A DNA stretch of 64,000 nucleotides, from positions 4,827,501 to 4,891,500 of the forward strand of contig NZ_FMHT01000003.1 of NCBI RefSeq assembly GCF_900091585.1, read 5' to 3'. Source of the DNA: Micromonospora nigra (GTDB lineage: Bacteria; Actinomycetota; Actinomycetes; Mycobacteriales; Micromonosporaceae). The notes below the pieces were generated by a model. It was not told where the DNA came from. It did not search any database and saw nothing but the letters and a program-made list of their open reading frames with translations. Shown one piece after another: positions 1-64,000 of this stretch (positions are counted from its first letter, which is position 1; each line of letters starts with the position of its first letter). Made by a program: the position numbers and the translations under genes.

Positions 1-2082
1 GTCGGAGTCGGTGGCGCCGGCGGTGGCCGCGTCGCGGCCCATCCCGGACCGGGCGAACTCGGCCCAGATCAGCTTCTGGTTGGCCCCGCCGAAGCGCAGC
101 AGGTCGGCGGTCAGCATGTTGTCGCGCATGTCGAGCATGCTGACCTGGCTCGCGGCCTGGAGCAGGAACGAGTCGAACACCAGCTGCGACCAGCGCCGGT
201 TGCCGGGGCACCGGTCGACGGCCACCTTCCCGAGCGCGCAGTCGAGCTGGCGCTGCGGGGTGCCGGCGCCGTACCGCTTGACCATGGCGGCGCGGATGCG
301 CAGGTTGGTGGCGCTCCAGATCTCGCCGTCGGGGTGCACGGCCGGCCCGCCGGTGTTGTAGCCGACGTCGGAGTAGTTCAGCGGGCTGCGGCTCGGGTCG
401 TGGTTGCGGATGCCGCTGACCAGGTTCCCGGTGACGTACCCGCCGGTGACCCAGGGGGACCTGCCGGGGGCCCGTAGGTTGTGCTGGACGAGGTACTCGG
501 CGGCGAGCAGGTCGCTCCACGACTCGCCCATCGCTCCGCCCTGGAGGCCGCCGATGCCGCTGTCCGGGCCGGCGATCATCCGGTTGGTGATGGCGTGGGT
601 GTACTCGTGCCCGATCACCGTCATGTCGTAGTCGCCGTCCACGCAGGGCGGGTAGGGGCCGCCGGCGATGGGCTGCCACAGGTACATGTTGGTCGTCGGC
701 GGCAGGCCGTCGCGGGGGGTGCCCTGGTTGGCGTTGTTGCGGCTGCCGCTGAGCGCGCCGGCCTGGGCCCGGCCCTGCTCGGCGTCGCCACCCAGTCCGT
801 CGGGGGTGAGGTTGACGGTCTGCAGGTTCCAGGTGGCCTCGGTGAAGCCGAGGTGCCAGGCCCAGTCGTGCATCCGGTTGTGCATGGCGAACAGGTTGGC
901 CGCCGCCGCGTCGGCGTCGTTGCGCTGCGCCGAGGTGAACACCTCGGGGTTGCAGCGGGCCTGGTGCCACTGGTCGGTGAACGGGTACTCGTAGCGACGG
1001 TCGGCACGCGGGGTGGCCGGCAGGATCGGGCTGCCCGCACCCCAGGAGACGACGGTGTTGGCGGAGTTGCCCCGGGTCGTGGTCGTCGTGGCGTCGGTGG
1101 TCAGGTCGACGTCCCAGGGCCGGCCGCTCGCCGGGTCGCGGTAGGCGGCGGCGCACTCCGGTGCCGCGTCGGCGCACCAGCGCACCCGGGGGTCGTCGCC
1201 GGGCGCGAGGTCGACCGGCGGGGTGGCGGGGAACACCGCCCAGCTCGGGTTGTCGGAGTCGAAGTCGACGAGGTCCTCACGTACCAGCACCTGGCCGGTG
1301 ATCCCGTCGACGTAGGTGGTGAACGCCTCCGGGTGGTCGGTGCCGGAGCCGATCAGGGTCACCTCGTACGCGGCCCGGGGCCCGTCCAGCGGGGTGGGTA
1401 CGGCGACGGGGCGGACGCTGTGCCGGGCGACGGTCCCGGCGGTGAGCCCGGCGTCGGCGAGCGCCGCCGTGTACGCCTGCGCTTCGGTGAGGGTGGCCGG
1501 CTGCGGTGCGGTGGTGTCCCGTGAGAGCGAGGAGCTGACCGATAGGACCCGGCCGTCGGCGACCGCGAGGGTGACCAGGCCGTCGTGCCCGGCGGGCAGG
1601 TCGCCGAAGCGCTGCCGCAGGGTGACCACCGCCCCGGTGCCGATCGGCCTGACGAGCAGCCGTTCCATGCCGGCCACCGCAGCGGCGTCGAGGCCGAACA
1701 GCTCCTGGTTGGCGGTCAGGTAGGCGCGGGCGGCGGCTTCCGGGGCGGCCGGCAGGCCGGTGGCGAGGGGGGTCCGGCCGGGGCCGAGCGCGTGCGGGGT
1801 GCCCAGCCGGTTCCACCGCACGTCCGGGTCGGCGCGGCGGGCCAGCCCGCGCTGGCGGGCGTCGGGCGCGGCGTTGCCGGCGCGGTTGTCGACGTCGGCG
1901 TGCTGGTGACCCTCCGTGAACGGACCGGACCGCGGCCCATCCGCACCGCCGGTGGGGGCGGCGGGGGCCGCGGCGGTGGGGCCGCCGATCAGCAGGGCGG
2001 TCACCGCCGTGGTCGCGGTGAGGACGGCGACGAGCCGGCGTCGTCGCCGGCTCGTCGCGGGTGTCCACTGGGGATGTGGCAC
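1..2082 (-). CDS. Secreted M36 (fungalysin-type) zinc metalloprotease, 3' end outside window
   Basis: About 694 residues are visible and the frame is still open at base 1. The GTG start at 2082 follows an AGGAGG ribosome-binding site. The N-terminus has a basic stretch (residues 10-16) and a long Ala/Leu/Thr hydrophobic segment, a secretion signal. A propeptide-like region follows, then the catalytic domain with H492-E-Y-T-H496, the HExxH zinc motif, and E520 in GESWSD as the likely third ligand. A GMGRDA motif near the visible end is typical of the late catalytic domain in this family. M36 enzymes are exported endopeptidases, so a nutritional role outside the cell is likely. The missing part may hold C-terminal accessory domains. 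The gene stands alone, with 320 bp upstream. Confidence 0.9.
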   Translation of the reverse strand, partial: MPHPQWTPATSRRRRRLVAVLTATTAVTALLIGGPTAAAPAAPTGGADGPRSGPFTEGHQHADVDNRAGNAAPDARQRGLARRADPDVRWNRLGTPHALGPGRTPLATGLPAAPEAAARAYLTANQELFGLDAAAVAGMERLLVRPIGTGAVVTLRQRFGDLPAGHDGLVTLAVADGRVLSVSSSLSRDTTAPQPATLTEAQAYTAALADAGLTAGTVARHSVRPVAVPTPLDGPRAAYEVTLIGSGTDHPEAFTTYVDGITGQVLVREDLVDFDSDNPSWAVFPATPPVDLAPGDDPRVRWCADAAPECAAAYRDPASGRPWDVDLTTDATTTTTRGNSANTVVSWGAGSPILPATPRADRRYEYPFTDQWHQARCNPEVFTSAQRNDADAAAANLFAMHNRMHDWAWHLGFTEATWNLQTVNLTPDGLGGDAEQGRAQAGALSGSRNNANQGTPRDGLPPTTNMYLWQPIAGGPYPPCVDGDYDMTVIGHEYTHAITNRMIAGPDSGIGGLQGGAMGESWSDLLAAEYLVQHNLRAPGRSPWVTGGYVTGNLVSGIRNHDPSRSPLNYSDVGYNTGGPAVHPDGEIWSATNLRIRAAMVKRYGAGTPQRQLDCALGKVAVDRCPGNRRWSQLVFDSFLLQAASQVSMLDMRDNMLTADLLRFGGANQKLIWAEFARSGMGRDAATAGATDSD

Positions 2083-2402
2083 GGGACCTCCTCGTGGGAG
2101 TGGGTGGCCGGGGTGGGCGCCGGCCCGCGTGCAACACGTTGATGCATGCGCATCTGTGGATACCAGGCGGCTCGGGTCGGAACAAGACCGACGACCGCCC
2201 TCCGTGGTCCGGCCGTGACGCAGCGGCGACGGGTGCCCTTGACAGAACCCGCCCCGGTACGCGCGGCGAGGCGACCGCGCCCCGGCGGTGTCGGTTGCCC
2301 GCGACCGACTGCCGAGCCCCGGTCGGGGCCACGGAGCGGAGCCCCGGCGGTCGTGCGGGGTGGGCGGGTCAGGGACCCCCGGTGGTCGTGCGGGTGGGTG
2401 GG
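2083..2402. other. Intergenic region with inverted repeat and imperfect direct repeat
   Basis: No gene is supported here. Upstream of the protease start is the inverted repeat GATGC-N4-GCATC at 2141-2154, a possible regulator site. Near the right end a stretch of about 31 bases (from about 2348) recurs imperfectly (from about 2383), both copies holding GGTCGTGCGGG and GGGTCAGGGA. The second copy reaches the stop of the next gene. Confidence 0.4.
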
Positions 2403-2978
2403 TCAGGGAGCCCAGTCGGGGTTGCGGCCGAAGGCGGCGATCAGCCGGTCCTGCTGGTCGGCGTCCGTGGGAAGGTCGACCCCGGGACGGGTGAGGTCGT
2501 CGCGTCGGTAGTCGGCGGCCCGGCCGGAGAACCAGCGGGCGCACTCGGCGACGGCGTCGGGGTCCAGCCGGGGGTCGCAGCCGATCGCCACCGCCAGGTC
2601 CCAGCCGTGTACGAGGTGCTCGGCGATCAGTTGGTGCAGGTACTCCTGTGCCGGGGTGTCACCGGCGGACAGCCGCACGGTCGCCGTCAGGACCCCCGGC
2701 CGGGTCGCCACCCGCTCGGCTGCCGCCGCCGCGTCCCGGGCCGCCTCGGCCGGATCGTCGCTGAGCTGGTCGCCGTCGTACCGGTCGCCGACCGAGGCGA
2801 CGGTGGCGCCGTCGAGCAGGTCGACACTCCAGCGGTCCTCGGCGACCACGTGGTTGACCAGCGCCCGGACGTCCCAGCCCGGGCAGGGGGTCGGATCCGA
2901 CCACTGCTCGGGGGTGACCTGACCCACCCGCTCGGTGAACTCGGTCAGGCTGCGGCGGTACGTCTCCAGCAGGTCCAT
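2403..2978 (-). CDS. TIGR03086 family metal-binding protein (DinB / maleylpyruvate isomerase N-domain type)
   Basis: 191 residues, the usual length for the family. The N-terminal four-helix-bundle signature is clear: TPCPGWDVRALVNHVVAEDRW, with a His in the first metal site, and later HLVHGWDLAVAIG holding further His residues. Members bind a divalent metal and belong to the same superfamily as mycothiol-dependent maleylpyruvate isomerase, but TIGR03086 proteins have no settled reaction, so no substrate is assigned. It is transcribed leftward on its own; the upstream TetR gene is separated by 160 bp. ATG at 2978 is the first start that keeps the whole domain. Confidence 0.85.
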   Translation of the reverse strand: MDLLETYRRSLTEFTERVGQVTPEQWSDPTPCPGWDVRALVNHVVAEDRWSVDLLDGATVASVGDRYDGDQLSDDPAEAARDAAAAAERVATRPGVLTATVRLSAGDTPAQEYLHQLIAEHLVHGWDLAVAIGCDPRLDPDAVAECARWFSGRAADYRRDDLTRPGVDLPTDADQQDRLIAAFGRNPDWAP

Positions 2979-3138
2979 GCCGCCGATTGTTCCGGCTGCC
3001 CCGCCGGTGCGAGCCGTTTTGCCGGCTTCCCCGCCGATCCCGGACCGACGTCCGACCTCGCCAGGACCACTCGCCGGGGACCACTCGCCGGGAACCCCTC
3101 GCGGGGCCGCGCCTGGTCGCCCGCGCCCTGGACGGGGC

Positions 3139-3771
3139 TCAGTCGAGCTGGGCCGGGTCCAGTCCCAGTTCCCGAGCCGTCACCAGGCGGACCCACTCGG
3201 CGAACTGGCGGCGCGAGATCACCCGGTCGTGTACCGCGAGCTGCACCGCGAGGCCGTCCATGACGGCACTGATCCGCCACGCTGCCCCGGCCGGGTCGGC
3301 GCAGGCGAAGACGCCCGTGGCGACCCCGTCGGAGATGACCGTGGTGAGATCCTGCCGCCACCGCAGGTCGAGCTTGCGGGACAGCTTCTCCAACTCGGGC
3401 GTACGCAACGACTCGGCCCAGCCGTCGATCCACATCGCCCACGCGGTGGGACGGCCGGCGGGGGTGTGGAGCTTGAGGATCCGCCGCAGCTTGGCCAGCG
3501 GCGGTGCGGTGGACCTGGTCACCGCGTCCAACCGGGCCAGGTCCTGCTCGACCGCGTACGCGAAGGCCTGCGCCAGCAACCGTTCCTTCGTGGCGAAGTG
3601 GTAGAAGACCAGCGCCTGGCTCACCCCGGCCGCCTGCGCCACGTCTGCGGTGCGGGTGTTCGCCAGGCCGCGTTCCACGATCACATCACAGGCGGTGCGC
3701 AGCAGGGCATCCAGGCGGATCTCGGCCGCACGTCTCGTCACGCCGTCACGGTAACCCATCCGAGTGACCAC
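3139..3771 (-). CDS. TetR/AcrR family transcriptional regulator
   Basis: 210 residues. The helix-turn-helix lies at about residues 20-60 (TADVAQAAGVSQALVFYHF followed by TKERLLAQAF), a standard TetR DNA-binding head. The rest is an all-helical C-terminal ligand domain with no recognisable ligand motif. The start may be Met1 or Met5; both keep the head intact. It lies upstream of and in the same direction as the TIGR03086 gene, 160 bp apart, so co-regulation is possible but not shown. No palindrome was recognised just upstream. Confidence 0.85.
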   Translation of the reverse strand: MVTRMGYRDGVTRRAAEIRLDALLRTACDVIVERGLANTRTADVAQAAGVSQALVFYHFATKERLLAQAFAYAVEQDLARLDAVTRSTAPPLAKLRRILKLHTPAGRPTAWAMWIDGWAESLRTPELEKLSRKLDLRWRQDLTTVISDGVATGVFACADPAGAAWRISAVMDGLAVQLAVHDRVISRRQFAEWVRLVTARELGLDPAQLD

Positions 3772-3973
3772 GGCCCGTCACCGCAGCCGGGGTGATCCGC
3801 CTTGCGACAGTCGGAAGCCGGACACTTTTCCACCTGCGGGTTCGTTCCTCCCGCCCGGCCCGGCAAGGTGCCCCGTCGGGCGGTGGTGGCGCCACTGCGG
3901 CCCCCCGGCTGCTGCGGTGGCAGCAGCCACACCCGGTGGTGTCAGGGTGGGACGCGCCGCGGCCGACCCCGAG

Positions 3974-4003
3974 TTGGCAACCGTTCACCGGCTCGGCTAA
4001 AGT
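3974..4003 (+). promoter_or_regulatory. Promoter of the first tRNA unit
   Basis: TTGGCA at 3974-3979 and TAAAGT at 3998-4003 are separated by 18 bp, a good housekeeping-sigma pair. The first tRNA begins 32 bp after the -10 element, a normal leader length. Confidence 0.55.
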
Positions 4004-4034
4004 TCTCATCCGTCACCGGAAACACCGGGGGCAC

Positions 4035-4107
4035 GCGGACGTAGCGCAGCTGGTAGCGCATCACCTTGCCAAGGTGAGGGTCGCGGGTTCGAATCCCGTC
4101 GTCCGCT
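4035..4107 (+). tRNA. tRNA-Gly (GCC)
   Basis: 73 nt cloverleaf. Acceptor GCGGACG pairs with CGTCCGC, the anticodon loop is TTGCCAA within stem TCACC/GGTGA, and the T-loop is GTTCGAATC. CCA is not encoded. It leads a Gly-Cys-Val unit. An identical copy lies at 4864-4936. Confidence 0.97.
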
Positions 4108-4141
4108 CGGAGCTGCCGCCACGCATGACGGGGGCAACCTC

Positions 4142-4212
4142 GGTGGGGTGGCCGAGAGGCGAGGCAACGGCCTGCAAAGCCGTGTACGCGGGTTCAAATC
4201 CCGTCCCCACCT
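4142..4212 (+). tRNA. tRNA-Cys (GCA)
   Basis: 71 nt cloverleaf. Acceptor GGTGGGG pairs with CCCCACC, the anticodon loop is CTGCAAA, and the T-loop is GTTCAAATC. It is 34 bp after tRNA-Gly. It is not repeated in the second tRNA group. Confidence 0.96.
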
Positions 4213-4227
4213 CGGTGCAACAAGCAC

Positions 4228-4299
4228 GGGCGATTGGCGCAGTGGGAGCGCGCTTCCTTGACACGGAAGAGGTCACTGGTTCAAACCCAGTATCGCCCA
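4228..4299 (+). tRNA. tRNA-Val (GAC)
   Basis: 72 nt cloverleaf. Acceptor GGGCGAT pairs with ATCGCCC, anticodon stem CTTCC/GGAAG encloses TTGACAC with anticodon GAC. It starts 15 bp after tRNA-Cys. An identical copy is at 4972-5043. Confidence 0.97.
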
Positions 4300-4319
4300 C
4301 CACACGGAACGTTCCGACA

Positions 4320-4348
4320 GGCCCGCTACCGGTATCCGGTAGCGGGCC
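4320..4348 (+). terminator. Hairpin terminator after the tRNA unit
   Basis: Perfect 13-bp stem (4320-4332 with 4336-4348) with a TAT loop, 20 bp after tRNA-Val. There is no long T-tract, as is common for actinobacterial terminators. Confidence 0.75.
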
Positions 4349-4470
4349 TGTCGTCGTGATCGCGAGTTCGAGCGGCGTTGCCCTCCGTCCCCCGTGTGGC
4401 CGGTCTGCCCCGGCGCGGCCGTCCCGCCCCGTCGGCCGCCGGGCGGGCGGTCACCGCGGCGGGCGGGTGG

Positions 4471-4713
4471 TCAACGCGGCGGGGCGACGTCGCGGCTCTC
4501 CTCGACCCGGCGGTACTCGACCGGCTGCTCGGTGGTGGCGACGCTCTCGCGGCGACGACCCCAGAGGAGCGCGGTGAGAATCAGGCCCAGGACGCCGGCC
4601 GCCATCAGGATCCATCCGACCACGTCGATGTTGACGCCTCCGATGCTGGCTTCCACGGCGAAGGTGAGGATCGCGCCGAGCGCGATGAGGAAGATGCTGG
4701 TGCCGATACCCAC
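4471..4713 (-). CDS. Small two-helix membrane protein (DUF6458-like)
   Basis: 80 residues. The GTG start at 4713 is chosen because an AAGGAGG site lies just upstream; longer versions run through the downstream tRNA genes on the other strand and are not credible. Two membrane segments cover about residues 4-22 (SIFLIALGAILTFAVEA) and 27-50 (VNIDVVGWILMAAGVLGLIL), followed by an RRR stop-transfer and a charged tail. It resembles DUF6458, a family of unknown function widespread in actinobacteria. It lies convergent with and between two tRNA units. Confidence 0.75.
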   Translation of the reverse strand: MGIGTSIFLIALGAILTFAVEASIGGVNIDVVGWILMAAGVLGLILTALLWGRRRESVATTEQPVEYRRVEESRDVAPPR

Positions 4714-4863
4714 GACAGCCTCCTTCGGGAAGTGGGCGGTGTGCTGTCGAGGTTCGTCAGTACCCACCCGTCGAGCAGCGCAACCGCGCACGCGACGGGG
4801 GTGCACCCGGGGCGATCTTGCCGTCGGGTACAGTGGTGCCGTCGCCGGGAACACCGGGGGCAC

Positions 4864-4936
4864 GCGGACGTAGCGCAGCTGGTAGCGCATCACCTTGCCA
4901 AGGTGAGGGTCGCGGGTTCGAATCCCGTCGTCCGCT
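4864..4936 (+). tRNA. tRNA-Gly (GCC), second copy
   Basis: Identical to 4035-4107; the identity includes 14 bases upstream (88 bp in all, 4021-4108 and 4850-4937). TACAGT at 4829-4834, preceded by GGG, is a likely -10 element; no good -35 is seen. Confidence 0.97.
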
Positions 4937-4971
4937 CTCGACCACCCACCCCAGGTGCGGGCGGTCACCAC

Positions 4972-5043
4972 GGGCGATTGGCGCAGTGGGAGCGCGCTTC
5001 CTTGACACGGAAGAGGTCACTGGTTCAAACCCAGTATCGCCCA
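4972..5043 (+). tRNA. tRNA-Val (GAC), second copy
   Basis: Identical to 4228-4299; 78 bp are identical including short flanks (4225-4302 and 4969-5046). It follows the second tRNA-Gly by 35 bp, with no tRNA-Cys between them. Confidence 0.97.
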
Positions 5044-5169
5044 CCATCCCGGGGCAGTCTCCCGTCCCGCCCGTCGCTGCCCAGCCCCGTTCGGTCGTTC
5101 GCGTGCCGAGGGGTAGGGTGCGGCGCTCCGGGCTTCGCCGCACCCCACCCGGCATGGGATCGATCGGTG

Positions 5170-6369
5170 TCAGCCCGCCCGGCGGGGCTTGTGGATGGCG
5201 CGAGGCAGGACGTACGGCGGGCCGGCGAAGATCAGATCGGACTTGATCTCGTAGAATGCCCGCTTGGGCTGGTAGTCCTCGTCGTAGAGCGTGGCGAGGC
5301 CCTCCGGCGGGTCGTCGAACCAGCCGGGCACCCAGGAGTGCCGGTCGGTGAAGCCCCACACCGTGTACGACAGGCAGCTTCGCACGGCCAGGCACGCCTT
5401 CATCAGGACACTGAAGTTGGCGGCGGACGCCTGTAGCCGCGGGTTGATCTCCTCGGAGTCGCCGGCCTGGACGCCGTCGGTGAGCCGGCTGCGCACGTCG
5501 ACCTCGGTGAAGGCGGTGGCGAGGCCGAGGGCGGCGAACCTCTTCAGCGCGGCGGCGACCTGGAGGGTGTCGTAGTTGCCGTACTGGGTGCCCAGGTGGC
5601 CCTGGCTGCCGACGCCGTCGATCGGTACGCCCTCGGCGCGCAGTCGCTTCGCCATGTCGTACACGAACTGGGTCTTGTCGTCGGCGGGGTCGCCGGAACC
5701 GAAGGCCTCGATGTTGTAGTCGTTGTAGAACAGCAGGGCCCTCGGGTCGGCGGCCCGGGCCCAGCGGAACGCGTCGGCGATGTAGCCGGGGCCGAGATGC
5801 TCGGCCCAGAAGCCCTTGTAGTGCAGGGTGGACGGGGTGTCCCAGGGGTCGCTGACGGCCTCGTTGACCACGTCCCACTGCCAGATCTTGCCCCGGTAGC
5901 GGCTGACCACGGTGGTGATGTGGTTGCGCAGCAGCTCACGCAGCTCCTGCGTGCTGATCGAACCGTCCTCGACGCCACTGGTCAACCAGCCGGGCAACTG
6001 GTTGTGCCAGACCAGGACGTGCCCGCGCACGCTCTGCCGGTTGCGCTTGGCGAAGGCGACCAGCTCGTCGGCGGCGGCCCAGTCGTAGCTGCCCCGGGTG
6101 GGTTCCAGGCTCTCCCACTTCATGACGTTCTCGGCGGTCACCGAGGCGAACTCCGACGCGGCGAGTTCCCGGTAGCGGGGGTCGGCGGGGTCGTTCAGGG
6201 CGGCCATGTCGACGGCGGTGCCGACGTGCAGGCCGTGGCGCAGTCCGAGGGTGCCCAGGCTCTGCGCCGTGGGGTCGTACGGTCGGCCGGCGGTGGCGGG
6301 CAGGGTGTTCAGGGCCGTGACGGTCGCGAGGGCGACCGCGGCGACGGCTGTCCACCGTCTGAGCTTCAT
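5170..6369 (-). CDS. Secreted endo-1,4-beta-xylanase, GH10
   Basis: 399 residues. A signal peptide (KLRR, then a hydrophobic stretch to about residue 28) precedes a single GH10 barrel with no carbohydrate-binding module. Motifs include WHNQLPGWL, WDVVNEAV with acid/base E170, and AFTEVDVR with nucleophile E289. The enzyme cleaves xylan backbones outside the cell. ATG at 6369 follows AAGGA by 8 bp. It lies 69 bp downstream of the beta-xylosidase gene in the same direction, so the pair is probably one transcript from the divergent promoter region near 8.1-8.3 kb. Confidence 0.95.
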   Translation of the reverse strand: MKLRRWTAVAAVALATVTALNTLPATAGRPYDPTAQSLGTLGLRHGLHVGTAVDMAALNDPADPRYRELAASEFASVTAENVMKWESLEPTRGSYDWAAADELVAFAKRNRQSVRGHVLVWHNQLPGWLTSGVEDGSISTQELRELLRNHITTVVSRYRGKIWQWDVVNEAVSDPWDTPSTLHYKGFWAEHLGPGYIADAFRWARAADPRALLFYNDYNIEAFGSGDPADDKTQFVYDMAKRLRAEGVPIDGVGSQGHLGTQYGNYDTLQVAAALKRFAALGLATAFTEVDVRSRLTDGVQAGDSEEINPRLQASAANFSVLMKACLAVRSCLSYTVWGFTDRHSWVPGWFDDPPEGLATLYDEDYQPKRAFYEIKSDLIFAGPPYVLPRAIHKPRRAG

Positions 6370-6438
6370 CTGGGTGTCCTTCCGCAGGGGGACGGTCGCG
6401 GGCGGCGGTGTACCGCCCGGGCTGGCGGGAGAACCGGA

Positions 6439-8061
6439 TCAGTCCTCCCGGTAGGTGGCCTGGTCGAAGTCGGCGTACCGCCCGTCGCCGCCCAGGTCCT
6501 GCACCCACAGGCCCAGGAACGCGCCGGTGAACCCCCAGGCGGCGGGCTCGCCGTCGACGATCATCGCGGCGTGCTCGTCGGACAGGATGGTGGCGTCCAG
6601 ATCGACGGGGACGGGTCGCCAGCCGTCGCCGAGGTCGTAGCCGAACCGCAGCGTCGGCCCGTCGAAGGCCACGCGCAGGCCCACCCGGGTGGCCGCGCCG
6701 ACGTCGACGGTGAGAGCGGGGTACGCCGTCCGCCGGCCGCTGTCACAGCTGAGCACCTCCAGCACCACCGCGCCGTCGTCGGCGCGGGTGAGGTAGAGGT
6801 AGTGCCAGTTCAGGGTGTTGTAGTAGCCGGTGACGCCGGCCAGGTGCCGGTGGTCGGCCGGATCGAACTCCACGACGGTCTCCAACGTGCACCGGGGTGC
6901 GCCGACGCGCCGCGCGACCAGGCTGGGCGTCTGGCGGCCGACCGGTGACTGGCCTCCGTAGACGCGCAGGTGGGAGGGGCGCGAACGCAGGTCCAGCCAG
7001 TCGGGGGACGCCGGGCGGCGCAGCGTGGACCAGCAGGTGTCCAGCTCGGGCGCGTCGAAGTGGTCGGTCGCGGTGTCCTGCGGCCACGGGTGGGCCGGCA
7101 GGTCCGGTGCGAGGAACTCGTCGGCGGGAATGCCGCCGGCGACGCGCGGCCAGTCCCCGGTGGGCCAGTCGACCCGCTGGATCGCCGTCTCGCGTCCCAA
7201 CACGCAGTTGCCCAGCGGGGTGTAGGGGCGCGCGACCAGGTGGGCCAGGAACCACTCGCCGCGCGGGGTGCGGACCAGGCTGCCGTGCCCGGCCTTCTGC
7301 AACGTCAGGTCGGGGCGGCCGACGGAGGTGAGCAGCGGACCGCCCGGGTGCACCTCGTACGGCCCGAACAGGTGGCGGGCCCGGGCGACGGTGACCTGGT
7401 GCTCCCAGCTCGTCCCGCCCTCGGCGGTGACCAGCCAGTACCAGCCGTCGTGGCGGTACAGGTGCGGGCCCTCGGTGAGCCCGGCCTCGGTGCCGGTGAA
7501 GATGATGCGGGGGCGGCCGACGAGCGCTCGGGCCGCCCGGTCGTACTGCTGGATCTCGATGCCGCCGAATCGGTCGCGGCCCGGCCGCCAGTCGGCGCTC
7601 ATCGCCAGCAGCCAGCTCGTGCCGTCGTCGTCGTGGAACAGCGACGCGTCGAAGCCGCGCGAGTGCAGCGGCACCGGGTCGGACCAGGGGCCGCTGATGT
7701 CGGGCGCGGTGGTGAGGAAGTTCTGCGCGTCCCAGTAGCCGCTGGCGAAGCTTGCCACGTCGCTGTAGACGAGGTGGAACAGCCCGTCGTGGTGGGTGAG
7801 GTCGGGTGCCCAGATCCCGTTGGAGTCGCCGCAGCCGCGCAGGTCGAGCAGACGCCGTTCGGTGACGATCCCACCCAGCGGTCGCCAGTGCACCAGGTCG
7901 CGGGAGTGGTGCACACGCACCCCCGGATACCACTCGAACGTCGAGGTGGCCAGGTAGTAGTCGTCGCCGACGCGCAGGATCGACGGGTCCGGGTGGAATC
8001 CGGTGAGGACGGGGTTGCGGATCGACCGGGCCGTGGCCACGTTCGCGATCTCGGTCGACAT
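6439..8061 (-). CDS. GH43 beta-xylosidase / arabinofuranosidase type glycosidase
   Basis: 540 residues from ATG 8061, which has AAGGAG 6 bp upstream; a longer reading adds 24 residues without a site. There is no signal peptide, so it probably acts in the cytoplasm on imported oligosaccharides. The N-terminal five-bladed propeller starts with NPVLTGFHPDPSI (base D25), then GIWAPDLTHHDG and TEGPHLYRHDGWYWL, the latter holding the likely acid Glu. The C-terminal 200 residues form the beta-sandwich domain usual in GH43 beta-xylosidases. It lies upstream of the xylanase and divergent from the importer. Beta-xylosidase is the most likely activity; arabinofuranosidase cannot be excluded. Confidence 0.92.
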   Translation of the reverse strand: MSTEIANVATARSIRNPVLTGFHPDPSILRVGDDYYLATSTFEWYPGVRVHHSRDLVHWRPLGGIVTERRLLDLRGCGDSNGIWAPDLTHHDGLFHLVYSDVASFASGYWDAQNFLTTAPDISGPWSDPVPLHSRGFDASLFHDDDGTSWLLAMSADWRPGRDRFGGIEIQQYDRAARALVGRPRIIFTGTEAGLTEGPHLYRHDGWYWLVTAEGGTSWEHQVTVARARHLFGPYEVHPGGPLLTSVGRPDLTLQKAGHGSLVRTPRGEWFLAHLVARPYTPLGNCVLGRETAIQRVDWPTGDWPRVAGGIPADEFLAPDLPAHPWPQDTATDHFDAPELDTCWSTLRRPASPDWLDLRSRPSHLRVYGGQSPVGRQTPSLVARRVGAPRCTLETVVEFDPADHRHLAGVTGYYNTLNWHYLYLTRADDGAVVLEVLSCDSGRRTAYPALTVDVGAATRVGLRVAFDGPTLRFGYDLGDGWRPVPVDLDATILSDEHAAMIVDGEPAAWGFTGAFLGLWVQDLGGDGRYADFDQATYRED

Positions 8062-8093
8062 GTTCGGCTCCTTGATGCTCTGGCTCCGGTGTT

Positions 8094-8108
8094 CCGGAAG
8101 TTTATCGG
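8094..8108. promoter_or_regulatory. Imperfect operator-like palindrome upstream of the GH43 gene
   Basis: CCGGAAGTTTATCGG keeps the CCG...GTTT...CGG plan of the perfect site at 8228-8240 and lies 33 bp upstream of the GH43 start. It is a candidate second LacI-family site in the divergent region. Confidence 0.35.
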
Positions 8109-8164
8109 CCGTCGATGGCGGAAGTGCGCTCACCGTATCGAGTGAAGTCGAGATTCGACACCCC

Positions 8165-8194
8165 TTGACCGGGGCCGGGCAAGCGTCGTAACGT
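8165..8194 (+). promoter_or_regulatory. Promoter of the xylo-oligosaccharide importer operon
   Basis: TTGACC at 8165-8170 and TAACGT at 8189-8194 are separated by 18 bp. The predicted transcription start, near 8201, is just ahead of two operator-like sites, which fits repression by a LacI-family protein. Confidence 0.55.
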
Positions 8195-8207
8195 GCCCGC
8201 CATCACA

Positions 8208-8240
8208 TCGAAACTACCGGCAATGATCCGAAAGTTTCGG
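8208..8240. promoter_or_regulatory. Tandem LacI-type operators for the xylan locus
   Basis: CCGAAAGTTTCGG at 8228-8240 is a perfect 13-bp palindrome. TCGAAACTACCGG at 8208-8220 is a degenerate version centred 20 bp (two helical turns) away. CGAA...TTCG palindromes are typical of LacI-family xylo-oligosaccharide regulators of streptomycetes such as BxlR (from memory). They lie between the promoter and the binding-protein start. Confidence 0.6.
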
Positions 8241-8312
8241 ACCGCGTTTCCGCCTCCACCCGCCGACCTGTCGGCGTTTCGCGTACCTCAGACGTCCTCG
8301 AAGGGATGGCAC

Positions 8313-9605
8313 ATGACAGCGCACCTCTCCCGCAGATCCTTGCTGGGCCTGGTCGGCGCGGGCGCCGGCGCGCTCCTGCTCGGCGGCTGCGGCGACGACG
8401 GGTCCGACTCGAACTCCGGATCGCAGACCATCGACTGGTGGCACATCCAGAACACCGAGCCGATGCTGCCCGTCTGGGCTGCCATGGCCAAGGAGTACGA
8501 GACCGCCAAGGGCAACCTCACGGTCGAGATCCAGCCGCTGGAGAACGAGGCGTTCAAGGCCAAGCTGACCACCGCAACCCAGGCCGGGTCCCCGCCGGAC
8601 CTCTTCCAGTCGTGGGGCGGCGGCGTGCTCCGCCAGCAGGTCGACGCCGGGCTGGTCAAGGACATCACCGACGACGTGCAGCCGTGGGTCGGCAACCTGC
8701 TGCCCGTGTCCCTCGAACCGTTCACCGTCGACGGGAGGATCTACGGCATCCCGTTCGACGTGGGCATGGTCGGCTTCTGGTACAACCGCGACCTGTTCGC
8801 CAAGGCCGGCATCGAGGCCCCGCCGAAGAGCTGGGCGGAACTGCTCGGCACCGTCACCCGGATCAAGGCCGCCGGCATCGTTCCCATCGCGCTCGGCGGG
8901 AAGGAGAAGTGGCCGGCCCACTTCTACTGGGCGTACCTGGCCATGCGCATCGGTGGCCTCGACGCGCTGCGCCGCGCCGCCGAGGACAAGAACTTCGACA
9001 CCCCGGACTTCGTCGCCGCCGGTCAGCGACTCAAGGAACTCGTCGATCTGTCACCCTTCCAGAAGGGTTTCCTGGGCGCCGACTACAGCTCCCCGGACGG
9101 GCAGGCCGCCATCATGGGCAACGGCGGCGCGGCCATGGAACTGATGGGCCAGTGGGCGCCGTCGGTGCAGGCGTCGGCCTCGACCGGGAAGAAGGGCCTC
9201 GGTGACCGGCTGGCCTTCTTCCAGTTCCCCGCCGTCGAAGGTGGCAAGGGCACCGTCTCCGAGGTGTTCGGCGGTGGCAACGGCTTCGCCATCGGCCGCA
9301 ACGCCCCCGCCTCCACGGTCGACTTCCTGCGGGTCCTGCTGGAGGTGGAGAACCAGCGAAAGGCCGCCGCGACCGGCGCGGTGCTGCCCACCAACCGGGC
9401 CGCCGCCGACGCCATCGAAGACCCGAACAGCAAGGTCGTGGCCGCGACGCTGGCCAGCGCCACCGGCTTCCAGCTCTACCTCGACCAGGCGTACCCGCCG
9501 GCGGTGGGCCAGCAGGTCAACGACAGCGTGGCCGAGTTGATCGCCGGCTCGAAGAGCCCGGAGCAGATCGTCAAGGACATCACCGCGGTGGCGAAGAGCC
9601 AGTAA
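8313..9605 (+). CDS. Extracellular sugar-binding lipoprotein of ABC importer (xylo-oligosaccharide type)
   Basis: 430 residues from ATG 8313, preceded by AAGGGA; this start puts the signal peptide at the N-terminus (SRRSLLGLVGAGAGALLLGGC), a lipoprotein signal with lipobox LGGC and a twin-arginine pair. The mature part is a class I sugar-binding fold (DWWHIQNTEP, PPDLFQSWGGG, GIPFDVGMVGFWYNRDLF). It should be anchored outside the membrane and deliver oligosaccharides to the two permeases that follow at 55 bp. No ATPase is encoded; such importers in actinobacteria usually share a common MsiK-type ATPase. The ligand is inferred from neighbouring xylanase and xylosidase genes. Confidence 0.92.
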   Translation: MTAHLSRRSLLGLVGAGAGALLLGGCGDDGSDSNSGSQTIDWWHIQNTEPMLPVWAAMAKEYETAKGNLTVEIQPLENEAFKAKLTTATQAGSPPDLFQSWGGGVLRQQVDAGLVKDITDDVQPWVGNLLPVSLEPFTVDGRIYGIPFDVGMVGFWYNRDLFAKAGIEAPPKSWAELLGTVTRIKAAGIVPIALGGKEKWPAHFYWAYLAMRIGGLDALRRAAEDKNFDTPDFVAAGQRLKELVDLSPFQKGFLGADYSSPDGQAAIMGNGGAAMELMGQWAPSVQASASTGKKGLGDRLAFFQFPAVEGGKGTVSEVFGGGNGFAIGRNAPASTVDFLRVLLEVENQRKAAATGAVLPTNRAAADAIEDPNSKVVAATLASATGFQLYLDQAYPPAVGQQVNDSVAELIAGSKSPEQIVKDITAVAKSQ

Positions 9606-9660
9606 CGATGTCGCCCACCCGTACCCGACAGGCCGGGCACGACCGGACGGAGCAGGCACG

Positions 9661-10659
9661 ATGAGCATGTCACCGGCCGCCGGGCTGCGCCACGACGCCC
9701 CGACGTCCCGGCCTCCGACGGCCGCCCCGGCGATCCCGCCCACGCGGGGCCGCCGGGGCGGGTTGTCCCGGCTCGGTACCATCGCGATCTTCCTGGCCCC
9801 GGCCCTGGTGCTGTTCCTGCTCCTGGTGATCGCACCGATCGTCATCGCCGGCTACGCCAGTGTGTTCCGCTGGAACGGCTTCGGGCTGCCCGAGGAGTTC
9901 ATCGGTCTCGACAACTTCACCCGCGCCTTCGGCGACCCCGTCTTCCGGGGCGACCTGTGGCGCGGGGCCGTCCTGATCGGGCTCTCACTGGTCATCCAGT
10001 TGCCCGTGTCGCTGGGGCTGGCGATGCTGCTCAACCAGCCGCTGCGGGGCCGCAGTCTCTACCGGGTGGTGTTCTTCGCCCCGTACGTGCTCTCGGAGGT
10101 CACCACCGCGGTGCTGTTCACCCTGGTGCTGTCCCCGAACCGGGGGCTGGGCGACACGCTGTCGGGGTGGCTGGGCGTGGACGTCGGCGGCGCGGTCTTC
10201 GCCGACCCCGACACGGTGCTGTTCGCGCTGTTCCTGGTCGTGTCCTGGAAGTACTTCGGCTTCCACATGATCCTCTACCTGTCGGGGCGGCAGAACATCC
10301 CACAGGAGTTGACCGAGGCCGCCACCACCGACGGCGCCAGCACCTGGCAGGTCTTCCGGTACGTGACGCTGCCGCTGCTGGGCCCCACCATCCGGATCAG
10401 CGTGTTCCTGTCGGTGATCGGCACGATCCAACTGTTCGACATGGTCTGGGTGCTCACCGGCGGCGGCCCGATCCACGCGTCGGAAACCATGGCGGTGACC
10501 ATGTACCAGTACGGCTTCCGCCGCTTCGAGGTCGGCTACGCCAGCGCGATCAGCATCGTCATGTTCCTGCTCAGTCTCGTCTTCGCGCTGCTCTACCAGC
10601 GTTTCGTCATGCGCCGCGACGTCGAGGGCGCCATCACCACCCGGGGGGTCCAGCGATGA
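9661..10659 (+). CDS. ABC sugar importer permease (MalF type)
   Basis: 332 residues. The cytoplasmic N-terminus is followed by six membrane segments (first IAIFLAPALVLFLLLVIAPI). The EAA loop that docks the ATPase reads EAATTDGASTWQVFRYVTLPLL. ATG 9661 has GGAG 8 bp upstream. It overlaps the next permease gene by 4 bases (ATGA), indicating translational coupling. It forms the membrane channel with that protein for the xylan-locus importer. Confidence 0.93.
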   Translation: MSMSPAAGLRHDAPTSRPPTAAPAIPPTRGRRGGLSRLGTIAIFLAPALVLFLLLVIAPIVIAGYASVFRWNGFGLPEEFIGLDNFTRAFGDPVFRGDLWRGAVLIGLSLVIQLPVSLGLAMLLNQPLRGRSLYRVVFFAPYVLSEVTTAVLFTLVLSPNRGLGDTLSGWLGVDVGGAVFADPDTVLFALFLVVSWKYFGFHMILYLSGRQNIPQELTEAATTDGASTWQVFRYVTLPLLGPTIRISVFLSVIGTIQLFDMVWVLTGGGPIHASETMAVTMYQYGFRRFEVGYASAISIVMFLLSLVFALLYQRFVMRRDVEGAITTRGVQR

Positions 10660-11495
10660 CCAGACCGGCCACCCCCGCCGGGCGGACGCGACACCTGCTG
10701 CTGCACGTCGTGTCCGTCGTGATCGGGGCCCTCATCGTCGTTCCCGTCGGGTTCGGGGTGCTGGGCGGCTTCAAGGACAACGGCCAGCTGTCGGTCAACC
10801 CACTGGGGCTGCCCGACCCCTGGGTGCCGTCGAACTACGTCGACATCCTCGCCTCGGACGTGTTCTGGCGGCAGGTGGGCAACAGCACGCTCATCGCCGT
10901 CGCGACCACCCTCGTGGTGGTGGGCGCCTCGGCGATGGCGGCGTTCGTCTTCGCCCGCTTCGCCTTCCGGGGACGGGAGATGCTGTTCACCCTGTTCGCG
11001 GTGGGCCTGATGTTCCCCTTCGCGGTGGCCATCCTGCCGCTGTTCATCCTGCTGCGCGGCATGGGGCTGCTCGACAACCCGCTCGGTGTGATCCTGCCGC
11101 AGGCGGCCTTCGGGTTGCCGGTCACCATCATCGTGCTGCGGCAGTTCTTCCGGACGATCCCCGCCGAGGTGGAGGAGGCCGCGACGCTCGACGGCTGCTC
11201 CGCCTTCGGGTTCTTCTGGCGGATCCTGCTGCCGATGGCCCGCCCGGCGCTGGCGACCGTGTCGGTACTGGCGATCGTGGCCAGCTGGAACAACTTCATG
11301 CTGCCGCTGGTGGTGTTCACCGACCAGAGCTGGTGGACCCTGCCAGTCGGGGTGCAGGCGTTCCAGGGCCAGTACGCCGACGACACGGCGCGGGTGCTGG
11401 CGTACGTCGTGCTGTCGATGGTCCCGGCGCTGGGCTTCTACGCCGTGGCCGAACGGCAGCTCATCGGCGGCCTTTCCGGCAGTGTCAAGGGCTGA
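10656..11495 (+). CDS. ABC sugar importer permease (MalG type)
   Basis: 279 residues from ATG 10656, inside the stop of the previous gene; the longer reading frame leftward is an overlap artefact. There are six membrane segments, and the EAA motif is EEAATLDGCSAFGFFWRILLP. It is the last gene of the importer operon: the stop codon runs directly into a strong hairpin. It pairs with the MalF-type permease. Confidence 0.93.
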   Translation: MTRPATPAGRTRHLLLHVVSVVIGALIVVPVGFGVLGGFKDNGQLSVNPLGLPDPWVPSNYVDILASDVFWRQVGNSTLIAVATTLVVVGASAMAAFVFARFAFRGREMLFTLFAVGLMFPFAVAILPLFILLRGMGLLDNPLGVILPQAAFGLPVTIIVLRQFFRTIPAEVEEAATLDGCSAFGFFWRILLPMARPALATVSVLAIVASWNNFMLPLVVFTDQSWWTLPVGVQAFQGQYADDTARVLAYVVLSMVPALGFYAVAERQLIGGLSGSVKG

Positions 11496-11547
11496 GGGCC
11501 GAGGGTCCGGTCCACCGGTCGTGCGGTGGACCGGATCCTCGGCCCTC
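11494..11547 (+). terminator. Long hairpin terminator after the importer operon
   Basis: 24-bp stem (11494-11517 with 11524-11547) with one G-U pair and a 6-nt loop. It begins within the permease stop codon and separates the importer operon from the first LacI gene. Confidence 0.8.
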
Positions 11548-11606
11548 GGGCCCCTGGCGCGCGACCTCGCCGTCGATAGGCTCAGGTGACGAGGAAAGGG
11601 CGAGCT

Positions 11607-12638
11607 GTGGCCGTGGACGACAACCGCACCGTGACCATCGCGGCGATCGCACGTCTTGCCGGGGTGTCGGTGCCGACGGTGTCGCGGGTGGTGAACGGGC
11701 GTTCGGATGTGGCTCCGCAGACCCGGGAGCGGGTCGAGGAGTTGTTGGTGCGTCACGGGTACCGGCGTCGGCCGCAGAGTACGCGGGCGAGTTCGGGTCT
11801 GGTGGATCTGGTGTTCAACGATCTGGACAGTCCGTGGGCGGTGGAGATCATCCGTGGGGTGGAGGACGTGGCGCACGCGGCGGGGGTGGGCACGGTCGTG
11901 TCGGCCATCCACCGCCGCACGTCCGCCGCCAAACAGTGGCTCGACAACATCCGGACCCGCTCCACCGAGGGCGTCATCTTCGTGACGTCCACCCTCGAAC
12001 CACCGCAGCAGGCCGAGCTGCGCCGGCTGAACATCCCCGCCGTCATCGTCGACCCGGCCGGCGTACCGTCACAGGAGTCGCCGACGATCGGCGCGACCAA
12101 CTGGGTCGGGAGTCTGCGGGCGACGGAGTATCTGATCGGGTTGGGGCATCGGCGGATCGGTTTCGTGGCGGGTCCGCCGCAGCTGATGTGCAGTCGGGCC
12201 CGGCTGGACGGCTACCGGGCCGCCCTGGAGGCTGCGGGCCTGCCGCTCGACGACGCGCTGATCCGACCGGGGAACTTCTACCACGAGGCCGGCTTCGCCG
12301 CCGGCACGCATCTGCTGGGGCTCTCCGGGCCACCGACGGCGATCTTCGCGTCGAGTGACCAGATGGCGTTGGGGGTGTACGAGGCGGTGCGGCGGCGGGG
12401 GTTGCGGGTGGCCGATGACGTGTCGGTGGTGGGGTTCGACGATCTGCCTGAGGTGCGGTGGTGTTCGCCGCCGTTGACGACGGTGCGTCAGCCGTTGGCG
12501 GAGATGGGGATGTTGGCGGCGCGTACGGTGTTGCGGTTGGCCAACGGGGAGAAGATCGAGAGTCCTCGGGTGGAGTTGGCCACCGAGTTGGTGGTGCGGG
12601 ACAGCGCCGCCCCACCCCGTACCCGCCTGACCGCCTGA
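11607..12638 (+). CDS. LacI family transcriptional regulator, copy 1
   Basis: 343 residues from GTG 11607, which has GGAAAGGG upstream. The LacI head has TIAAIARLAGVSVPTVSRV and hinge-helix residues near 50-60. The sugar-binding core includes GLVDLVFNDLDSPWAVEI and DVSVVGFDDLPEV. It lies after the xylo-oligosaccharide importer and is the likely repressor of that locus. Bases 11661-11916 and 12079-12619 are identical to the next gene at a fixed offset of 1196; only 11917-12078 differ between these blocks. The identical blocks include stretches rich in GTG, TTG and T-ending codons, unlike the C-ending middle. Confidence 0.93.
   Translation: MAVDDNRTVTIAAIARLAGVSVPTVSRVVNGRSDVAPQTRERVEELLVRHGYRRRPQSTRASSGLVDLVFNDLDSPWAVEIIRGVEDVAHAAGVGTVVSAIHRRTSAAKQWLDNIRTRSTEGVIFVTSTLEPPQQAELRRLNIPAVIVDPAGVPSQESPTIGATNWVGSLRATEYLIGLGHRRIGFVAGPPQLMCSRARLDGYRAALEAAGLPLDDALIRPGNFYHEAGFAAGTHLLGLSGPPTAIFASSDQMALGVYEAVRRRGLRVADDVSVVGFDDLPEVRWCSPPLTTVRQPLAEMGMLAARTVLRLANGEKIESPRVELATELVVRDSAAPPRTRLTA
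11661..11916 (+). repeat. Identical block 1 of the LacI pair, first copy
   Basis: 256 bp identical to 12857-13112. It encodes most of the helix-turn-helix, including the recognition helix, the hinge and the first strands of the core domain. Confidence 0.9.
12079..12619 (+). repeat. Identical block 2 of the LacI pair, first copy
   Basis: 541 bp identical to 13275-13815, ending a few codons before the stop of each gene. With block 1 this gives 797 identical bases out of roughly 1030 in each gene. Confidence 0.9.
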
Positions 12639-12676
12639 CCTCGCGCCTGGCCCAACGGGTATCGCCCCCGGGCCTA

Positions 12677-12706
12677 CCTACCGGTAGGCAGGTGAAAGTT
12701 TCGTAC
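12677..12706. promoter_or_regulatory. Operator-like sites between the two LacI genes
   Basis: CCTACCGGTAGG at 12677-12688 is a perfect 12-bp palindrome. TGAAAGTTTCG at 12693-12703 matches the 11-bp core of the xylan operator at 8228-8240 with one mismatch. Both precede the second LacI gene, which suggests auto- or cross-regulation by the LacI pair. Confidence 0.5.
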
Positions 12707-12802
12707 TAGGCTGGGTGCGGGCCGCCGGTGACCGACCGCCGGTCGCGCCGCGTCGAGCACACCCGCCTCGACGCCGTACCGGTATGCGCGAGGGAGCTGT
12801 CC

Positions 12803-13822
12803 GTGGTCGCGAGAGGCACCAGCAGAGTCACCATCGCGACGATCGCCGACCTGGCGGGGGTGTCGGTGCCGACGGTGTCGCGGGTGGTGAACGGGCGTTC
12901 GGATGTGGCTCCGCAGACCCGGGAGCGGGTCGAGGAGTTGTTGGTGCGTCACGGGTACCGGCGTCGGCCGCAGAGTACGCGGGCGAGTTCGGGTCTGGTG
13001 GATCTGGTGTTCAACGATCTGGACAGTCCGTGGGCGGTGGAGATCATCCGTGGGGTGGAGGACGTGGCGCACGCGGCGGGGGTGGGCACGGTCGTGTCGG
13101 CCATCCACCGCCAGACGTCCTCGGCCGCGCAGTGGCTCGAAGGGATGCGTCGACGGGGCACCGAGGGGGCCATCTTCGTGACCTCGAGGGTCGAGCCGCC
13201 CCTGCAGGACGAGCTGCGCCGCCTCGACGTGCCGCTCGTGCTCGTCGACGCCGACGGCGTCCCCCCGCAGCACGCGCCGACGATCGGCGCGACCAACTGG
13301 GTCGGGAGTCTGCGGGCGACGGAGTATCTGATCGGGTTGGGGCATCGGCGGATCGGTTTCGTGGCGGGTCCGCCGCAGCTGATGTGCAGTCGGGCCCGGC
13401 TGGACGGCTACCGGGCCGCCCTGGAGGCTGCGGGCCTGCCGCTCGACGACGCGCTGATCCGACCGGGGAACTTCTACCACGAGGCCGGCTTCGCCGCCGG
13501 CACGCATCTGCTGGGGCTCTCCGGGCCACCGACGGCGATCTTCGCGTCGAGTGACCAGATGGCGTTGGGGGTGTACGAGGCGGTGCGGCGGCGGGGGTTG
13601 CGGGTGGCCGATGACGTGTCGGTGGTGGGGTTCGACGATCTGCCTGAGGTGCGGTGGTGTTCGCCGCCGTTGACGACGGTGCGTCAGCCGTTGGCGGAGA
13701 TGGGGATGTTGGCGGCGCGTACGGTGTTGCGGTTGGCCAACGGGGAGAAGATCGAGAGTCCTCGGGTGGAGTTGGCCACCGAGTTGGTGGTGCGGGACAG
13801 CGCCGCCCCACCCCGCACCTGA
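12803..13822 (+). CDS. LacI family transcriptional regulator, copy 2
   Basis: 339 residues from GTG 12803 with GAGGGAG 6 bp upstream; a GTG 75 bases earlier is open but has no site. The recognition helix and hinge are identical to copy 1, so both should bind the same operator. The middle segment (about 55 residues) differs at about 22 positions, with the same length: for example LDNIRTRSTEG in copy 1 against LEGMRRRGTEG here. This segment lies in the N-terminal subdomain of the sugar-binding core, so the two may respond to different sugars. There is no frameshift or truncation in either gene. Confidence 0.92.
   Translation: MVARGTSRVTIATIADLAGVSVPTVSRVVNGRSDVAPQTRERVEELLVRHGYRRRPQSTRASSGLVDLVFNDLDSPWAVEIIRGVEDVAHAAGVGTVVSAIHRQTSSAAQWLEGMRRRGTEGAIFVTSRVEPPLQDELRRLDVPLVLVDADGVPPQHAPTIGATNWVGSLRATEYLIGLGHRRIGFVAGPPQLMCSRARLDGYRAALEAAGLPLDDALIRPGNFYHEAGFAAGTHLLGLSGPPTAIFASSDQMALGVYEAVRRRGLRVADDVSVVGFDDLPEVRWCSPPLTTVRQPLAEMGMLAARTVLRLANGEKIESPRVELATELVVRDSAAPPRT
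12857..13112 (+). repeat. Identical block 1 of the LacI pair, second copy
   Basis: Identical to 11661-11916 over 256 bp; the boundary at 13112/13113 is sharp. Confidence 0.9.
13275..13815 (+). repeat. Identical block 2 of the LacI pair, second copy
   Basis: Identical to 12079-12619 over 541 bp, with the same offset of 1196 as block 1. Confidence 0.9.
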
Positions 13823-14155
13823 CCTGGCCCGCCCTGCCCAGGTCCTGGCTTCGTACGGCCGGACCGTCAGCTCCGTCGGCCGCGTGATCCGACCGGGAAT
13901 AGACAGCGATAGTTTTCCGGAAGTTGTTGACGGTCGCCGCTGGCGACGCCGACGATGGTGATCGAGGTGATCGCCTGCGTGCCCGGCGTGGGCCTCACCC
14001 ACACCCGTGCGGTCGTCCGGCTCCGACCGTGCGTTCCGGGTGGGCCGCCCTTGCCCGAGAGCGGCCCACCCCACCCGGACCCGTTCTGCCGTGGGCAGAT
14101 CTGCTGTCGGCGGACGGGTACCCACGGCGCGACCGACGGCCGGCACAGTGGCTGC
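13823..14155. other. Intergenic region with operator-like half-site and hairpin
   Basis: No gene is supported. TTCCGGAAGTT near 13915 repeats the core seen at 8092-8102 in the xylan divergent region. A hairpin with an 11-bp perfect stem (14038-14048 with 14061-14071, 12-nt loop) could terminate the second LacI transcript. Confidence 0.45.
14038..14071 (+). terminator. Hairpin, possible terminator after the LacI pair
   Basis: GGGTGGGCCGC pairs perfectly with GCGGCCCACCC across a 12-nt loop. It is about 215 bp past the LacI stop and 85 bp before the next start, so a leader structure is also possible. Confidence 0.4.
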
Positions 14156-15160
14156 ATGCGACTGCTGATGCTGGGCGGAACGGGATTCGTGGGCGGGGCG
14201 ACGGTGACCGAGGCGGTGCGCCGGGGCTGGTCGGTGACGGTGTTCAACCGGGGCCTGCACGGCGGGGTGCCGCCCGGCGTACACCGGTTGCGGGGTGACC
14301 GGACGACACCCGACGGCCTCGCCGCGCTCGCGGACGGCGAGTGGGACGTCACCGTCGACACCTGGGACGGCGCGCCACGGGTGGCGCGCGACGCCGCCCG
14401 GGCCCTCGCCGACCGCGTCGGCCACCACGTGTACGTCTCCAGTGGTTCGGTGTACGCCGAGCCCGTGCATCCCGGCTCCGACGAGGACGCGCCCGTCGTG
14501 GAGGCCGACCCGGGCGCGGAGGACGTGGACTACCCGCGGAGCAAGGCCGGCGCCGAGCGGGCGGTGCGGGACGCCTTCGGTGACCGCGCGACGATCGCCC
14601 GCGCCGGACTGATCCTCGGTCCCGGCGAGGACATCGGCCGGCTGCCCTGGTGGCTGACCCGCATCGCCCGTGGCGGCGACGTGCTCGCGCCGGGCCCCGC
14701 CGACCTGCCGGTGCAGTACGTCGATGTCCGCGACCTGGCCGTCTTCCTGCTCGACCGCGGCGCGAGCGGTGTCGGCGGCACCTTCAACGTGGTGAGCCGA
14801 CCCGGGCACGCCACCATGGGCGGAGTGCTCGACGCGTGCGTCGCGGCCACCGGCTCCGGTGCCCGGCTGCGCTGGACCGCCGCGCAGACGATCCTCGACG
14901 CCGGGGTGGAACCGTGGAACGACCTGCCGATCTGGATCCCTGAGGGGCACCCGTACCGCTGGTTGCAGGAACTCGACGTCGAGCGGGCGTACGCGGCGGG
15001 GCTGTCCTGCCGGCCGGCGGCCGAGACGGTCGCCGACACCTGGACCTGGTTGCGCACGGCGGGTGGGGTGCCACCCCGCGCGGGACGGCCACGACGGGCG
15101 GCCGTCGGGATCGACGCGACCCGAGAGGCCACGCTCCTCGCCGGGAACGGGCCAGGGTAG
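14156..15160 (+). CDS. NAD-dependent epimerase/dehydratase family protein
   Basis: 334 residues from ATG 14156, the start that places the Rossmann motif at the N-terminus (MRLLMLGGTGFVGG, GxxGxxG at residues 7-13). It is an extended short-chain dehydrogenase fold, with YVSSGSVYAE at the usual Ser position and a likely catalytic YPRSK (Tyr/Lys) further on. It resembles the reductase-like group that acts on nucleotide sugars or small carbonyls; the substrate is not evident. The last 30 residues are low-complexity and basic. It is a single gene, convergent with the nitroreductase-like gene 55 bp away. Confidence 0.85.
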   Translation: MRLLMLGGTGFVGGATVTEAVRRGWSVTVFNRGLHGGVPPGVHRLRGDRTTPDGLAALADGEWDVTVDTWDGAPRVARDAARALADRVGHHVYVSSGSVYAEPVHPGSDEDAPVVEADPGAEDVDYPRSKAGAERAVRDAFGDRATIARAGLILGPGEDIGRLPWWLTRIARGGDVLAPGPADLPVQYVDVRDLAVFLLDRGASGVGGTFNVVSRPGHATMGGVLDACVAATGSGARLRWTAAQTILDAGVEPWNDLPIWIPEGHPYRWLQELDVERAYAAGLSCRPAAETVADTWTWLRTAGGVPPRAGRPRRAAVGIDATREATLLAGNGPG

Positions 15161-15215
15161 GCGGTACGGGGGCCGTCGCCGGCACCCGCGGCCAGAGTCC
15201 GACCTGCGGCGGGGG

Positions 15216-16187
15216 TCAGGCCTGCACCGGCACGTCCACCACCTCGTCGACGGCGCGGCGGGGAGTGGGCCAGCCCGGCTGGCCGTAGCCGATGCGCATC
15301 ACCATCTGCGGGGTGCCGAACCGTCCCAGCGACAGCCGGAGCTGGTCCCGCGCCGACGGCACCTCGATCGGCTGGGACAACATCGACGCCGACAGCCCCA
15401 GGTCGGTGGCGGTGAGCAGGATCCGCTGCAACGCCTGGCCGGCGACCACCTGGTCGACGGCGGTGTTGCCGGGGGAGCCGAGCACCGCCACCAGTGGCTC
15501 CGGCTCGAAGTCCCGACCGGGTGCCCGGTTCCGGCCGCCGAAGCCACGGGAGGGCAGAACGTCCTGCGGCTCGGTCTGCGGGCCCCCGGAGGCGGCGGGT
15601 ATCCCGTCGGCGGACTGCTCGGCGCGTACCCAGGCGTCACGTTCCGCCCGGTAGGCTGGGTCGCGTTCCAACACCCGGTGGGCGCTGTGGGCGATCTCGC
15701 CGAACGCGGCGACCGCGCTGACCCCGATCAGCAGTTCCAGCCAGCACTGCTCGGCGCGGGCGGCCTCGCCGAGCCGCCAGCGGGCGTCGGCGGGCACCGG
15801 GTCGGGCCAGAACGGCGCGCGGTTGCTGAACCGACGGGGGATGGCCGCGTGCAGGGCCTGTTCGGCGGGGGTGGGGCGACGCGGCACGTCCGGCAGCAGC
15901 CGGGCCACGACGTCCGGCTCCGCGGGGTACGGGCGCAGCCGGACCGTGGCCGGCGTGCCCGCCACCGCGAGGGCGAGGCGCAGGTTGAACAGCGCCGCCC
16001 CGCAGGCGATCCGGGCACCCCAGCCGCTCGGGTCGGTGGCCGGCAGATGCCGGGTCTGGTCGACGAGGACCTCGATGCCGCCGTCCCGTAGCCGGAACCG
16101 CCACGGCTGGACGTTGTGCAGGGACGGCGCGCGGACCGCGTCGGTCGCGGCGGCCCGCATCTGCTCGACGGTGAAGCCGGTGTCCAT
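15216..16187 (-). CDS. Acg-type FMN-binding protein of nitroreductase fold (first copy)
   Basis: 323 residues. Motifs typical of the mycobacterial Acg/Rv3131 family are present: APSLHNVQPWRFRL near the N-terminus (flavin-binding part), RIACGAALFNLRLAL, and LSASMLSQPIEVPSARDQLR near the C-terminus. These are tandem half-nitroreductase proteins that bind FMN; in mycobacteria several are induced by DosR under hypoxia, and their enzymatic role is unsettled. It diverges from the DosR-like gene across 250 bp that hold two DosR-box-like palindromes, one 72 bp upstream of this start. Confidence 0.88.
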   Translation of the reverse strand: MDTGFTVEQMRAAATDAVRAPSLHNVQPWRFRLRDGGIEVLVDQTRHLPATDPSGWGARIACGAALFNLRLALAVAGTPATVRLRPYPAEPDVVARLLPDVPRRPTPAEQALHAAIPRRFSNRAPFWPDPVPADARWRLGEAARAEQCWLELLIGVSAVAAFGEIAHSAHRVLERDPAYRAERDAWVRAEQSADGIPAASGGPQTEPQDVLPSRGFGGRNRAPGRDFEPEPLVAVLGSPGNTAVDQVVAGQALQRILLTATDLGLSASMLSQPIEVPSARDQLRLSLGRFGTPQMVMRIGYGQPGWPTPRRAVDEVVDVPVQA

Positions 16188-16258
16188 GGTCGTGCTCCTT
16201 CGCGGCTGACTCGCCTGGCTACACCTCCACGGTGCGCCTCAGTCACCCCCGGTGCGCA

Positions 16259-16272
16259 GGGCCGGACGTCCC
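16259..16272. promoter_or_regulatory. DosR-box-like palindrome upstream of the first Acg gene
   Basis: GGGCCGGACGTCCC fits GGG(A/C)C-N4-G(T/G)CCC, the core of the DevR/DosR box (mycobacterial form GGGACTTTAGTCCC). It is 72 bp upstream of the Acg-type start at 16187. Confidence 0.55.
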
Positions 16273-16388
16273 GTCTCCCCGGGCCCCCACGCCCCCCGAG
16301 GTCCCGGATGGCGTTGTGCCACCCGCCACGATCGTCACCCGGGGCTCCCGCGCGGGCGGGCCGTTTCCGCAGTCGGGTGTGCGAGGTG

Positions 16389-16402
16389 GGGACCTTCGGC
16401 CC
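16389..16402. promoter_or_regulatory. DosR-box-like palindrome upstream of the response regulator gene
   Basis: GGGACCTTCGGCCC fits GGGAC-N4-G(T/G)CCC. It lies 36 bp upstream of the DosR-like start, a position that fits autoregulation. Confidence 0.6.
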
Positions 16403-16437
16403 GTGCGGGAGGGGGCCGGACGGGGTAGAAACGAGGG

Positions 16438-17076
16438 ATGATCCGGGTGTTCCTGCTCGACGACCACGAGGTCGTCCGTCGAGGCCTTGCCGACCTGCTC
16501 ACCAACAGTGGTGACATCGAGGTGGTCGGCGAGTCCGGCTCCGCGCAGGAGGCGGCCCGCCGCATCCCGGCGTTGCGGCCCGACGTGGCGATCCTCGACG
16601 CCCGGCTGCCCGACGGCAACGGCATCGACGTGTGCCGCGACATCCGGGCGGTGGACTCCTCGATCAAGGGCCTGATCCTCACCTCGTACGAGGACGACGA
16701 GGCGCTCTTCGCGGCGATCATGGCCGGCGCGTCCGGTTACGTGCTCAAGCAGATCCGGGGCACCGACCTGGTGGACGCCGTCCGTCGCGTCGCCGCCGGG
16801 CAGTCGCTGCTCGACCCGGCCATCACCACCCGCGTGCTGGATCGCATCCGCAGCGGCGTGGAGCAGCCCCGCGAGCTGGAGTCACTCACCGAGCAGGAAC
16901 GGCGGATCCTGGAGTACGTGGCCGAGGGCCTGACCAACCGGGAGATCGCCGGGAAGATGTTCCTGGCCGAGAAGACGGTCAAGAACTACGTGTCGAGCGT
17001 GCTGGCCAAGCTGGGCCTGGAACGGCGCACCCAGGCGGCGGTGCTGGCGACCCGCCTGCTCGGTAAGTCCCACTGA
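16438..17076 (+). CDS. devR: DevR/DosR-like NarL-LuxR response regulator
   Basis: 212 residues, close to the length of mycobacterial DosR. The receiver domain (1-120) has FLLDDHEVVRRGL and the phosphoacceptor D54 in AILDARLPDGNG, the same position as Asp54 of DosR. TSY and the Lys of GYVLKQI complete the pocket. The LuxR output domain has LTEQERRILEYVAEGLTNREIA and MFLAEKTVKNYVSSVLAKLG, whose recognition helix matches DosR almost exactly; therefore the same DNA box is expected. It should activate hypoxia or dormancy genes when phosphorylated. The likely partner kinase is the next gene, convergent with it rather than in one operon. Confidence 0.93.
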   Translation: MIRVFLLDDHEVVRRGLADLLTNSGDIEVVGESGSAQEAARRIPALRPDVAILDARLPDGNGIDVCRDIRAVDSSIKGLILTSYEDDEALFAAIMAGASGYVLKQIRGTDLVDAVRRVAAGQSLLDPAITTRVLDRIRSGVEQPRELESLTEQERRILEYVAEGLTNREIAGKMFLAEKTVKNYVSSVLAKLGLERRTQAAVLATRLLGKSH

Positions 17077-17080
17077 CCCA

Positions 17081-17102
17081 CCGCCTCCGCGAAGGAGGGC
17101 GG
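17081..17102. terminator. Hairpin between convergent response regulator and kinase genes
   Basis: CCGCCTCC at 17081-17088 can pair with GGAGGGCGG at 17094-17102, with one bulged G and a GCGAA loop. It fills the 31-bp gap between the two stops. Confidence 0.45.
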
Positions 17103-17107
17103 CGGGA

Positions 17108-18844
<1,737 letters not shown>

Positions 18845-18876
18845 CTATCGCCCGCGCGATCCGGCCTGCACCGTCG

Positions 18877-19884
18877 CTACTCGCGGTGACCGTCGACGGC
18901 GGACGTGTCCACCACCTGGGCGCGCTCCAGGCGGGGGGTGTGCGAGGGGCCGGCGTGTGCCGGATCGGCGATCCCCAGCCGCAGCACCAGGTACGGGTGA
19001 CCGAGGCCGGCCAGCAACTGACGCAGCGTCTGCCGGGTGCCGGGGACCTCCACCACCCCGCTCAGCGGCACCACCGACACCCCGAGCCGGGTGGCGGTCA
19101 GCCACGCCGCCGACAGGGCCTCCCCGGCGCGCAGCCAGCTGTCCGGTTCGTCCTCGTCGCCGTAGAGCAGCCCGTACGTGGCGGCCCGGTCGTGGCCCGG
19201 CCCCACGGGCAGGGTGCCGGGACGACCGAAGTCACGGGCCGGGACGGTGGTCTGCGGGGCCTGCTCGGGCAGCACCTCCGGGGGCAGCCCGGACCCGCCG
19301 GTGCGGCTGGTCCAGTAGTCCAGTTCCTCGCGTAGCTGCGGGTCCTCCGCTTCCACCGTGGCCGCCTGTGAGGCGGCGGCGGCCAGCTGGAGCATCTGGT
19401 CGGGGCCGAGGACCTGGACGCGGGCGCCCTCCCGGCCGGCCGCCGCGGCGATGGCGGTCAGCGCGACGGCGGGCACCTGCTCGTCGCTGACCGGCCGCCG
19501 GTCGGTGTGTCGGATCTGCATGCACTGCACCATGTGCATCGCGTCGGGTTCGGCGCCGGTGTGTCGCAGGTCGGTGAACCGGGCCAGCAGGTCCGGGTCG
19601 CCCGGCTCGGGCAGTCGGTGCACCGTCGCCGTCCAGCCCTCGGCGGCCAGCGCGAGCCGCGCGTGGTGCAGGGCCGCGCCGCAGCTCAGGGCGAGCAGCA
19701 GCCCTTCCGGGTCGGTGGCGGTGAGCCGCCGGTCGGCGGCCACCCGGAGTTCCAGTGTGTCGGGCAGCACCCGCCACCGCCAGGGCTGGGTGTTGTGCAC
19801 CGACGGGGCGTGGCCGGCCATCGCGGCGGCCTCCGCGAGTGCGGTGGTCAGCGGGTGGTCCGTCGCCGGCGTCTGGTGGCTCAT
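18877..19884 (-). CDS. Acg-type FMN-binding protein of nitroreductase fold (second copy)
   Basis: 335 residues from ATG 19884, with AAAGG 8 bp upstream; a frame extending 15 residues further has no site. It shares APSVHNTQPWRWRV, LALSCGAALHHARLAL and SVVPLSGVVEVPGTRQTLRQLL with the first copy, so the two are diverged paralogs. It lies 41 bp upstream of the DevS-like gene in the same direction, and the two may be co-transcribed from the region holding the DosR-box-like site at 20031-20044. Confidence 0.87.
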   Translation of the reverse strand: MSHQTPATDHPLTTALAEAAAMAGHAPSVHNTQPWRWRVLPDTLELRVAADRRLTATDPEGLLLALSCGAALHHARLALAAEGWTATVHRLPEPGDPDLLARFTDLRHTGAEPDAMHMVQCMQIRHTDRRPVSDEQVPAVALTAIAAAAGREGARVQVLGPDQMLQLAAAASQAATVEAEDPQLREELDYWTSRTGGSGLPPEVLPEQAPQTTVPARDFGRPGTLPVGPGHDRAATYGLLYGDEDEPDSWLRAGEALSAAWLTATRLGVSVVPLSGVVEVPGTRQTLRQLLAGLGHPYLVLRLGIADPAHAGPSHTPRLERAQVVDTSAVDGHRE

Positions 19885-20030
19885 CGTCACGACCTTTCCG
19901 TGTCTCCCCATCCTGCCGCACCCGGTCACGGCCGCGGGGGCGGGTCGGGTTCATCCTGGCTTATCCCACGGTGTCCCGCACGGCCCGGGGTGTGTCCCCG
20001 GCGCGGCGGTGTGTCGGTTCGGTGGTTACG

Positions 20031-20044
20031 CGGACCACCGTCCG
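20031..20044. promoter_or_regulatory. DosR-box-like palindrome between second Acg gene and P-type ATPase gene
   Basis: CGGACCACCGTCCG is a perfect GGAC-N4-GTCC palindrome with C/G outer bases instead of G/C. It lies in the divergent region, 147 bp from the Acg start and about 55 bp from the ATPase start. Confidence 0.45.
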
Positions 20045-20098
20045 TGCCCCGGCCGGGGTTGCGACGATCTCCTGGTGGGGGCGCAACCGAGACAGTGC

Positions 20099-21955
20099 GT
20101 GCCGGAACAGCCGGCGCGGCGTGGCCGGACGGGCTGGTGGCAGTGGATGCCGCTGGCCGGGCTGACGGCGCTGGTCCTGGGCGGGGCCGTGCTGCGGCTC
20201 ACCGGCCGGCCCGGCGCTGCCGGCGCGGTCTGGGCGGCGGCCACGGCGGCGGCGCTGCTGCCGGCGGTCTGGTCGATGCTGCGCGACCTGTGGCGGCGGC
20301 GGTTCGGGGTGGACGTCATCGCGGTGCTGGCGCTGGCCGGGGCCCTCGGTGTCGGCGAGTACCTCGCCGGCGCGGTCATCGCGGTGATGGTGGCCACCGG
20401 CCGCTCGCTGGAGGTGTACGCCCAGCGGCGGGCCACCCGGGACCTGCGTGCCCTGCTGGCCCACGCCCCGCGGACGGCCCGGCGGCGCACTCCCGACGGT
20501 GGGGTGGAGGTGGTGCCGCTGGACCAGGTGGCCGCCGGTGACCGGCTGCTCGTCGGTCCCGGCGACGTCGTCGGCGTCGACGGGGTCACCGAGGCGGCGG
20601 CGACCCTGGACGAGTCGGTGGTGACCGGCGAGTCCCGGCTCGTCCAGCGCGCCGAGGGCGAGGCGGTGGCCAGCGGCGTGGTCAACGCTGGCGCAGCGTT
20701 CGGGCTGCGGGCCACCACCGACGCGGCCGGCAGCACGTACGCGGGGATCGTGCGGCTGGCCGAGGAGGCCACGGCCCGCAAGGCCCCGACGGTGCGGCTG
20801 GCCGACCGGTACGCGGTGGCGTTCGTGCCGTTCACCCTCGCCCTGGCAGGGTTGGGTTGGGCGCTGTCGGGGGAGTTCGTGCGGGCGGTGGCGGTGCTCG
20901 TGGTGGCCACCCCCTGCCCGTTGCTGCTGGCCACCCCGATCGCGATCGTGTCGGGGCTGTCGCGGGTGGCCCGGCGGGGGGTGCTGGTCCGCGACGGCGG
21001 CTCCCTGGAGTTGCTGGGCCGGGCCCGCACCCTGCTGGTCGACAAGACCGGCACGCTGACCGCCGGCCGACCCCGGGCCGCCGCACAGGTCACGGCGCCC
21101 GGCCTCGACCCGGACGAGGTGCTGCGGCTGGCCGCCAGCGTCGAACAGCTCTCTCCGCATGTGCTGGCCGCCGCCCTCGTGCGCCAGGCCCGCGACCGGG
21201 GGTTGCCGCTGGTCACGCCGACGGACGTCACCGAGGAGCCGGGACGCGGCGTCGCTGGTCGGGTCGACGGGCGGCTCGTCCGGGTCGGCCAGCTCACCGG
21301 CGAGCTACCGGCGTGGACGGAGCAGGCCCGGTCGCGGGCGGAGGAGGCCGGCTGGGCGGTGGTGTGGGTCAGCGACGCCGGTGGGCCGCTGGGGGCGGTG
21401 CTGCTGGCGGATCCGGTACGCCCCGACGCCCGGGACACGGTGCGTCGGCTGCGCGCGGCCGGGCTGACCCGGATCGTCATGGTGACCGGCGACCGGTCGG
21501 TCGTCGCGGGACGGGTCGCCGCGGAGGTGGGGGTGGACGACGTGCTCGCCCGCTGCACCCCGGCGGAGAAGGTGGACCGGGTGCGCGCCGAGGCGGGACG
21601 GGCCGTGACCGTCATGGTCGGCGACGGGGTGAACGACGCACCCGCGCTGGCCGAGGCCCACGTGGGGGTGGCGATGGGTGCCACCGGGGCGACGGCGGCG
21701 GCCGACGTCGCCGACGCGGTGCTGACCGTGGACCGGCTCGACCCGCTCGCCGACGCCGTGGAGATCGCCCGGTATGCCCGCCGGATCGCCGTGCAGAGCG
21801 CCACGATCGGCATGGGCCTGGCGCTCGTGGCGATGGGGTTCGCGGCGGCCGGATTCCTGCCGCCGGTCGTCGGGGCCTTCCTCCAGGAGGGCATCGACGT
21901 GCTGGTCATCCTCAACGCGCTGCGGGCGCTCGGTGGTGGGGTGCGCAACGCGTGA
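20099..21955 (+). CDS. P1B-like heavy-metal-type P-type ATPase with CPL motif
   Basis: About 618 residues if GTG 20099 is the start; ATG 20147 is an alternative and neither has a clear ribosome-binding site. There is no N-terminal HMA domain. Four membrane segments precede the actuator domain (TGES in SVVTGESRL). TPCPLLLATPIAIV holds a CPL membrane motif in place of CPC/CPH. The phosphorylation loop has DKTGTLT, and GDGVNDAPALAEAHVGVAMG closes the ATPase domain. The usual HP dipeptide reads SPHVLA (HV). The transported ion is unknown. It is divergent from the second Acg gene across a DosR-box-like site; P-type ATPase CtpF belongs to the DosR regulon in mycobacteria, though it is of another type. 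Confidence 0.85.
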   Translation: MPEQPARRGRTGWWQWMPLAGLTALVLGGAVLRLTGRPGAAGAVWAAATAAALLPAVWSMLRDLWRRRFGVDVIAVLALAGALGVGEYLAGAVIAVMVATGRSLEVYAQRRATRDLRALLAHAPRTARRRTPDGGVEVVPLDQVAAGDRLLVGPGDVVGVDGVTEAAATLDESVVTGESRLVQRAEGEAVASGVVNAGAAFGLRATTDAAGSTYAGIVRLAEEATARKAPTVRLADRYAVAFVPFTLALAGLGWALSGEFVRAVAVLVVATPCPLLLATPIAIVSGLSRVARRGVLVRDGGSLELLGRARTLLVDKTGTLTAGRPRAAAQVTAPGLDPDEVLRLAASVEQLSPHVLAAALVRQARDRGLPLVTPTDVTEEPGRGVAGRVDGRLVRVGQLTGELPAWTEQARSRAEEAGWAVVWVSDAGGPLGAVLLADPVRPDARDTVRRLRAAGLTRIVMVTGDRSVVAGRVAAEVGVDDVLARCTPAEKVDRVRAEAGRAVTVMVGDGVNDAPALAEAHVGVAMGATGATAAADVADAVLTVDRLDPLADAVEIARYARRIAVQSATIGMGLALVAMGFAAAGFLPPVVGAFLQEGIDVLVILNALRALGGGVRNA

Positions 21956-21985
21956 CGCCGGCCGGAGGTGGTCCGGCCGGCGTCA
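21951..21985. terminator. Bidirectional hairpin terminator
   Basis: Perfect 15-bp stem (21951-21965 with 21971-21985) and GGTGG loop, overlapping the ATPase stop and lying 7 bp from the stop of the convergent universal stress gene. Confidence 0.8.
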
Positions 21986-21992
21986 CACCCGT

Positions 21993-22862
21993 TCAGCGTT
22001 CCCGCACCACCGCGACCGGGCAGTGCGCGTGCTGGATCAGCTGCTGGCTGACCGAGCCGAGCAGCATCCCCTTCAACCCGCCGTGGCCCCGGGAGCCGAC
22101 CACGACGAGCTGGGCGTTGCGGCTGGCGTCGACCAGCAGCGGGGCGGGCGCGGCGACCGCCACCTCGACGGTCAGCTCCACGTCCGGGAAGTCCGTACGC
22201 CAGCGTTCCAGCGACTCGTCCAGCTCGGCACCCTCGGCGGCCAATGCCACCTTCGGGTCGGGCTCCGGCTGCCAGGGCGCGTTCGGCGGCTGCCAGGCCC
22301 GGACCACGTGCAGCGGCACCTTCCGGAAGGCGGCCTGCTCGAACGCGAAGCCGAGCGCCTTCAGGGAGTACTCGGAGCCGTCCACCCCCACCGCGACGTG
22401 GCCGGCGCGACCACCCTCGACGGCTCCGCCCCGCACCACGACCACCGGGCAGTGGGCGTGCGCGCTGACCGCCACCGCGGTGGACCCGGCGAGCAGGCCG
22501 GCGAAGCCGCCGTGCCCCCGGCTGCCCAGCACCAGCAGGGCGGCCCGGGCGGACCGTTCCTCCAGCACCAGGGCCGGTGGCCCGTCGAGCACCTCGCCGT
22601 GCACCGTGATGTCGGGATGTGTCGCGGCGGCGTCGCCGGCCGCCTTGGCCACCAGTTCCTCCACCTGCCGGCGGGCTGTCTCGTCCGGCCACACGCCGGG
22701 GGCGACGCCGGGGCCGATCCAGCCGGCCACGGTGAGCCATTCGAAGACGTACGCCAGCCGGACAGGTCGAGCGCTGCGGCCCGCCTCGTCCAGCGCCCAC
22801 CGCAGTGCCGTCGCCGCGTCGGGGGAACCGTCGTAGCCGACCAGGATCTCGTCGCTGCTCAT
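21993..22862 (-). CDS. Universal stress protein, two UspA domains
   Basis: 289 residues in two tandem UspA domains. Each carries the ATP-binding G-x2-G-x9-G(S/T) signature: GSRGHGGFAGLLAGST in the first and GSRGHGGLKGMLLGSV in the second. The N-terminus EILVGYDGSPDAATAL is typical. Tandem Usp proteins are induced by DosR in mycobacteria and are thought to bind ATP and help non-growing survival. It lies 13 bp downstream of the phosphoketolase gene in the same direction, thus co-transcribed. Confidence 0.92.
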   Translation of the reverse strand: MSSDEILVGYDGSPDAATALRWALDEAGRSARPVRLAYVFEWLTVAGWIGPGVAPGVWPDETARRQVEELVAKAAGDAAATHPDITVHGEVLDGPPALVLEERSARAALLVLGSRGHGGFAGLLAGSTAVAVSAHAHCPVVVVRGGAVEGGRAGHVAVGVDGSEYSLKALGFAFEQAAFRKVPLHVVRAWQPPNAPWQPEPDPKVALAAEGAELDESLERWRTDFPDVELTVEVAVAAPAPLLVDASRNAQLVVVGSRGHGGLKGMLLGSVSQQLIQHAHCPVAVVRER

Positions 22863-22875
22863 CGGATTCGCCTCC

Positions 22876-25269
22876 TCACCGGTTGGTCTGGTCGCTCTCG
22901 CGTACCCAGCGCCACTCCGCCACCCGGGGGTCGTCCTCGCCGAACCGGCGGGTGTGGTCCCGGCAGGCCTGCCGGGCGTCGACCATCTCCTGGCGCAGGT
23001 GGGCGGCGCGGGCGGCCAGCCCCGGCACCCGGTCGATCACGTCGATGACCAGGTGGAAGCGGTCCAGGTCGTTGAGCATCACCATGTCGAACGGCGTGGT
23101 GGTGGTGCCCTCCTCCTTGTAGCCGCGCACGTGCAGGTTGGCGTGGTTGGTGCGCCGGTAGGTCAGCCGGTGGATCAGCCAGGGGTAGCCGTGGTAGGCG
23201 AAGATGATCGGCTTGTCGTCGGTGAAGATCGTGTCGAACTCCGAGTCGGGCAGCCCGTGCGGGTGCTCCGACGGCGGTTGCAGGCGCATCAGGTCGACCA
23301 CGTTGACCACCCGTACCTTCAGGTCGGGCAGGTGCTGGTGCAGCAGGTCCGCAGCCGCCAGGGTCTCCAGCGTCGGCACGTCCCCGGCGCAGGCGAGCAC
23401 CACGTCCGGTTCGCTGCCGGTGTCGGTGCTGGCCCAGTCCCAGATGCCCAACCCGCGACGGCAGTGTTGCACCGCCTGGTCCATGGTCAGCCAGTTCGGC
23501 GCGGGCTGCTTGCCGGCCACCACCACGTTGATGTAATGCCGGCTGCGCAGGCAGTGGTCCATGGTGGACAGCAGCGTGTTGGCGTCCGGCGGCAGGTAGA
23601 CGCGCACCACCTCGGCCTTCTTGTTCATGACGTGGTCGATGAAGCCCGGATCCTGGTGGGAGAAGCCGTTGTGGTCCTGCCGCCACACGTGGCTCGACAG
23701 CAGGTAGTTCAGCGACGCGACCGGCATCCGCCACGGGATGTCCCGGGTCACCTTCAGCCACTTGGCGTGCTGGTTGACCATCGAGTCGACGATGTGGATG
23801 AACGCCTCGTAGCTGGTGAAGATGCCGTGCCGGCCGGTCAGCAGGTAGCCCTCCAGCCAGCCCTGGCACAGGTGCTCGGAGAGCACCTCCATGACCCGCC
23901 CGTCGGGGGACAGGTGGTCGTCGCCGGGCACCGTGCCGGCCACCCAGGCCCGGTCGGTCACCTCGAACGCCGCGCCGAGCCGGTTCGAGGCCACCTCGTC
24001 GGGGCCGAACAGGCGGAACGTCTGCGGGTTGGCGCTGATCACGTCGCGGACCCACTTGCCCAGCTCGCCGGTGGCCCCGGCGACGGGCTGACCCGGACGG
24101 GTGACGTCGACGCCGTACTCCCGGAAGTCCGGCAGGACCAGGTTGCGCAGCACGACGCCGCCGTTGGTCACCGGGTTGGCGCTCATCCGCAGGTCGCCGG
24201 TGGGGGGCAGCGCCGCCAGCTCGGCCACGGGTGCGCCGGTGGCGTCGAACAGTTCCTCCGGCCGGTAGCTGCGCAGCCAGCGCTCCAGCTCGGCCAGGTG
24301 CGCCGGGTTGTTCCTGACCGCCGACAGCGGGACCTGGTGGGAGCGGTACGTGCCCTCTACCCGCTTGCCGTCGACGTCGTGCGGGCCGGTCCAGCCCTTC
24401 GGCGTCCGCAGCACGATCATCGGCCAGCGGGGACGCTCCACGGTGCCGCCCGAGCGGGCCCTGCGCTGGATCGCGGCGATCTCGTCGAGTGCCCGGTCGA
24501 GGGTGGCGGCGAGGGTCTGGTGCACGGTGGCGGGGTCGTCGCCGGCCACCACGTACGGCTGGTAGCCGAAGCCCCGCATCATGTCGACCAGGTCGGACTC
24601 GGGGATCCGGTCGAGCACCGTCGGGTTGGCGATCTTGTAGCCGTTGAGGTGCAGGATGGGCAGCACCGCGCCGTCCCGGGCCGGGTTCAGGAACACGTTG
24701 GACAGCCAGCTGCCCGCGAGCGGCCCGGTCTCCGCCTCGCCGTCGCCGATCACGCAGGCCACCAGGAGGTCCGGGTTGTCGAACGCCGCGCCGTAGGCGT
24801 GGCTCAGCGCGTACCCCAGTTCGCCGCCCTCGTGGATCGAACCCGGCACCTCCGGTGCCACGTGGCTCGGGATGCCGCCGGGGAAGGAGAACTGGCGGAA
24901 CAGTTTGGCCATCCCGGCCTCGTCGCGGCCGATGTGGTGGTACAGCTCGCTGTAGGTGCCCTCCAGCCAGGTGTTGGCGACCAGGGCCGGACCACCGTGG
25001 CCGGGGCCGGTGACGAAGATGGCCTGCTGGTCACGGGCGACGATGACCCGGTTCAGGTGGGCGTAGAGCAGGTTCAGGCCGGGGCTGGTGCCCCAGTGGC
25101 CGAGCAGCCGCGGCTTGACGTGTTCCGGGGCCAACGGCTCGCGCAGCAGGGGATTGTCCAGCAGGTAGATCTGCCCGACGGTGAGGTAGTTCGCCGCCCG
25201 CCAGTAGGCGTCCAGCCGGCGCAGCTCGTCTTCGGTCAGGGGGCTGTGCAGGTCTACAGCGGTTTCCAT
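22876..25269 (-). CDS. xfp: Phosphoketolase (xylulose-5-phosphate / fructose-6-phosphate)
   Basis: 797 residues, full family length. The N-terminal domain has [20 protein letters not shown] and [10 protein letters not shown], and the thiamine-diphosphate motif is [14 protein letters not shown]. Later conserved segments include GYGYQP-like [27 protein letters not shown] and NVVDLMRL. It splits xylulose-5-P (or fructose-6-P) with phosphate into acetyl-P and glyceraldehyde-3-P (or erythrose-4-P), giving ATP without oxygen. It leads an operon with the universal stress gene. A DosR-box-like site 89 bp upstream suggests hypoxic induction. Pentoses from the nearby xylan locus could also feed it. Confidence 0.95.
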
Positions 25270-25357
25270 GCTGACTGAGCCTCTCGCAGGTCGGGGGACT
25301 TCGCATCTCGAACTGGTGGTGCACGTCCAGGATCGTCCTGTCGACGGATGTGGATCA

Positions 25358-25371
25358 GGGCCAATGGTCCC
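25358..25371. promoter_or_regulatory. DosR-box-like palindrome upstream of phosphoketolase
   Basis: GGGCCAATGGTCCC fits GGG(A/C)C-N4-G(T/G)CCC on both arms and has an AT-containing centre like the mycobacterial box. It is 89 bp upstream of the phosphoketolase start and 4 bp past the stop of the upstream universal stress gene. Confidence 0.65.
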
Positions 25372-25374
25372 GCG

Positions 25375-26205
25375 TCAGCCGGGCTGCTGGGCCCCGTTGA
25401 CCAGACCGCGTACCACCATCACCGGCGCGGGGGAGTGGTAGAGCAGGGACTGGGCCACCGCCCCGAGCATCCCCCGCCGCGGCTCGTCGCCCCGCGCGGC
25501 GACCACCGCGACCTGCGCCGAGCGGGACTGGTCGACGAGCACGTGCCCCGGTTCGCCGTGGATGGCGTGGCATTCGACGGCGACGTCCTGGTGTCGGCCC
25601 GCGCAGTCGGCGACGATCCGGGCGAGCCGGTCCGTGGCCTGTTCGTCGGTCTCACCGCGCTCGACCACCCGCACCGCGAGCAGGCGGGACCGGCGGCGCG
25701 AGGCGCAGTCGAACGCCCAGCGCAGGGCGAGCCGGGAGAGGTGGGATCCGTCGACGCCCACCAGCACCGGGCCGAGCGGGGGTGGTTCGTGACGGGCCAC
25801 CAGCACCGGGCAGTCCGCCCGCGCCGCGATCTGCACGGCCGGGGCGTCGGCGAACACGCGGTGGTCGTGGCCGGCCATGCCGCTGTCCCCGACGGCGACG
25901 AGGAAAGCCGAGACGGACCTGCGGACCAGGGTCGTCACCGCCGAACCCTCGACGATCTCGGCGCCCACCGGTAGCGCCGGCTCGCATTCGTTGGCGACCG
26001 CCGCCGCCCGGGAGACCAGTTCCTCGGCCTGCGCCCGTGGCCCGACCACCGAGGGGGCCTCGAACGCGGAGTCCCAGTCGAACGCGTGCAGCAGGAGCAG
26101 GGGTCGCTGGTGCAGGGCGGCCTCCCGCGCGGCCACCCGGACCGCCGGGAAGGTGCGCTCGGAGGAGACCCCGACCAACACCGCGGCGTCGGCGGCTGCC
26201 GCCAT
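25375..26205 (-). CDS. Universal stress protein, two UspA domains (second locus)
   Basis: 276 residues with two UspA-like halves. The first begins AVLVGVSSERTFPAV, an altered N-terminal strand; GDSGMAGHDHRVFADAP replaces the canonical glycine loop, so its ATP site is probably degenerate. The second half has PVLVGVDGSHLSRLAL and AARGDEPRRGMLGAV. It ends 106 bp before the phosphoketolase start in the same direction, with the DosR-box-like site between them. It is diverged from the protein at 21993-22862. Confidence 0.88.
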   Translation of the reverse strand: MAAAADAAVLVGVSSERTFPAVRVAAREAALHQRPLLLLHAFDWDSAFEAPSVVGPRAQAEELVSRAAAVANECEPALPVGAEIVEGSAVTTLVRRSVSAFLVAVGDSGMAGHDHRVFADAPAVQIAARADCPVLVARHEPPPLGPVLVGVDGSHLSRLALRWAFDCASRRRSRLLAVRVVERGETDEQATDRLARIVADCAGRHQDVAVECHAIHGEPGHVLVDQSRSAQVAVVAARGDEPRRGMLGAVAQSLLYHSPAPVMVVRGLVNGAQQPG

Positions 26206-26282
26206 CCGACATCACCTCCGCAGGTGTCGCGCCCGGTTCCCCTGTCGAGGCTAGTCGTGGCGGCGACGGTCGGCGTGGTGGT

Positions 26283-27110
26283 TCAGCGGAACTGCAGTCT
26301 GTTGACCGTGTCGAAGACCCGGGCGCCGAGGAGGCGGCGGCTGTGCACCATCGCCCACGCCGCGACGGTCACCAGGTAGCGGGTGCGCGGACGGCGGACG
26401 GTCACCGCCCGCTCGATCACCCGGGCCACCGTCTCGGGGCTGGCGGCGAGCAGCCTGTTGCCGTACGAGCGGGTCATCGTCGCATCGACGGCGGCGACCA
26501 GCTTCCCGTACGGGCCGGAGGGTTGCTCCCGCGCGCCGAGCGACCCGGCGGCGACGGCCCCGAACCCGGTGCGGATCAGGCCCGGTTCGACGATCGCCAC
26601 GTCGATGCCGAAGGGGCGCACCTCCTGGCGCAGCGCGTCGGAGATCGCCTCCACGGCGTACTTGCTGGCGTGGTAGTAGCCCCCGCCGGGGAAGACGACG
26701 CGCCCGCCCATGGAGCTGACGTTGATGATCCGGCCCCGACCCGCCCGTCGCATTCCCGGTAGGACGAGCTGGGTGAGTCGGCTCAGCCCGAACACGTTCG
26801 TCTCGAACTGCGCCCGGACCCGGTCGAGTGGGGTTTCCTCGATCGGGCCGTACTCGCCGTAGCCCGCGTTGTTGACCAGGACGTCGACCTGGCCGTGGTC
26901 GGCCTCGATCGCGGCGACCGCCGCGCGCATCGACGCCTCGTCGGTGACGTCCAGGGGGACCAGGCGGGCACCGGCCCCGGCCAGGTCGGCGATCGCCTCG
27001 ACCTTGCGGGCGGTGGCGTAGACGGTCAGGTCGGGGCGGCGGGCGAGCCGGCGCACGGTGGCCCGGCCGATGCCGGAGGAGGTGCCGGTGATCAGGACGG
27101 TGGTGGTCAT
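26283..27110 (-). CDS. Short-chain dehydrogenase/reductase
   Basis: 275 residues from ATG 27110; the longer reading frame overlaps the upstream TetR gene and is discarded. The NAD(P) motif is LITGTSSGIGRATV (GxxxGxG), then NNAGYG, and the catalytic YHASKYA (YxxxK). A hydrophobic tail follows (RYLVTVAAWAMV), seen in membrane-associated SDRs. The substrate is unknown. Its start overlaps the stop of the TetR gene by 4 bases, so the two form an operon and the TetR protein probably controls it. Confidence 0.9.
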   Translation of the reverse strand: MTTTVLITGTSSGIGRATVRRLARRPDLTVYATARKVEAIADLAGAGARLVPLDVTDEASMRAAVAAIEADHGQVDVLVNNAGYGEYGPIEETPLDRVRAQFETNVFGLSRLTQLVLPGMRRAGRGRIINVSSMGGRVVFPGGGYYHASKYAVEAISDALRQEVRPFGIDVAIVEPGLIRTGFGAVAAGSLGAREQPSGPYGKLVAAVDATMTRSYGNRLLAASPETVARVIERAVTVRRPRTRYLVTVAAWAMVHSRRLLGARVFDTVNRLQFR

Positions 27111-27670
27111 GCGGGGTCTCCCAGTGTCATCAGGCCGGCGACGGTCAGGGCGACGCCGGCGCGCAGTCGTTGCCGGGGCAGGTCGGGGTTGGTGACGTCG
27201 GCCTCCAGGCCGCGGGTCAGGGCGACGAGCACGTCGGCGACGGCCCGGGCCCGGGGGCCGGCGGTCTCCGCGAGCACCCCGGCCACCACGTCGGTGATGT
27301 CCCGGGTGTACGTCGTGGCGAGGTCGCCGGTGAGTTTCGCGCTGGTGTCGAGCAGTTCGGTCGCGTGTCGGCTGTCCCGGTGCAGGGTGAGGGTCAGCTC
27401 CAACTTCGCGGCGAGCACGTCGTACAGCCGCTGTTCCAGGGTGCGGTCGGGGGCCTGGGCGAGGTGGCGTGCCTGGTGCAGGGATCCGGTGAAGAGGCGT
27501 TCGGCGAGCCGGCGGAAGGCGTCGTCCTTGTTGCGGACGTACTGGTAGACGGCGGGTCGGGACATGCCGGCCTCGGCGGCGATGTCGTCCATGGTCGTGC
27601 GGCGCATCCCGTGCCGGGTGAAGCACGCGTACGCCGCCGTCAGGATCGTCTCCAGCCGGTCGCTTGACAT
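27107..27670 (-). CDS. TetR family transcriptional regulator
   Basis: 187 residues from ATG 27670. The head has TTMDDIAAEAGMSRPAVYQYVRNKDDAFRRL, a standard TetR helix-turn-helix. It is translationally coupled to the SDR gene downstream. A palindrome directly upstream (27673-27704) is the likely autoregulatory operator. Confidence 0.9.
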   Translation of the reverse strand: MSSDRLETILTAAYACFTRHGMRRTTMDDIAAEAGMSRPAVYQYVRNKDDAFRRLAERLFTGSLHQARHLAQAPDRTLEQRLYDVLAAKLELTLTLHRDSRHATELLDTSAKLTGDLATTYTRDITDVVAGVLAETAGPRARAVADVLVALTRGLEADVTNPDLPRQRLRAGVALTVAGLMTLGDPA

Positions 27671-28048
27671 GCTGACGATTATTGCATGATCTGTCAGATC
27701 GTCAAAGTTGGTCGCCTGTGCTGTCCGTGTCCGGTGATCGCCCTGACGGGCCCGGTGTCCGGTTTCGGGGTGTGGTCGGGGTCGCCCGCTGGTGGGAATG
27801 GCGGGTGGGTGGGGGTGGTTGTGTGGGGTGGCTGATCGAGCAGGGCCCGTGCCACCTCGGGTGCCGCGACCCCCCGGTGGGTTCCGGGGAATGGGTCGGG
27901 CCGGTCGGTGGTTACACATGGTCCCGGCGCCGTGAGGGGCATCCCCCCGGTACCGGACATCCCCCTTGGTTCTTTGAGCGCCTGTCGGTGCTTGCACCCA
28001 CCGTGTCCCCCTTGTGGTGGGTGTCGACCCCCGAACGGAGCTGTTGTC
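27671..28048. other. Intergenic region with structured leader of the secreted lysozyme-fold gene
   Basis: Apart from the TetR operator at its left end, this 378-bp region holds long G-rich (27770-27840) then C-rich stretches. An 8-bp stem CACCCACC (27995-28002) with GGTGGGTG (28016-28023) lies about 25 bp before the next start. A c-di-AMP riboswitch was looked for because related secreted cell-wall hydrolases carry one, but its conserved blocks were not recognised. Confidence 0.4.
27673..27704. promoter_or_regulatory. Nested palindromes, likely TetR operator
   Basis: GATCTGTCAGATC at 27688-27700 is a perfect 13-bp palindrome, and TGACGAT at 27673-27679 pairs with ATCGTCA at 27698-27704. The sites begin 3 bp upstream of the TetR start, in a locally AT-richer patch. 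Confidence 0.6.
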
Positions 28049-28648
28049 ATGACGTCGAAGCTGCTGCGTAAGAGTGTGTTGGGTGTTGCTGGTCTGGCGT
28101 TCGCCGGTGGCATGGTTGCTGGTCCGGTTTCGGGTGCGGTCGCCGCGCCGGCCGAGGCTGCCCCGGTGACGGCGGTCGTGCAGGCCGAGAAGGCGGGTAA
28201 GCCGGACATGGGCAAGCTGGTGCCGCATGGTGTGCAGGGCGCCCAGTCGCGTATCGACCTGTCCGACGAGCAGGTCGCCAACGCCAAGGCGATCGTCGCG
28301 GCGACGAAGAAGGCCGGGATGGACGAGCGTGCCGCCGTGGTGGCGATCGGTACCGCGTTGCAGGAGTCGAAGCTGGAGAACCTGGGCCACCTGGGCGACC
28401 GCAACGACCACGACTCGCAGGGCCTGTTCCAGCAGCGCCCGTCCAGCGGGTGGGGCACGGTCGAGCAGATCACCGACCCCGAGTACTCGACCCTGGCGTT
28501 CCTGAAGGGCCTCAAGCAGGTCGACGGCTGGCAGGACATGCCGCTGACCGTGGCCGCGCAGACCGTCCAGGTCTCGGCGTACCCCGACCACTACGCCCAG
28601 TGGGAACAGCAGGCCGCCGACCTCGTCGCCGAACACTGGAACAACTGA
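28049..28648 (+). CDS. Secreted lysozyme-fold / transglycosylase-like protein
   Basis: 199 residues from ATG 28049. The signal peptide runs from residue 1 to about 38 (LLRKSVLGVAGLAFAGGMVAG, then AAPAEAAPV). The mature part has the lysozyme-like pattern AAVVAIGTALQESKL with candidate catalytic E106, followed by HDSQGLFQQRPSSGWG, which in goose-type lysozymes and Rpf-like proteins lines the active cleft. It probably acts on peptidoglycan outside the membrane. The first 60 codons use more T-ending codons (GGTGTTGCTGGT) than neighbours. It is a single gene bounded by its own terminator. Confidence 0.75.
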   Translation: MTSKLLRKSVLGVAGLAFAGGMVAGPVSGAVAAPAEAAPVTAVVQAEKAGKPDMGKLVPHGVQGAQSRIDLSDEQVANAKAIVAATKKAGMDERAAVVAIGTALQESKLENLGHLGDRNDHDSQGLFQQRPSSGWGTVEQITDPEYSTLAFLKGLKQVDGWQDMPLTVAAQTVQVSAYPDHYAQWEQQAADLVAEHWNN

Positions 28649-28670
28649 CCATGAACCACCTCACAGACAG

Positions 28671-28707
28671 CCGCTGGCCGGCACCCGAACCGGGTGCCGG
28701 CCAGCGG
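28671..28707 (+). terminator. Strong hairpin terminator
   Basis: Perfect 16-bp stem (28671-28686 with 28692-28707) and GAACC loop, 23 bp after the stop. It argues against an upstream start (ATG 28651) for the next gene. Confidence 0.85.
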
Positions 28708-28812
28708 CCTACCCGCACCGGACGCCGGCTGCGCCGAAACGTACGTGTGGCCCTGCCGACCACGGGGTCGCGCCGGCTCGCCGAAGCCTGCCGGGTGCTG
28801 CACACTTGCGCC

Positions 28813-29799
28813 GTGGACTCAGGACAGGACGAGCACGGGCTGCGTTCCGCCGTGGTGGTCAACCCAGTCAAGGTGGCCGATCTCGATGCATTCCGCCGCA
28901 CGGTCCGCGACGCGCTCACCGCCGCCGGCTGGCCCGAGCCGATGTGGTTCGAGACCACCGCGGACGACCCGGGCCGGGGTCAGACGGAGCAGGCCGTCGC
29001 CGCCGGGGTCGACGTGGTCTTCGCCTGCGGGGGCGACGGCACGGTGATGGCCTGCGTGAGCGGGCTGGTGGGCACCGAAGTGGCACTCGCGGTGCTGCCC
29101 CAGGGCACCGGAAACCTGCTCGCGGCCAACCTCGGCCTGTCGACCGACCTCGCCGCCGGGCTGGAGGTGGCGATCGAGCGCGGTCGCCGGCTGCTCGACG
29201 TCGGCGCGGTCGAGGAGCACCACTTCGCCGTGATGGCCGGCATGGGTTTCGACGCCCAGATGTTGGAGGCCACCAACGAGACCACCAAGAAGCGGATCGG
29301 TTGGCCCGCGTACGTGGTCGGGGCCGCCCGCCACCTGCGGGACCGGCCGATGAAGGTCCTGATCCGCCTCGACGACCAGAAGCCGCTGCGCCGCCGAGCC
29401 CGGTCGGTGCTGGTGGCTAACGTCGGTCGACTTCAGGGCGGAGTCCGGTTGCTCACCGAGGCTGAGCCGGACGACGGTTACCTCGACGTCGCCGTGCTCA
29501 GCCCGCGGACCCTGCGGCACTGGCTGGCACTGGGCTGGGCGGTGCTGCGCCGACAGGACCGGGTGCCCAGGATGGAGGTGTTCCGGGCCCGGCGCGTGGA
29601 GATCGTCAGCAACCGTTCGCAGCCCCGTGAACTCGACGGCGACCTGATCGCCCCCGGCCGCACCCTGAAGGCGGAGATCCGCCGCCGGGCGCTGTGGTTG
29701 TGCGTCCCGCGACCGGAGCAGGCACCGGACCTGGCCGACGACGCGAAGGCGGCGGCCGAGCGTGGTGAGCGGCTGGTCGAGGAGACCCGAAGTGAGTAG
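28813..29799 (+). CDS. Diacylglycerol kinase family lipid kinase
   Basis: 328 residues from GTG 28813; an in-frame ATG at 28651 would put the terminator hairpin inside the gene. The DAGK catalytic domain starts at SAVVVNPVKV, and the nucleotide-binding GGDGT motif is in FACGGDGTVMACVSGL. PQGTGNLLAANLG is a second conserved block. The C-terminal beta-sandwich ends with LDGDLIAPG. It transfers phosphate to a lipid hydroxyl; the exact lipid is unknown. It overlaps the next gene by 8 bases and heads an operon with YihY, PAP2 and EEP-family proteins. Confidence 0.9.
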   Translation: MDSGQDEHGLRSAVVVNPVKVADLDAFRRTVRDALTAAGWPEPMWFETTADDPGRGQTEQAVAAGVDVVFACGGDGTVMACVSGLVGTEVALAVLPQGTGNLLAANLGLSTDLAAGLEVAIERGRRLLDVGAVEEHHFAVMAGMGFDAQMLEATNETTKKRIGWPAYVVGAARHLRDRPMKVLIRLDDQKPLRRRARSVLVANVGRLQGGVRLLTEAEPDDGYLDVAVLSPRTLRHWLALGWAVLRRQDRVPRMEVFRARRVEIVSNRSQPRELDGDLIAPGRTLKAEIRRRALWLCVPRPEQAPDLADDAKAAAERGERLVEETRSE

Positions 29800-30793
29800 C
29801 ACCCGGATCGTTCCCGAGACCCGGCTGATGGCCGACGAGGAACTGTCCGCCGACCACGCCTGGCAGACCCTGCGCCGGAAGGGCGGTTGGCGGCTGCTGC
29901 ACGACGCGTTCACCCGGTTCCGGTACGGCGACGGGTTCAGCCACTCGCGGGCCCTGGCCTTCCAGCTCTGCCTGGCCGTGGTGCCCTTCCTGATCGCCCT
30001 GACCGGCCTGATCCCCGAGCTTGGCGTCGGCGAGGGCGGCGAGGTCGTCGCCGACACCGTCCTCGCCCTCACCCCCGGTGCCAGCGACCAACTGGTGGGG
30101 GACCTGCTCGGTGAGGGAGAGCGCACCGAGGAGGCGGGGGAACTGGCGTTGACCCTCGGCCTGATCACCGGGCTGGCCGCCCTGACCAGCACCATGGCCC
30201 AGATCGAGCGGGGCGCCAACCGGATCTACGGCGTCGAACGGGACCGCCCCGCCCTCTGGAAGTACCTGCGCGCGACCGTCCTCGCGTTCACCGCCGGCGT
30301 ACCGGCCCTGTTCGGTTTCCTGATCCTGGTCGGGGGTGGCCCGCTGGGTGACTCGGTGCAGCGGCACTACGCCTGGGGCGACTTCGCCGCCGGCGCGTGG
30401 GACGTGGTGCGGTGGCCGCTGAGCCTCGGACTGACCGTGCTCGCCGTGGCGGTGCTGTTCCGGCACGCGCCGCGGCGTAACCAGCCCGGCCTGTCCTGGC
30501 TGTTCTTCGGGGCCGTCATCGCCACCGCGCTGTGGTGGCTGGCGAGCCTGCTGCTCGCCGCGTACGTGCAGTTCAGTGAGGGTTTCGGGCAGACCTACGG
30601 GGCGCTGACCGGGGTGATGGCCCTGCTGCTGTGGGCCAACCTGACCGGCATGGCGCTGTTCGGCGGGCTGTCCTTCGCCGCCCAGTTGGAGGCGGTGCGC
30701 ATCGGCGTACGGGAGCCGGCCCAGCCGGACCTGTGGCAGCCGGAGGCCGACCGGGATGCGATCCACGACACCGGCGAGATGACCTCGCTCTGA
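29792..30793 (+). CDS. YihY/virulence factor BrkB family membrane protein
   Basis: 333 residues from GTG 29792, with GAGGAG upstream, inside the end of the kinase gene. Six membrane segments begin at ALAFQLCLAVVPFLIALTGL; the family block FRHAPRRN and the segment GALTGVMALLLWANLTGMALFGG near the end are typical. Members are inner-membrane proteins of unsettled function, often next to envelope lipid genes as here. Confidence 0.9.
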   Translation: MSSTRIVPETRLMADEELSADHAWQTLRRKGGWRLLHDAFTRFRYGDGFSHSRALAFQLCLAVVPFLIALTGLIPELGVGEGGEVVADTVLALTPGASDQLVGDLLGEGERTEEAGELALTLGLITGLAALTSTMAQIERGANRIYGVERDRPALWKYLRATVLAFTAGVPALFGFLILVGGGPLGDSVQRHYAWGDFAAGAWDVVRWPLSLGLTVLAVAVLFRHAPRRNQPGLSWLFFGAVIATALWWLASLLLAAYVQFSEGFGQTYGALTGVMALLLWANLTGMALFGGLSFAAQLEAVRIGVREPAQPDLWQPEADRDAIHDTGEMTSL

Positions 30794-30856
30794 CCGGCTG
30801 CGGGTGTACGCGGGACGGCGATCGGGTACAGCGCCCGCCAACGGAAGGAGGCTGCC

Positions 30857-32347
30857 GTGGGCGCGGTCAAGGATGTCCTGCGACGACCCCTGGGGCACTT
30901 CACCGAGCGGACCCTCGCCGGCCTGGCGCTGGTTCTCGGTGCCGGGGTCGGCTTCGGGCTGCTGCTGACGCTGGTCCGGGTCGAGTGGTCGCCCCTGTAC
31001 GCCGTCGACCACGGCGTGGCGCAGTGGCTCAACGACCGGGTCGCGCCGATCAGCCCGCTGGTCACCGTGCTCACCGCGATCACGGATCTCGGCGGCCGGG
31101 CGGTGCTCATCTGGCTGGTCACGGTTGCCGTGCTCGGTCTGCTGATCCGCAGACAGGGTCGGCTCGCGGTGTTCCTGATCGTCACCGGCCTGGGCGCGCT
31201 GCTCCTCGACCCGTCGCTGAAGACCCTGGTCGACCGGCTGCGGCCCGAGGTCGACGTGGAGATCGGCACGTACGCCGGGCAGAGCTTCCCCAGCGGCCAC
31301 GCGCTCGGCTCGATGGTCGCCTACGGCGCGGTGCTGCTGGTGTTCCTGCCGGCCATGGCGCCCCGCTGGCGCAAGGCCGCCATCGCCATCGTCGCCCTGC
31401 TCGTCTTCCTGATCGGGTTCACCCGGATCGCGTTGGGTGTGCACTTCCTGTCCGACGTGCTGGGCGCGTGGCTGCTCGGCGCGGCCTGGCTGGGCGTGAC
31501 CGCGTACGCCTTCCGGCTGTGGCGGTTGGAGCGGGGCCGGCCCGCCACCGGGCTGACCGAGGGGCTGGAGCCGGAGGCGGCGCACGAGGTGTCCCCCGCC
31601 CCCGACGAGGAGAAACTGCTGCCGCACCCCCGCGCCGCCGTCTTCGAGGTGGTCGCCGGCTGGGTGCTGGTCTTCGGCGCGCTCTACGCCTTCGGCATGT
31701 TCGTCAGCTACTACGCCGGGGGCACCTTCCTCGCCACCCTCGACGAGGTCGTGCCGAACTGGTTCGACGCGCGGCGCACCCCCGCGCGGGACGATTTCAG
31801 CGCCTGGTGGAGCGAGGTGGGCAACACCCATGCCATCCTGTTGATCTCGCTGGTGTTCTGCCCGCTGGTCCTGGCGATCTGGCGGCGCTGGCGTCCGGTG
31901 TTGTTCGTCGCGTTGACCATGTTCGGCGAGCTGAGCCTCTTCCTGGCCTCCGCCGCCGCCGTGGGCCGACCCCGCCCCCCGATCGAGAACCTGGACGGGC
32001 CGATGCCCACCTCGTCCTTCCCGTCCGGGCACATCGCCGCGACGCTGTGCATCTGGGTGGCGATCGCGGTGATCGTGTTCCCGCGTACCGACCGGTGGTG
32101 GCGGTGGGTGTTCGTGGCGCTCGCCGTGGTCATGCCGGTCGGGGTCGCGATCTCCCGCATGTACCGGGGCATGCACCACCCCACCGACTTCATGGGCGCG
32201 ATCCTGCTGACCGGCCTGTGGATCGGCCTGCTCTACTGGGTGGTGCGCCCCAACGAGGACCTGCGTGAGGGCAACCGGCCGAGCATCGAGTCGGAGGACG
32301 TGGACACCCTCGACGACGAGCTGGCCCGGGCCGCCCAGCCCGGCTGA
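30857..32347 (+). CDS. Membrane phosphatase with two PAP2 domains
   Basis: 496 residues from GTG 30857 with GGAGG upstream. It is a tandem fusion: N-terminal PAP2 domain with KTLVDRLRP, PSGHALGS and RIALGVHFLSD, and C-terminal PAP2 domain with GRPRPP, SFPSGHIAATL and SRMYRGMHHPTD. Both sets keep the KxxxxxxRP-like, PSGH and SRxxxxxHxxxD catalytic motifs, although the second domain lacks the first Lys motif in its usual form. It should remove phosphate from phosphatidic acid or polyprenyl diphosphate, the reverse of the lipid kinase two genes upstream. Confidence 0.9.
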   Translation: MGAVKDVLRRPLGHFTERTLAGLALVLGAGVGFGLLLTLVRVEWSPLYAVDHGVAQWLNDRVAPISPLVTVLTAITDLGGRAVLIWLVTVAVLGLLIRRQGRLAVFLIVTGLGALLLDPSLKTLVDRLRPEVDVEIGTYAGQSFPSGHALGSMVAYGAVLLVFLPAMAPRWRKAAIAIVALLVFLIGFTRIALGVHFLSDVLGAWLLGAAWLGVTAYAFRLWRLERGRPATGLTEGLEPEAAHEVSPAPDEEKLLPHPRAAVFEVVAGWVLVFGALYAFGMFVSYYAGGTFLATLDEVVPNWFDARRTPARDDFSAWWSEVGNTHAILLISLVFCPLVLAIWRRWRPVLFVALTMFGELSLFLASAAAVGRPRPPIENLDGPMPTSSFPSGHIAATLCIWVAIAVIVFPRTDRWWRWVFVALAVVMPVGVAISRMYRGMHHPTDFMGAILLTGLWIGLLYWVVRPNEDLREGNRPSIESEDVDTLDDELARAAQPG

Positions 32348-32350
32348 GCC

Positions 32351-33136
32351 ATGCTGCGGGTGATGACCTGGAACATCCGGACCGGCGGTCAGGGCTCCGG
32401 CGGCCCCGACCGCCGGGACCGGATCGTGCGGGTCGTCGCCGAGGCCCGGCCCGACGTGCTCGCCCTCCAGGAGCTGCGCGGCGTCGACGCCGACGTGCTG
32501 GCCGGGTTCGCCGAGCGGACGGGCCTGCGCGGACACCTGGCCCGGTCGGTCTTCGGGCAGCCGGTGGCGGTGCTGCTGCGTCCGCCGTGGCGGATGGTCG
32601 CGTCCGGGCCGGTGCGTCGGCCGTTCCACCACGCCGCCGCGCGGGTGGTGGTGGCCACCGACGCCGGGCCGCTGACCGTCGTCGGCACCCACTTCGATCC
32701 GTACTCGGGGCTGCGCCGCCGGCTGGAGGCGGGCTGGGCCGCCGCCGCCCTACGACCGGCCCGAGGTGGCCTCGCGCTGCTCGCGGGGGACCTGAACACC
32801 CTGGAGCCGGGCGCCGACCACGCCGACCGGATCGCCCGGCTGCCGCAGCCGTACCGGCGTCGGCACCTGCGCCGCGACGGGCGGACGGTGGACAGTCGTG
32901 CGGTGGCCCGGCTGCTCGACGCCGGGCTGGTCGATCTGGGGGTGGCGGCGGGCCCGACCGCGCCCACCCGGCACGGTGGCGGCGCGGAGTTCTCCGGGAT
33001 GCGGCTGGACTACCTGCTGGCCACCCCGGCCCTGGCCGCCCGCTGCCGGGACATCCGGGTGCTGCGCGGCGGCGAGACCGAGTACGCCTCGGACCACTAC
33101 CCGGTGCTCGCCGACCTGGCCCTGTCGCCGGCCTGA
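32351..33136 (+). CDS. Endonuclease/exonuclease/phosphatase family protein
   Basis: 261 residues from ATG 32351, 3 bp after the PAP2 stop. The EEP catalytic set is visible: N in MTWNIRTG, E in ALQELRG, GTHFDPYSG, D and N in AGDLNTL, D in RLDYLLA and SDHYPVLADL at the end. There is no signal peptide. Members hydrolyse phosphodiesters of nucleic acids or phospholipids; the lipid-gene context favours a lipid or sugar-phosphate substrate but does not prove it. Confidence 0.9.
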   Translation: MLRVMTWNIRTGGQGSGGPDRRDRIVRVVAEARPDVLALQELRGVDADVLAGFAERTGLRGHLARSVFGQPVAVLLRPPWRMVASGPVRRPFHHAAARVVVATDAGPLTVVGTHFDPYSGLRRRLEAGWAAAALRPARGGLALLAGDLNTLEPGADHADRIARLPQPYRRRHLRRDGRTVDSRAVARLLDAGLVDLGVAAGPTAPTRHGGGAEFSGMRLDYLLATPALAARCRDIRVLRGGETEYASDHYPVLADLALSPA

Positions 33137-33175
33137 CCTGCCACGGCGCTGCCGGGCGCCGAGCCGCGGCGGTGC

Positions 33176-33295
33176 TCAGACGACCAGGTTGAGCAGGACC
33201 GTGAGGACGATCGAGGCGACGATCGAGAAGAGGATCATCAGGAGGCAGCCGAGGCCGCCGCCGGCGGGACGGATCTCCGTGTTGCCGATGCGCAT
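33176..33295 (-). CDS. 39-residue single-pass membrane peptide
   Basis: A short gene. The protein starts MRIGNTEIRPAGGGLGCLL and continues as a hydrophobic segment (residues 18-38, MILFSIVASIVLTVLLNLVV). AGGTGAG lies 3-10 bp upstream of the ATG at 33295. Small Gly-Gly-Gly/Cys-containing membrane peptides of this type recur in actinobacteria; the function is unknown. It converges with the EEP gene. Confidence 0.65.
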   Translation of the reverse strand: MRIGNTEIRPAGGGLGCLLMILFSIVASIVLTVLLNLVV

Positions 33296-33447
33296 GTGCT
33301 CACCTGTTCGTCAGTTGGTCGGGACGGTCGAGGGCAGGAGGGAACGGACGAGCCACGGCGTGGCCAGCCGCAACGGCGACGTTTCCCGCCCGCTCGCGGG
33401 TGCCGGCGGGGTGCCGAGCCCCGACGGCCGTCGGCGGGGCACCGGGA

Positions 33448-34410
33448 TCACAGCTCCCGCAGGCGGGGGAGCAACTGCTCCTGCGCCCAGTCCAGGAACA
33501 TGGGCTGGCTGTCGCCGCCGACCTGCACGAGGGCCACGTGGGTGAAGCCGGCGTCGACGAACTGCTTGAACGCCTCGACGTGCCGGTCGACGTCCGGCCC
33601 GCAGGAGACGCCCTCGGCCACGTCCTCCTCGCGTACGAACTGGGTGGCCGCCGCGAAGGACTCCGGGCCGGGCAGGTCGGCGTTGACCTTCCAGCCCATT
33701 CCGAACCAGCGGAACTGGTCGTGCACGATCTTGCGGCACTCGGCCTCGTCCGGCCCGTAGCAGATCGCCACCTGACCGTAGCGGGGGCGGCCGATGCCGC
33801 CGGCGTCGTCGTACATGCGCATGATGTGCGGGTCGGGCTCGGTGGCGACGATGCCGTCGGCGTACTCGGCGGCGAGGGTCGCCGACTGCCGCCCGGAGGC
33901 GGCCACCGCCATGGGCACCGGGGTGTCGGGGCGGTCCCACACGTACGCGTCGGGCACGTCGTAGTGGTTGCCGGAGAAGGTCAACGTCTCCCCGTTGAGC
34001 AGCGGACGGATGATCTGCAACGCCTCCTCGAACATCTCGTGCCGCTGCTGCACGTGCGGCCAGCCGCCCACCACGTGTTCGTTGAGGTTCTCGCCCGCCC
34101 CGAGCCCGAGGGTGAACCGGCCGTCGGAGAGCACTCCCACCGTGCTCGCCTTCTGCGCCACCACCGCCGGGTGGTAGCGGCGGATCGGGCAGGTCACGAA
34201 GGACATCAGCTCGGCCCGCGAGGTGGCGTGGGCGACCGCACCCAGCACCGACCAGGCGTACGGGGAGTGGCCCTGGGAGTCCAGCCACGGGTAGTAGTGG
34301 TCGGACATCACCAGTTGGTCGAAGCCGGCGGCCTCGGCCCGGACCGCGTGGTCGACCAGTTGCTTGGGACCGGCCTGTTCACACATGAGGGTGTAGCCGA
34401 CCTTGACCAT
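33448..34410 (-). CDS. F420-dependent LLM-class oxidoreductase (TIGR03557 type)
   Basis: 320 residues, ATG 34410. Luciferase-like barrel features: VGYTLMCEQAGPKQL at the start, FDQLVMSDHYYPWLDSQG (family-typical), FTLGLGAGENLNEHV and AASGRQSATLAAEYADGIV. TIGR03557 members use coenzyme F420 and resemble F420-dependent glucose-6-phosphate dehydrogenase. The hydride donor or acceptor substrate is unknown. It is a single gene, divergent from the mannanase. Confidence 0.88.
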   Translation of the reverse strand: MVKVGYTLMCEQAGPKQLVDHAVRAEAAGFDQLVMSDHYYPWLDSQGHSPYAWSVLGAVAHATSRAELMSFVTCPIRRYHPAVVAQKASTVGVLSDGRFTLGLGAGENLNEHVVGGWPHVQQRHEMFEEALQIIRPLLNGETLTFSGNHYDVPDAYVWDRPDTPVPMAVAASGRQSATLAAEYADGIVATEPDPHIMRMYDDAGGIGRPRYGQVAICYGPDEAECRKIVHDQFRWFGMGWKVNADLPGPESFAAATQFVREEDVAEGVSCGPDVDRHVEAFKQFVDAGFTHVALVQVGGDSQPMFLDWAQEQLLPRLREL

Positions 34411-34502
34411 GGTGTCTCCTTCCGACCCGGGGGCGGATCATCCCGGGGTGTCCCGGTCATCCCGGGGTACCCCGGGCGGGGTGGGTCAACCATCGATGCC
34501 GC

Positions 34503-34531
34503 TTGACGTGTCCGCACCCCCTGCCTACCGT
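34503..34531 (+). promoter_or_regulatory. Promoter of the mannanase gene
   Basis: TTGACG at 34503-34508 and TACCGT at 34526-34531 with 17 bp between them. The first operator-like palindrome begins 5 bp after the -10 element, overlapping the expected transcription start. Confidence 0.6.
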
Positions 34532-34535
34532 TGCC

Positions 34536-34657
34536 TGAACCGGTTAAGAGGCCGGCGTGGTGCACATCCTGTGGTGGGGATGTCCGCCCCCGTGGCGGCT
34601 CGGGCTTTCTGGGCCGTCACGGGTCGCCGTCCAACCGGATCGGACACTGAACCGGTT
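34536..34657. promoter_or_regulatory. Pair of TGAACCGGTT operators
   Basis: TGAACCGGTT occurs at 34536-34545 and 34648-34657, 112 bp apart, each holding the 8-bp palindrome AACCGGTT with a central CpG as is usual for LacI-family operators. The first overlaps the transcription start. The regulator is not encoded next door. Confidence 0.5.
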
Positions 34658-34799
34658 GCCGTCGCCCGGCAGATCGGCCTACGCTGATCCCTGCCTCGCC
34701 GGGCCCCGGGCCGGCGGCTGCCGGGCAGCAGCCGCCCCACCTGTCACACCACCCGCACCCCATCGGGCACGGGGTGAGAAGACCTCCCTGAGGAATGTC

Positions 34800-36182
34800 A
34801 TGAGAAAAGCACTCGCGGGTGTCGGCGCCGTCCTGCTGACACTGGTCGCCGCCGTGTTCGCCTTCGGGCCGGCCGCGTACGCCGCCACCGGGTTCACGGT
34901 CAACAACGGCAAGCTCCACGACGCCAACGGCAACGAGTTCATCATGCGCGGGGTCAACCACGCGCACACCTGGTACACCCACCAGACCAGTTCCTTCGCC
35001 AACATCAAGGCCCTCGGCGCGAACTCCGTGCGGGTGGTCCTGTCCAGTGGCGACCGGTGGACCCGCAACAGCACCGACGACGTCGCCAACGTCATCTCGC
35101 TGTGCAAGGCCAACCGGCTGATCTGCGTTCTGGAGGTGCACGACACCACCGGGTACGGCGAGCAGAGCGGCGCCGCCACCCTGGACCAGGCCGTCGACTA
35201 CTGGCTCAGCATCGCCCCGGCCCTGGTCGGCCAGGAGCGCTACGTGATCGTCAACATCGGCAACGAGCCGTACGGCAACCAGGGCTACTCCACCTGGGCC
35301 ACCGACACGTCGAACGCCATCAACCGGCTGCGCGACGCCGGCCTCGACCACACGATCATGGTCGACGCGCCGAACTGGGGCCAGGACTGGACGTTCACCA
35401 TGCGCGACAACGCCGAGGCGGTCTTCGAGTCCGACCCGGACCGCAACACGGTGTTCTCCATCCACATGTACGGCGTCTTCGACACCGCCGCCGAGATCAG
35501 CGACTACCTCGGCCGGTTCCGCACCGCCGGGTTGCCCATCGTGGTCGGCGAGTTCGGTTTCGACCACTCCGACGGCAACCCCGACGAGGACGCCATCCTG
35601 TCCTACAGCCAGGCCAACGGCATCGGCTGGCTGGGCTGGTCGTGGAGCGGCAACGGCGGCGGCGTCGAGTACCTCGACCTGGCGATCAACTTCGACCCGA
35701 ACAACCTGAGCACCTGGGGTGAGCGCCTGTTCAACGGCCCCAACGGCATCAAGCAGACGGCCCAGGAGGCCAGCGTGTTCGGCTCGGACCCGAGCCCGAC
35801 GCCGACCAGCCCGACGCCGACCCCGACCCCGACCCCGACGTCGACCCCCAGCCCCACCCCGACCAGCACGCCCCCGCCCAACGGCGGGTGCTCGGCCACG
35901 TACACGATCGTCAACCAGTGGCAGGGCGGCTTCCAGGGTGAGGTCAAGGTGACCGCGGGGGCCTCGCCCATCACCGGCTGGACCACCAACTGGACGTACG
36001 CCAACGGGCAGAGCGTGAGCCAGTCCTGGAACGCGTCGCTGACCTCCAGCGGGTCGGCCGTGACCGCGCGCAACGTGGGGTACAACGGCCGGCTCGGGGC
36101 CGGGGCCAGCACCAGCTTCGGCTTCATCGCCAGCTGGAACGGCACCAACTCCGTCCCGGCGGTGACCTGCACCGCGAGCTGA
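34800..36182 (+). CDS. Secreted GH5 beta-mannanase with CBM2
   Basis: 460 residues from ATG 34800 with GAGGA upstream. The signal peptide ends near residue 28 (AAYA). The catalytic domain (30-325) resembles actinobacterial GH5_8 mannanases such as that of Thermobifida: FIMRGVNHAHTWY, LEVHDTTGYGEQSGA, acid/base E156 in NIGNEPYG and nucleophile E251 in VVGEFGFDHSDG. A Pro/Thr linker (330-360) leads to a CBM2 (about 363-460) with C364-C457 as probable disulfide and exposed Trp candidates W374, W394, W410 and W447. It cleaves mannan outside the cell; cellulase activity is less likely. Confidence 0.92.
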   Translation: MRKALAGVGAVLLTLVAAVFAFGPAAYAATGFTVNNGKLHDANGNEFIMRGVNHAHTWYTHQTSSFANIKALGANSVRVVLSSGDRWTRNSTDDVANVISLCKANRLICVLEVHDTTGYGEQSGAATLDQAVDYWLSIAPALVGQERYVIVNIGNEPYGNQGYSTWATDTSNAINRLRDAGLDHTIMVDAPNWGQDWTFTMRDNAEAVFESDPDRNTVFSIHMYGVFDTAAEISDYLGRFRTAGLPIVVGEFGFDHSDGNPDEDAILSYSQANGIGWLGWSWSGNGGGVEYLDLAINFDPNNLSTWGERLFNGPNGIKQTAQEASVFGSDPSPTPTSPTPTPTPTPTSTPSPTPTSTPPPNGGCSATYTIVNQWQGGFQGEVKVTAGASPITGWTTNWTYANGQSVSQSWNASLTSSGSAVTARNVGYNGRLGAGASTSFGFIASWNGTNSVPAVTCTAS

Positions 36183-36196
36183 TCCTCGTCGTGGCG

Positions 36197-36230
36197 CCGG
36201 TGGCCGGGTCCAGGTGGACCCGGCCACCGG
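36197..36230. terminator. Bidirectional hairpin terminator
   Basis: Perfect 15-bp stem (36197-36211 with 36216-36230) and AGGT loop, between the convergent mannanase and alpha-galactosidase genes. Confidence 0.8.
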
Positions 36231-36310
36231 AACGGATGCGCCCCGGGCGCGGCTGGCCCAAGTTGCCACCGCGCGACGGTGGCGGGCGCACCAGTGCCAC
36301 GGCAGGCGGG

Positions 36311-38530
36311 TCAGTCGACCGCGGTGACCTCCACGACGAGGGACTGCTCCGGGTGCAGCGCCGGCATCTGCAACCCCACCGAGGCGAGGACCGTCCCGCC
36401 CAGCGTCACGCCCGCCGCCACCCACCCCGGCTCGGTCATCGCCAATGTGGCCGGCCCCGGCACCCCACGCGCCGGGGTGACCGCGTACCGGCGGGCCGGG
36501 TCCAGGCCCGGCAGCCGCACCGGCCCGGGAACCTGCGCCACCGACGTGGTCAGCCGGGTCACCGCGTACACGGCGCGGGAGCGGTCGGGGGCGACCACAC
36601 CGTGGGCCTGCACGGCCGGGTCCGGGTGGTCGATCCGGACCACCCGCCCGGCGTGCAGCAGCGGGCGTAGCCGCTTGTGCAGCGCCACCCAGGCGGCCAG
36701 CTCGGCGCGTTCGGCGTCGGACACCGCACCGATGTCCCACTCGATGCCGTGGTGGCCGAACAGCGCCGTCGCGGCCCGGAAGCCCAGCTCGTGGACCCGG
36801 TGCGTGGTGTGCGAGCGCTCCGGCCCGACGTGCGTGCCGACCAGCTCGGGCGGCAGCAGCAGCCCCGTCCAGCGCTGGACGGACAGCCGTTCCAGGGCGT
36901 CGTTGCAGTCGCTGGCCCACACCCGGTCGGTGCGGCGCAGGATCTCCAGGTCGACCCGGGCCCCGCCGGACGCGCAGCTCTCGATCTCCACCCCGGGGTG
37001 CCGGGCCCGCAGCTCGTCCAGCAGCCGGTACGCCGCCAGGGTCTGCGCCCGCACGCCCGGTCGGCCCCGGTGGTCGCCGGCCTCGGTCAGGTCCCGGTTG
37101 TGGTCCCACTTGAGGTACGCGATGCCGGGGTGCTCGGTGAGCAGGGCGTCGAGCCGCCCGAGCAGGTACGCGAAGACCGGCGGGTGGGCCAGGTCGAGCA
37201 CCTGCTGGTGCCGCCAGGATGGGGGCAGCCGGCCCGGGGCGCGCAGGACCCAGTCGGGGTGGGCGCGGAACAGGTCCGAGTCGGGGTTGACCATCTCCGG
37301 TTCGACCCAGAGGCCGAACTGCAGGCCCAGCCCGGTGACGTGGTCGACTAGGGGGTGCAGCCCGTCGGGCCAGATCCGTTCGTCGACGTACCAGTCGCCG
37401 AGCCCGGCGGTGTCGTCGCGTCGGCCCCGGAACCAGCCGTCGTCGAGCACGAAGCGTTCCACCCCGATCTCGGCGGCCCGGTCGGCCAGGGCGCGCAGCC
37501 GGCCCGGGTCGTGGTCGAAGTAGACCGCCTCCCAGACGTTCAGGGTGACCGGCCGGGGCGTCCGCGGGTGTCCCGGGCGGGCGCGCAGGTGGGTGTGCAG
37601 GGCGTCGCTGAGGCCGTCCAGCCCCGCTGCGGAGCGCACCGCGTAGAGCAGGGGAGTGGTGTACTCCTCGCCGGGGCCCAGCACCACCTCGCCGGGGGCG
37701 AGCAGCTCACCGCCGCCGAGGGTGGCGTCGCCGGTGGGCCGGCGCTCGGCGACGGTCACGTGGTCGCCGCTCCAGGCGGTGTGCACCGCCCACACCTCGC
37801 CGTGGCCGAAACCGAATCCGGGGGTGCCGGCGACCAGCAGCAGCGTCGCGTCGTGTCCGGTACGCCCGTGCCGGCCCTCGCGTACCCAGGCGCCCATCGG
37901 CCACGGGTGGCGCTGCGGCGAGCGCTCCCGGCACCAGCGGCCGGTCAGGTCGAGCAGTTCGGTGGCCACCGGGGGCACCGGCAGCACCGGGGTCAGCTCG
38001 CGCAGCTCGTAGTCGCCCGTGCCGGTGTTGCGCAGCCGGTGGCGGATCAGCAGCACGCCGGCCGGGTCCAGGGTGAGTTCGACGGTCAGCGCCAGCCCGG
38101 CGTCGGGGTCGACGGCGCGCACGGTCACCCGGGCCGCGTCGGGCCCGCCCGGCTCGTCACCCCGCCCGGTCATGTCGCCCCGCCCGGTCGTGCCGGTGCG
38201 CGGTGGCCCGCCGTCGACGGCGGCCGCCGGATCGTCCACGGTCACGTCGTCGAGGCGGAACGCGGTGGACCAGGCGGTCCCGGCCCGGTGCCCGGCCAGC
38301 GCCGGCCGGCCGCTCCAGCCGGCGCTGGCCTCGGGCAGCAGCGACAGCACGGTGGGCCCGTCGAAGCTGCTTGGCACCACGGGTGCCGTGGTCACGTCGA
38401 CCAGGCCGGGCAGGTCGTCGGCGGGCAGCGGGCCCAGGTCGGCACCCCAGTGCGCGACCCGTGGCAGGCCGGGCCCCCGCGCGTCGAGCACCAGGCTGGT
38501 CCCCGCCCGGCGCAGGTGGACGATGGTCAT
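36311..38530 (-). CDS. Alpha-galactosidase, GH36
   Basis: 739 residues from ATG 38530, which overlaps the permease stop by 4 bases; a longer frame running back through the permease is an artefact. There is no signal peptide, so it is cytoplasmic. The N-terminal beta-sandwich precedes a TIM barrel with IAYLKWDHNRDLTEAG (nucleophile D476) and CASGGARVDLEIL followed by VWASDCNDALER (acid/base D541). It removes terminal alpha-galactose from imported oligosaccharides such as raffinose-family sugars or galactomannan fragments, which fits the nearby mannanase. Confidence 0.93.
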   Translation of the reverse strand: MTIVHLRRAGTSLVLDARGPGLPRVAHWGADLGPLPADDLPGLVDVTTAPVVPSSFDGPTVLSLLPEASAGWSGRPALAGHRAGTAWSTAFRLDDVTVDDPAAAVDGGPPRTGTTGRGDMTGRGDEPGGPDAARVTVRAVDPDAGLALTVELTLDPAGVLLIRHRLRNTGTGDYELRELTPVLPVPPVATELLDLTGRWCRERSPQRHPWPMGAWVREGRHGRTGHDATLLLVAGTPGFGFGHGEVWAVHTAWSGDHVTVAERRPTGDATLGGGELLAPGEVVLGPGEEYTTPLLYAVRSAAGLDGLSDALHTHLRARPGHPRTPRPVTLNVWEAVYFDHDPGRLRALADRAAEIGVERFVLDDGWFRGRRDDTAGLGDWYVDERIWPDGLHPLVDHVTGLGLQFGLWVEPEMVNPDSDLFRAHPDWVLRAPGRLPPSWRHQQVLDLAHPPVFAYLLGRLDALLTEHPGIAYLKWDHNRDLTEAGDHRGRPGVRAQTLAAYRLLDELRARHPGVEIESCASGGARVDLEILRRTDRVWASDCNDALERLSVQRWTGLLLPPELVGTHVGPERSHTTHRVHELGFRAATALFGHHGIEWDIGAVSDAERAELAAWVALHKRLRPLLHAGRVVRIDHPDPAVQAHGVVAPDRSRAVYAVTRLTTSVAQVPGPVRLPGLDPARRYAVTPARGVPGPATLAMTEPGWVAAGVTLGGTVLASVGLQMPALHPEQSLVVEVTAVD

Positions 38531-39450
38531 CCCTTGTTGGCTCCCAGCGTCAGACCCCGGACGAACTGCTTCTGCAACAGGAAGAAGACCACCAGGGTGG
38601 GGATCGCGACCAGCACCGAGCCGGCCGAGACCAGGTTGTTGTCGGTGAAGAACTCGCCGCGCAGGTTGTTCAGCGAACTGGTCACGGGGAACTTGTCGCC
38701 GGTGCGCATCAGCACGGTGGCCCAGAAGAACTCGTTGTAGATCCAGGTCACCTCCAGGGTGGCCAGCGCGGCCAGGGCCGGGCGGCACAGCGGCATGGTG
38801 ACCCGCCAGAACTGCCGCCAGATACCGGCCCCGTCGACCATCGCCGCCTCGTACAGCTCGCGGGGCAGGGCCTTCATGTAGTTGCTGAGCACGAACACGC
38901 AGAAGCCGAGTTGGAAGGCCACGTTGACCAGGATCAGCCCCCAGTAGCTGTCGTACAGCAGTTCCGAGTCGCTCATGAACTCCGGCAGCGGAACCCGGGT
39001 GAACATCCGGAACAGCGGGATCAGCAGGGCCTGCGGGGGCAGCAGGTTCGCCGCCGTGAACACCCCGAGCAGCACCAGGTTGAGTTTCCAGCTGAACCGG
39101 GCGATCACGAACGCCACGCAGGAGGCGAGGAACAGCACCAGCAGTACGGCGGGCACGGTGATGTACGCCGAGTTGAGGAAGTGCTGGCCGAAGTCGCCGA
39201 CCCGCCACGCCTGGACGTAGTTGTCGAACGTCCAGCCGCCGAGCGAGGTGTACCCGTTGGCGGCGGTGTACTCGTAGGACCGCAGCGACGCCAGCACCGC
39301 CCACAGGATCGGGAAGAGCCAGACCACGGCGACGGCGGCCAGGAAGACGTGCAGGACGATCCGTGCGGGGCGTACCGGCCGGCGGGTCGGCCGGGGTGCG
39401 GCGGCCGGCGGCGGGGTCGTCGTGTCGGGGGTGGTCGTCGCCGTGCTCAT
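38527..39450 (-). CDS. ABC sugar importer permease (MalG type), galactoside locus
   Basis: 307 residues from ATG 39450. There is a Pro/Thr-rich cytoplasmic N-terminus, then six membrane segments (first IVLHVFLAAVAVVWLFPILW). The EAA loop is YEAAMVDGAGIWRQFWRVTMP. It overlaps its neighbours by 4 bases on both sides (ATGA junctions), so the operon is translationally coupled. Confidence 0.92.
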   Translation of the reverse strand: MSTATTTPDTTTPPPAAAPRPTRRPVRPARIVLHVFLAAVAVVWLFPILWAVLASLRSYEYTAANGYTSLGGWTFDNYVQAWRVGDFGQHFLNSAYITVPAVLLVLFLASCVAFVIARFSWKLNLVLLGVFTAANLLPPQALLIPLFRMFTRVPLPEFMSDSELLYDSYWGLILVNVAFQLGFCVFVLSNYMKALPRELYEAAMVDGAGIWRQFWRVTMPLCRPALAALATLEVTWIYNEFFWATVLMRTGDKFPVTSSLNNLRGEFFTDNNLVSAGSVLVAIPTLVVFFLLQKQFVRGLTLGANKG

Positions 39451-40403
39451 CGCCGGTCCTCCCTCATGACGGTGGCCAGGTAGACGGTGATGAAGACCAG
39501 CGAGATGACCAGCATGATGGTGGCCAGCGCGGAGCCGAAGCCGATCCGGCTGGCCTCGCCGACGACGTTCTGGGTGACCAGCGCGGAGATCAGTTCGAGC
39601 CCGTTGCGGCCCTTGTTGATCACCCAGACGAGGTCGAACGCGCGCAGCGACTCGATCACCGTCACGACGAGCACGATGATGTTGATCGGGCGCATCACCG
39701 GGAACACGACCCGGAAGAAGGTGCCCGCCTCGGACGCGCCGTCGACGGACGCCGCCTCCCGCAGCGACGGGTCGACGCCCTTGAGGCCGGCCAGGTACAG
39801 CAGCATGATGTAGCCGACGTGCCGCCAGCCGGCGGCCACCAACACCGCCCAGATGTTGACGTCCGGGTCGCCGTACCAGTCGACGCTGCCCCCGGTCAGG
39901 GCGTTGATCAGACCCTGGTCGCGGGAGTAGAGCAGTTGCCAGATGAAGCCGATCAGGGCCAACGAGAGCACCACCGGCAGGTACAGCGCGGTCTGGTAGA
40001 ACCGGGTGCCGCGCAGTTCCTTGTCGAGCAGCACCGCGAGGAACATGCCGATCGGGGTGGCCACCACGAACAGTGCGGCCAGCCAGAGCAGGTTGTTCTG
40101 CATCGCCGGGCCGAACGGCGGGTAGTTGTTCACCACGTCGTCGTAGTTCCTCGCGCCGATCCACTCGATCTCGCTGACCGGGCCGATGCCGTCCCAGTTG
40201 GTGCCGGACAACGCCACGGTCGCCAGCGCCGGCAGCCACACCAGGGCCACGACGAGCAGCAGCGGTACGGCCACCATCAGCGTGATGATCACGCGGTCGG
40301 TGCGGGACAGGAGCCGCAGCCGCGGGCCGCGGCCACCCCTGCGGGTGGTCGCGGCCGGTGCGGGTACGGCGTGGTCCGCCTGGACCAGGGGCAGGTCGGA
40401 CAT
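39447..40403 (-). CDS. ABC sugar importer permease (MalF type), galactoside locus
   Basis: 318 residues from ATG 40403, 23 bp after the binding-protein gene. There are six membrane segments beginning RVIITLMVAVPLLLVVALVW; the EAA motif is REAASVDGASEAGTFFRVVFP. It forms the channel with the MalG-type protein. No ATPase gene is present, so a shared ATPase elsewhere is likely. Confidence 0.92.
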   Translation of the reverse strand: MSDLPLVQADHAVPAPAATTRRGGRGPRLRLLSRTDRVIITLMVAVPLLLVVALVWLPALATVALSGTNWDGIGPVSEIEWIGARNYDDVVNNYPPFGPAMQNNLLWLAALFVVATPIGMFLAVLLDKELRGTRFYQTALYLPVVLSLALIGFIWQLLYSRDQGLINALTGGSVDWYGDPDVNIWAVLVAAGWRHVGYIMLLYLAGLKGVDPSLREAASVDGASEAGTFFRVVFPVMRPINIIVLVVTVIESLRAFDLVWVINKGRNGLELISALVTQNVVGEASRIGFGSALATIMLVISLVFITVYLATVMREDRR

Positions 40404-40426
40404 CAGTCCTTCCCCTCTCGCCGTCG

Positions 40427-41761
40427 TCAGTCGGTGAAGATGGACTTCTTCTGGTTCTCGATGCTGTTGACGAGTCCGTCGATGTCCGCCGGCGACTTGA
40501 TGAACTGCTGGAGCGCCGGGATGATCACGGTCGAGGCGAAGTCGGGGCGGGTGTCCCGGTCGAGGAACTGGGCGATCTCGGTGGCCGAGCCGACCAGGTC
40601 GGCGGCCTTCTTCTGCAGGGCGGTGTAGCCGCTGACGTCGGCCTCGCTGTGCGGCACGAGCTGGCTGGGGTCGTTGGCGATCACGATGTCCTGCGACTCC
40701 TTCGAGCCGAGGTAGGTCAGCAGCTTCTTGGCGTTGTCCTCCTCCTTCGGCCGGCGGGCCATCATGAAGCCGTCGATCGGCGCGTCGAGGGCGCTCGCCC
40801 CGATGGCCGGGTCGATCTCGGGGAAGGTGAAGAAGTCCAGGTCGTCCTGCTCGTCGTCGGTGAACTGCTGGGCGACGAACAGGCCCAGCAGGTACATGCC
40901 GCTCTTCTTCTGCTGCAACGACTGGGCCGCCTCCTGCCAGGTGCGGCCGAGGGAGTCCGGCTGGTGGATCGGCAGCAGCCCACGCCAGGTGTCGAAGACC
41001 TTCTTCACCTTGTCGGAGGTCCACGCCTCCTTGCCGGCCATCAGGTCGATGTGGAACTGGTAGCCGTTGATGCGCAGGTTGAGCACGTCGAAGGTGCCCA
41101 TCGCCGGCCAGCCGTCCTTGTCGCCGAAGGCGATCGGGTTGAGGCCGTCCCGCTTCATCTGCGCGCCCAGCGCGTTGAGCTGGTCCAGAGTGGTCGGGAC
41201 CTGGTAGCCGTTCTGCTGAAACACCGACTTGCGGTAGAACATCGCCCACGGGTAGTACGAGGTCGGCACGAAGTACTGCTTGCCGTCGTCGCCGGTCGAG
41301 GCCTTCTTGAAGGCGTCGCTGTAGCCGGTGATGTCGTTCCAGACGTCGCTGATGTCGCCGGCGAGGCCGCGCGCGGCGAAGAAGCGCATCCGGTAGCCCG
41401 CGAACCAGGTGAACACGTCGTCGGGCCGGCCCTGCAGGTAGTTGTTGATGTTCTCCTGGAAGGTGTTGTGGTCGACGGTGTTGATCGAGACGTCGATGCC
41501 GGAGGAGGTCTTGAACCCGGCCATCACCTTCTCGACGGTGTCCTTCGGGTTCGGGTCGGACTGGTTCGACCCGAGCGAGACGGTGTTGGATCCCGAACCG
41601 CCGGAGTCCGAGTCGCTTCCGCATCCGGCGAGCAGGGCTCCGGTGCCGAGCAGGGCGCCGGTGCCGGCGGCGCCGGCCAGCAGCCGTCGGCGGCCGATGC
41701 CCGCGACGGACGGCGGTACGAGTCGGGCCAGGTACTCGGCCTCGGTACGGGGACGGGGCAT
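40427..41761 (-). CDS. Extracellular sugar-binding lipoprotein, galactoside locus
   Basis: 444 residues from ATG 41761 with GGAGGAG directly upstream. The signal is unusually long: about 23 residues precede the twin-arginine RRRLLAGAAG, and the lipobox LAGC falls near residue 47. The mature part is a family 1 solute-binding fold (DVFTWFAGYRMRFFAARGL, PTSYYPWAMFYRKSVF). It delivers alpha- or beta-galactosides to the adjacent permeases; the ligand is inferred from flanking GH36 and GH42 genes. Confidence 0.92.
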   Translation of the reverse strand: MPRPRTEAEYLARLVPPSVAGIGRRRLLAGAAGTGALLGTGALLAGCGSDSDSGGSGSNTVSLGSNQSDPNPKDTVEKVMAGFKTSSGIDVSINTVDHNTFQENINNYLQGRPDDVFTWFAGYRMRFFAARGLAGDISDVWNDITGYSDAFKKASTGDDGKQYFVPTSYYPWAMFYRKSVFQQNGYQVPTTLDQLNALGAQMKRDGLNPIAFGDKDGWPAMGTFDVLNLRINGYQFHIDLMAGKEAWTSDKVKKVFDTWRGLLPIHQPDSLGRTWQEAAQSLQQKKSGMYLLGLFVAQQFTDDEQDDLDFFTFPEIDPAIGASALDAPIDGFMMARRPKEEDNAKKLLTYLGSKESQDIVIANDPSQLVPHSEADVSGYTALQKKAADLVGSATEIAQFLDRDTRPDFASTVIIPALQQFIKSPADIDGLVNSIENQKKSIFTD

Positions 41762-42041
41762 GGCTCCTCCTGGGGGAAGAAGGGGTGCGGCGGTCTGCCG
41801 GTTCGCCGTCTGTGGTGGGGCCGGTGCTCACTGTCGCCACCCGGATCCATCGAGAACCCACATGGCCCAACATGAACTACCAGTGGCGCCTCAAGCTACC
41901 CCTCCCCACGGTCGTGTCAAGGGGGTCATGGGGATCGCTATCTGCTCGTGACAAGGGGACCGAGCGGGGACGACATCCCGCCGAAACAATGATGTTGGAA
42001 TGTGTTGACTTCTCCCTGCGGGCCGGGCACGCTCTCGGGTC
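41762..42041. promoter_or_regulatory. Divergent control region of the galactoside locus
   Basis: 280 bp between the importer/GH36 operon and GH42. CCAACATGA (41867-41875) and, on the other strand, CCAACATCATTGTTT (41984-41998) are AT-rich partial repeats, candidate DeoR-family sites. TTGACT at 42005-42010 could be a -35 element for GH42 but no good -10 follows. Confidence 0.35.
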
Positions 42042-44051
42042 ATGCGGAGCTGGCAGGGCGACGGGATCTACTACGGCGCCGACTACAACCCGGAGCAGTG
42101 GCCCGAGAGCGTGTGGGCCGACGACGTCGAGCTGATGCGCCGCGCCGGGGTCAACCTGGTCTCGGTCGGCATCTTCTCGTGGGCCCTGCTGGAGCCCGAG
42201 CCGGGCAGGTTCACCTTCGACTGGCTCGACCGGGCCCTCGACGTGCTGCACGCCGGCGGCATCCGCGTCGACCTGGCCACGGCCACCGCCAGCCCGCCGC
42301 CGTGGCTCGCCCACCGGCACCCCGAGACCCTGCCCCGCCGCGCCGACGGCGCGCTGCTGTGGCCGGGCGGCCGGCAGGCGTACTGCCCCAGCTCGCCGGT
42401 GTTCCGGCAGCGCTCGCTGGCCCTGGTCGAGGCCGTCGCCACCCGGTACGCCACGCACCCCGCCGTCGTCATGTGGCACGTCTCCAACGAACTGGGCTGC
42501 CACAACGTGCACTGCTACTGCGACGTCAGCGCCGAGGCGTTCCGCCGCTGGCTGCGGGAACGCTACGGCGACCTGGACGGTCTCAACGACGCCTGGGGCA
42601 CCGCCTTCTGGAGCCAGCGCTACCACGACTGGGCGGAGGTCAACCCGCCCCGCCTCGCCCCCACCTTCGCCAACCCCACCCAACAGCTGGACTTCCTGCG
42701 CTTCTCCTCCGACGAGCAGCGGGCCCAGTTGCGCGCCGAGCGTGCGGTGCTCGCGGGGCTGGTCGAGCAGCCCGTCACGACGAACTTCATGATCGGCACC
42801 GGGATCAAGTACCTGGATTACCACTCCTGGGCCGGCGACGTGGACGTGGTCGCCAACGACCACTACCTGACCGCCGCCGACCCGCAGTCACACGTCGGTC
42901 TCTCGCTGGCCGGCGACCACACCCGGGGCGTGGCCCGCGGCGCGCCCTGGCTGCTGATGGAACACTCCACCAGCGCCGTGAACTGGCAGCCGCGCAACGT
43001 CGCCAAGACCCCGGGGCAGTTGCGCCGCAACAGCCTCGCGCACGTGGCGCGCGGCGCCGACGGCGTGCTGTTCTTCCAGTGGCGGGCCTCCCGGGCCGGC
43101 GCGGAGAAGTTCCACTCCGCGCTCGTCCCGCACGCCGGCGCCGACACCAAGGTCTTCCGGGAGGTCTGTCGGCTCGGCGCCGACCTGAGGAGCCTGGCCG
43201 AGGTACGCGGCAGCCGGGTCGACGCCGACGTGGCGATCCTGTTCGACTACGAGGCCTGGTGGGGCGCCGAACTCGACTCCCATCCCAGCGTCGACGTCAG
43301 CTACGCCGACCGCCTGCACGCCCTGTACGAGTCGCTGTGGCGGCGCGGCGTCACCGCCGACGTGGTGCACCCGTCGACCGACCTGTCCGCGTACCGGCTG
43401 GTGCTGGTGCCCACCCTCTACCTGGTGCGCGACGGGCACGCGGCGGCGCTGCGCGCGTTCGTCGAGGCCGGCGGCACCGCCCTGGTCACCTACTTCAGCG
43501 GCATCGTCGACGAGCACGACCACATCCGTCTCGGCGGCTACCCCGGCGCGTTCCGGGACCTGCTGGGCGTGCGCACCGAGGAGTTCTTCCCGCTGCGGGC
43601 CGGCGAGACGGTCCGCCTCGACGACGGCTCCACCGCCGACGTGTGGACCGAGTGGCTGCACGCCGAGGACGCCGAGGTGCTGGCCGCGTACGCCGACGGT
43701 CCCCTGCCCGGGGTGCCCGCGCTGACCCGCCGCCCGGTCGGCGCGGGAGCGGCCTGGTACGTGGGCACCCGTCTCGACACCGCCGCCACCGATGCGCTGG
43801 TCGCCCGGCTGGTCGCCGACGCCGGGGTCCGTCCCGCCGCCGAGGCCCCGCCGGGGGTGGAGGTGGTCCGCCGCCGCGACGGCGACCGGAGTTGGCTGTT
43901 CGTCGTCAACCACACCGGCGACGCGGCCCGTCTCGCCGCGACCGGTGTCGAGTTGCTGAGCGGCGCCTCCTGCGCGGGAACGCTCGTGGTGCCGGCCGGC
44001 GAGGTGGCCGTGGTCCGGGAGTCCGCCGGCGGAGCATCCGATGTGCGTTGA
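42042..44051 (+). CDS. Beta-galactosidase, GH42
   Basis: 669 residues. The barrel starts GIYYGADYNPEQWP. The acid/base is E150 in WHVSNELG and the nucleophile E307 in LLMEHSTS. Cysteines C115, C153, C158 and C160 match the zinc-site pattern of GH42 enzymes. The trimerisation and C-terminal domains follow (RGVTADVVHPSTDLSAYRLV). There is no signal peptide, so it is cytoplasmic. It cleaves terminal beta-galactose from imported oligosaccharides. It is followed at 39 bp by the DeoR regulator gene in the same direction. Confidence 0.94.
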   Translation: MRSWQGDGIYYGADYNPEQWPESVWADDVELMRRAGVNLVSVGIFSWALLEPEPGRFTFDWLDRALDVLHAGGIRVDLATATASPPPWLAHRHPETLPRRADGALLWPGGRQAYCPSSPVFRQRSLALVEAVATRYATHPAVVMWHVSNELGCHNVHCYCDVSAEAFRRWLRERYGDLDGLNDAWGTAFWSQRYHDWAEVNPPRLAPTFANPTQQLDFLRFSSDEQRAQLRAERAVLAGLVEQPVTTNFMIGTGIKYLDYHSWAGDVDVVANDHYLTAADPQSHVGLSLAGDHTRGVARGAPWLLMEHSTSAVNWQPRNVAKTPGQLRRNSLAHVARGADGVLFFQWRASRAGAEKFHSALVPHAGADTKVFREVCRLGADLRSLAEVRGSRVDADVAILFDYEAWWGAELDSHPSVDVSYADRLHALYESLWRRGVTADVVHPSTDLSAYRLVLVPTLYLVRDGHAAALRAFVEAGGTALVTYFSGIVDEHDHIRLGGYPGAFRDLLGVRTEEFFPLRAGETVRLDDGSTADVWTEWLHAEDAEVLAAYADGPLPGVPALTRRPVGAGAAWYVGTRLDTAATDALVARLVADAGVRPAAEAPPGVEVVRRRDGDRSWLFVVNHTGDAARLAATGVELLSGASCAGTLVVPAGEVAVVRESAGGASDVR

Positions 44052-44090
44052 CCTGGTCGCCGTTCGCCTCGCCCGGGGAAAGGAGGTTCG

Positions 44091-44864
44091 ATGCTGGCTC
44101 AGCAACGGCAGAGCGCCATCCTCGATCTGATCAGGCAGCGGGGTGGGGTGCGGGTCAGCCACCTGGTGAGCCGGTTCGGCGTGTCGGACATGACCATCCG
44201 GCGGGACCTCGACGTGCTGGTCGAGCGGGGCCTCGTCGACAAGGTCCACGGTGGGGCGACGCTCGCCGGCCCCGGCTCCGCCGACGAGCCGGGCTTCGCC
44301 GCGAAGTCGATCCGGCAACAGACCGAGAAGCGGGCCATCGCCGAGCGGGCCGCCGCGCTCGTGGAGCCGGGAATGGCGATCGCCCTGTCCGCCGGCACCA
44401 CCACGGCCGCGTTGGCGACGCTGCTGGCCGACGTGCGGGGCCTGACCGTGGTGACCAACTCGATCCCGGTCGCCGACGCCCTCTACCAGAACCCGCGCGC
44501 CGACCAGACCGTGGTGCTCACCGGCGGTATCCGTACCCCGTCGGACGCGCTGACCGGGCCCGTCGCGGAGGCGGCGATCAGCTCGCTCAACGTGGACCTG
44601 CTCTTCCTCGGCGTGCACGGGATGAGCCCGCGCACCGGGTTCACCACCCCCAACCTGTTGGAGGCGGCGGTCAACCGGGCGCTGACCGAGGCGTCCCGAA
44701 GGCTGGTGGTGCTGGCCGACCACACCAAGTGGGAGACGACCGGCATCGCCACCATCGCCCCCCTCGACGCGGCCGACCTGCTGATCACCGACTCGGGCCT
44801 GCCGCCGGAGGCCCGCGCGCAGGTTCGCGAGCAGGTCGGGGAGTTGATCGTCGCGGAGGTCTGA
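44091..44864 (+). CDS. DeoR/GlpR family transcriptional regulator
   Basis: 257 residues from ATG 44091, preceded by AAAGGAGG. The N-terminal winged helix is RVSHLVSRFGVSDMTIRRDLDVL, and the family hallmark VHGGATL follows. The C-terminal DeoR sensor domain has LSAGTTTAALATLL and VVLTGG, which bind a phosphorylated sugar in this family. It is likely to control the galactoside locus. Confidence 0.92.
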   Translation: MLAQQRQSAILDLIRQRGGVRVSHLVSRFGVSDMTIRRDLDVLVERGLVDKVHGGATLAGPGSADEPGFAAKSIRQQTEKRAIAERAAALVEPGMAIALSAGTTTAALATLLADVRGLTVVTNSIPVADALYQNPRADQTVVLTGGIRTPSDALTGPVAEAAISSLNVDLLFLGVHGMSPRTGFTTPNLLEAAVNRALTEASRRLVVLADHTKWETTGIATIAPLDAADLLITDSGLPPEARAQVREQVGELIVAEV

Positions 44865-44935
44865 CGCGGCTTCCCGTGACCTGGCGGGTTGCACGGGCCA
44901 GGCAGGATGTGACAGGTGCCGGCCGCCGGTCGGCG

Positions 44936-45127
44936 ATGCCACCCCGGCTGGAGTTCGTCATGCGGATCGGAACCCTCTTCTCCGTCTTCACCGCCTTCGT
45001 GCTGCTCGCGGCGGCGACATTGGTGGCGGCCAGCCCGATCCTTCCCGACCTGGAAGTCTGCCGGGCGACCGCGCCCGTCGGGGTGACCGGGCAGCTCGAA
45101 AGCCTGGCGGCACACCTGCGCCGGTGA
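44936..45127 (+). CDS. Possible small membrane or secreted protein
   Basis: 63 residues: a short N-terminus, a hydrophobic segment (LFSVFTAFVLLAAATLVAA, about residues 14-32) and a C-terminal tail with one Cys. Codon third positions are mostly G/C as in real genes of this window. There is no strong ribosome-binding site; Met9 is an alternative start. No family was recognised. Confidence 0.4.
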   Translation: MPPRLEFVMRIGTLFSVFTAFVLLAAATLVAASPILPDLEVCRATAPVGVTGQLESLAAHLRR

Positions 45128-45134
45128 CGGGGAG

Positions 45135-45203
45135 CCCGCCGGTGCTGGGAAGGGCGTGTGGCCCGCCGGTGACTGGAAGGGCGTGTGGCCCGCCGGTGTC
45201 GGG
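45135..45203 (+). repeat. 27-bp tandem repeat, about 2.5 copies
   Basis: A unit beginning CCCGCCGGTG and containing AAGGGCGTGTGG starts at 45135, 45162 and (partial) 45189. It is non-coding, between the small ORF and the Spo0M gene. Confidence 0.7.
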
Positions 45204-45336
45204 CGCCCGCACGAGCCGACGACACGCCGGCTGTGCCGCCGCTTCTCAGCGACCTCACAGCGGCGCACGATAGATTGCCGCCGTCAGCGTCCCGCTTCCG
45301 CAGTGGAGCGTGGGCACCAGCTCAGCGGGAGTTCCG

Positions 45337-46299
45337 ATGGTCTTCAAGAAGATGTTGAGCGCGCTCGGTGTCGGCGGTCCGAGTGTGGACACGGTCCTGA
45401 CCAACCCGAACAGCCGGCCGGGTCTGACCCTCGACGGGCAGGTCAACCTCCTCGGTGGGGAGGCGCCGGCCAACATCGAGCAGGTCGTGCTCGGTCTGGT
45501 GACCCGGGTCGAGATCGAGGGCGGCGACAGCGAGTACGCCGGCATCATGGAGTTCCACCGTCAGGTGGTCGGCGGCCCGCTCCAGCTCGCCCCGAAGCAG
45601 CAGTTCAGCATCCCGTTCCAGCTTCCCGTGCCGTGGGAGACCCCGATCACCGACGTGTACGGCCAGCGGCTGCACGGCATGACGATGGGGCTGCGCACCG
45701 AGCTGGCGATCGCCCGCGCCGTGGACAAGAGCGACCTCGACCAGGTCAACATCCACCCGTTGCCGGTGCACGAGCGGATCCTGGAGGCGTTCAGCCGCCT
45801 CGGTTTCCGGTTCAAGAACGCCGACCTGGAGCACGGCCGCATCCACGGGGTGCACCAGACGCTGCCGTTCTACCAGGAGATCGAGTTCTTCGCCGCGCCG
45901 CAGTACGCGCAGACCATCACCGAGGTCGAGTTGACCTTCGTGACCAGCCCGCACGGCGTCGACGTGGTGCTGGAGTGCGACAAGCGCGGGGGCTTCCTCA
46001 CCGGCGGCCACGACGTCTTCGGCCGCTACCACGTCTCACACGCCGACGCCGACCGGGTCGACTGGACTCAGCTGGTCGACGGCTGGCTGCGGGAGACGAC
46101 CGGCCGCTACGGCAGCCTGCGCGCGCAGGGCTTCGGCGCTGCGCACGGCCATGGCGTGCCGCACCGGCGGGGCGGGTCCGGGATGGGTGGCGTCGTCGCG
46201 GGCGCCGCGCTGGGTGTCGCGGGCGGAATGATCGCCGGTGAGATGCTGGACGACGCCTTCGACGGCGGCGACGAGGACTTCGGCGGATTCGAGGAGTAG
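45337..46299 (+). CDS. Spo0M (sporulation-control) family protein
   Basis: 320 residues from ATG 45337 with GGGAG upstream, giving the usual MVFKKMLSALGVGGPSVDTVL start. The arrestin-like double beta-sandwich of the family covers about residues 1-235 (PGLTLDGQVNLLGG, EFHRQVVGGPLQLAP, FSIPFQLPVPWETPIT). The C-terminus is Gly-rich with GVVAGAALGVAGGMIAGEML and an acidic tail. Spo0M affects sporulation and cell-cycle control in Bacillus and is common in actinobacteria; its molecular action is not settled. Confidence 0.9.
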   Translation: MVFKKMLSALGVGGPSVDTVLTNPNSRPGLTLDGQVNLLGGEAPANIEQVVLGLVTRVEIEGGDSEYAGIMEFHRQVVGGPLQLAPKQQFSIPFQLPVPWETPITDVYGQRLHGMTMGLRTELAIARAVDKSDLDQVNIHPLPVHERILEAFSRLGFRFKNADLEHGRIHGVHQTLPFYQEIEFFAAPQYAQTITEVELTFVTSPHGVDVVLECDKRGGFLTGGHDVFGRYHVSHADADRVDWTQLVDGWLRETTGRYGSLRAQGFGAAHGHGVPHRRGGSGMGGVVAGAALGVAGGMIAGEMLDDAFDGGDEDFGGFEE

Positions 46300-46324
46300 C
46301 CCCGGCGCGGCGGCGTGCCGCGAC

Positions 46325-46354
46325 GGTGGCCCCGGGACGGATCCCGGGGCCACC
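46325..46354. terminator. Bidirectional hairpin terminator
   Basis: Perfect 13-bp stem (46325-46337 with 46342-46354) and a CGGA loop between the convergent Spo0M and membrane protein genes. Confidence 0.8.
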
Positions 46355-46371
46355 TGTCGTCCGTCAGCCGG

Positions 46372-46752
46372 TCAGCTCTTGCCGCGCCTGCTGCGCTCCT
46401 CGCCGGAGCGCCGGGCGCTGCCGGCCTTGGCCAGGCCACGGCTACCCAGGTAACCCAGGGTCAGCAGGGTGATGAAGAACCACGCCTGACCCGGGTTGTT
46501 CAGGTTCAGCCCGAATTCGGTGGTGCCACGCCAGAACGCGGCGATCGTCACTGCGGTCACCGCCGCGATGTAGATCCAGAACTCCGTCGTCAGGAACGAC
46601 TGCTTCGTCTCCGTACCCGGCGACGGCATCTGCTCCCGGTGCCCGTCGTGGATCATCGGAATCGGCCGGGTCGGCTCGTTCACGGTGGCCCGGTTCGGTG
46701 CGTCCTGCATCGGACGGTTCATCGGCCTGGTGGATGCAGCCTGGGTGCTCAT
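46372..46752 (-). CDS. Two-pass membrane protein of unknown function
   Basis: 126 residues from ATG 46752, preceded by AAGGAGG. A polar N-terminus (1-55, rich in Pro, Met and Thr) precedes two membrane segments, FWIYIAAVTAVTIAAFW and AWFFITLLTLGYLGSRGLA, and a basic tail (RRSGEERSRRGKS). Similar proteins occur across Micromonosporaceae. It is divergent from the next gene across 285 bp in which no clear element was recognised. Confidence 0.75.
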   Translation of the reverse strand: MSTQAASTRPMNRPMQDAPNRATVNEPTRPIPMIHDGHREQMPSPGTETKQSFLTTEFWIYIAAVTAVTIAAFWRGTTEFGLNLNNPGQAWFFITLLTLGYLGSRGLAKAGSARRSGEERSRRGKS

Positions 46753-47037
46753 CTGGTCCTCCTTGCGGATGCGATGAGTCGTACCTGCAATCCCTCGCCC
46801 CGCTACCGCGTATCGGCCACGGCACGGTTCGCGTTCATGGCGGGGGCACCCTGGGTCTACCCGAGCCCCCTGAGCAGGTAACACCCGCCGCCGGCCGGAT
46901 TCTCGTCGTTCCGGGGACGGCGCTCGGCAGACGAGGCCGCTGTCCCTGCGCCGCGTCGCCGAGCCCTTCGGGGTTTGCGCCCCGGGCCCCCGGGCACGCA
47001 CCGGGACACCGACGACTCTTCTGCGAGGTGAGCGAAC

Positions 47038-47457
47038 GTGCGTGAAGACGACATGCGGCAGGACGCGGCCCGCCGGGCCGAGGAACGCATCGCCGGCGGC
47101 GTGTACGGCGAGGGCGCCCTGGACGAGGTGACGGTGCCCCAGGTCGACGTCCAGCGCATCATCCAGGACGCCGACCCGGACGACCCGGCGGACGTGCCGG
47201 TGGATCCGGCGGTGCTGCGCGACGGCGGCCCCACCCGGGGCCAGGGTGCGGTGACCACCACCGGCGGCAGCGCGGGGCCGGCGAGCGTACGCCGGTTGGC
47301 GCGGCAACCGGAGCGTCATCCGGGGAAGGTGGCCCCCACGACCACCGGCGACGCCACCACCGGAGGGATGAGCACCCCGGCGGGTGGCGCCACCAGCGAC
47401 CAGTCCGCCTCCGCCGCCCAGGTCGGCAACTTCACGGAGGACCGGGCGGGCACCTGA
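47038..47457 (+). CDS. Small hydrophilic protein of unknown function
   Basis: 139 residues from GTG 47038 with GAGGTGAG upstream. The N-terminal half is acidic (QVDVQRIIQDADPDDPADV); the C-terminal half is Gly/Thr/Ala-rich and probably disordered. There is no signal, membrane segment or recognised domain. It ends 10 bp from the stop of the convergent HelD-like gene. Confidence 0.6.
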   Translation: MREDDMRQDAARRAEERIAGGVYGEGALDEVTVPQVDVQRIIQDADPDDPADVPVDPAVLRDGGPTRGQGAVTTTGGSAGPASVRRLARQPERHPGKVAPTTTGDATTGGMSTPAGGATSDQSASAAQVGNFTEDRAGT

Positions 47458-47467
47458 GCACGACGGG

Positions 47468-49753
47468 TCAGGTGGGGCGGATGATGCCGAGGCGCTGCGT
47501 GGCGCGGGTGAGAGCGACATAGAGGTCACTCGCCCCGCGCGGTGACCCGGCCTCGATGCCGTCCGGGTCGACCAGCAGGACGACGTCGAACTCCAACCCC
47601 TTGGCCTGCGCGACGGTGAGCACCACGACCCGGCTCTCCAGCTCGGGATGCTCGCCGACCGCCGCCTCGGGCAGGGCGGCAGCCAGCGCCGCGCCCAGCT
47701 CGTCGACCAGCCCGTCGGGCACGATCACGCCCAGCCGCCCGTCGGCCAACGCGCCCGCCTCGGCCGTCGCGGCGGTGACCAGCTCCGCCGCCAGCCGTCC
47801 CGCCGGCACCGCCCGGTCCCACGGGTCGGCGCCGCTGTCGCGGACCGAGCGGGGTGGACGCAGCGCCGGGTCGATGCGGGCCAGTACGCCGGCGGCGACC
47901 GCCATGATCTCCGACGGCGTACGGTAGCTGACCGTCAGCTCCTCCAGCCGCCACCGGTCCGCCACGTACGGTGCGAGCGCCTCCGCCCAGGACGGCGTGC
48001 CGGCCAACGCGCCGGTCTGCGCCACGTCCCCGACGATCGTCATCGACCGGCTCGGACAGCGACGCATCAGCAGCCGCCACGCCATCGGCGACAACTCCTG
48101 CGCCTCGTCGACGATCACGTGCCCGAACGTCCAGGTGCGGTCGGCGGCGGCCCGCTGCGCGGTGGTGAGCCGGTCGACCTCCTCCTGCCGTTCCAGCAGC
48201 CGGTCGGCGTCGATGAGGTCGGCGACGCCGAGGATCTCGCCGCCCTCGAACTCGTCCTCCACGTCGATCGACCGGGAACCCCGGGCGATCTCGAGCACGC
48301 CCTCGGCGTACTCGCGTTGCAGGGCGCGGATGCGTTCCCGGCGGGCGGTGGCGGCCCGCTCGTCCTCGCCGAGCAGTTCGGCGGCCTCGTCCAGCAGCGG
48401 CACGTCGGCCGGCGTCCAACCGCCCGGCTCGCGGTGCAGCAGGGCCCGCTCGGTGTCGTCGAGCATGGGCGCGGCCACGGCGATCCGGTCGGGCTCGGCG
48501 TACAGGTCGGCGAGCAGGCGCTGCGGGGTGAGCACCGGCCAGAGCCGGTCGAGCACCGCGCGGACCTCGGGTTCCTCCCGCAACTCCCGGCGGATCTCGG
48601 CCACGTCGGCCTCGTCGAGCAGGTTCTCCCCACCGAGGGGGTCGGCCCCGATGCGCTCGGCCACCTGCGCCGCCAGGACGTGCACGATCTCGACGTCGAA
48701 CAACGCGCGGGCCAGGTTGTGCGGCCGGCCCGATCGGCGGGCCCGGTCCCGGGCCGCCCGCACGGTGGCCGGGTCGAGCAGCAGCACCTCCTGCTGGGGT
48801 AGTTCGATCTCCAGCGGCTCGTCGGGCATCCACTGGCGGTCGCGTACCGCTGCCGCGAGCACCTCGGCCATCACCGGGCGGCCCTTGAGCGCCGCCGTGG
48901 CGGCCGGCTCCGTCCGCCGCGCGGTGACGCCGGGGAACAGGTCGGCCTGGGTACGCAGCAGCACGCCCGTCTCCGCGAGGGTCGGCAGGACCTGGGAGAT
49001 GTAGCGCAGGAACGTGGTGTTCGGGCCGACCAGCAGCACCCCACGGGTCGACAGTTCCCGACGGTGGGTGTAGAGCAGGTACGCCGCGCGGTGCAGCGCC
49101 ACCGCGGTCTTGCCGGTTCCCGGCCCGCCCTGCACGACCAGCACGCCCGGTAGATCGGCCCGGATGACGCGGTCCTGCTCGGCCTGGATGGTCTCGACGA
49201 TGTCGCGCATCCGGCCGGTGCGACCGGCGTCGAGGGCGGCCAGCAGCGACGCCTCACCGGTCAGCTCCTCGTGACCGCCGGGGGCGGCCGTGGCCAGGTC
49301 GAGCACCTCGTCGTGGAGGGCGGTCACCTTGCGCTGCCGGGTGCGCAGGTGCCGCCGGCGACGGACCCCCTGGGGGTTGGCGGCGGTGGCGAGGTAGAAC
49401 GCCCGGGCGGCGGGGGCCCGCCAGTCCATCAGCAGCGGGTCGTAGTCGCCGCCGCTGTCGAAGATGCCGATCCGGCCGATGTAGTGCCGGCTGCCGTCGT
49501 CGCGGTCGAGTCGGCCGAAGCACAGGCCGCTCTCCACGGCGGAGAACTGCTCGACCTGATCGGCGTACATGCGTACCGCGCTGTCGCGCTGCGACCGGGC
49601 CTGCAGCGTGCCGCCGGTCGAGCGCAACTGTTCGGTCAGCCGACGGGAGGCCTGCTCGCGTAGTCCGTCGAGGCGTTGGTAGAGCATCGAGACGTACTCC
49701 TGCTCGCGGCCGATGTCGTCGTCGGACGGCGAATCCGCGGAGTGCCTTGACAA
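47468..49753 (-). CDS. HelD/HelR-family RNA-polymerase-associated ATPase
   Basis: 761 residues. The start is a TTG at 49753 with GGGGAG 5 bp upstream. The N-terminal arm (EQEYVSMLYQRLDGLREQ) is the coiled segment that enters RNA polymerase in HelD proteins. The UvrD-like ATPase has Walker A VVQGGPGTGKTAVALHRAA (209-217), FGHVIVDEAQELSPMAW as Walker B, and late motifs VVLTVAQAKGLEFDVVLL and DLYVALTRATQRL. HelD proteins free stalled polymerase from DNA, and the HelR type gives rifamycin tolerance. Which subtype this is cannot be decided by eye. Confidence 0.9.
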   Translation of the reverse strand: MSRHSADSPSDDDIGREQEYVSMLYQRLDGLREQASRRLTEQLRSTGGTLQARSQRDSAVRMYADQVEQFSAVESGLCFGRLDRDDGSRHYIGRIGIFDSGGDYDPLLMDWRAPAARAFYLATAANPQGVRRRRHLRTRQRKVTALHDEVLDLATAAPGGHEELTGEASLLAALDAGRTGRMRDIVETIQAEQDRVIRADLPGVLVVQGGPGTGKTAVALHRAAYLLYTHRRELSTRGVLLVGPNTTFLRYISQVLPTLAETGVLLRTQADLFPGVTARRTEPAATAALKGRPVMAEVLAAAVRDRQWMPDEPLEIELPQQEVLLLDPATVRAARDRARRSGRPHNLARALFDVEIVHVLAAQVAERIGADPLGGENLLDEADVAEIRRELREEPEVRAVLDRLWPVLTPQRLLADLYAEPDRIAVAAPMLDDTERALLHREPGGWTPADVPLLDEAAELLGEDERAATARRERIRALQREYAEGVLEIARGSRSIDVEDEFEGGEILGVADLIDADRLLERQEEVDRLTTAQRAAADRTWTFGHVIVDEAQELSPMAWRLLMRRCPSRSMTIVGDVAQTGALAGTPSWAEALAPYVADRWRLEELTVSYRTPSEIMAVAAGVLARIDPALRPPRSVRDSGADPWDRAVPAGRLAAELVTAATAEAGALADGRLGVIVPDGLVDELGAALAAALPEAAVGEHPELESRVVVLTVAQAKGLEFDVVLLVDPDGIEAGSPRGASDLYVALTRATQRLGIIRPT

Positions 49754-49783
49754 TCCGTCTCCCCATTGGTTAGATTATCTGCA

Positions 49784-49805
49784 TAGAACGGCTTCGGCCG
49801 TTCTA
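49784..49805. promoter_or_regulatory. 9-bp palindrome with UUCG loop in AT-rich leader of the HelD-like gene
   Basis: TAGAACGGC pairs with GCCGTTCTA around TTCG, 31 bp upstream of the HelD-like start. Rightward it is followed by TTTCTGTTT, which looks like an intrinsic terminator, but no rightward gene precedes it. Leftward it sits just before GATAAT, a possible -10 element, so an operator or leader role for the HelD-like gene is more likely. Confidence 0.5.
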
Positions 49806-50041
49806 TTTCTGTTTACGCCGAACGAGCAAAGATACCGTGCGGGAAACCGCCGAGCCAAGCCCGCCGCCGAGCCGAACCCGCCGGGCGGCCGAGGTGCGGC
49901 CGTGCCGGGCGGGTCCGATCCGCCCACCCGTCACCCGGGCCCGGAGGCCCATGCCGCCGCGCGCGCGGCCACGGCTGGCGGTCGGCGTGCCCACTCGGTC
50001 AGCGGTGCGCCCACCGGCCTGCGGTCGGTGCGCCCACCGGG

Positions 50042-52081
50042 TCAGCGGCGTGCCGTGCACACCTCGTCGGCGCGGGCCACCGTGTCGGTGGACCAGGCGA
50101 CGGCCACGGTGAAGCAGTAGTCCGTGCTGCGGTTGAGGCCGTGGACGACGAAGCTGGTGCTGCCGGCGGGCAGGTCGGCGAAGGCGCTCTGGGGCTGGCC
50201 CCGACGACCTCCCGAGATCACCACGGGCCCTTCCGCGCCCGCCGGGTACGTCCAGCGCAGCGCCACGTTGTCCCGGTTGTCGCGCAGCGTCACCTGGCTG
50301 GGCGGGCTGCCCGGCGACGCCGTCGCGCCGGACGGCCCGCCGCTCCGGGAGGCGCTCGGGCCACCGGCGGGCGGCGTAGCGGCGGCGGGGCCCGTGGGGG
50401 CGGGGGTGCCCGGCGCGGCCGGCGGGTCGCCGTCCCCGTCCACCCCGGAGAATCCGGCGATCACCGCCGCCGCGCCGAGCAGGACCACGAGCACACCGGC
50501 GGCCACCAGCGGCACCAGCCGGCGCGCCCTGTGGGGTTCGGGCTCGCGGGGGACCGGCACGGGCAGCAGCCGCGACGGGTGGTACGGCTCGTCCGGCCCG
50601 GCGTGCCGGCGCACCCGGTGTACGCCCGTGGCCTCCTCGGGGTGCCGGCCACTGCCTGCCCAGCCGTCGCCGTCGTCCCACCGGGTGCCGCCTGTGGCGG
50701 CGGTGGTGTCCGTGCCGCCCCTGGTGGTCGTGGCGGCGGTGGTGGCCGTGAGCGGCAGCCCGGCGTCGCGTTCGGAGTCCCACTGGTCGCCTGCCCCCGT
50801 CGTACGCCACGGATCCTCCGGTGTGTCCGACGGCCACCGGTCGTCGATTGTGTCCGACGGCCACCGGTCGTCGGGTGTCTGCGACGGCCACCGGTCGTCC
50901 GAGGTGGTGGACCGCCACTCGTCGGCCGGGCCCCACGGCTCGGCGTCCGCCACCGGTCGCGTACCGGGCGGGGTGGTGCGGCTGCCGGCCAGGTCGAGCA
51001 CGGCAGGCGGCAGCGCCGTCCCACCGAGCCGGTCGGGGCCCTGCCCGCCGGGCCGGTCGCCGGTGTCGTGCCCGCCTGGCCCGTCGGGGTCGTACGCCCC
51101 GGGCCGGTCGTCGGTGTCGTGCGCGCCGGTGTCGTGCTCGGGCGGCCACCAGTGGTCCGCCGGATCGTCGGGGGGCTGGCGGGGCGTGGGCACCTCGTAG
51201 CCGCCGGACGGGTGAGCACCCGACGGGTGGTATCCGCCCGCCGGGTGGCGCGGCTCGGCGTACCCGGTCGACGGGGCCCCGGCCGGGCCGAACGGACCGG
51301 CCGGCGGGCCGGACAGGCCGTCACCGGCCGGGGGGATCCGCGCCGCGGGGACGGGCGGAGGCTCCGGGCCCACGGGCGCGTTGTCCGCGCAGGCGTGGTC
51401 GGGGCTGGCCGCCGCCCGGGCCAGCGCCGCCACCTGCCCGGCGAGCGGGTCGTCGGGGGAGAGGTTGTCCCGGCAGAGCTGTTCGGCCAGGGCCAGGTTG
51501 TCGTGGGCCTCGCCGAACCGGCCGCAGTCGCGCTGCATCGCCCCGAGCCGGGCCAGCATCTTGATGCCGCTGGGGTGGCCGTCGCCGTACACCTCGCGGT
51601 GCAGCTCCCAGGCGTCGAGAAGGCGGTCGCGGGCGACCTGGCACTGGCCACGGGCGTACTCGACGGTGGCCAGGTCGGCGTGGGCGGCCAGCACCCGCAG
51701 CGACTCCGGCCCGTCCGAGGCGGTCAGCTCGAGAATGACCTCCTGGTAGAGCCGCGCCGCCCGAGACCAGCTGCCGACCCGGTGCAGCACGGCCGCGAGG
51801 GTGGCCGCGGCGGCCACCGTACGGGGATCGGAGCGGCCGTGCAGTCGGGTGGTGGCCGCGTACGCGAACGCCGCCCAGCCGCGCGCCGGGTGTGGCTCGC
51901 CGAGGGCGACCAGCACGCGCGCCTGGAGGCTGGCCGCCTCGGCCAGCTCGGCGGTCGCGTTGGCCGGGCGGGGGTCGGCGCCGGTCAGCGCGTCGGCGAG
52001 CAGCCGCCGGGCGCCGGCGAGGTCGCCGGCGGACACCAGGTGGTGCGCCTGATCAGTCAGTTCACCGAAGCCGGAGGGCAC
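50042..52081 (-). CDS. TPR protein with Pro-rich linker, membrane segment and Fn3-like domain
   Basis: 679 residues. Residues 1-225 are helical tetratricopeptide-like repeats (AHADLATVEYARGQCQVARDRLLDAW, split at Pro-free helices). Residues 230-480 are low-complexity, with tandem DDRWPSxT-type repeats (DDRWPSQTPDDRWPSDT) also visible in the DNA at 50820-50905. A membrane segment follows (RLVPLVAAGVLVVLLGAAAVIAG), then a Pro/Ala/Ser linker and a C-terminal Fn3-like domain of about 85 residues (VALRWTYPAG, FVVHGLNRSTDYCFTVAVAW). The TPR part should be cytoplasmic and the Fn3 part outside. The function is unknown. Confidence 0.75.
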   Translation of the reverse strand: MPSGFGELTDQAHHLVSAGDLAGARRLLADALTGADPRPANATAELAEAASLQARVLVALGEPHPARGWAAFAYAATTRLHGRSDPRTVAAAATLAAVLHRVGSWSRAARLYQEVILELTASDGPESLRVLAAHADLATVEYARGQCQVARDRLLDAWELHREVYGDGHPSGIKMLARLGAMQRDCGRFGEAHDNLALAEQLCRDNLSPDDPLAGQVAALARAAASPDHACADNAPVGPEPPPVPAARIPPAGDGLSGPPAGPFGPAGAPSTGYAEPRHPAGGYHPSGAHPSGGYEVPTPRQPPDDPADHWWPPEHDTGAHDTDDRPGAYDPDGPGGHDTGDRPGGQGPDRLGGTALPPAVLDLAGSRTTPPGTRPVADAEPWGPADEWRSTTSDDRWPSQTPDDRWPSDTIDDRWPSDTPEDPWRTTGAGDQWDSERDAGLPLTATTAATTTRGGTDTTAATGGTRWDDGDGWAGSGRHPEEATGVHRVRRHAGPDEPYHPSRLLPVPVPREPEPHRARRLVPLVAAGVLVVLLGAAAVIAGFSGVDGDGDPPAAPGTPAPTGPAAATPPAGGPSASRSGGPSGATASPGSPPSQVTLRDNRDNVALRWTYPAGAEGPVVISGGRRGQPQSAFADLPAGSTSFVVHGLNRSTDYCFTVAVAWSTDTVARADEVCTARR

Positions 52082-52376
52082 GCCCCATCGTGCTCATCCG
52101 ACGACGGTATGTACAAGACCCGCGCCGGAACGGTTTAGTCAGGATCCGGTCAGGATTCGGTCAGCCGGTCCACCATGGCCTTGCTGACGGGGCGCACCTG
52201 GTCGACCCGGGCCGGGCTGAGGCCGCCTCGGCCAGCCCGTGACGTGCCAGCCGACGGTGGCGCGGAGGCGCACGCCGCGCTGGCCGACCACCGGATGACC
52301 CTCCACCCGGCCGGGCCACCCGCCGGAGCCGGGAGGGGCGGCGTAGCCGTGGCCCGCCGTGCGGTACAACGGCAGG
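52082..52376. other. Divergent intergenic region without supported gene
   Basis: 295 bp. Several short frames are open on the minus strand but none has plausible composition. Near its left end, GGTCAGGAT and GGTCAGCC-type hexamer repeats (TCAGGATCCGGTCAGGATTCGGTCAG) recur; no function is assigned. Confidence 0.3.
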
Positions 52377-53231
52377 ATGCCGACCGTCGCACGCGAGTTG
52401 TTCGTCCACCACCTGGAGAGCTGGCTGCCCACCGCCGCGGCCCGCGTCCGGCGGGCCGCGGTCGCGCTGGCGTACGCCGAACCCGTCGACGACGCCGCCG
52501 AGGCCGCCCTGCGCGAGGTCGCCCGGCACGCGGGCCGGCTACGCGGCTGCCGACTCACGGTGCTGGTGCTGGCCGGCGACGCCGACCTGCCCGCCCGGCT
52601 CGGCGCGGTCGAGGCGACCCTGCCGGCGGAGGTGACGGTGCACCTGGTGCCCGGCGACGCGGCCCGGCTGCCGGTGGCGCTGAAGGCGGCCGGCGCGGCC
52701 GGTGCGCCCCTGCTGTCGTACGTGGAGGTGGCCGGCGGGGCGGCACCGGTGTGGGCGGCGGCGGCCACCGGACGCCCCGCGGAGCTGCTGGTCGCCGCGC
52801 GCCCCGCGGAGCCGCCCGTCGCCACCGGGCTGTCCGACGCCGGGTTCCCGCTGGTCGGCGAGGTGCTGGTCGGCGGCGACGCGGGGCCGGCCCGACGGAT
52901 CGCGCTGGCCACCGGCTCGGATCGCAGCCTCGAACGGTTCAAGGAGACCCTGTGGACCCTGGACGTCGTGCTGCGCGACCCGACTGGCCGTCCCCTACCG
53001 GTCGTCCCGGAGCCGGACCTGGCGCCGCTGGGCGCGGAGCTGCTCGCCGAGCTGGCCCGGTCCGGCCCCCGCACGCTCACCGAGCTGCGCCGCCACGCCC
53101 TCACCGCGACGGCCTACCGGTCGACCGACGCCGCCCGGGCGGTGACCGCCCTGCTCGACCGGGGCACGGTCACCCGCGACCCGGCGCACGGCCGCCTCGG
53201 CGGGGACGTGCTCATCGCGGCCGCCCGGTGA
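52377..53231 (+). CDS. Protein resembling three-Cys-motif partner TcmP (weak)
   Basis: 284 residues from ATG 52377. The first half has a Rossmann-like alternation (GCRLTVLVLAGDADL, VTVHLVPGDAARL, GAPLLSYVEV). The segment SLERFKETLWTLDVVLRDP followed by LGAELLAELARSGPRTLTELRRHALTATAYR and LLDRGTVTRDP recalls the C-terminal part of TcmP proteins, where a winged-helix tail follows RFKE(T/A)LW. No three-Cys-motif partner gene lies next to it. The ribosome-binding site is weak. The assignment is from memory of the family and is uncertain. Confidence 0.5.
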   Translation: MPTVARELFVHHLESWLPTAAARVRRAAVALAYAEPVDDAAEAALREVARHAGRLRGCRLTVLVLAGDADLPARLGAVEATLPAEVTVHLVPGDAARLPVALKAAGAAGAPLLSYVEVAGGAAPVWAAAATGRPAELLVAARPAEPPVATGLSDAGFPLVGEVLVGGDAGPARRIALATGSDRSLERFKETLWTLDVVLRDPTGRPLPVVPEPDLAPLGAELLAELARSGPRTLTELRRHALTATAYRSTDAARAVTALLDRGTVTRDPAHGRLGGDVLIAAAR

Positions 53232-53447
53232 GCAGCCCGGCGACCAGCGCCACGGCCAGGCGACCAGCGCCACGGCCAGGCGGCTCAGTGAGCGCACCTC
53301 CCGTGCGCTGTGCGGCGGGTCGGCGGTGGGCTGCCGGCGTACCTGGTTGGTGACCGGCCAGGCCACGGCCACCACCATCGGCGGGGTCGCGGCGGTGCGC
53401 ACCGCCATCCGTACCCCGTCGGGGTCGGCGAACCGGGCCGCCGCCAC
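53212..53447 (-). pseudogene. Short ORF frameshifted by a 20-bp tandem duplication
   Basis: From GTG 53447 the frame reads VAAARFADPDGVRMAVRTAA and on through a hydrophobic PPMVVAVAWPV segment, with almost every third codon position G or C. At 53241-53280 a 20-bp unit is present twice; without one copy the frame would continue LAVALVAGLLTGRPR and stop at 53212, giving about 71 residues. With it, the frame is shifted and runs antisense through the neighbouring gene. It is a broken small gene or a sequencing duplication. The product is unknown. Confidence 0.45.
53241..53280. repeat. Exact 20-bp tandem duplication
   Basis: CGACCAGCGCCACGGCCAGG occurs at 53241-53260 and again at 53261-53280. The unit length is not a multiple of three. 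Confidence 0.9.
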
Positions 53448-53448
53448 G

Positions 53449-53488
53449 GTGCCGAGACGTCGAGCGGGGTGCCGAGACGTCGAGCGGG
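53449..53488. repeat. Second exact 20-bp tandem duplication
   Basis: GTGCCGAGACGTCGAGCGGG occurs at 53449-53468 and 53469-53488, followed by the first 7 bases of a third unit. Its right end forms one arm of the hairpin at 53481-53517. Confidence 0.9.
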
Positions 53489-53517
53489 GTGCCGGTGAAC
53501 CACCGGCACCCCGCTCG
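53481..53517 (-). terminator. Hairpin terminator after the DUF4236 gene
   Basis: Perfect 17-bp stem (53481-53497 with 53501-53517) and a 3-nt loop, 12 bp downstream of the DUF4236 stop on the minus strand. Confidence 0.8.
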
Positions 53518-53528
53518 ACCTCGGGACG

Positions 53529-53708
53529 TCACGCCCGGGACTTGTCCTGCTTCCAGGAAAGTCGACCCGGCAGGTCGACCCGGTGTGCCTTGGCTCGGGA
53601 GTTCCAGGACCAGCGGCCGATCTTGATGCTCCAGGAAGAGAAACCGTTCTCGGTGAAGTTCAGGATGATCGGACCGTACTTCTTACGCCTGCGATACATG
53701 AGGCCCAT
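53529..53708 (-). CDS. DUF4236 domain small protein
   Basis: 59 residues, ATG 53708, with AAGGGAG upstream. The sequence MGLMYRRRKKYGPIILNF followed by TENGFSSWSIKIGRWSWNS matches DUF4236, a family of short basic proteins of unknown function that are common in actinobacteria; the usual motif is a Gly-rich turn between two beta-strands. It ends with a basic tail and has its own terminator. Confidence 0.85.
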   Translation of the reverse strand: MGLMYRRRKKYGPIILNFTENGFSSWSIKIGRWSWNSRAKAHRVDLPGRLSWKQDKSRA

Positions 53709-53811
53709 CGTGGGCTCCCTTCATCACCGTTTCCTGCCGTGTCGACCGCGAACATGCCCGGACCGTCAATTCGCGAAACCTTGCCCAGGTCCGGGCTGGA
53801 CCGTCCCACTG

Positions 53812-54267
53812 TCAGCGGGACTCCCAGGCGTCAGGAAGGGCGGTCAGCTTCCGCACGTGCGCGGGCAACCGGCCGGCGATGATCTCCGCGAGGCTGACCT
53901 CGTCGACCACCCGGCGCACCGCCGCGCGTACCGCCACCCACAGGCCGGGCAGGTTCTCGGCGGCACCGACGTACCGGGTCTCCTCGGGGCGCAGCCCGCG
54001 CACCCCCGCGAGTGGACCCTCCACCGCGCGCAGCACCGACCCGACGGTCACCTCCCGGGGCGGCCGGGCCAGGGCATAGCCGCCCTCGGCGCCCCGCTGG
54101 GCCCGGACGATGCCGGCCCGGCGCAGATCGGCGAGGATCGCCTCCAGGAACTTGCGCGGCATGTCCTGCTCCGCCGCGATGACCTGGGTGGACAGCAGGG
54201 CGGGGTACGCGACGGCCAGGCTCAGCGCCGCTCGTACCGCGTAGTCGCCGCGCGCGGAGATCTGCAC
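53812..54267 (-). CDS. Rrf2 family transcriptional regulator (no cysteines)
   Basis: 151 residues. MQISARGDYAVRAALSLAV and VIAAEQDMPRKFLEAILADLRRAGIVRAQRGAEGGYALAR are the Rrf2 winged-helix hallmarks. The three cysteines that bind an iron-sulfur cluster in IscR/NsrR types are absent, so it is not a cluster sensor. It is 7 bp downstream of the AraC gene in the same direction. Confidence 0.9.
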   Translation of the reverse strand: MQISARGDYAVRAALSLAVAYPALLSTQVIAAEQDMPRKFLEAILADLRRAGIVRAQRGAEGGYALARPPREVTVGSVLRAVEGPLAGVRGLRPEETRYVGAAENLPGLWVAVRAAVRRVVDEVSLAEIIAGRLPAHVRKLTALPDAWESR

Positions 54268-54274
54268 CCCGTCA

Positions 54275-55198
54275 TCATGCCCGGTCGACGTCGATCGGCC
54301 GCACGGCCGAGCGGGGCCGCACCACCGGGGCGGGTGCCGGCCGGTCCCGGGCGGCGCGGAAGGCCCCCGGGCTCACGCCGACCTCGCGGCTGAAGAACCG
54401 CCCGAAGTTGGTCGGCTCGGTGAAGCCGAGCTGGCGGCCGATCTGGGCGATCGGTTCGTCGGTCGCCGCGAGCAGCCGCCCCGCCTGCAACGCGACCCGC
54501 TCGTCGACGACCTGCTTCGCACTGCGCCCGGTCATCGCCAGGCAGGCCCGGGTGAGGGTACGCACCGAACAGCCCAGCCGGTCGGCGTAGTCCTCGACCC
54601 GGCGGGTGTGCCGGTAGGCGCGTTCCACCTCGCGGCACAGCCGGCGGAAGGTCTCCGCCTCGGGCCGGGCCGGCCCCGTCCGGTCGGTCGGCAGCAGCGC
54701 CAGGCGCAGCAGCAGCACCGCGAGCTGGTGCCGCAGCAGGCCCCGCGCGGCCGGGGTGCCCCGGTGCCGGTGCGCGTCCACGGACAGCTGGCTGACCTCG
54801 CTGATCACCGCGTCCTCGTCCTCCCCGGCGAGCTGCATCCAGGTGGGGACCGCGTCGAGGTCGACGTCGAGCCCGCCCAGCGCGGACGTGGTCCAGCGCA
54901 CCACGGTCGCGTCGAACTGCGGGCCGGCGCACCGCAGCACCTGCCCCGACCGGACCCGCAGCAGCGTGCCCGGTCGGCAGCGCAGCACGCGGAAGTCGAC
55001 CTCGGCGGTGCCGTGTCCGCCTGTGGTCAGCACCAGCATGTCCCGGTCCAGCAGGACCGGTCGGCGCCACCCGGGGACGGACGCCAGTTCACCGAGCGTG
55101 ACCGTGTCGATCTCGGGTGGCACCGGGTCGATCTCGGGCGGCTCTGGGGCGGCGGATCCGGGTGGGGCCGGGGCAAGCTGACCGGAAGAGACCATCAT
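54275..55198 (-). CDS. AraC family transcriptional regulator
   Basis: 307 residues. An N-terminal cupin-like sensor half (PVLLDRDMLVLTTGGHGTAEVDF, FRVLRCRPGTLLRV) is followed by the AraC DNA-binding domain: VEDYADRLGCSVRTLTRACLAMTG and IAQIGRQLGFTEPTNFGRFFSREVGVSPGAFR. The N-terminus up to residue 35 is Pro/Glu-rich, with a direct EIDPVPPEIDTV repeat; the true start may be later. It is divergent from the SDR gene, which it may control. Confidence 0.9.
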   Translation of the reverse strand: MMVSSGQLAPAPPGSAAPEPPEIDPVPPEIDTVTLGELASVPGWRRPVLLDRDMLVLTTGGHGTAEVDFRVLRCRPGTLLRVRSGQVLRCAGPQFDATVVRWTTSALGGLDVDLDAVPTWMQLAGEDEDAVISEVSQLSVDAHRHRGTPAARGLLRHQLAVLLLRLALLPTDRTGPARPEAETFRRLCREVERAYRHTRRVEDYADRLGCSVRTLTRACLAMTGRSAKQVVDERVALQAGRLLAATDEPIAQIGRQLGFTEPTNFGRFFSREVGVSPGAFRAARDRPAPAPVVRPRSAVRPIDVDRA

Positions 55199-55324
55199 CT
55201 TCGACCGTAGCCCGTGACCAGCCCGTCCGCATCCCGGCCATGCCCGTCCGCATCCCCGGTGCCGCCGGCGACCTGCGCCGGTACGGGGTGGCGGGCTTGT
55301 CGGGGTGCGGGCCGGCGGTTACGT

Positions 55325-55336
55325 TACCGATCGGTA
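55325..55336. promoter_or_regulatory. Palindrome TACCGATCGGTA
   Basis: Perfect 12-bp palindrome in the 225-bp divergent region between the AraC and SDR genes. Its form (ACCGATCGGT) is more typical of TetR-family operators than of AraC sites. Confidence 0.5.
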
Positions 55337-55423
55337 GCGCCGTCCGGTCACGGCACGACCGCGGCCACCCGCCGCGCTTGCGGCCACCGTGACCGGTCGC
55401 GGCGGCACGCGACTGGCGATGGG

Positions 55424-56206
55424 ATGGACATGACGGATCTGTTCTCGGTGCAAGGCAAGACGGTCCTGGTCACCGGAGGGTCCCGGGGTATCGGGCTGAT
55501 GATCGCCCAGGGCTTCGTCCGGGCCGGCGCGCATGTGATCATCTCGTCCCGGAAGGCCGACGTGTGTGAACGGGTGGCCGGGGAACTGTCCGCCGAGGGG
55601 CGCTGCGAGGCGATCCCCGCCGACCTCGGCCACGACGCCGGCGCCGAAGGGCTCGCCGCCGCCGTCCGCGAGCGCGTCGAGAAACTGGACGTCCTGGTCA
55701 ACAACGCCGGTGCCACGTGGGGCGCGCCGCTGGAGGAATACCCGGAGGCGGCGTTCGACAAGTTGTGGGCGGTCAACGTCAAGGCGGTGTTCCGGCTCAC
55801 CACCGCACTGCTGCCCGCCCTGCGCGCCGCCGCCGGCCCCGAAGACCCCGCCCGTGTGATCAACATCGGCTCGATCGACGGGCTGCGGGTGCCCTTCATG
55901 GAGGTCTACGCGTACTCGGCGACGAAGGCGGCCGTGCACATGCTGACCCGCAGCCTCGCCCACCAGCTCGCCGGCGACCAGATCACCGTCAACGCGATCG
56001 CCCCGGGGCCGTTCGAGAGCAAGATGATGGCGTTCGCGCTCAACGACCCGGCCTCCCGGGCCGCCATCGAGGGGCAGGTGCCGCTGGGGCGCATCGGTCG
56101 GCCCGAGGACATGGCGGGCACCGCGATCTTCCTGTCGTCGCGCGCCGGGTCGTACCTGACCGGTGCGGTGATCCCGGTCGACGGGGGTATCACCACGCAC
56201 GGCTGA
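55424..56206 (+). CDS. Short-chain dehydrogenase/reductase
   Basis: 260 residues from ATG 55424 (ATG 55430 is also possible). NAD(P) motif VLVTGGSRGIGLMIA, then VLVNNAGATWG, INIGSIDGLRVPF with the catalytic Ser, and YAYSATKAAV (YxxxK). The C-terminal PLGRIGRPEDMAGTAIFLSS and GAVIPVDGGITTHG are classical SDR. The substrate is unknown. It is divergent from the AraC regulator. Confidence 0.92.
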   Translation: MDMTDLFSVQGKTVLVTGGSRGIGLMIAQGFVRAGAHVIISSRKADVCERVAGELSAEGRCEAIPADLGHDAGAEGLAAAVRERVEKLDVLVNNAGATWGAPLEEYPEAAFDKLWAVNVKAVFRLTTALLPALRAAAGPEDPARVINIGSIDGLRVPFMEVYAYSATKAAVHMLTRSLAHQLAGDQITVNAIAPGPFESKMMAFALNDPASRAAIEGQVPLGRIGRPEDMAGTAIFLSSRAGSYLTGAVIPVDGGITTHG

Positions 56207-56310
56207 GCACCGCCCTGCCGGTGAGGGCTGCCCGCGTACCCCCTGGTGCGTCGGAGCCGCGCGGACTCGGCAGATCCGCGCGGCCCCGGCGTTGCCGGAC
56301 TCCGGTCTGT

Positions 56311-56742
56311 TCAGCGACCGGCCAACAACCGGTTCACCGCGGTGTCGACGTCCAGATGCTCGGCCTCGCGGCCACGCGGGACGACGACGTAGGTGCGGCG
56401 CAGGAAGCGCACCAGGACGCTGCGCGGCACCTCGAACAGGGCGTTGCCGTCGGGCGACGACAGCGCCAGGGCGACGAAGTCGCCACGCGGGGTGGCCCAG
56501 GGCCAGACCCGGACGTCCCCGATGCCGGCCGGCTCGTCGAGACCGGTGACCAGCAACTCCCGGGCGAAGGACCAGCTGACGGCCTCGCCCCCGGCGGATT
56601 CGGCGTGGAACAGGACATGGACCGCATACGGGTCAGCAGGGTCGTAGCGCAGACTGGCACGCACCGGCAAGGCGGTGGCGTCAGGTGCGACGAGCCTTAG
56701 CGACGTCTCGACCTCTACGGTCGTCGGTCGGATGACACTCAT
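56311..56742 (-). CDS. ssgB: SsgA/SsgB-like sporulation and cell-division regulator
   Basis: 143 residues, the length of SsgB. Family blocks: RLVAPDATALPVRASLRYD, DPYAVHVLFHAES, VSWSFARELLVTGL, GDVRVWPW and FEVPRSVLVRFLRRTYVVVP. SsgA-like proteins are specific to morphologically complex actinomycetes; SsgB recruits FtsZ to sporulation septa. The symbol is tentative among paralogs. It is a single gene. Confidence 0.82.
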   Translation of the reverse strand: MSVIRPTTVEVETSLRLVAPDATALPVRASLRYDPADPYAVHVLFHAESAGGEAVSWSFARELLVTGLDEPAGIGDVRVWPWATPRGDFVALALSSPDGNALFEVPRSVLVRFLRRTYVVVPRGREAEHLDVDTAVNRLLAGR

Positions 56743-57018
56743 GGACGTTCTCCCCCCGGCACCGCTGCGGAACGCGCGTGTCCCGCTTTTCCCATACTCA
56801 GGTGCTACCTCTGGCTACGCTCCGCCATACGCTGACTTCACCCAGTGGAGGGAAGGGATTCGGAACTACCGCATGAATGTGAGAATTCATGTAGGATTTC
56901 CGGTTTTGCCCAGTGCCTCGGTGCCGCCCGGCATCGGGTGTGCTTCAGTCGTCGACTTACTCCGGTAACGTCCAGTCGGCCGTTGCAGTGACGGGCCGGG
57001 GAGACACTGGGGGGTGAA
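56743..57018. promoter_or_regulatory. Divergent intergenic region with CATGAAT inverted repeat
   Basis: 276 bp, AT-richer than its surroundings. CATGAAT (56872-56878) and ATTCATG (56885-56891) form an inverted repeat with a 6-bp spacer. It lies 130 bp upstream of the SsgB-like start. Confidence 0.35.
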
Positions 57019-57642
57019 ATGGTCACGAAGCGATCCTCATTGGATCCCAAGGCGAGGCCACGCCGGTCGAACGTCGCGGCACAAACGGCCGAAAAGCGGG
57101 GGTACGGGGTGCCGAACGAGCAACGCGGCGAACGTGGTCGAACCGGACGGCCGACCGGCCGACGGGGGAGTGGCCCGACAGTGAACGGCCCGACGGCCAC
57201 CGAGGCCGAGCCGGGCAGTCTCGCCGTCGCCGACCGCCGTGAGCCGTCCCGTTGGCGGCAGCGCATCTCCACCACTCTCGCCCTGATCCGGGCCAACCCC
57301 ACGGGGCGGGTCGCGTTGAAGGTCGTCGTCGCGGTCGTCGGCGCTCTCGTCGTGACCGTCGGCGTCGCCCTCATTCCGTTGCCCGGCCCCGGCTGGCTGC
57401 TCGTCATCGCCGGCCTCGGCGTGTGGGCCGTCGAGTTCCACTGGGCCAGGCGCCTGCTCGCCTTCACCCGTCGACACGTCCAGAGTTGGACGCAGTGGGT
57501 GAAGGAGCGGTCGCTTTCCGTGCGGTTAGTGCTCGGTGCGGTCGGCATGGTGTTCGTCAGCGTGGTGGTGTGGCTCTCGCTGAAGTACAGCCTCGGCATC
57601 GACCTGGTCGCACAGTTCCTGCGCTACCTGGCGACGACGTGA
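57019..57642 (+). CDS. TIGR02611 family membrane protein
   Basis: 207 residues. A basic, polar N-terminus of about 75 residues is followed by membrane segments ALKVVVAVVGALVVTVGVALIPL and GPGWLLVIAGLGVWAVEF, the PLPGPGWL turn being the family hallmark, and a third segment VLGAVGMVFVSVVVWLSL. Function unknown. It lies directly before the tRNA-Val gene. Confidence 0.85.
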   Translation: MVTKRSSLDPKARPRRSNVAAQTAEKRGYGVPNEQRGERGRTGRPTGRRGSGPTVNGPTATEAEPGSLAVADRREPSRWRQRISTTLALIRANPTGRVALKVVVAVVGALVVTVGVALIPLPGPGWLLVIAGLGVWAVEFHWARRLLAFTRRHVQSWTQWVKERSLSVRLVLGAVGMVFVSVVVWLSLKYSLGIDLVAQFLRYLATT

Positions 57643-57788
57643 TGCCGCCGGACTGATCGCCGGCCGGGGTGTGTCAGCCGTCGGGTCGCGGCCGGCCCGT
57701 TGTCCGATGGTCGACGCTCCGCTGTCGGCGGCACGCGGACCCGGATTTTTGGTCCGGTGCCGCGATCGGGTAGAGTCAGCGGCGCTGA

Positions 57789-57860
57789 GGGCGATTAGCT
57801 CAGCGGGAGAGCGCTTCGTTCACACCGAAGAGGTCACTGGTTCGATCCCAGTATCGCCCA
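57789..57860 (+). tRNA. tRNA-Val (CAC), likely integration site
   Basis: 72 nt cloverleaf. Acceptor GGGCGAT/ATCGCCC and anticodon stem CTTCG/CGAAG enclosing TTCACAC (anticodon CAC). TAGAGT at 57771-57776 is a probable -10 element. Its 3' end adjoins the element-like gene cluster, the usual arrangement when an integrase uses a tRNA 3' end. Confidence 0.97.
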
Positions 57861-57879
57861 CGTAAAGAAACAGCAGTTG

Positions 57880-57913
57880 AAAGGCCGGTTGGGGGAGTCC
57901 CCGACCGGCCTTT
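57880..57913 (+). terminator. Hairpin terminator after tRNA-Val
   Basis: 15-bp stem (57880-57894 with 57899-57913) with one G-U pair and a 4-nt loop, ending in TTT. It is 20 bp after the tRNA and 21 bp before the stop of the convergent gene. Confidence 0.75.
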
Positions 57914-57933
57914 CCACTAACCGCCGACGGAGA

Positions 57934-58548
57934 TCATGAGTCGCCGGTGAGTCGCCGCGCACGGGCCGGTCCCAACGGCGTCACCCCGACATCCGCCAGC
58001 CGCGCCTGATAGCCGATCTCGAACCCCTGCTCGATACCGTCCTCCCGTGCCCTGCGCACCGCGGCGACGGCTGGGTCGGTCGCCGCGTCCACAGTGGTCG
58101 CCAGGATGCCCACCGTCGCACCCTGACTCGATGCCGACGCGTACATGTGGCCGGTCGCCCGGTGCGGTGGGGAGTAGGTGCGCGACGCCGAGCGGACGTG
58201 CGACTCCAGGAAGCTGGTCAGCTCCGCCAGCCTCCGGTTCGTCGCCGCCAGGTCCTCGCGCACCTGGTGCACCGTCACGCCCAAGTCCCGGTGCACACGC
58301 GCCTCGGCGCGGTCGGCTACGTGGCAGGTCGTCCAGCCGCAGCCGCCGATGCCGAGCGCTGCACCGAGGATGGCGTACAGGCCGTGGGGCAGGTCGATGT
58401 GGGTCGTGGAGTCGAACAGGCAGGCCACGCCCGCTCCGGTTGCGGCGATCGTGCCGATGATGATGAATACGGTCTGTGCGGCGCCGTTGCTGCCGGCCGG
58501 TTCTCTGTCCTCTTCGATGTCGCTGGTGGTCCCCCTGTGAACTGTCAT
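57934..58548 (-). CDS. Element-borne membrane protein of unknown function
   Basis: 204 residues. Polar N-terminus, membrane segments AAQTVFIIIGTIAATGAGVACLF and GLYAILGAALGIGGCGW, then a helical region (VREDLAATNRRLAELTSFLESHV) likely to form a coiled coil, and a soluble C-terminus. No family was recognised. AAGTTTCAC/GTGAAACTT inverted arms (58554-58562, 58612-58620) lie just upstream. Confidence 0.65.
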   Translation of the reverse strand: MTVHRGTTSDIEEDREPAGSNGAAQTVFIIIGTIAATGAGVACLFDSTTHIDLPHGLYAILGAALGIGGCGWTTCHVADRAEARVHRDLGVTVHQVREDLAATNRRLAELTSFLESHVRSASRTYSPPHRATGHMYASASSQGATVGILATTVDAATDPAVAAVRRAREDGIEQGFEIGYQARLADVGVTPLGPARARRLTGDS

Positions 58549-58681
58549 CGTGGAAGTTTCACGGATGGGACGCGACGTGAGGCAATGGTGACTCGCCGCT
58601 ATGCGCAGATAGTGAAACTTGAGTGAGCAACGGTTAACATGCCGTTCACCTTCCGGGCCTCCGAGCTGCCCGAACGGCCCA

Positions 58682-59092
58682 TCAGGGTAGACGGAATGTC
58701 ATGCGGTAGCGGTGCGCCGGATACAGGTCCATGAGCCCGTCCGGATGGATGACCACCAGCAGCGGCACACCCTCCGGCACCGCGTACACCCGACGCTCCT
58801 CCGGTGTCGGCTGCCGGGCCGACACCCACTCGCCCGGCTCCACCCACACCGTCTCCGGCTCCACCGGCACCCGCACCACCACACCCCGGCCCCGGACCGC
58901 CTCGGCCAGGCCCTCGCTGCGCAGCAGCTGCACCGCCGCGCGAGCGGTGACCAGGCTGACGCCGTACTCCTGGGACAGCTGCCGCTCCGACGGTAGCCGG
59001 TCGCCGGGCTTGAGCTGCTCAGACGTAATCCGGGCACGCAGGATCGCGGCCAGCTCGTTGCGGCCGACAGGGTCCTGCCCCGGGTACACCAC
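58682..59092 (-). CDS. Short GntR family regulator of the element
   Basis: 136 residues. GntR winged helix: ILRARITSEQLKPGDRLPSERQLSQEYGVSLVTARAAVQLLRSEGL, then EAVRGRGVVVRVP. Only about 50 residues follow, with no full FadR or UTRA sensor domain. Short GntR proteins of this kind control transfer in AICEs (KorSA class). It is divergent from the XRE/TPR gene across 157 bp that hold two palindromes. Confidence 0.87.
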   Translation of the reverse strand: MVYPGQDPVGRNELAAILRARITSEQLKPGDRLPSERQLSQEYGVSLVTARAAVQLLRSEGLAEAVRGRGVVVRVPVEPETVWVEPGEWVSARQPTPEERRVYAVPEGVPLLVVIHPDGLMDLYPAHRYRMTFRLP

Positions 59093-59117
59093 GGGCGGAG
59101 GGTAGACAGCAATCTCG

Positions 59118-59145
59118 ACCTGTCCGGACAGGTACCCGAGTACCT
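59118..59145. promoter_or_regulatory. Operator pair in the GntR/XRE divergent promoter
   Basis: ACCTGTCCGGACAGGT at 59118-59133 is a perfect 16-bp palindrome. It overlaps AGGTAC-N4-GTACCT at 59130-59145, which recurs at 60536-60551. Both lie just upstream of the GntR gene. Confidence 0.65.
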
Positions 59146-59249
59146 GTATCCGATGCTTTTCGTTGACCCTTGCGTTACCGTCCGAAGTGGCGGCCCGCCG
59201 GGGTAGAGGCCGGCAGGGCCGCCGCCCAGCCCTCTACCTGGGAGACGTC

Positions 59250-60485
59250 ATGGAGCCGACCATCGGCGAGCACCTCGCCCGCATCCGCCGCCAGTCCACC
59301 CTCACGCAGGAGCAACTCGCCGACCGTGCTGGTGTGTCCGTGGAGACCGTCCGCAAGCTGGAGCAGGGGGAGCGCACGTCCGCCCGCATGTCCACGCTCA
59401 AGTCCCTTGCCGGCGCGCTCGGCGTGCCCACCACCGCGCTGATGGGCAACGCCGCCCAGGCCGTCGACCGGCGCGAGCCCGACGCCGCACCGATCGGCCT
59501 CGTCGGCGTCCGGCGTGCCCTCACTCCCGTCGCTGGTCTCGACGGACAGCCGGTCGCCGCCACCACCGCAGCCGAGCCGCCCACCGTCAACCGGGTGCGC
59601 CGCTCCGTGCTCGCCGCGAACACCATCTACCACGCCAACGACTACGCCGCCGCCATCACCCTCGTCCCCAGCCTGCTCGCCGACGCCCGCGCCCTCGTCG
59701 ACGCCACCGACGGCGACGCGCAGCTGGCCGCATACGCCCTGGCCTCGCAGGCCCACCAGCTCGTCGGGCGGCTGCTGATCCAGCTGCGGCAGGTCGACCT
59801 CGCGCACGTCGCCATCACCCAGGCGCTCGATCACGCGCGCCGCAGCGGCGACCAGGTGGTGGGCGCTGCGGCCGTCGCACCGATGTGCTGGCTGCTGCTG
59901 CGTCAGGCCCGCTTCGCTGAGGCCGAGGCCCTGGCGGTGCGGACCGCCGAGCAGGTGGAGCCGCGGCTGTCCGCGGCGTCGCCGGCCGAGCTGGCCTCGT
60001 GGGGGTTCCTACTCATGAAGGCGGCCTCGGCGGCGGTGCGCGACGCCCGGCACGACGACGCCCGCGACATGCTGGACCTGGCGGCGGCCGGCGCGCACCG
60101 GCTCGGCGGCCGACCGAACCCCAACGCCGACGTCATGGGCAACGACTTCTCGACCGAGGGCGTGCACCTCATGCGGGTCGAGGCGGCGGTGATCGCCGGC
60201 CAGCCCGACCAGGCGCTCGCCCTGGCGCAGGAGGTGCACCGCTCGCCGCAGGTCACCCCGTCGTCGCGGCAGCGGCACCGCCTGGACGTGGCGTGGTCGC
60301 ACGTAGAGCTGGGCCAGTACGCGGACGCGACCGGCGTGCTGCTGGAGTTGCGGGACCGGGCTCCGGCGTGGCTGCGGCAGCAGCGGTACGCACGGGAGAT
60401 CGTGCGGTCCATCGCGGACGGCCGCCGGCGGGCGATGTCGTCGGAGCTGGCGGAGCTGGCCGCACTGGTGGGGTGCACCCCCTGA
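59250..60485 (+). CDS. XRE-family regulator with TPR-like C-terminal domain
   Basis: 411 residues from ATG 59250 with GGGAG upstream. The HTH is at about 5-60 (IGEHLARIRRQSTLTQEQLADRAGVSVETVRKLEQG). The long C-terminal part (115-400) is all-helical with TPR-like repeats (AAYALASQAHQLVGRLLIQL, AWSHVELGQYADATGVLLEL). Such proteins are common in actinobacteria, often next to DUF397 genes as here, and are thought to be regulators of development or of mobile elements. Confidence 0.87.
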   Translation: MEPTIGEHLARIRRQSTLTQEQLADRAGVSVETVRKLEQGERTSARMSTLKSLAGALGVPTTALMGNAAQAVDRREPDAAPIGLVGVRRALTPVAGLDGQPVAATTAAEPPTVNRVRRSVLAANTIYHANDYAAAITLVPSLLADARALVDATDGDAQLAAYALASQAHQLVGRLLIQLRQVDLAHVAITQALDHARRSGDQVVGAAAVAPMCWLLLRQARFAEAEALAVRTAEQVEPRLSAASPAELASWGFLLMKAASAAVRDARHDDARDMLDLAAAGAHRLGGRPNPNADVMGNDFSTEGVHLMRVEAAVIAGQPDQALALAQEVHRSPQVTPSSRQRHRLDVAWSHVELGQYADATGVLLELRDRAPAWLRQQRYAREIVRSIADGRRRAMSSELAELAALVGCTP

Positions 60486-60488
60486 CTG

Positions 60489-60551
60489 GTACGTAACGTA
60501 CGACAGTCGCGACCGTCTGGTGATGGTGGTACGTGAGGTACCTGGGTACCT
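60489..60551. promoter_or_regulatory. Cluster of GTAC palindromes upstream of the small-ORF train
   Basis: GTACGTAACGTAC (60489-60501) is a perfect palindrome. GGTACGTGAGGTACC (60528-60542) and AGGTAC-N4-GTACCT (60536-60551) overlap. The last is the same motif as in the GntR promoter at 59130-59145. No gene lies in this 160-bp gap. Confidence 0.6.
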
Positions 60552-60645
60552 GACTTCACTCCCGCGACTCTGAGGTCAGGGCGTCGTCACTCGCCGCACA
60601 CGGCGTGCGGCCGGGACGCCCCCCTTGGAGGGAGGCGACACCACC

Positions 60646-60813
60646 ATGCGCACCATCCGTGCCGCGCTGCGCTGGCTCACCCGCCGGCCCGCGCCGCCTG
60701 TCCCGCCGGGCACCGCGCAGCGGATCCAGGACCGGGAGGCGACAGCCGCCAAGGCCCTGATACTCGCCCACGCCCGTGCCGCTGAGCACCGCTACGGCGG
60801 GACCGCGCGGTGA
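60646..60813 (+). CDS. Small basic protein, first of the element ORF train
   Basis: 55 residues from ATG 60646, preceded by GGAGGGAGG 9 bp upstream. The sequence is Arg/Ala-rich (TIRAALRWLTRRPAPPVPPG) with a helical second half. No family was recognised. Its stop overlaps the GTG start of the next gene (GTGA). Confidence 0.55.
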   Translation: MRTIRAALRWLTRRPAPPVPPGTAQRIQDREATAAKALILAHARAAEHRYGGTAR

Positions 60814-61070
60814 GCATCGACATCACGCCCGGCACCCGGGTGTCCGTGCGCCCTCACGAGTGGCAGCCCACCCCCGGCATAGAGGGGCAGACGTGCCACG
60901 ACCTCAAGGTCGTGTCCGTGCACGACAACCCCGACGACTCCCGGTTCGCGTGGGTGCGCGCCCACGGCATCGACTGCTCGTGGCCCACCGCCGACTGCAC
61001 CGCGCCGTGGTGCTGGGAAGTGCTGGTGTCCGTCGACGTCCTCGCCGCCGTCGCGGCCGGCACCCGATGA
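60810..61070 (+). CDS. Small element protein of unknown function
   Basis: 86 residues from GTG 60810, coupled by a 4-base overlap to genes on both sides. It has a compact acidic/aromatic composition with three Cys (GIDCSWPTADCTAPWCWEV). No domain recognised. Confidence 0.6.
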   Translation: MSIDITPGTRVSVRPHEWQPTPGIEGQTCHDLKVVSVHDNPDDSRFAWVRAHGIDCSWPTADCTAPWCWEVLVSVDVLAAVAAGTR

Positions 61071-61375
61071 TCCTGGCGCCCACCCCCGCCGAGACGCACG
61101 CCTGGTGGCGGACCCTGCGGGAGCACCGTCCCCGGGCCAGCCGGTCATGTCCACACTGCGGCACCCGACGCTGCCGGCCGTGGGTGGAGGCGTTCACCGA
61201 GCTGATCGCCCACGACCTGTACCACCTCGGACCACCCCCCACCGATGACCGGCCGCAACCCGTGGTCGGCGCACGAGAGGAGCAACCTGATGGAGCAGCG
61301 GACCTGGAAGCGGCCGATGCGGTGCGACAACTCCAGCCCCAACTGCGTGGAGGTGTCCGCCACGCCCGCCGGTGA
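61067..61375 (+). CDS. Small Cys-containing protein overlapping the DUF397 gene
   Basis: 102 residues from ATG 61067 (ATGA overlap with the previous gene). SCPHCGTRRCRPWV is a zinc-ribbon-like CxxC cluster. The last 30 residues are read from DNA that also encodes the start of the DUF397 protein in another frame; they are Ala/Gln-rich and may be less constrained. Confidence 0.5.
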   Translation: MILAPTPAETHAWWRTLREHRPRASRSCPHCGTRRCRPWVEAFTELIAHDLYHLGPPPTDDRPQPVVGAREEQPDGAADLEAADAVRQLQPQLRGGVRHARR

Positions 61376-61481
61376 CCGCCTGGTGCGCGACAGCAAGAAC
61401 CCGTCCGGGCCGGTGCTCGAGTTCACCGCAGACGAGTGGTCGGCGTTCGAGGGCTCGATCCGTGCGGGCCAGACGTTCTGA
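61290..61481 (+). CDS. DUF397 domain protein
   Basis: 63 residues from ATG 61290 with AGAGGAG upstream. CDNSSPNCVEVS and VRDSKNPSGPVLEFTADEWSAF are DUF397 hallmarks. DUF397 proteins usually accompany an XRE regulator and probably act with it, as in toxin-antitoxin-like or bldB-type regulatory pairs; here the XRE/TPR gene is 0.8 kb upstream. The gene overlaps the previous frame by 86 bases. Confidence 0.85.
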   Translation: MEQRTWKRPMRCDNSSPNCVEVSATPAGDRLVRDSKNPSGPVLEFTADEWSAFEGSIRAGQTF

Positions 61482-61746
61482 CCCGTCGCCGCAGCACGTA
61501 CCGAGGCCGGCTCCCAGGGTGGGGCCGGCCTCGGCCGCGAAGGCGTCGAAGTGCCTGGGCTGCGCGGACAACATCCTCGATCTGCCGCACCAGTGCGGTG
61601 GGGACCGGATCCCGGTGGAGGAGCTGGGCTGGTACTGCGACTGCCCGCAGCCGTTGTGCCGGCGTGCGCAGGCCGGCGAGTACCCGCCTGAGCGGACGGC
61701 GTACGCACGGAAGGGCAGGGTTGGCGGTAGCACATCTGCGGGTTGA
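61462..61746 (+). CDS. Small Cys-rich protein, possible zinc-binding
   Basis: 94 residues from GTG 61462 with GAGGG upstream, overlapping the DUF397 stop by 20 bases. After a disordered start, CLGCADNILDLPHQC and WYCDCPQPLCRRA hold seven Cys/His candidates for a zinc site. It was compared with WhiB iron-sulfur proteins but the spacing does not fit. Confidence 0.5.
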   Translation: MRARRSDPSPQHVPRPAPRVGPASAAKASKCLGCADNILDLPHQCGGDRIPVEELGWYCDCPQPLCRRAQAGEYPPERTAYARKGRVGGSTSAG

Positions 61747-61975
61747 TCGGGTGGCTGTCCACAGGGGCGGGGTTGTCCACAGGGCCAGGTTCGGCGGGTT
61801 GCCGGGCCTGGCCTTCGTCGTGCACGGTGGACGGGTCGGCGCGGCCACTCTCCGGGCTGCCGGCCACACCCGCGCGGTGGTGGGGCGGCCCCGGTCAGCA
61901 GGCCACCGACGGTCCGGGCCCGGACCCCCCGATCTTGACTTGCGCCGCCCGCATTAGTGTCGTACGTTTACCCCC
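61747..61975. other. Gene-free gap with two DnaA-box-like 9-mers
   Basis: 229 bp. CTGTCCACA at 61755-61763 and TTGTCCACA at 61773-61781 lie 18 bp apart in the same orientation; TTGTCCACA is the strong DnaA box of streptomycete oriC. TTGACT at 61935-61940 may be part of the promoter of the next gene, but no well-spaced -10 element was found. Confidence 0.45.
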
Positions 61976-62152
61976 GTGAGCGAGGAAAGACGCCGACCGG
62001 GACGACCGGCCACCGGCCTCACCCCGCAGCTCAACGTCAGGGTGCTGAAGACCGTGCAGGATGCGGCCCGCGCCAAGGCAGAGCAGCGCGGCGAGAAGTT
62101 CGCCGACGTCGTCACCAGGCTGCTGAGGCAGTACACCGAGCAGCCGGACTGA
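61976..62152 (+). CDS. Ribbon-helix-helix type DNA-binding protein
   Basis: 58 residues from GTG 61976. A basic start (SEERRRPGRPATG) is followed by TPQLNVRVLKTVQDAARAKAEQRGEKFADVVTRLL, the strand-helix-helix pattern of Arc/CopG-like proteins. It probably controls copy number or element genes. It is followed by a hairpin. Confidence 0.7.
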   Translation: MSEERRRPGRPATGLTPQLNVRVLKTVQDAARAKAEQRGEKFADVVTRLLRQYTEQPD

Positions 62153-62170
62153 TTACCCACAACAGAAGAC

Positions 62171-62208
62171 GGGCCCGGCAGGTGCGCCAACACCTGTGCT
62201 CCGGGCCC
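62171..62208 (+). terminator. Hairpin after the ribbon-helix-helix gene
   Basis: GGGCCCGG (62171-62178) pairs with CCGGGCCC (62201-62208), and CAGGTG (62179-62184) with CACCTG (62191-62196), leaving a 4-nt bulge on the right arm. Confidence 0.6.
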
Positions 62209-62233
62209 TTGATCAGGAAGTGAGTCCTGACCC

Positions 62234-62401
62234 GTGCACATCATCGCGCACGTGTGCCCTCGCACGCACACCACCCCGCACCGACGCCTCATCGCCGGCT
62301 ACGTCGGCCCCGCCTCCGGCCTCCGCACCGCCATCCTCACCGGCACCGCCCTCGGCTCGGCCGCCGGCGCCCCGCTGATCACTGCCGGTGGTGCCCGATG
62401 A
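62234..62401 (+). CDS. Small element protein
   Basis: 55 residues from GTG 62234, with an Ala/Gly/Thr-rich hydrophobic second half (TAILTGTALGSAAGAPLITAG) that could be one membrane segment. It overlaps the next ATG by 4 bases (ATGA). Confidence 0.5.
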   Translation: MHIIAHVCPRTHTTPHRRLIAGYVGPASGLRTAILTGTALGSAAGAPLITAGGAR

Positions 62402-62610
62402 GCGACTTCTACCGCGAGCAGTACAACCTCTGGGCCGAGCTGGCCACCAACGCGGCCGGTGCCCGAGGCGGCATCGGGGCAGTCCTCGGAATGCTCGACA
62501 AGGGCCAGATCACGCCGGAGCAGGCCGTGGAACTCATCCGGGGCTCGATCGCCCAGTGGGAGACGGCCGACAAGGCGACCCAGGACAGCCACGCCGGTGG
62601 TGCCCGATGA
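62398..62610 (+). CDS. Small hydrophilic helical element protein
   Basis: 70 residues from ATG 62398, coupled on both sides by ATGA overlaps. The sequence (NLWAELATNAAGARGGIGAVL, KGQITPEQAVELIRGSIAQW) predicts an all-helical fold. No family was recognised. The last 20 bases and the coupled start of the next gene repeat exactly the junction before this gene. Confidence 0.55.
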   Translation: MSDFYREQYNLWAELATNAAGARGGIGAVLGMLDKGQITPEQAVELIRGSIAQWETADKATQDSHAGGAR

Positions 62611-63173
62611 GCCAGGCAGTCAAGGCCGCCATGCTGGCCACCCGGGGCCTCGGCAAGAACGAACGCGCCGTCGCCATCGCCATCGCCGCCCACACCAACA
62701 CCGCCGGCGACGCCTGGCCGTCCGTGGCCACCATCGCCGAGTACGCCGACTGCTCCGAGCGCACCGCCCAGCGGGCCATCGCGAAGCTCATCACCCTCGG
62801 CCGGCTCGCCTGGCGGAAGGTCGCCGGCATCGCGACCCGCGTCTACCGGCTGATCGTCCCCACCGAGGGGGTGCCATCCACGGGCCCGGGGGTGACAAAC
62901 GGAGGCACCGGGGTGTCAGAACCGGCCGCCGGGGGTGACAGCCAGGGTGACACCCGAAGTGGTGAAGAGGGTTTGAAGGGGAAGCGCGCTGGCGCGCGGG
63001 ACTGGCGTCGCTGGATCCCGAAGAGCAAGCCCGGCACCGCCTGGGGCGAGCGCCGCGGTGCGGCCCTGCCTCCGCCGGCCGGCGGGGACCGGTGCACCCG
63101 ACCCGGCCACGTCGGCCAGCCCGCCCACCGGTGCATCCCCTGCCGGGCCGAGGCGATCGGGGCCGTGCGATGA
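62607..63173 (+). CDS. Winged-helix (HTH_36-like) protein, possible replication or regulatory factor
   Basis: 188 residues from ATG 62607. The N-terminal domain has GLGKNERAVAIAIAAHTN, WPSVATIAEYADCSERTAQRAIAKLITLGRL, typical of the helix-turn-helix proteins of phage and plasmid replication modules. The C-terminal half is Gly/Arg-rich, with CTRPGHVGQPAHRCIPC as a possible metal-binding end. It overlaps both neighbours by 4 bases. Confidence 0.75.
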   Translation: MSQAVKAAMLATRGLGKNERAVAIAIAAHTNTAGDAWPSVATIAEYADCSERTAQRAIAKLITLGRLAWRKVAGIATRVYRLIVPTEGVPSTGPGVTNGGTGVSEPAAGGDSQGDTRSGEEGLKGKRAGARDWRRWIPKSKPGTAWGERRGAALPPPAGGDRCTRPGHVGQPAHRCIPCRAEAIGAVR

Positions 63174-64000
63174 ACCTGCTGCGCCGCCGGCCCACCGCCG
63201 AGGAGATCACCGCCGCCGCCCGCGCCGAGGACGAGCGCCGCCGCCTCGCCGTGGCGTTCGCCCGGGACCAGGCCGCCGCCGACCAGGCCGAGCAGCGCCG
63301 CGCCGAGAAACGCCGCCGCAAGGCCGCCGCGAAGGCCCGCGCCCGCCGCATCGCACGGCTGCGCCGCTGGGCCGAGGCCGCCCGCACCGTCGGGCCGCTG
63401 CTGCTCGTCAACACCGCCGCCGTCGGAGGGCAGACCGCCTACGCCTTCACCCGCACTCCCGAGAGCCTGCCGGCCCCCATCCGGCTCACCGTCGCGCTGA
63501 TCTACGCCGCCACCGTCGAGTCGATCAGCCTCTACGTCAACTGGCACGCCCACGACGCCTTGATGAACGGCGCGACCGGCACGGCCGCCGAGATGCGCCG
63601 CCGCTCCTACGGCATCGCCGCCATCGTCGCCGCGATGAACTACAGCCACTTCGACGGCGAGAACTGGGAGCCCACCCCGTTCGCTGTCGGCTCCGGCATG
63701 GCGTCGCTGCTGTCCCCGTGGCTGTGGGGCCTACACACCCGCCGGCAGCAGCACGTGCAGCTACTGCGCAAGGATCTGGTCGACGAGACCGGCGCGGTGT
63801 TCGACCGGAAGCGGCGCAAGGCGTTCCCGATCCGGACGTGGAAGGCGGCGCGTTGGTCGATCGAGCACAACGAGCGTGATCCGCGCCGGGCGTGGGACGG
63901 CTACCACGCCGAGCGTGAGGCGCGTCGGGCCGGCTCAGCGCCGGCCGGTCGGCTCCGCGCCGCGTGGGCCGCTCTGCGCGGGCGCACCGCCGAGCCGGCC
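63170..64000 (+). CDS. DUF2637 membrane protein, 3' end outside window
   Basis: 277 codons visible, no stop. A charged Ala/Arg helix (residues 12-66) precedes membrane segments VGPLLLVNTAAVGGQTAYAF and LTVALIYAATVESISLYV, then RRSYGIAAIVAAMNYSHF and FAVGSGMASLLSPWLWGL, followed by a basic cytoplasmic region. DUF2637 proteins accompany transfer genes in pSAM2-like elements and may belong to the spread (Spd) group. It starts inside the stop of the previous gene. Confidence 0.82.
   Translation, partial: MNLLRRRPTAEEITAAARAEDERRRLAVAFARDQAAADQAEQRRAEKRRRKAAAKARARRIARLRRWAEAARTVGPLLLVNTAAVGGQTAYAFTRTPESLPAPIRLTVALIYAATVESISLYVNWHAHDALMNGATGTAAEMRRRSYGIAAIVAAMNYSHFDGENWEPTPFAVGSGMASLLSPWLWGLHTRRQQHVQLLRKDLVDETGAVFDRKRRKAFPIRTWKAARWSIEHNERDPRRAWDGYHAEREARRAGSAPAGRLRAAWAALRGRTAEPA

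Follow-up and report, generated by a model that had tools for sequence, protein, structure and literature searches.

Recurrent part-length gene conversion in a tandem pair of LacI-family regulators of Micromonospora

Two adjacent LacI-family genes, hereafter A and B, lie behind sugar-transporter genes in a 64,000-nucleotide stretch of the Micromonospora nigra genome (contig NZ_FMHT01000003.1, positions 4,827,501 to 4,891,500; hereafter the window). They raise the question of how two neighbouring genes came to be identical in their flanks and divergent in their centre, and what the divergent part is for. Self-alignment of the window reveals two tracts (256 and 541 bp) without a single mismatch, both at an offset of 1196, separated by 162 bp with 51 mismatches, exactly as given in a preliminary description of this locus, and its count of 22 differing residues among the 55 of the centre matches our count by eye on the alignment (Table 1). 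Sequence outside the tracts is unrelated except for diverged N-terminal codons: the identity per 20 bases is about 20-50% downstream and 20-55% upstream, reaching up to 70% in 11620-11659, where these codons lie. Both reading frames are open. By our own reading of the sequence, the likely starts are two GTG codons (11607 and 12803), 1196 apart and each preceded by a purine-rich stretch; the longest open reading frames begin at 11586 (A) and 12728 (B). The two features of LacI/GalR members are present in both proteins, namely an N-terminal helix-turn-helix (HTH) domain (PF00356, 52.1 bits in A and 51.9 bits in B, cut-off 27) and a periplasmic-binding-protein-like effector domain (PF13377, 138.5 and 137.6 bits). 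A Sawyer/GENECONV-style permutation of the polymorphic sites, the type of recombination test suggested in the preliminary description, gave p = 0.0002, the floor with 5000 shuffles, whether all sites or only third codon positions were used. The mosaic is not a chance pattern.

Table 1 Features of the regulator pair and the neighbouring genes, in window positions
Feature	Position	Strand	Basis or remark
GH10 xylanase-type gene	5170..6369	-	Pfam
GH43 beta-xylosidase-type gene	6439..8133	-	Pfam
Operator-like palindrome TCCGAAAGTTTCGGA	8227..8241	.	before substrate-binding-protein gene
ABC sugar-transporter substrate-binding protein	8310..9605	+	Pfam
Two ABC permease genes	9661..11495 (9661-10659, 10656-11495)	+	Pfam
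LacI-family regulator A	11607..12638	+	LacI HTH 52.1 bits, Peripla_BP_3; ancestral-type copy behind transporter genes
Codon 23 of A (Arg)	11652..11654	+	B: Asp at 12848-12850
Homogenised tract 1 in A	11661..11916	+	covers DNA-binding domain (from codon 26), hinge and first part of core
Divergent island 1 in A	11917..12078	+	codons about 111-164; 51/162 bp differ from B
Codon 158 of A (Ala)	12057..12059	+	B: Asp at 13253-13255
Homogenised tract 2 in A	12079..12619	+	identical to 13275-13815
Island 2 of A	12226..12325	+	codons 214-247; identical to B in window genome
Operator-like box GAAAGTTTC	12694..12702	.	before gene B
LacI-family regulator B	12803..13822	+	Pfam; derived copy, operator-like box in front
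Homogenised tract 1 in B	12857..13112	+	identical to tract in A
Divergent island 1 in B	13113..13274	+	B clade in segment tree
Homogenised tract 2 in B	13275..13815	+	identical to tract in A
Island 2 of B	13422..13521	+	homogenised with A in window genome

The pair is not confined to M. nigra. In a survey of 160 genomes of the genus, based on two matches at E <= 1e-172 (a threshold at which more diverged pairs would be missed), 19 genomes contain the pair; all 19 are tandem and all were used. Five pairs from named Catellatospora genomes were added, and a sixth (L098), which is cut by a contig end, was dropped. Since the pairs of L052 (M. fulviviridis) and L159 look Catellatospora-like, they were counted apart, and the 24 pairs comprise 17 Micromonospora-type pairs and seven others. 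The L052 and L159 pairs resemble those of Catellatospora and display little or no conversion, as if their locus had been acquired horizontally. Orthologous pairs occur in a similar gene context in other species, and tandem pairs with A-type and B-type centres are found in both genera; judging from these sequences, A and B are the products of an old tandem duplication. Within the window genome (6.36 Mb, 3 contigs, 14 LacI-type HTH matches), only A and B match at E <= 1e-60, so the several paralogs with shared blocks that had been anticipated there did not appear, and the recurrence is across species instead.

Comparison of the pairs also reveals a second divergent island in the relatives (codons 214-247), beyond the one described before, which is homogenised in the window genome. 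The genes thus divide into five segments (DNA-binding, island 1, middle, island 2 and C-terminus), and for each we asked whether the two copies in a genome resemble each other more than they do any ortholog. Copies of the same genome are closest in the DNA-binding segment of 15 of the 17 Micromonospora-type pairs and 0 of the 7 others, in the C-terminus of 14/17 and in the middle segment of 5/17. For each island this holds in a single Micromonospora-type pair: L055 (M. endophytica) for island 1, the centre being orthologous in the other 16, and the window for island 2, where each copy groups with its orthologs in all of the other 23 pairs. In trees with 48 tips, the minimum number of A/B label changes is 19 for the DNA-binding segment, 13 for the middle and 17 for the C-terminus, and the islands follow the paralog tree with 2 (island 1) and 3 (island 2) changes; a separate 40-tip version covers four segments.

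Silent sites give the same picture. In Micromonospora (17 of the 19 pairs, with L052 and L055 left out and L159 kept), the A-B pS is 0.067 in the DNA-binding segment and 0.082 in the C-terminus, against 0.335 and 0.368 between species (A-A), and it is higher in the islands (island 1, 0.423; island 2, 0.275). The flanks of Micromonospora-type pairs are therefore closer within a genome than between orthologs, silent sites included. Exact tracts start at A-nucleotide 69-71 and end at 329-331 in many species, and the sequences within them differ between species. The run-length permutation restricted to third positions reached the floor (p = 0.0002) in 17/17 Micromonospora-type pairs; the values were 0.20 to 0.94 in Catellatospora (0/5 below 0.05), 0.08 in L052 and 0.011 in L159. 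With all sites, p fell below 0.05 in three of the five Catellatospora pairs (L054, 0.0002; L058, 0.0004; L062, 0.038) and in L159 (0.0002) and stayed above it in L053, L096 and L052; the Catellatospora signal reflects either clustered amino-acid changes or some old conversion. These observations support recurrent gene conversion that homogenises the flanks in many lineages. Its limit lies near codon 23, and most lineages retain codons 111-164 and 214-247 unconverted.

The preliminary description had left two routes to the mosaic, conversion of the DNA-binding and C-terminal parts or replacement of the centre by recombination, and the same-genome clustering of both flanks supports the former. 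Taken alone, the window does look like a recent tandem duplication in which the centre of one copy was then replaced from a foreign LacI gene. We consider this extremely unlikely, since orthologous pairs exist in other species, the centre of B falls within the B clade, the N-terminal codons and the promoter of B resemble those of other B genes, and only A and B match in the genome at the threshold above; the trees, the promoter and the N-terminal codons led us to reject it. An error of assembly or polishing, by which short reads of one copy were copied into the other, would likewise account for an exact identity of 541 bp if the reads had collapsed. However, other assemblies show the same mosaic with some differences within the tracts, and several of these are listed with one or two contigs (G041, G036, G055, G061, G139 and G149), which makes such an artefact highly improbable.

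The fixed A/B differences in Micromonospora (17 of the 19 pairs, chosen as for pS) are located at codons 23, 121, 124, 136, 137, 157 and 158. Codon 23, which we take to lie in helix 1 of the HTH, encodes Arg in 24/24 A and Asp in 24/24 B copies, and codon 158 encodes Ala in 24/24 A and Asp in 23/24 B copies. All of 52 other relatives, which have no tandem neighbour in the stretch examined, lack Asp at codons 23 and 158 and have Asn at 121. Since both Asp residues are absent from these relatives, A is shown to keep the ancestral-type residues and B to be derived, as judged at the marker residues. In the flanks, Micromonospora B often has residues that mark A in Catellatospora. This is consistent with A as the donor of the flanks, without proving it.

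Conversion can also cross an island. In the island-1 tree, B of L055 lies within the A group, and 18 of its 22 marker sites have A-type bases and 4 have B-type bases; A overwrote island 1 of B in this genome. L055 is the sole pair among the 24 with this event, and both of its genes are kept, making it a natural test of whether island 1 matters. In the window, island 1 of A is of A type at 19/24 marker bases and 12/12 marker residues, and island 1 of B is of B type at 18/24 marker bases and 9/12 marker residues. Island 2 of the window has a tree position outside the Micromonospora B clade. Reading this position as a transfer from A onto B was rejected, since its 11 marker sites split into 4 A-type, 4 B-type and 3 other bases.

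Catellatospora, without conversion at third positions, allows the divergence of the segments to be compared. From the DNA-binding segment to the C-terminus, the A-B pS is 0.293, 0.254, 0.305, 0.251 and 0.300, and the corresponding pN is 0.068, 0.134, 0.079, 0.206 and 0.078; pN peaks in both islands and pS does not. The first 23 codons (pS 0.74, pN 0.34) were left aside in this comparison, and they are diverged also in pairs without conversion. Fixed A/B amino-acid differences in Catellatospora occupy 16/88 island codons and 17/231 others (Fisher p = 0.007), where the five pairs share ancestry and the differences are not independent events. Since the amino-acid but not the synonymous divergence peaks in the islands without third-position conversion, the comparison favours selection, without proving it. 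Between species, pN of island 1 is 0.106 in B and 0.028 in A. In our view, selection is the most likely reason why the islands stay different, and the pattern of partial concerted evolution fits the model of divergence peaks under gene conversion, as presented in PMC3924837 and PMC3728101.

Residues were assigned to functions by sequence alignment with E. coli LacI. The effector contacts of LacI, which we take to be positions 73, 75, 76, 79, 125, 148, 149, 161, 193, 197, 220, 246, 248, 274, 293 and 296, all share their commonest residue between A and B (B of L055 left out), and Cys is present at position 246 in seven B copies. Table 2 of PMC3877293, which gives only the top co-evolving positions, lists five ligand positions (79, 125, 191, 246 and 274), 12 at the dimer interface and five in contact with DNA. 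A and B agree in their commonest residue at all five of these ligand positions and at 11 of the 12 interface positions, 3 of the 11 being inside the islands. The exception at the interface is position 113, with Asn in 24/24 A and Gly or Ser in 23/24 B copies; positions 114, 116 and 118 differ as well. Position 7, a DNA contact in that table (codon 19, before the tract), is Ala in 24/24 A and Ser in 16/24 B copies, and Ala in both genes of the window. Other class-specific sites are near the cleft loops in sequence (LacI 128-130 and 150-153, and in relatives also 216-219), and by LacI numbering the class-specific sites would lie around the cleft in space. A difference in the pocket is not supported as the cause, since the aligned ligand contacts share their commonest residues, and the earlier suggestion that the two proteins sense different sugars thus finds no direct support. 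Because the ligand contacts are alike and the differences lie near the cleft and the interface, we consider it likelier that A and B differ in response or partnering than that their sugar contacts simply changed.

Selection remains unproven in this reading because island 1 may persist simply as a segment already too different to convert. The same conversion history would then leave the islands behind a passive barrier, diverged beyond pairing, with no selection for two functions. Such a barrier would be self-reinforcing; over island 1, A and B share 68.5-79.6% identity in the 13 pairs of Micromonospora type compared (L055 aside), and a divergence threshold as high as 20 percent is cited in PMC3728101. 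However, both islands have been reached by conversion, island 1 in L055 and island 2 in the window genome, amino-acid divergence peaks in the same islands in Catellatospora, and several B-specific residues are kept across both genera, so we regard a purely passive barrier as unlikely. The two crossings, one of them with both genes kept, count against selection as well. If selection does act, the islands may serve to prevent A-B mixed dimers, that is, paralogue interference, rather than to provide different inducers. The consistent difference at position 113 and those at 114, 116 and 118 argue for this, as does the agreement at the five tabulated ligand positions. On the other hand, mixed dimers look possible with 11 of the 12 interface positions alike, 3 of these within the islands, and residues near the cleft differ too; avoidance of mixed dimers seems doubtful as the main role of the islands.

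The gene context suggests what the pair might control. GH10 and GH43 genes on the minus strand are followed on the plus strand by the genes for a sugar-binding protein, two permeases, A and B. By these Pfam matches the cluster is of xylan type, with the substrate of the transporter predicted from sequence. The ten relatives L045, L047, L048, L049, L050, L056, L057, L160, L161 and L162 have A directly after the binding-protein gene and no match to the two window permease genes at E <= 1e-30 in the stretch examined; L046 and L055 have neither a permease nor a binding-protein match there. Between the second permease gene and A, a long GC-rich inverted repeat is seen by eye at 11496-11560. It is terminator-like, with no evident T run, and may lower the expression of A relative to the transporter.

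BxlR is a LacI-type repressor of xylobiose uptake clusters in Streptomyces (PMC12772271). The same paper reports a CGAANNTTTCG motif at xylan promoters of Streptomyces as well as ahead of a BxlR homolog. By sequence match, this type of operator is found exactly at 8229-8239 and with one mismatch at 12693-12703. The 64-kb window contains only two GAAANTTTC sites, against 0.056 expected from base composition, and the candidate box before the transporter genes and before gene B agrees with a BxlR-like operator. Over the whole genome, CGAAANTTTC occurs at four places (five rows, one place being matched on both strands), two of them in the window; the reversed-motif control gave one row, and base composition predicts about four. 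Because the genome-wide count is near expectation, only the local clustering is notable. A wider regulon is not claimed, since the other two places (L163 and L164) have no evident xylan genes adjoining in their open reading frame lists, inspected by eye.

The promoter region of B is alignable over the 24 pairs, and its box varies. In 7/24 pairs, the 160 bp ahead of the aligned B start contain a box that departs from CGAAANTTTCG at no more than one base; an exact operator before B in all relatives was thus rejected, 17/24 having more than one mismatch. The earlier proposal that both proteins bind the same operator is likely to hold in the window, where the two DNA-binding parts agree from codon 26 onward and a BxlR-like box precedes both units. 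Ser at LacI position 7 in 16/24 B copies and a fitting box in 7/24 pairs only speak against it as a general rule across the pairs. Just ahead of the operator-like box of B, at 12675-12690, lies a palindrome of TACCGGTAG type that might serve as another binding site or belong to the promoter. By eye, it is seen in most pairs, is weaker in L027 and L158 and is not seen in L052 and L159.

Taken together, we consider the following reading probable. A and B arose by an old tandem duplication of a gene for a BxlR-like LacI repressor, and in many Micromonospora lineages recurrent conversion keeps the two copies alike in the DNA-binding part with the hinge and in the C-terminal half. Conversion occasionally crosses an island, as from A to B in island 1 of L055 and in the homogenisation of island 2 in the window, and selection would keep the islands different because they hold the residues that make B a distinct regulator. 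In the window, both proteins would share as their operator the GAAANTTTC box that precedes the transporter genes as well as gene B. They would differ in allosteric response or partner choice rather than in direct ligand contacts, through residues near the cleft in sequence (LacI 128-130 and 150-153; 216-219 in relatives) and in the N-subdomain interface region (113-118). Two inputs on one operator are plausible. More tentatively, the pair may form a one-operator, two-sensor module, in which conversion keeps the binding and dimerisation parts the same, letting both proteins fit one operator and perhaps one another, and selection rejects conversion in the two islands and at the helix-1 residue, so that B stays distinct in its allosteric or partner behaviour. 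If so, the red and green opsins would have a bacterial counterpart in this pair, perhaps with A-B mixed dimers that integrate two xylan-derived signals.

Known systems share parts of this arrangement. A and B are likened to BxlR by gene context and box sequence: as in the clusters described in PMC12772271, the pair lies beside a transporter of one substrate-binding protein and two permeases and a beta-xylosidase gene, with CGAAA-N-TTTCG-type boxes by sequence match. It differs in having two tandem copies instead of one and a GH43 instead of a GH3 xylosidase. Neither A nor B reaches the cut-off of any NCBIfam equivalog. GalR and GalS of E. coli are isorepressors with 54% identity and the same effector, encoded at separate loci (PMC3877293). 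They resemble A and B as two LacI-family paralogs on one operator, which is predicted for A and B, whereas A and B are adjacent and have parts kept identical by conversion. Homogenised flanks, divergent islands and occasional island crossing are also features of partial concerted evolution with a divergence peak, from which the present case is set apart by concerning bacterial transcription factors. Long-lasting concerted evolution in prokaryotes is described for 26 genes such as tuf and amoCAB (PMC6053082). These are ongoing, full-length cases, unlike A and B, which are homogenised in parts only; that study leaves part-length cases that have ceased to be ongoing to future work, and the word LacI is absent from its main text. 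In open-licence papers, searched by titles and the starts of abstracts, gene conversion in LacI-family duplicates was not found, and for tandem LacI genes in Micromonospora xylanase work the open-licence papers yielded only a natural-product review. What is new here is a bacterial regulator pair in which conversion recurs over part of the length and islands are protected. It offers a natural experiment over many species in how duplicated regulators stay operator-compatible yet diverge, and the seven codons with fixed differences in Micromonospora are candidates for separating two LacI-type repressors with ligand contacts unchanged.

Two further arrangements were observed elsewhere in the window. 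At 15216-19929, a NarL-type response regulator and a NarX-like histidine kinase lie between two FMN oxidoreductases of the Acg family, an order that we take to be reminiscent of dormancy (DosR-type) clusters. At 4035-5046, there are two copies each of the tRNA-Gly(GCC) and tRNA-Val(GAC) genes at a spacing of about 0.8 kb, and the first group also includes tRNA-Cys.
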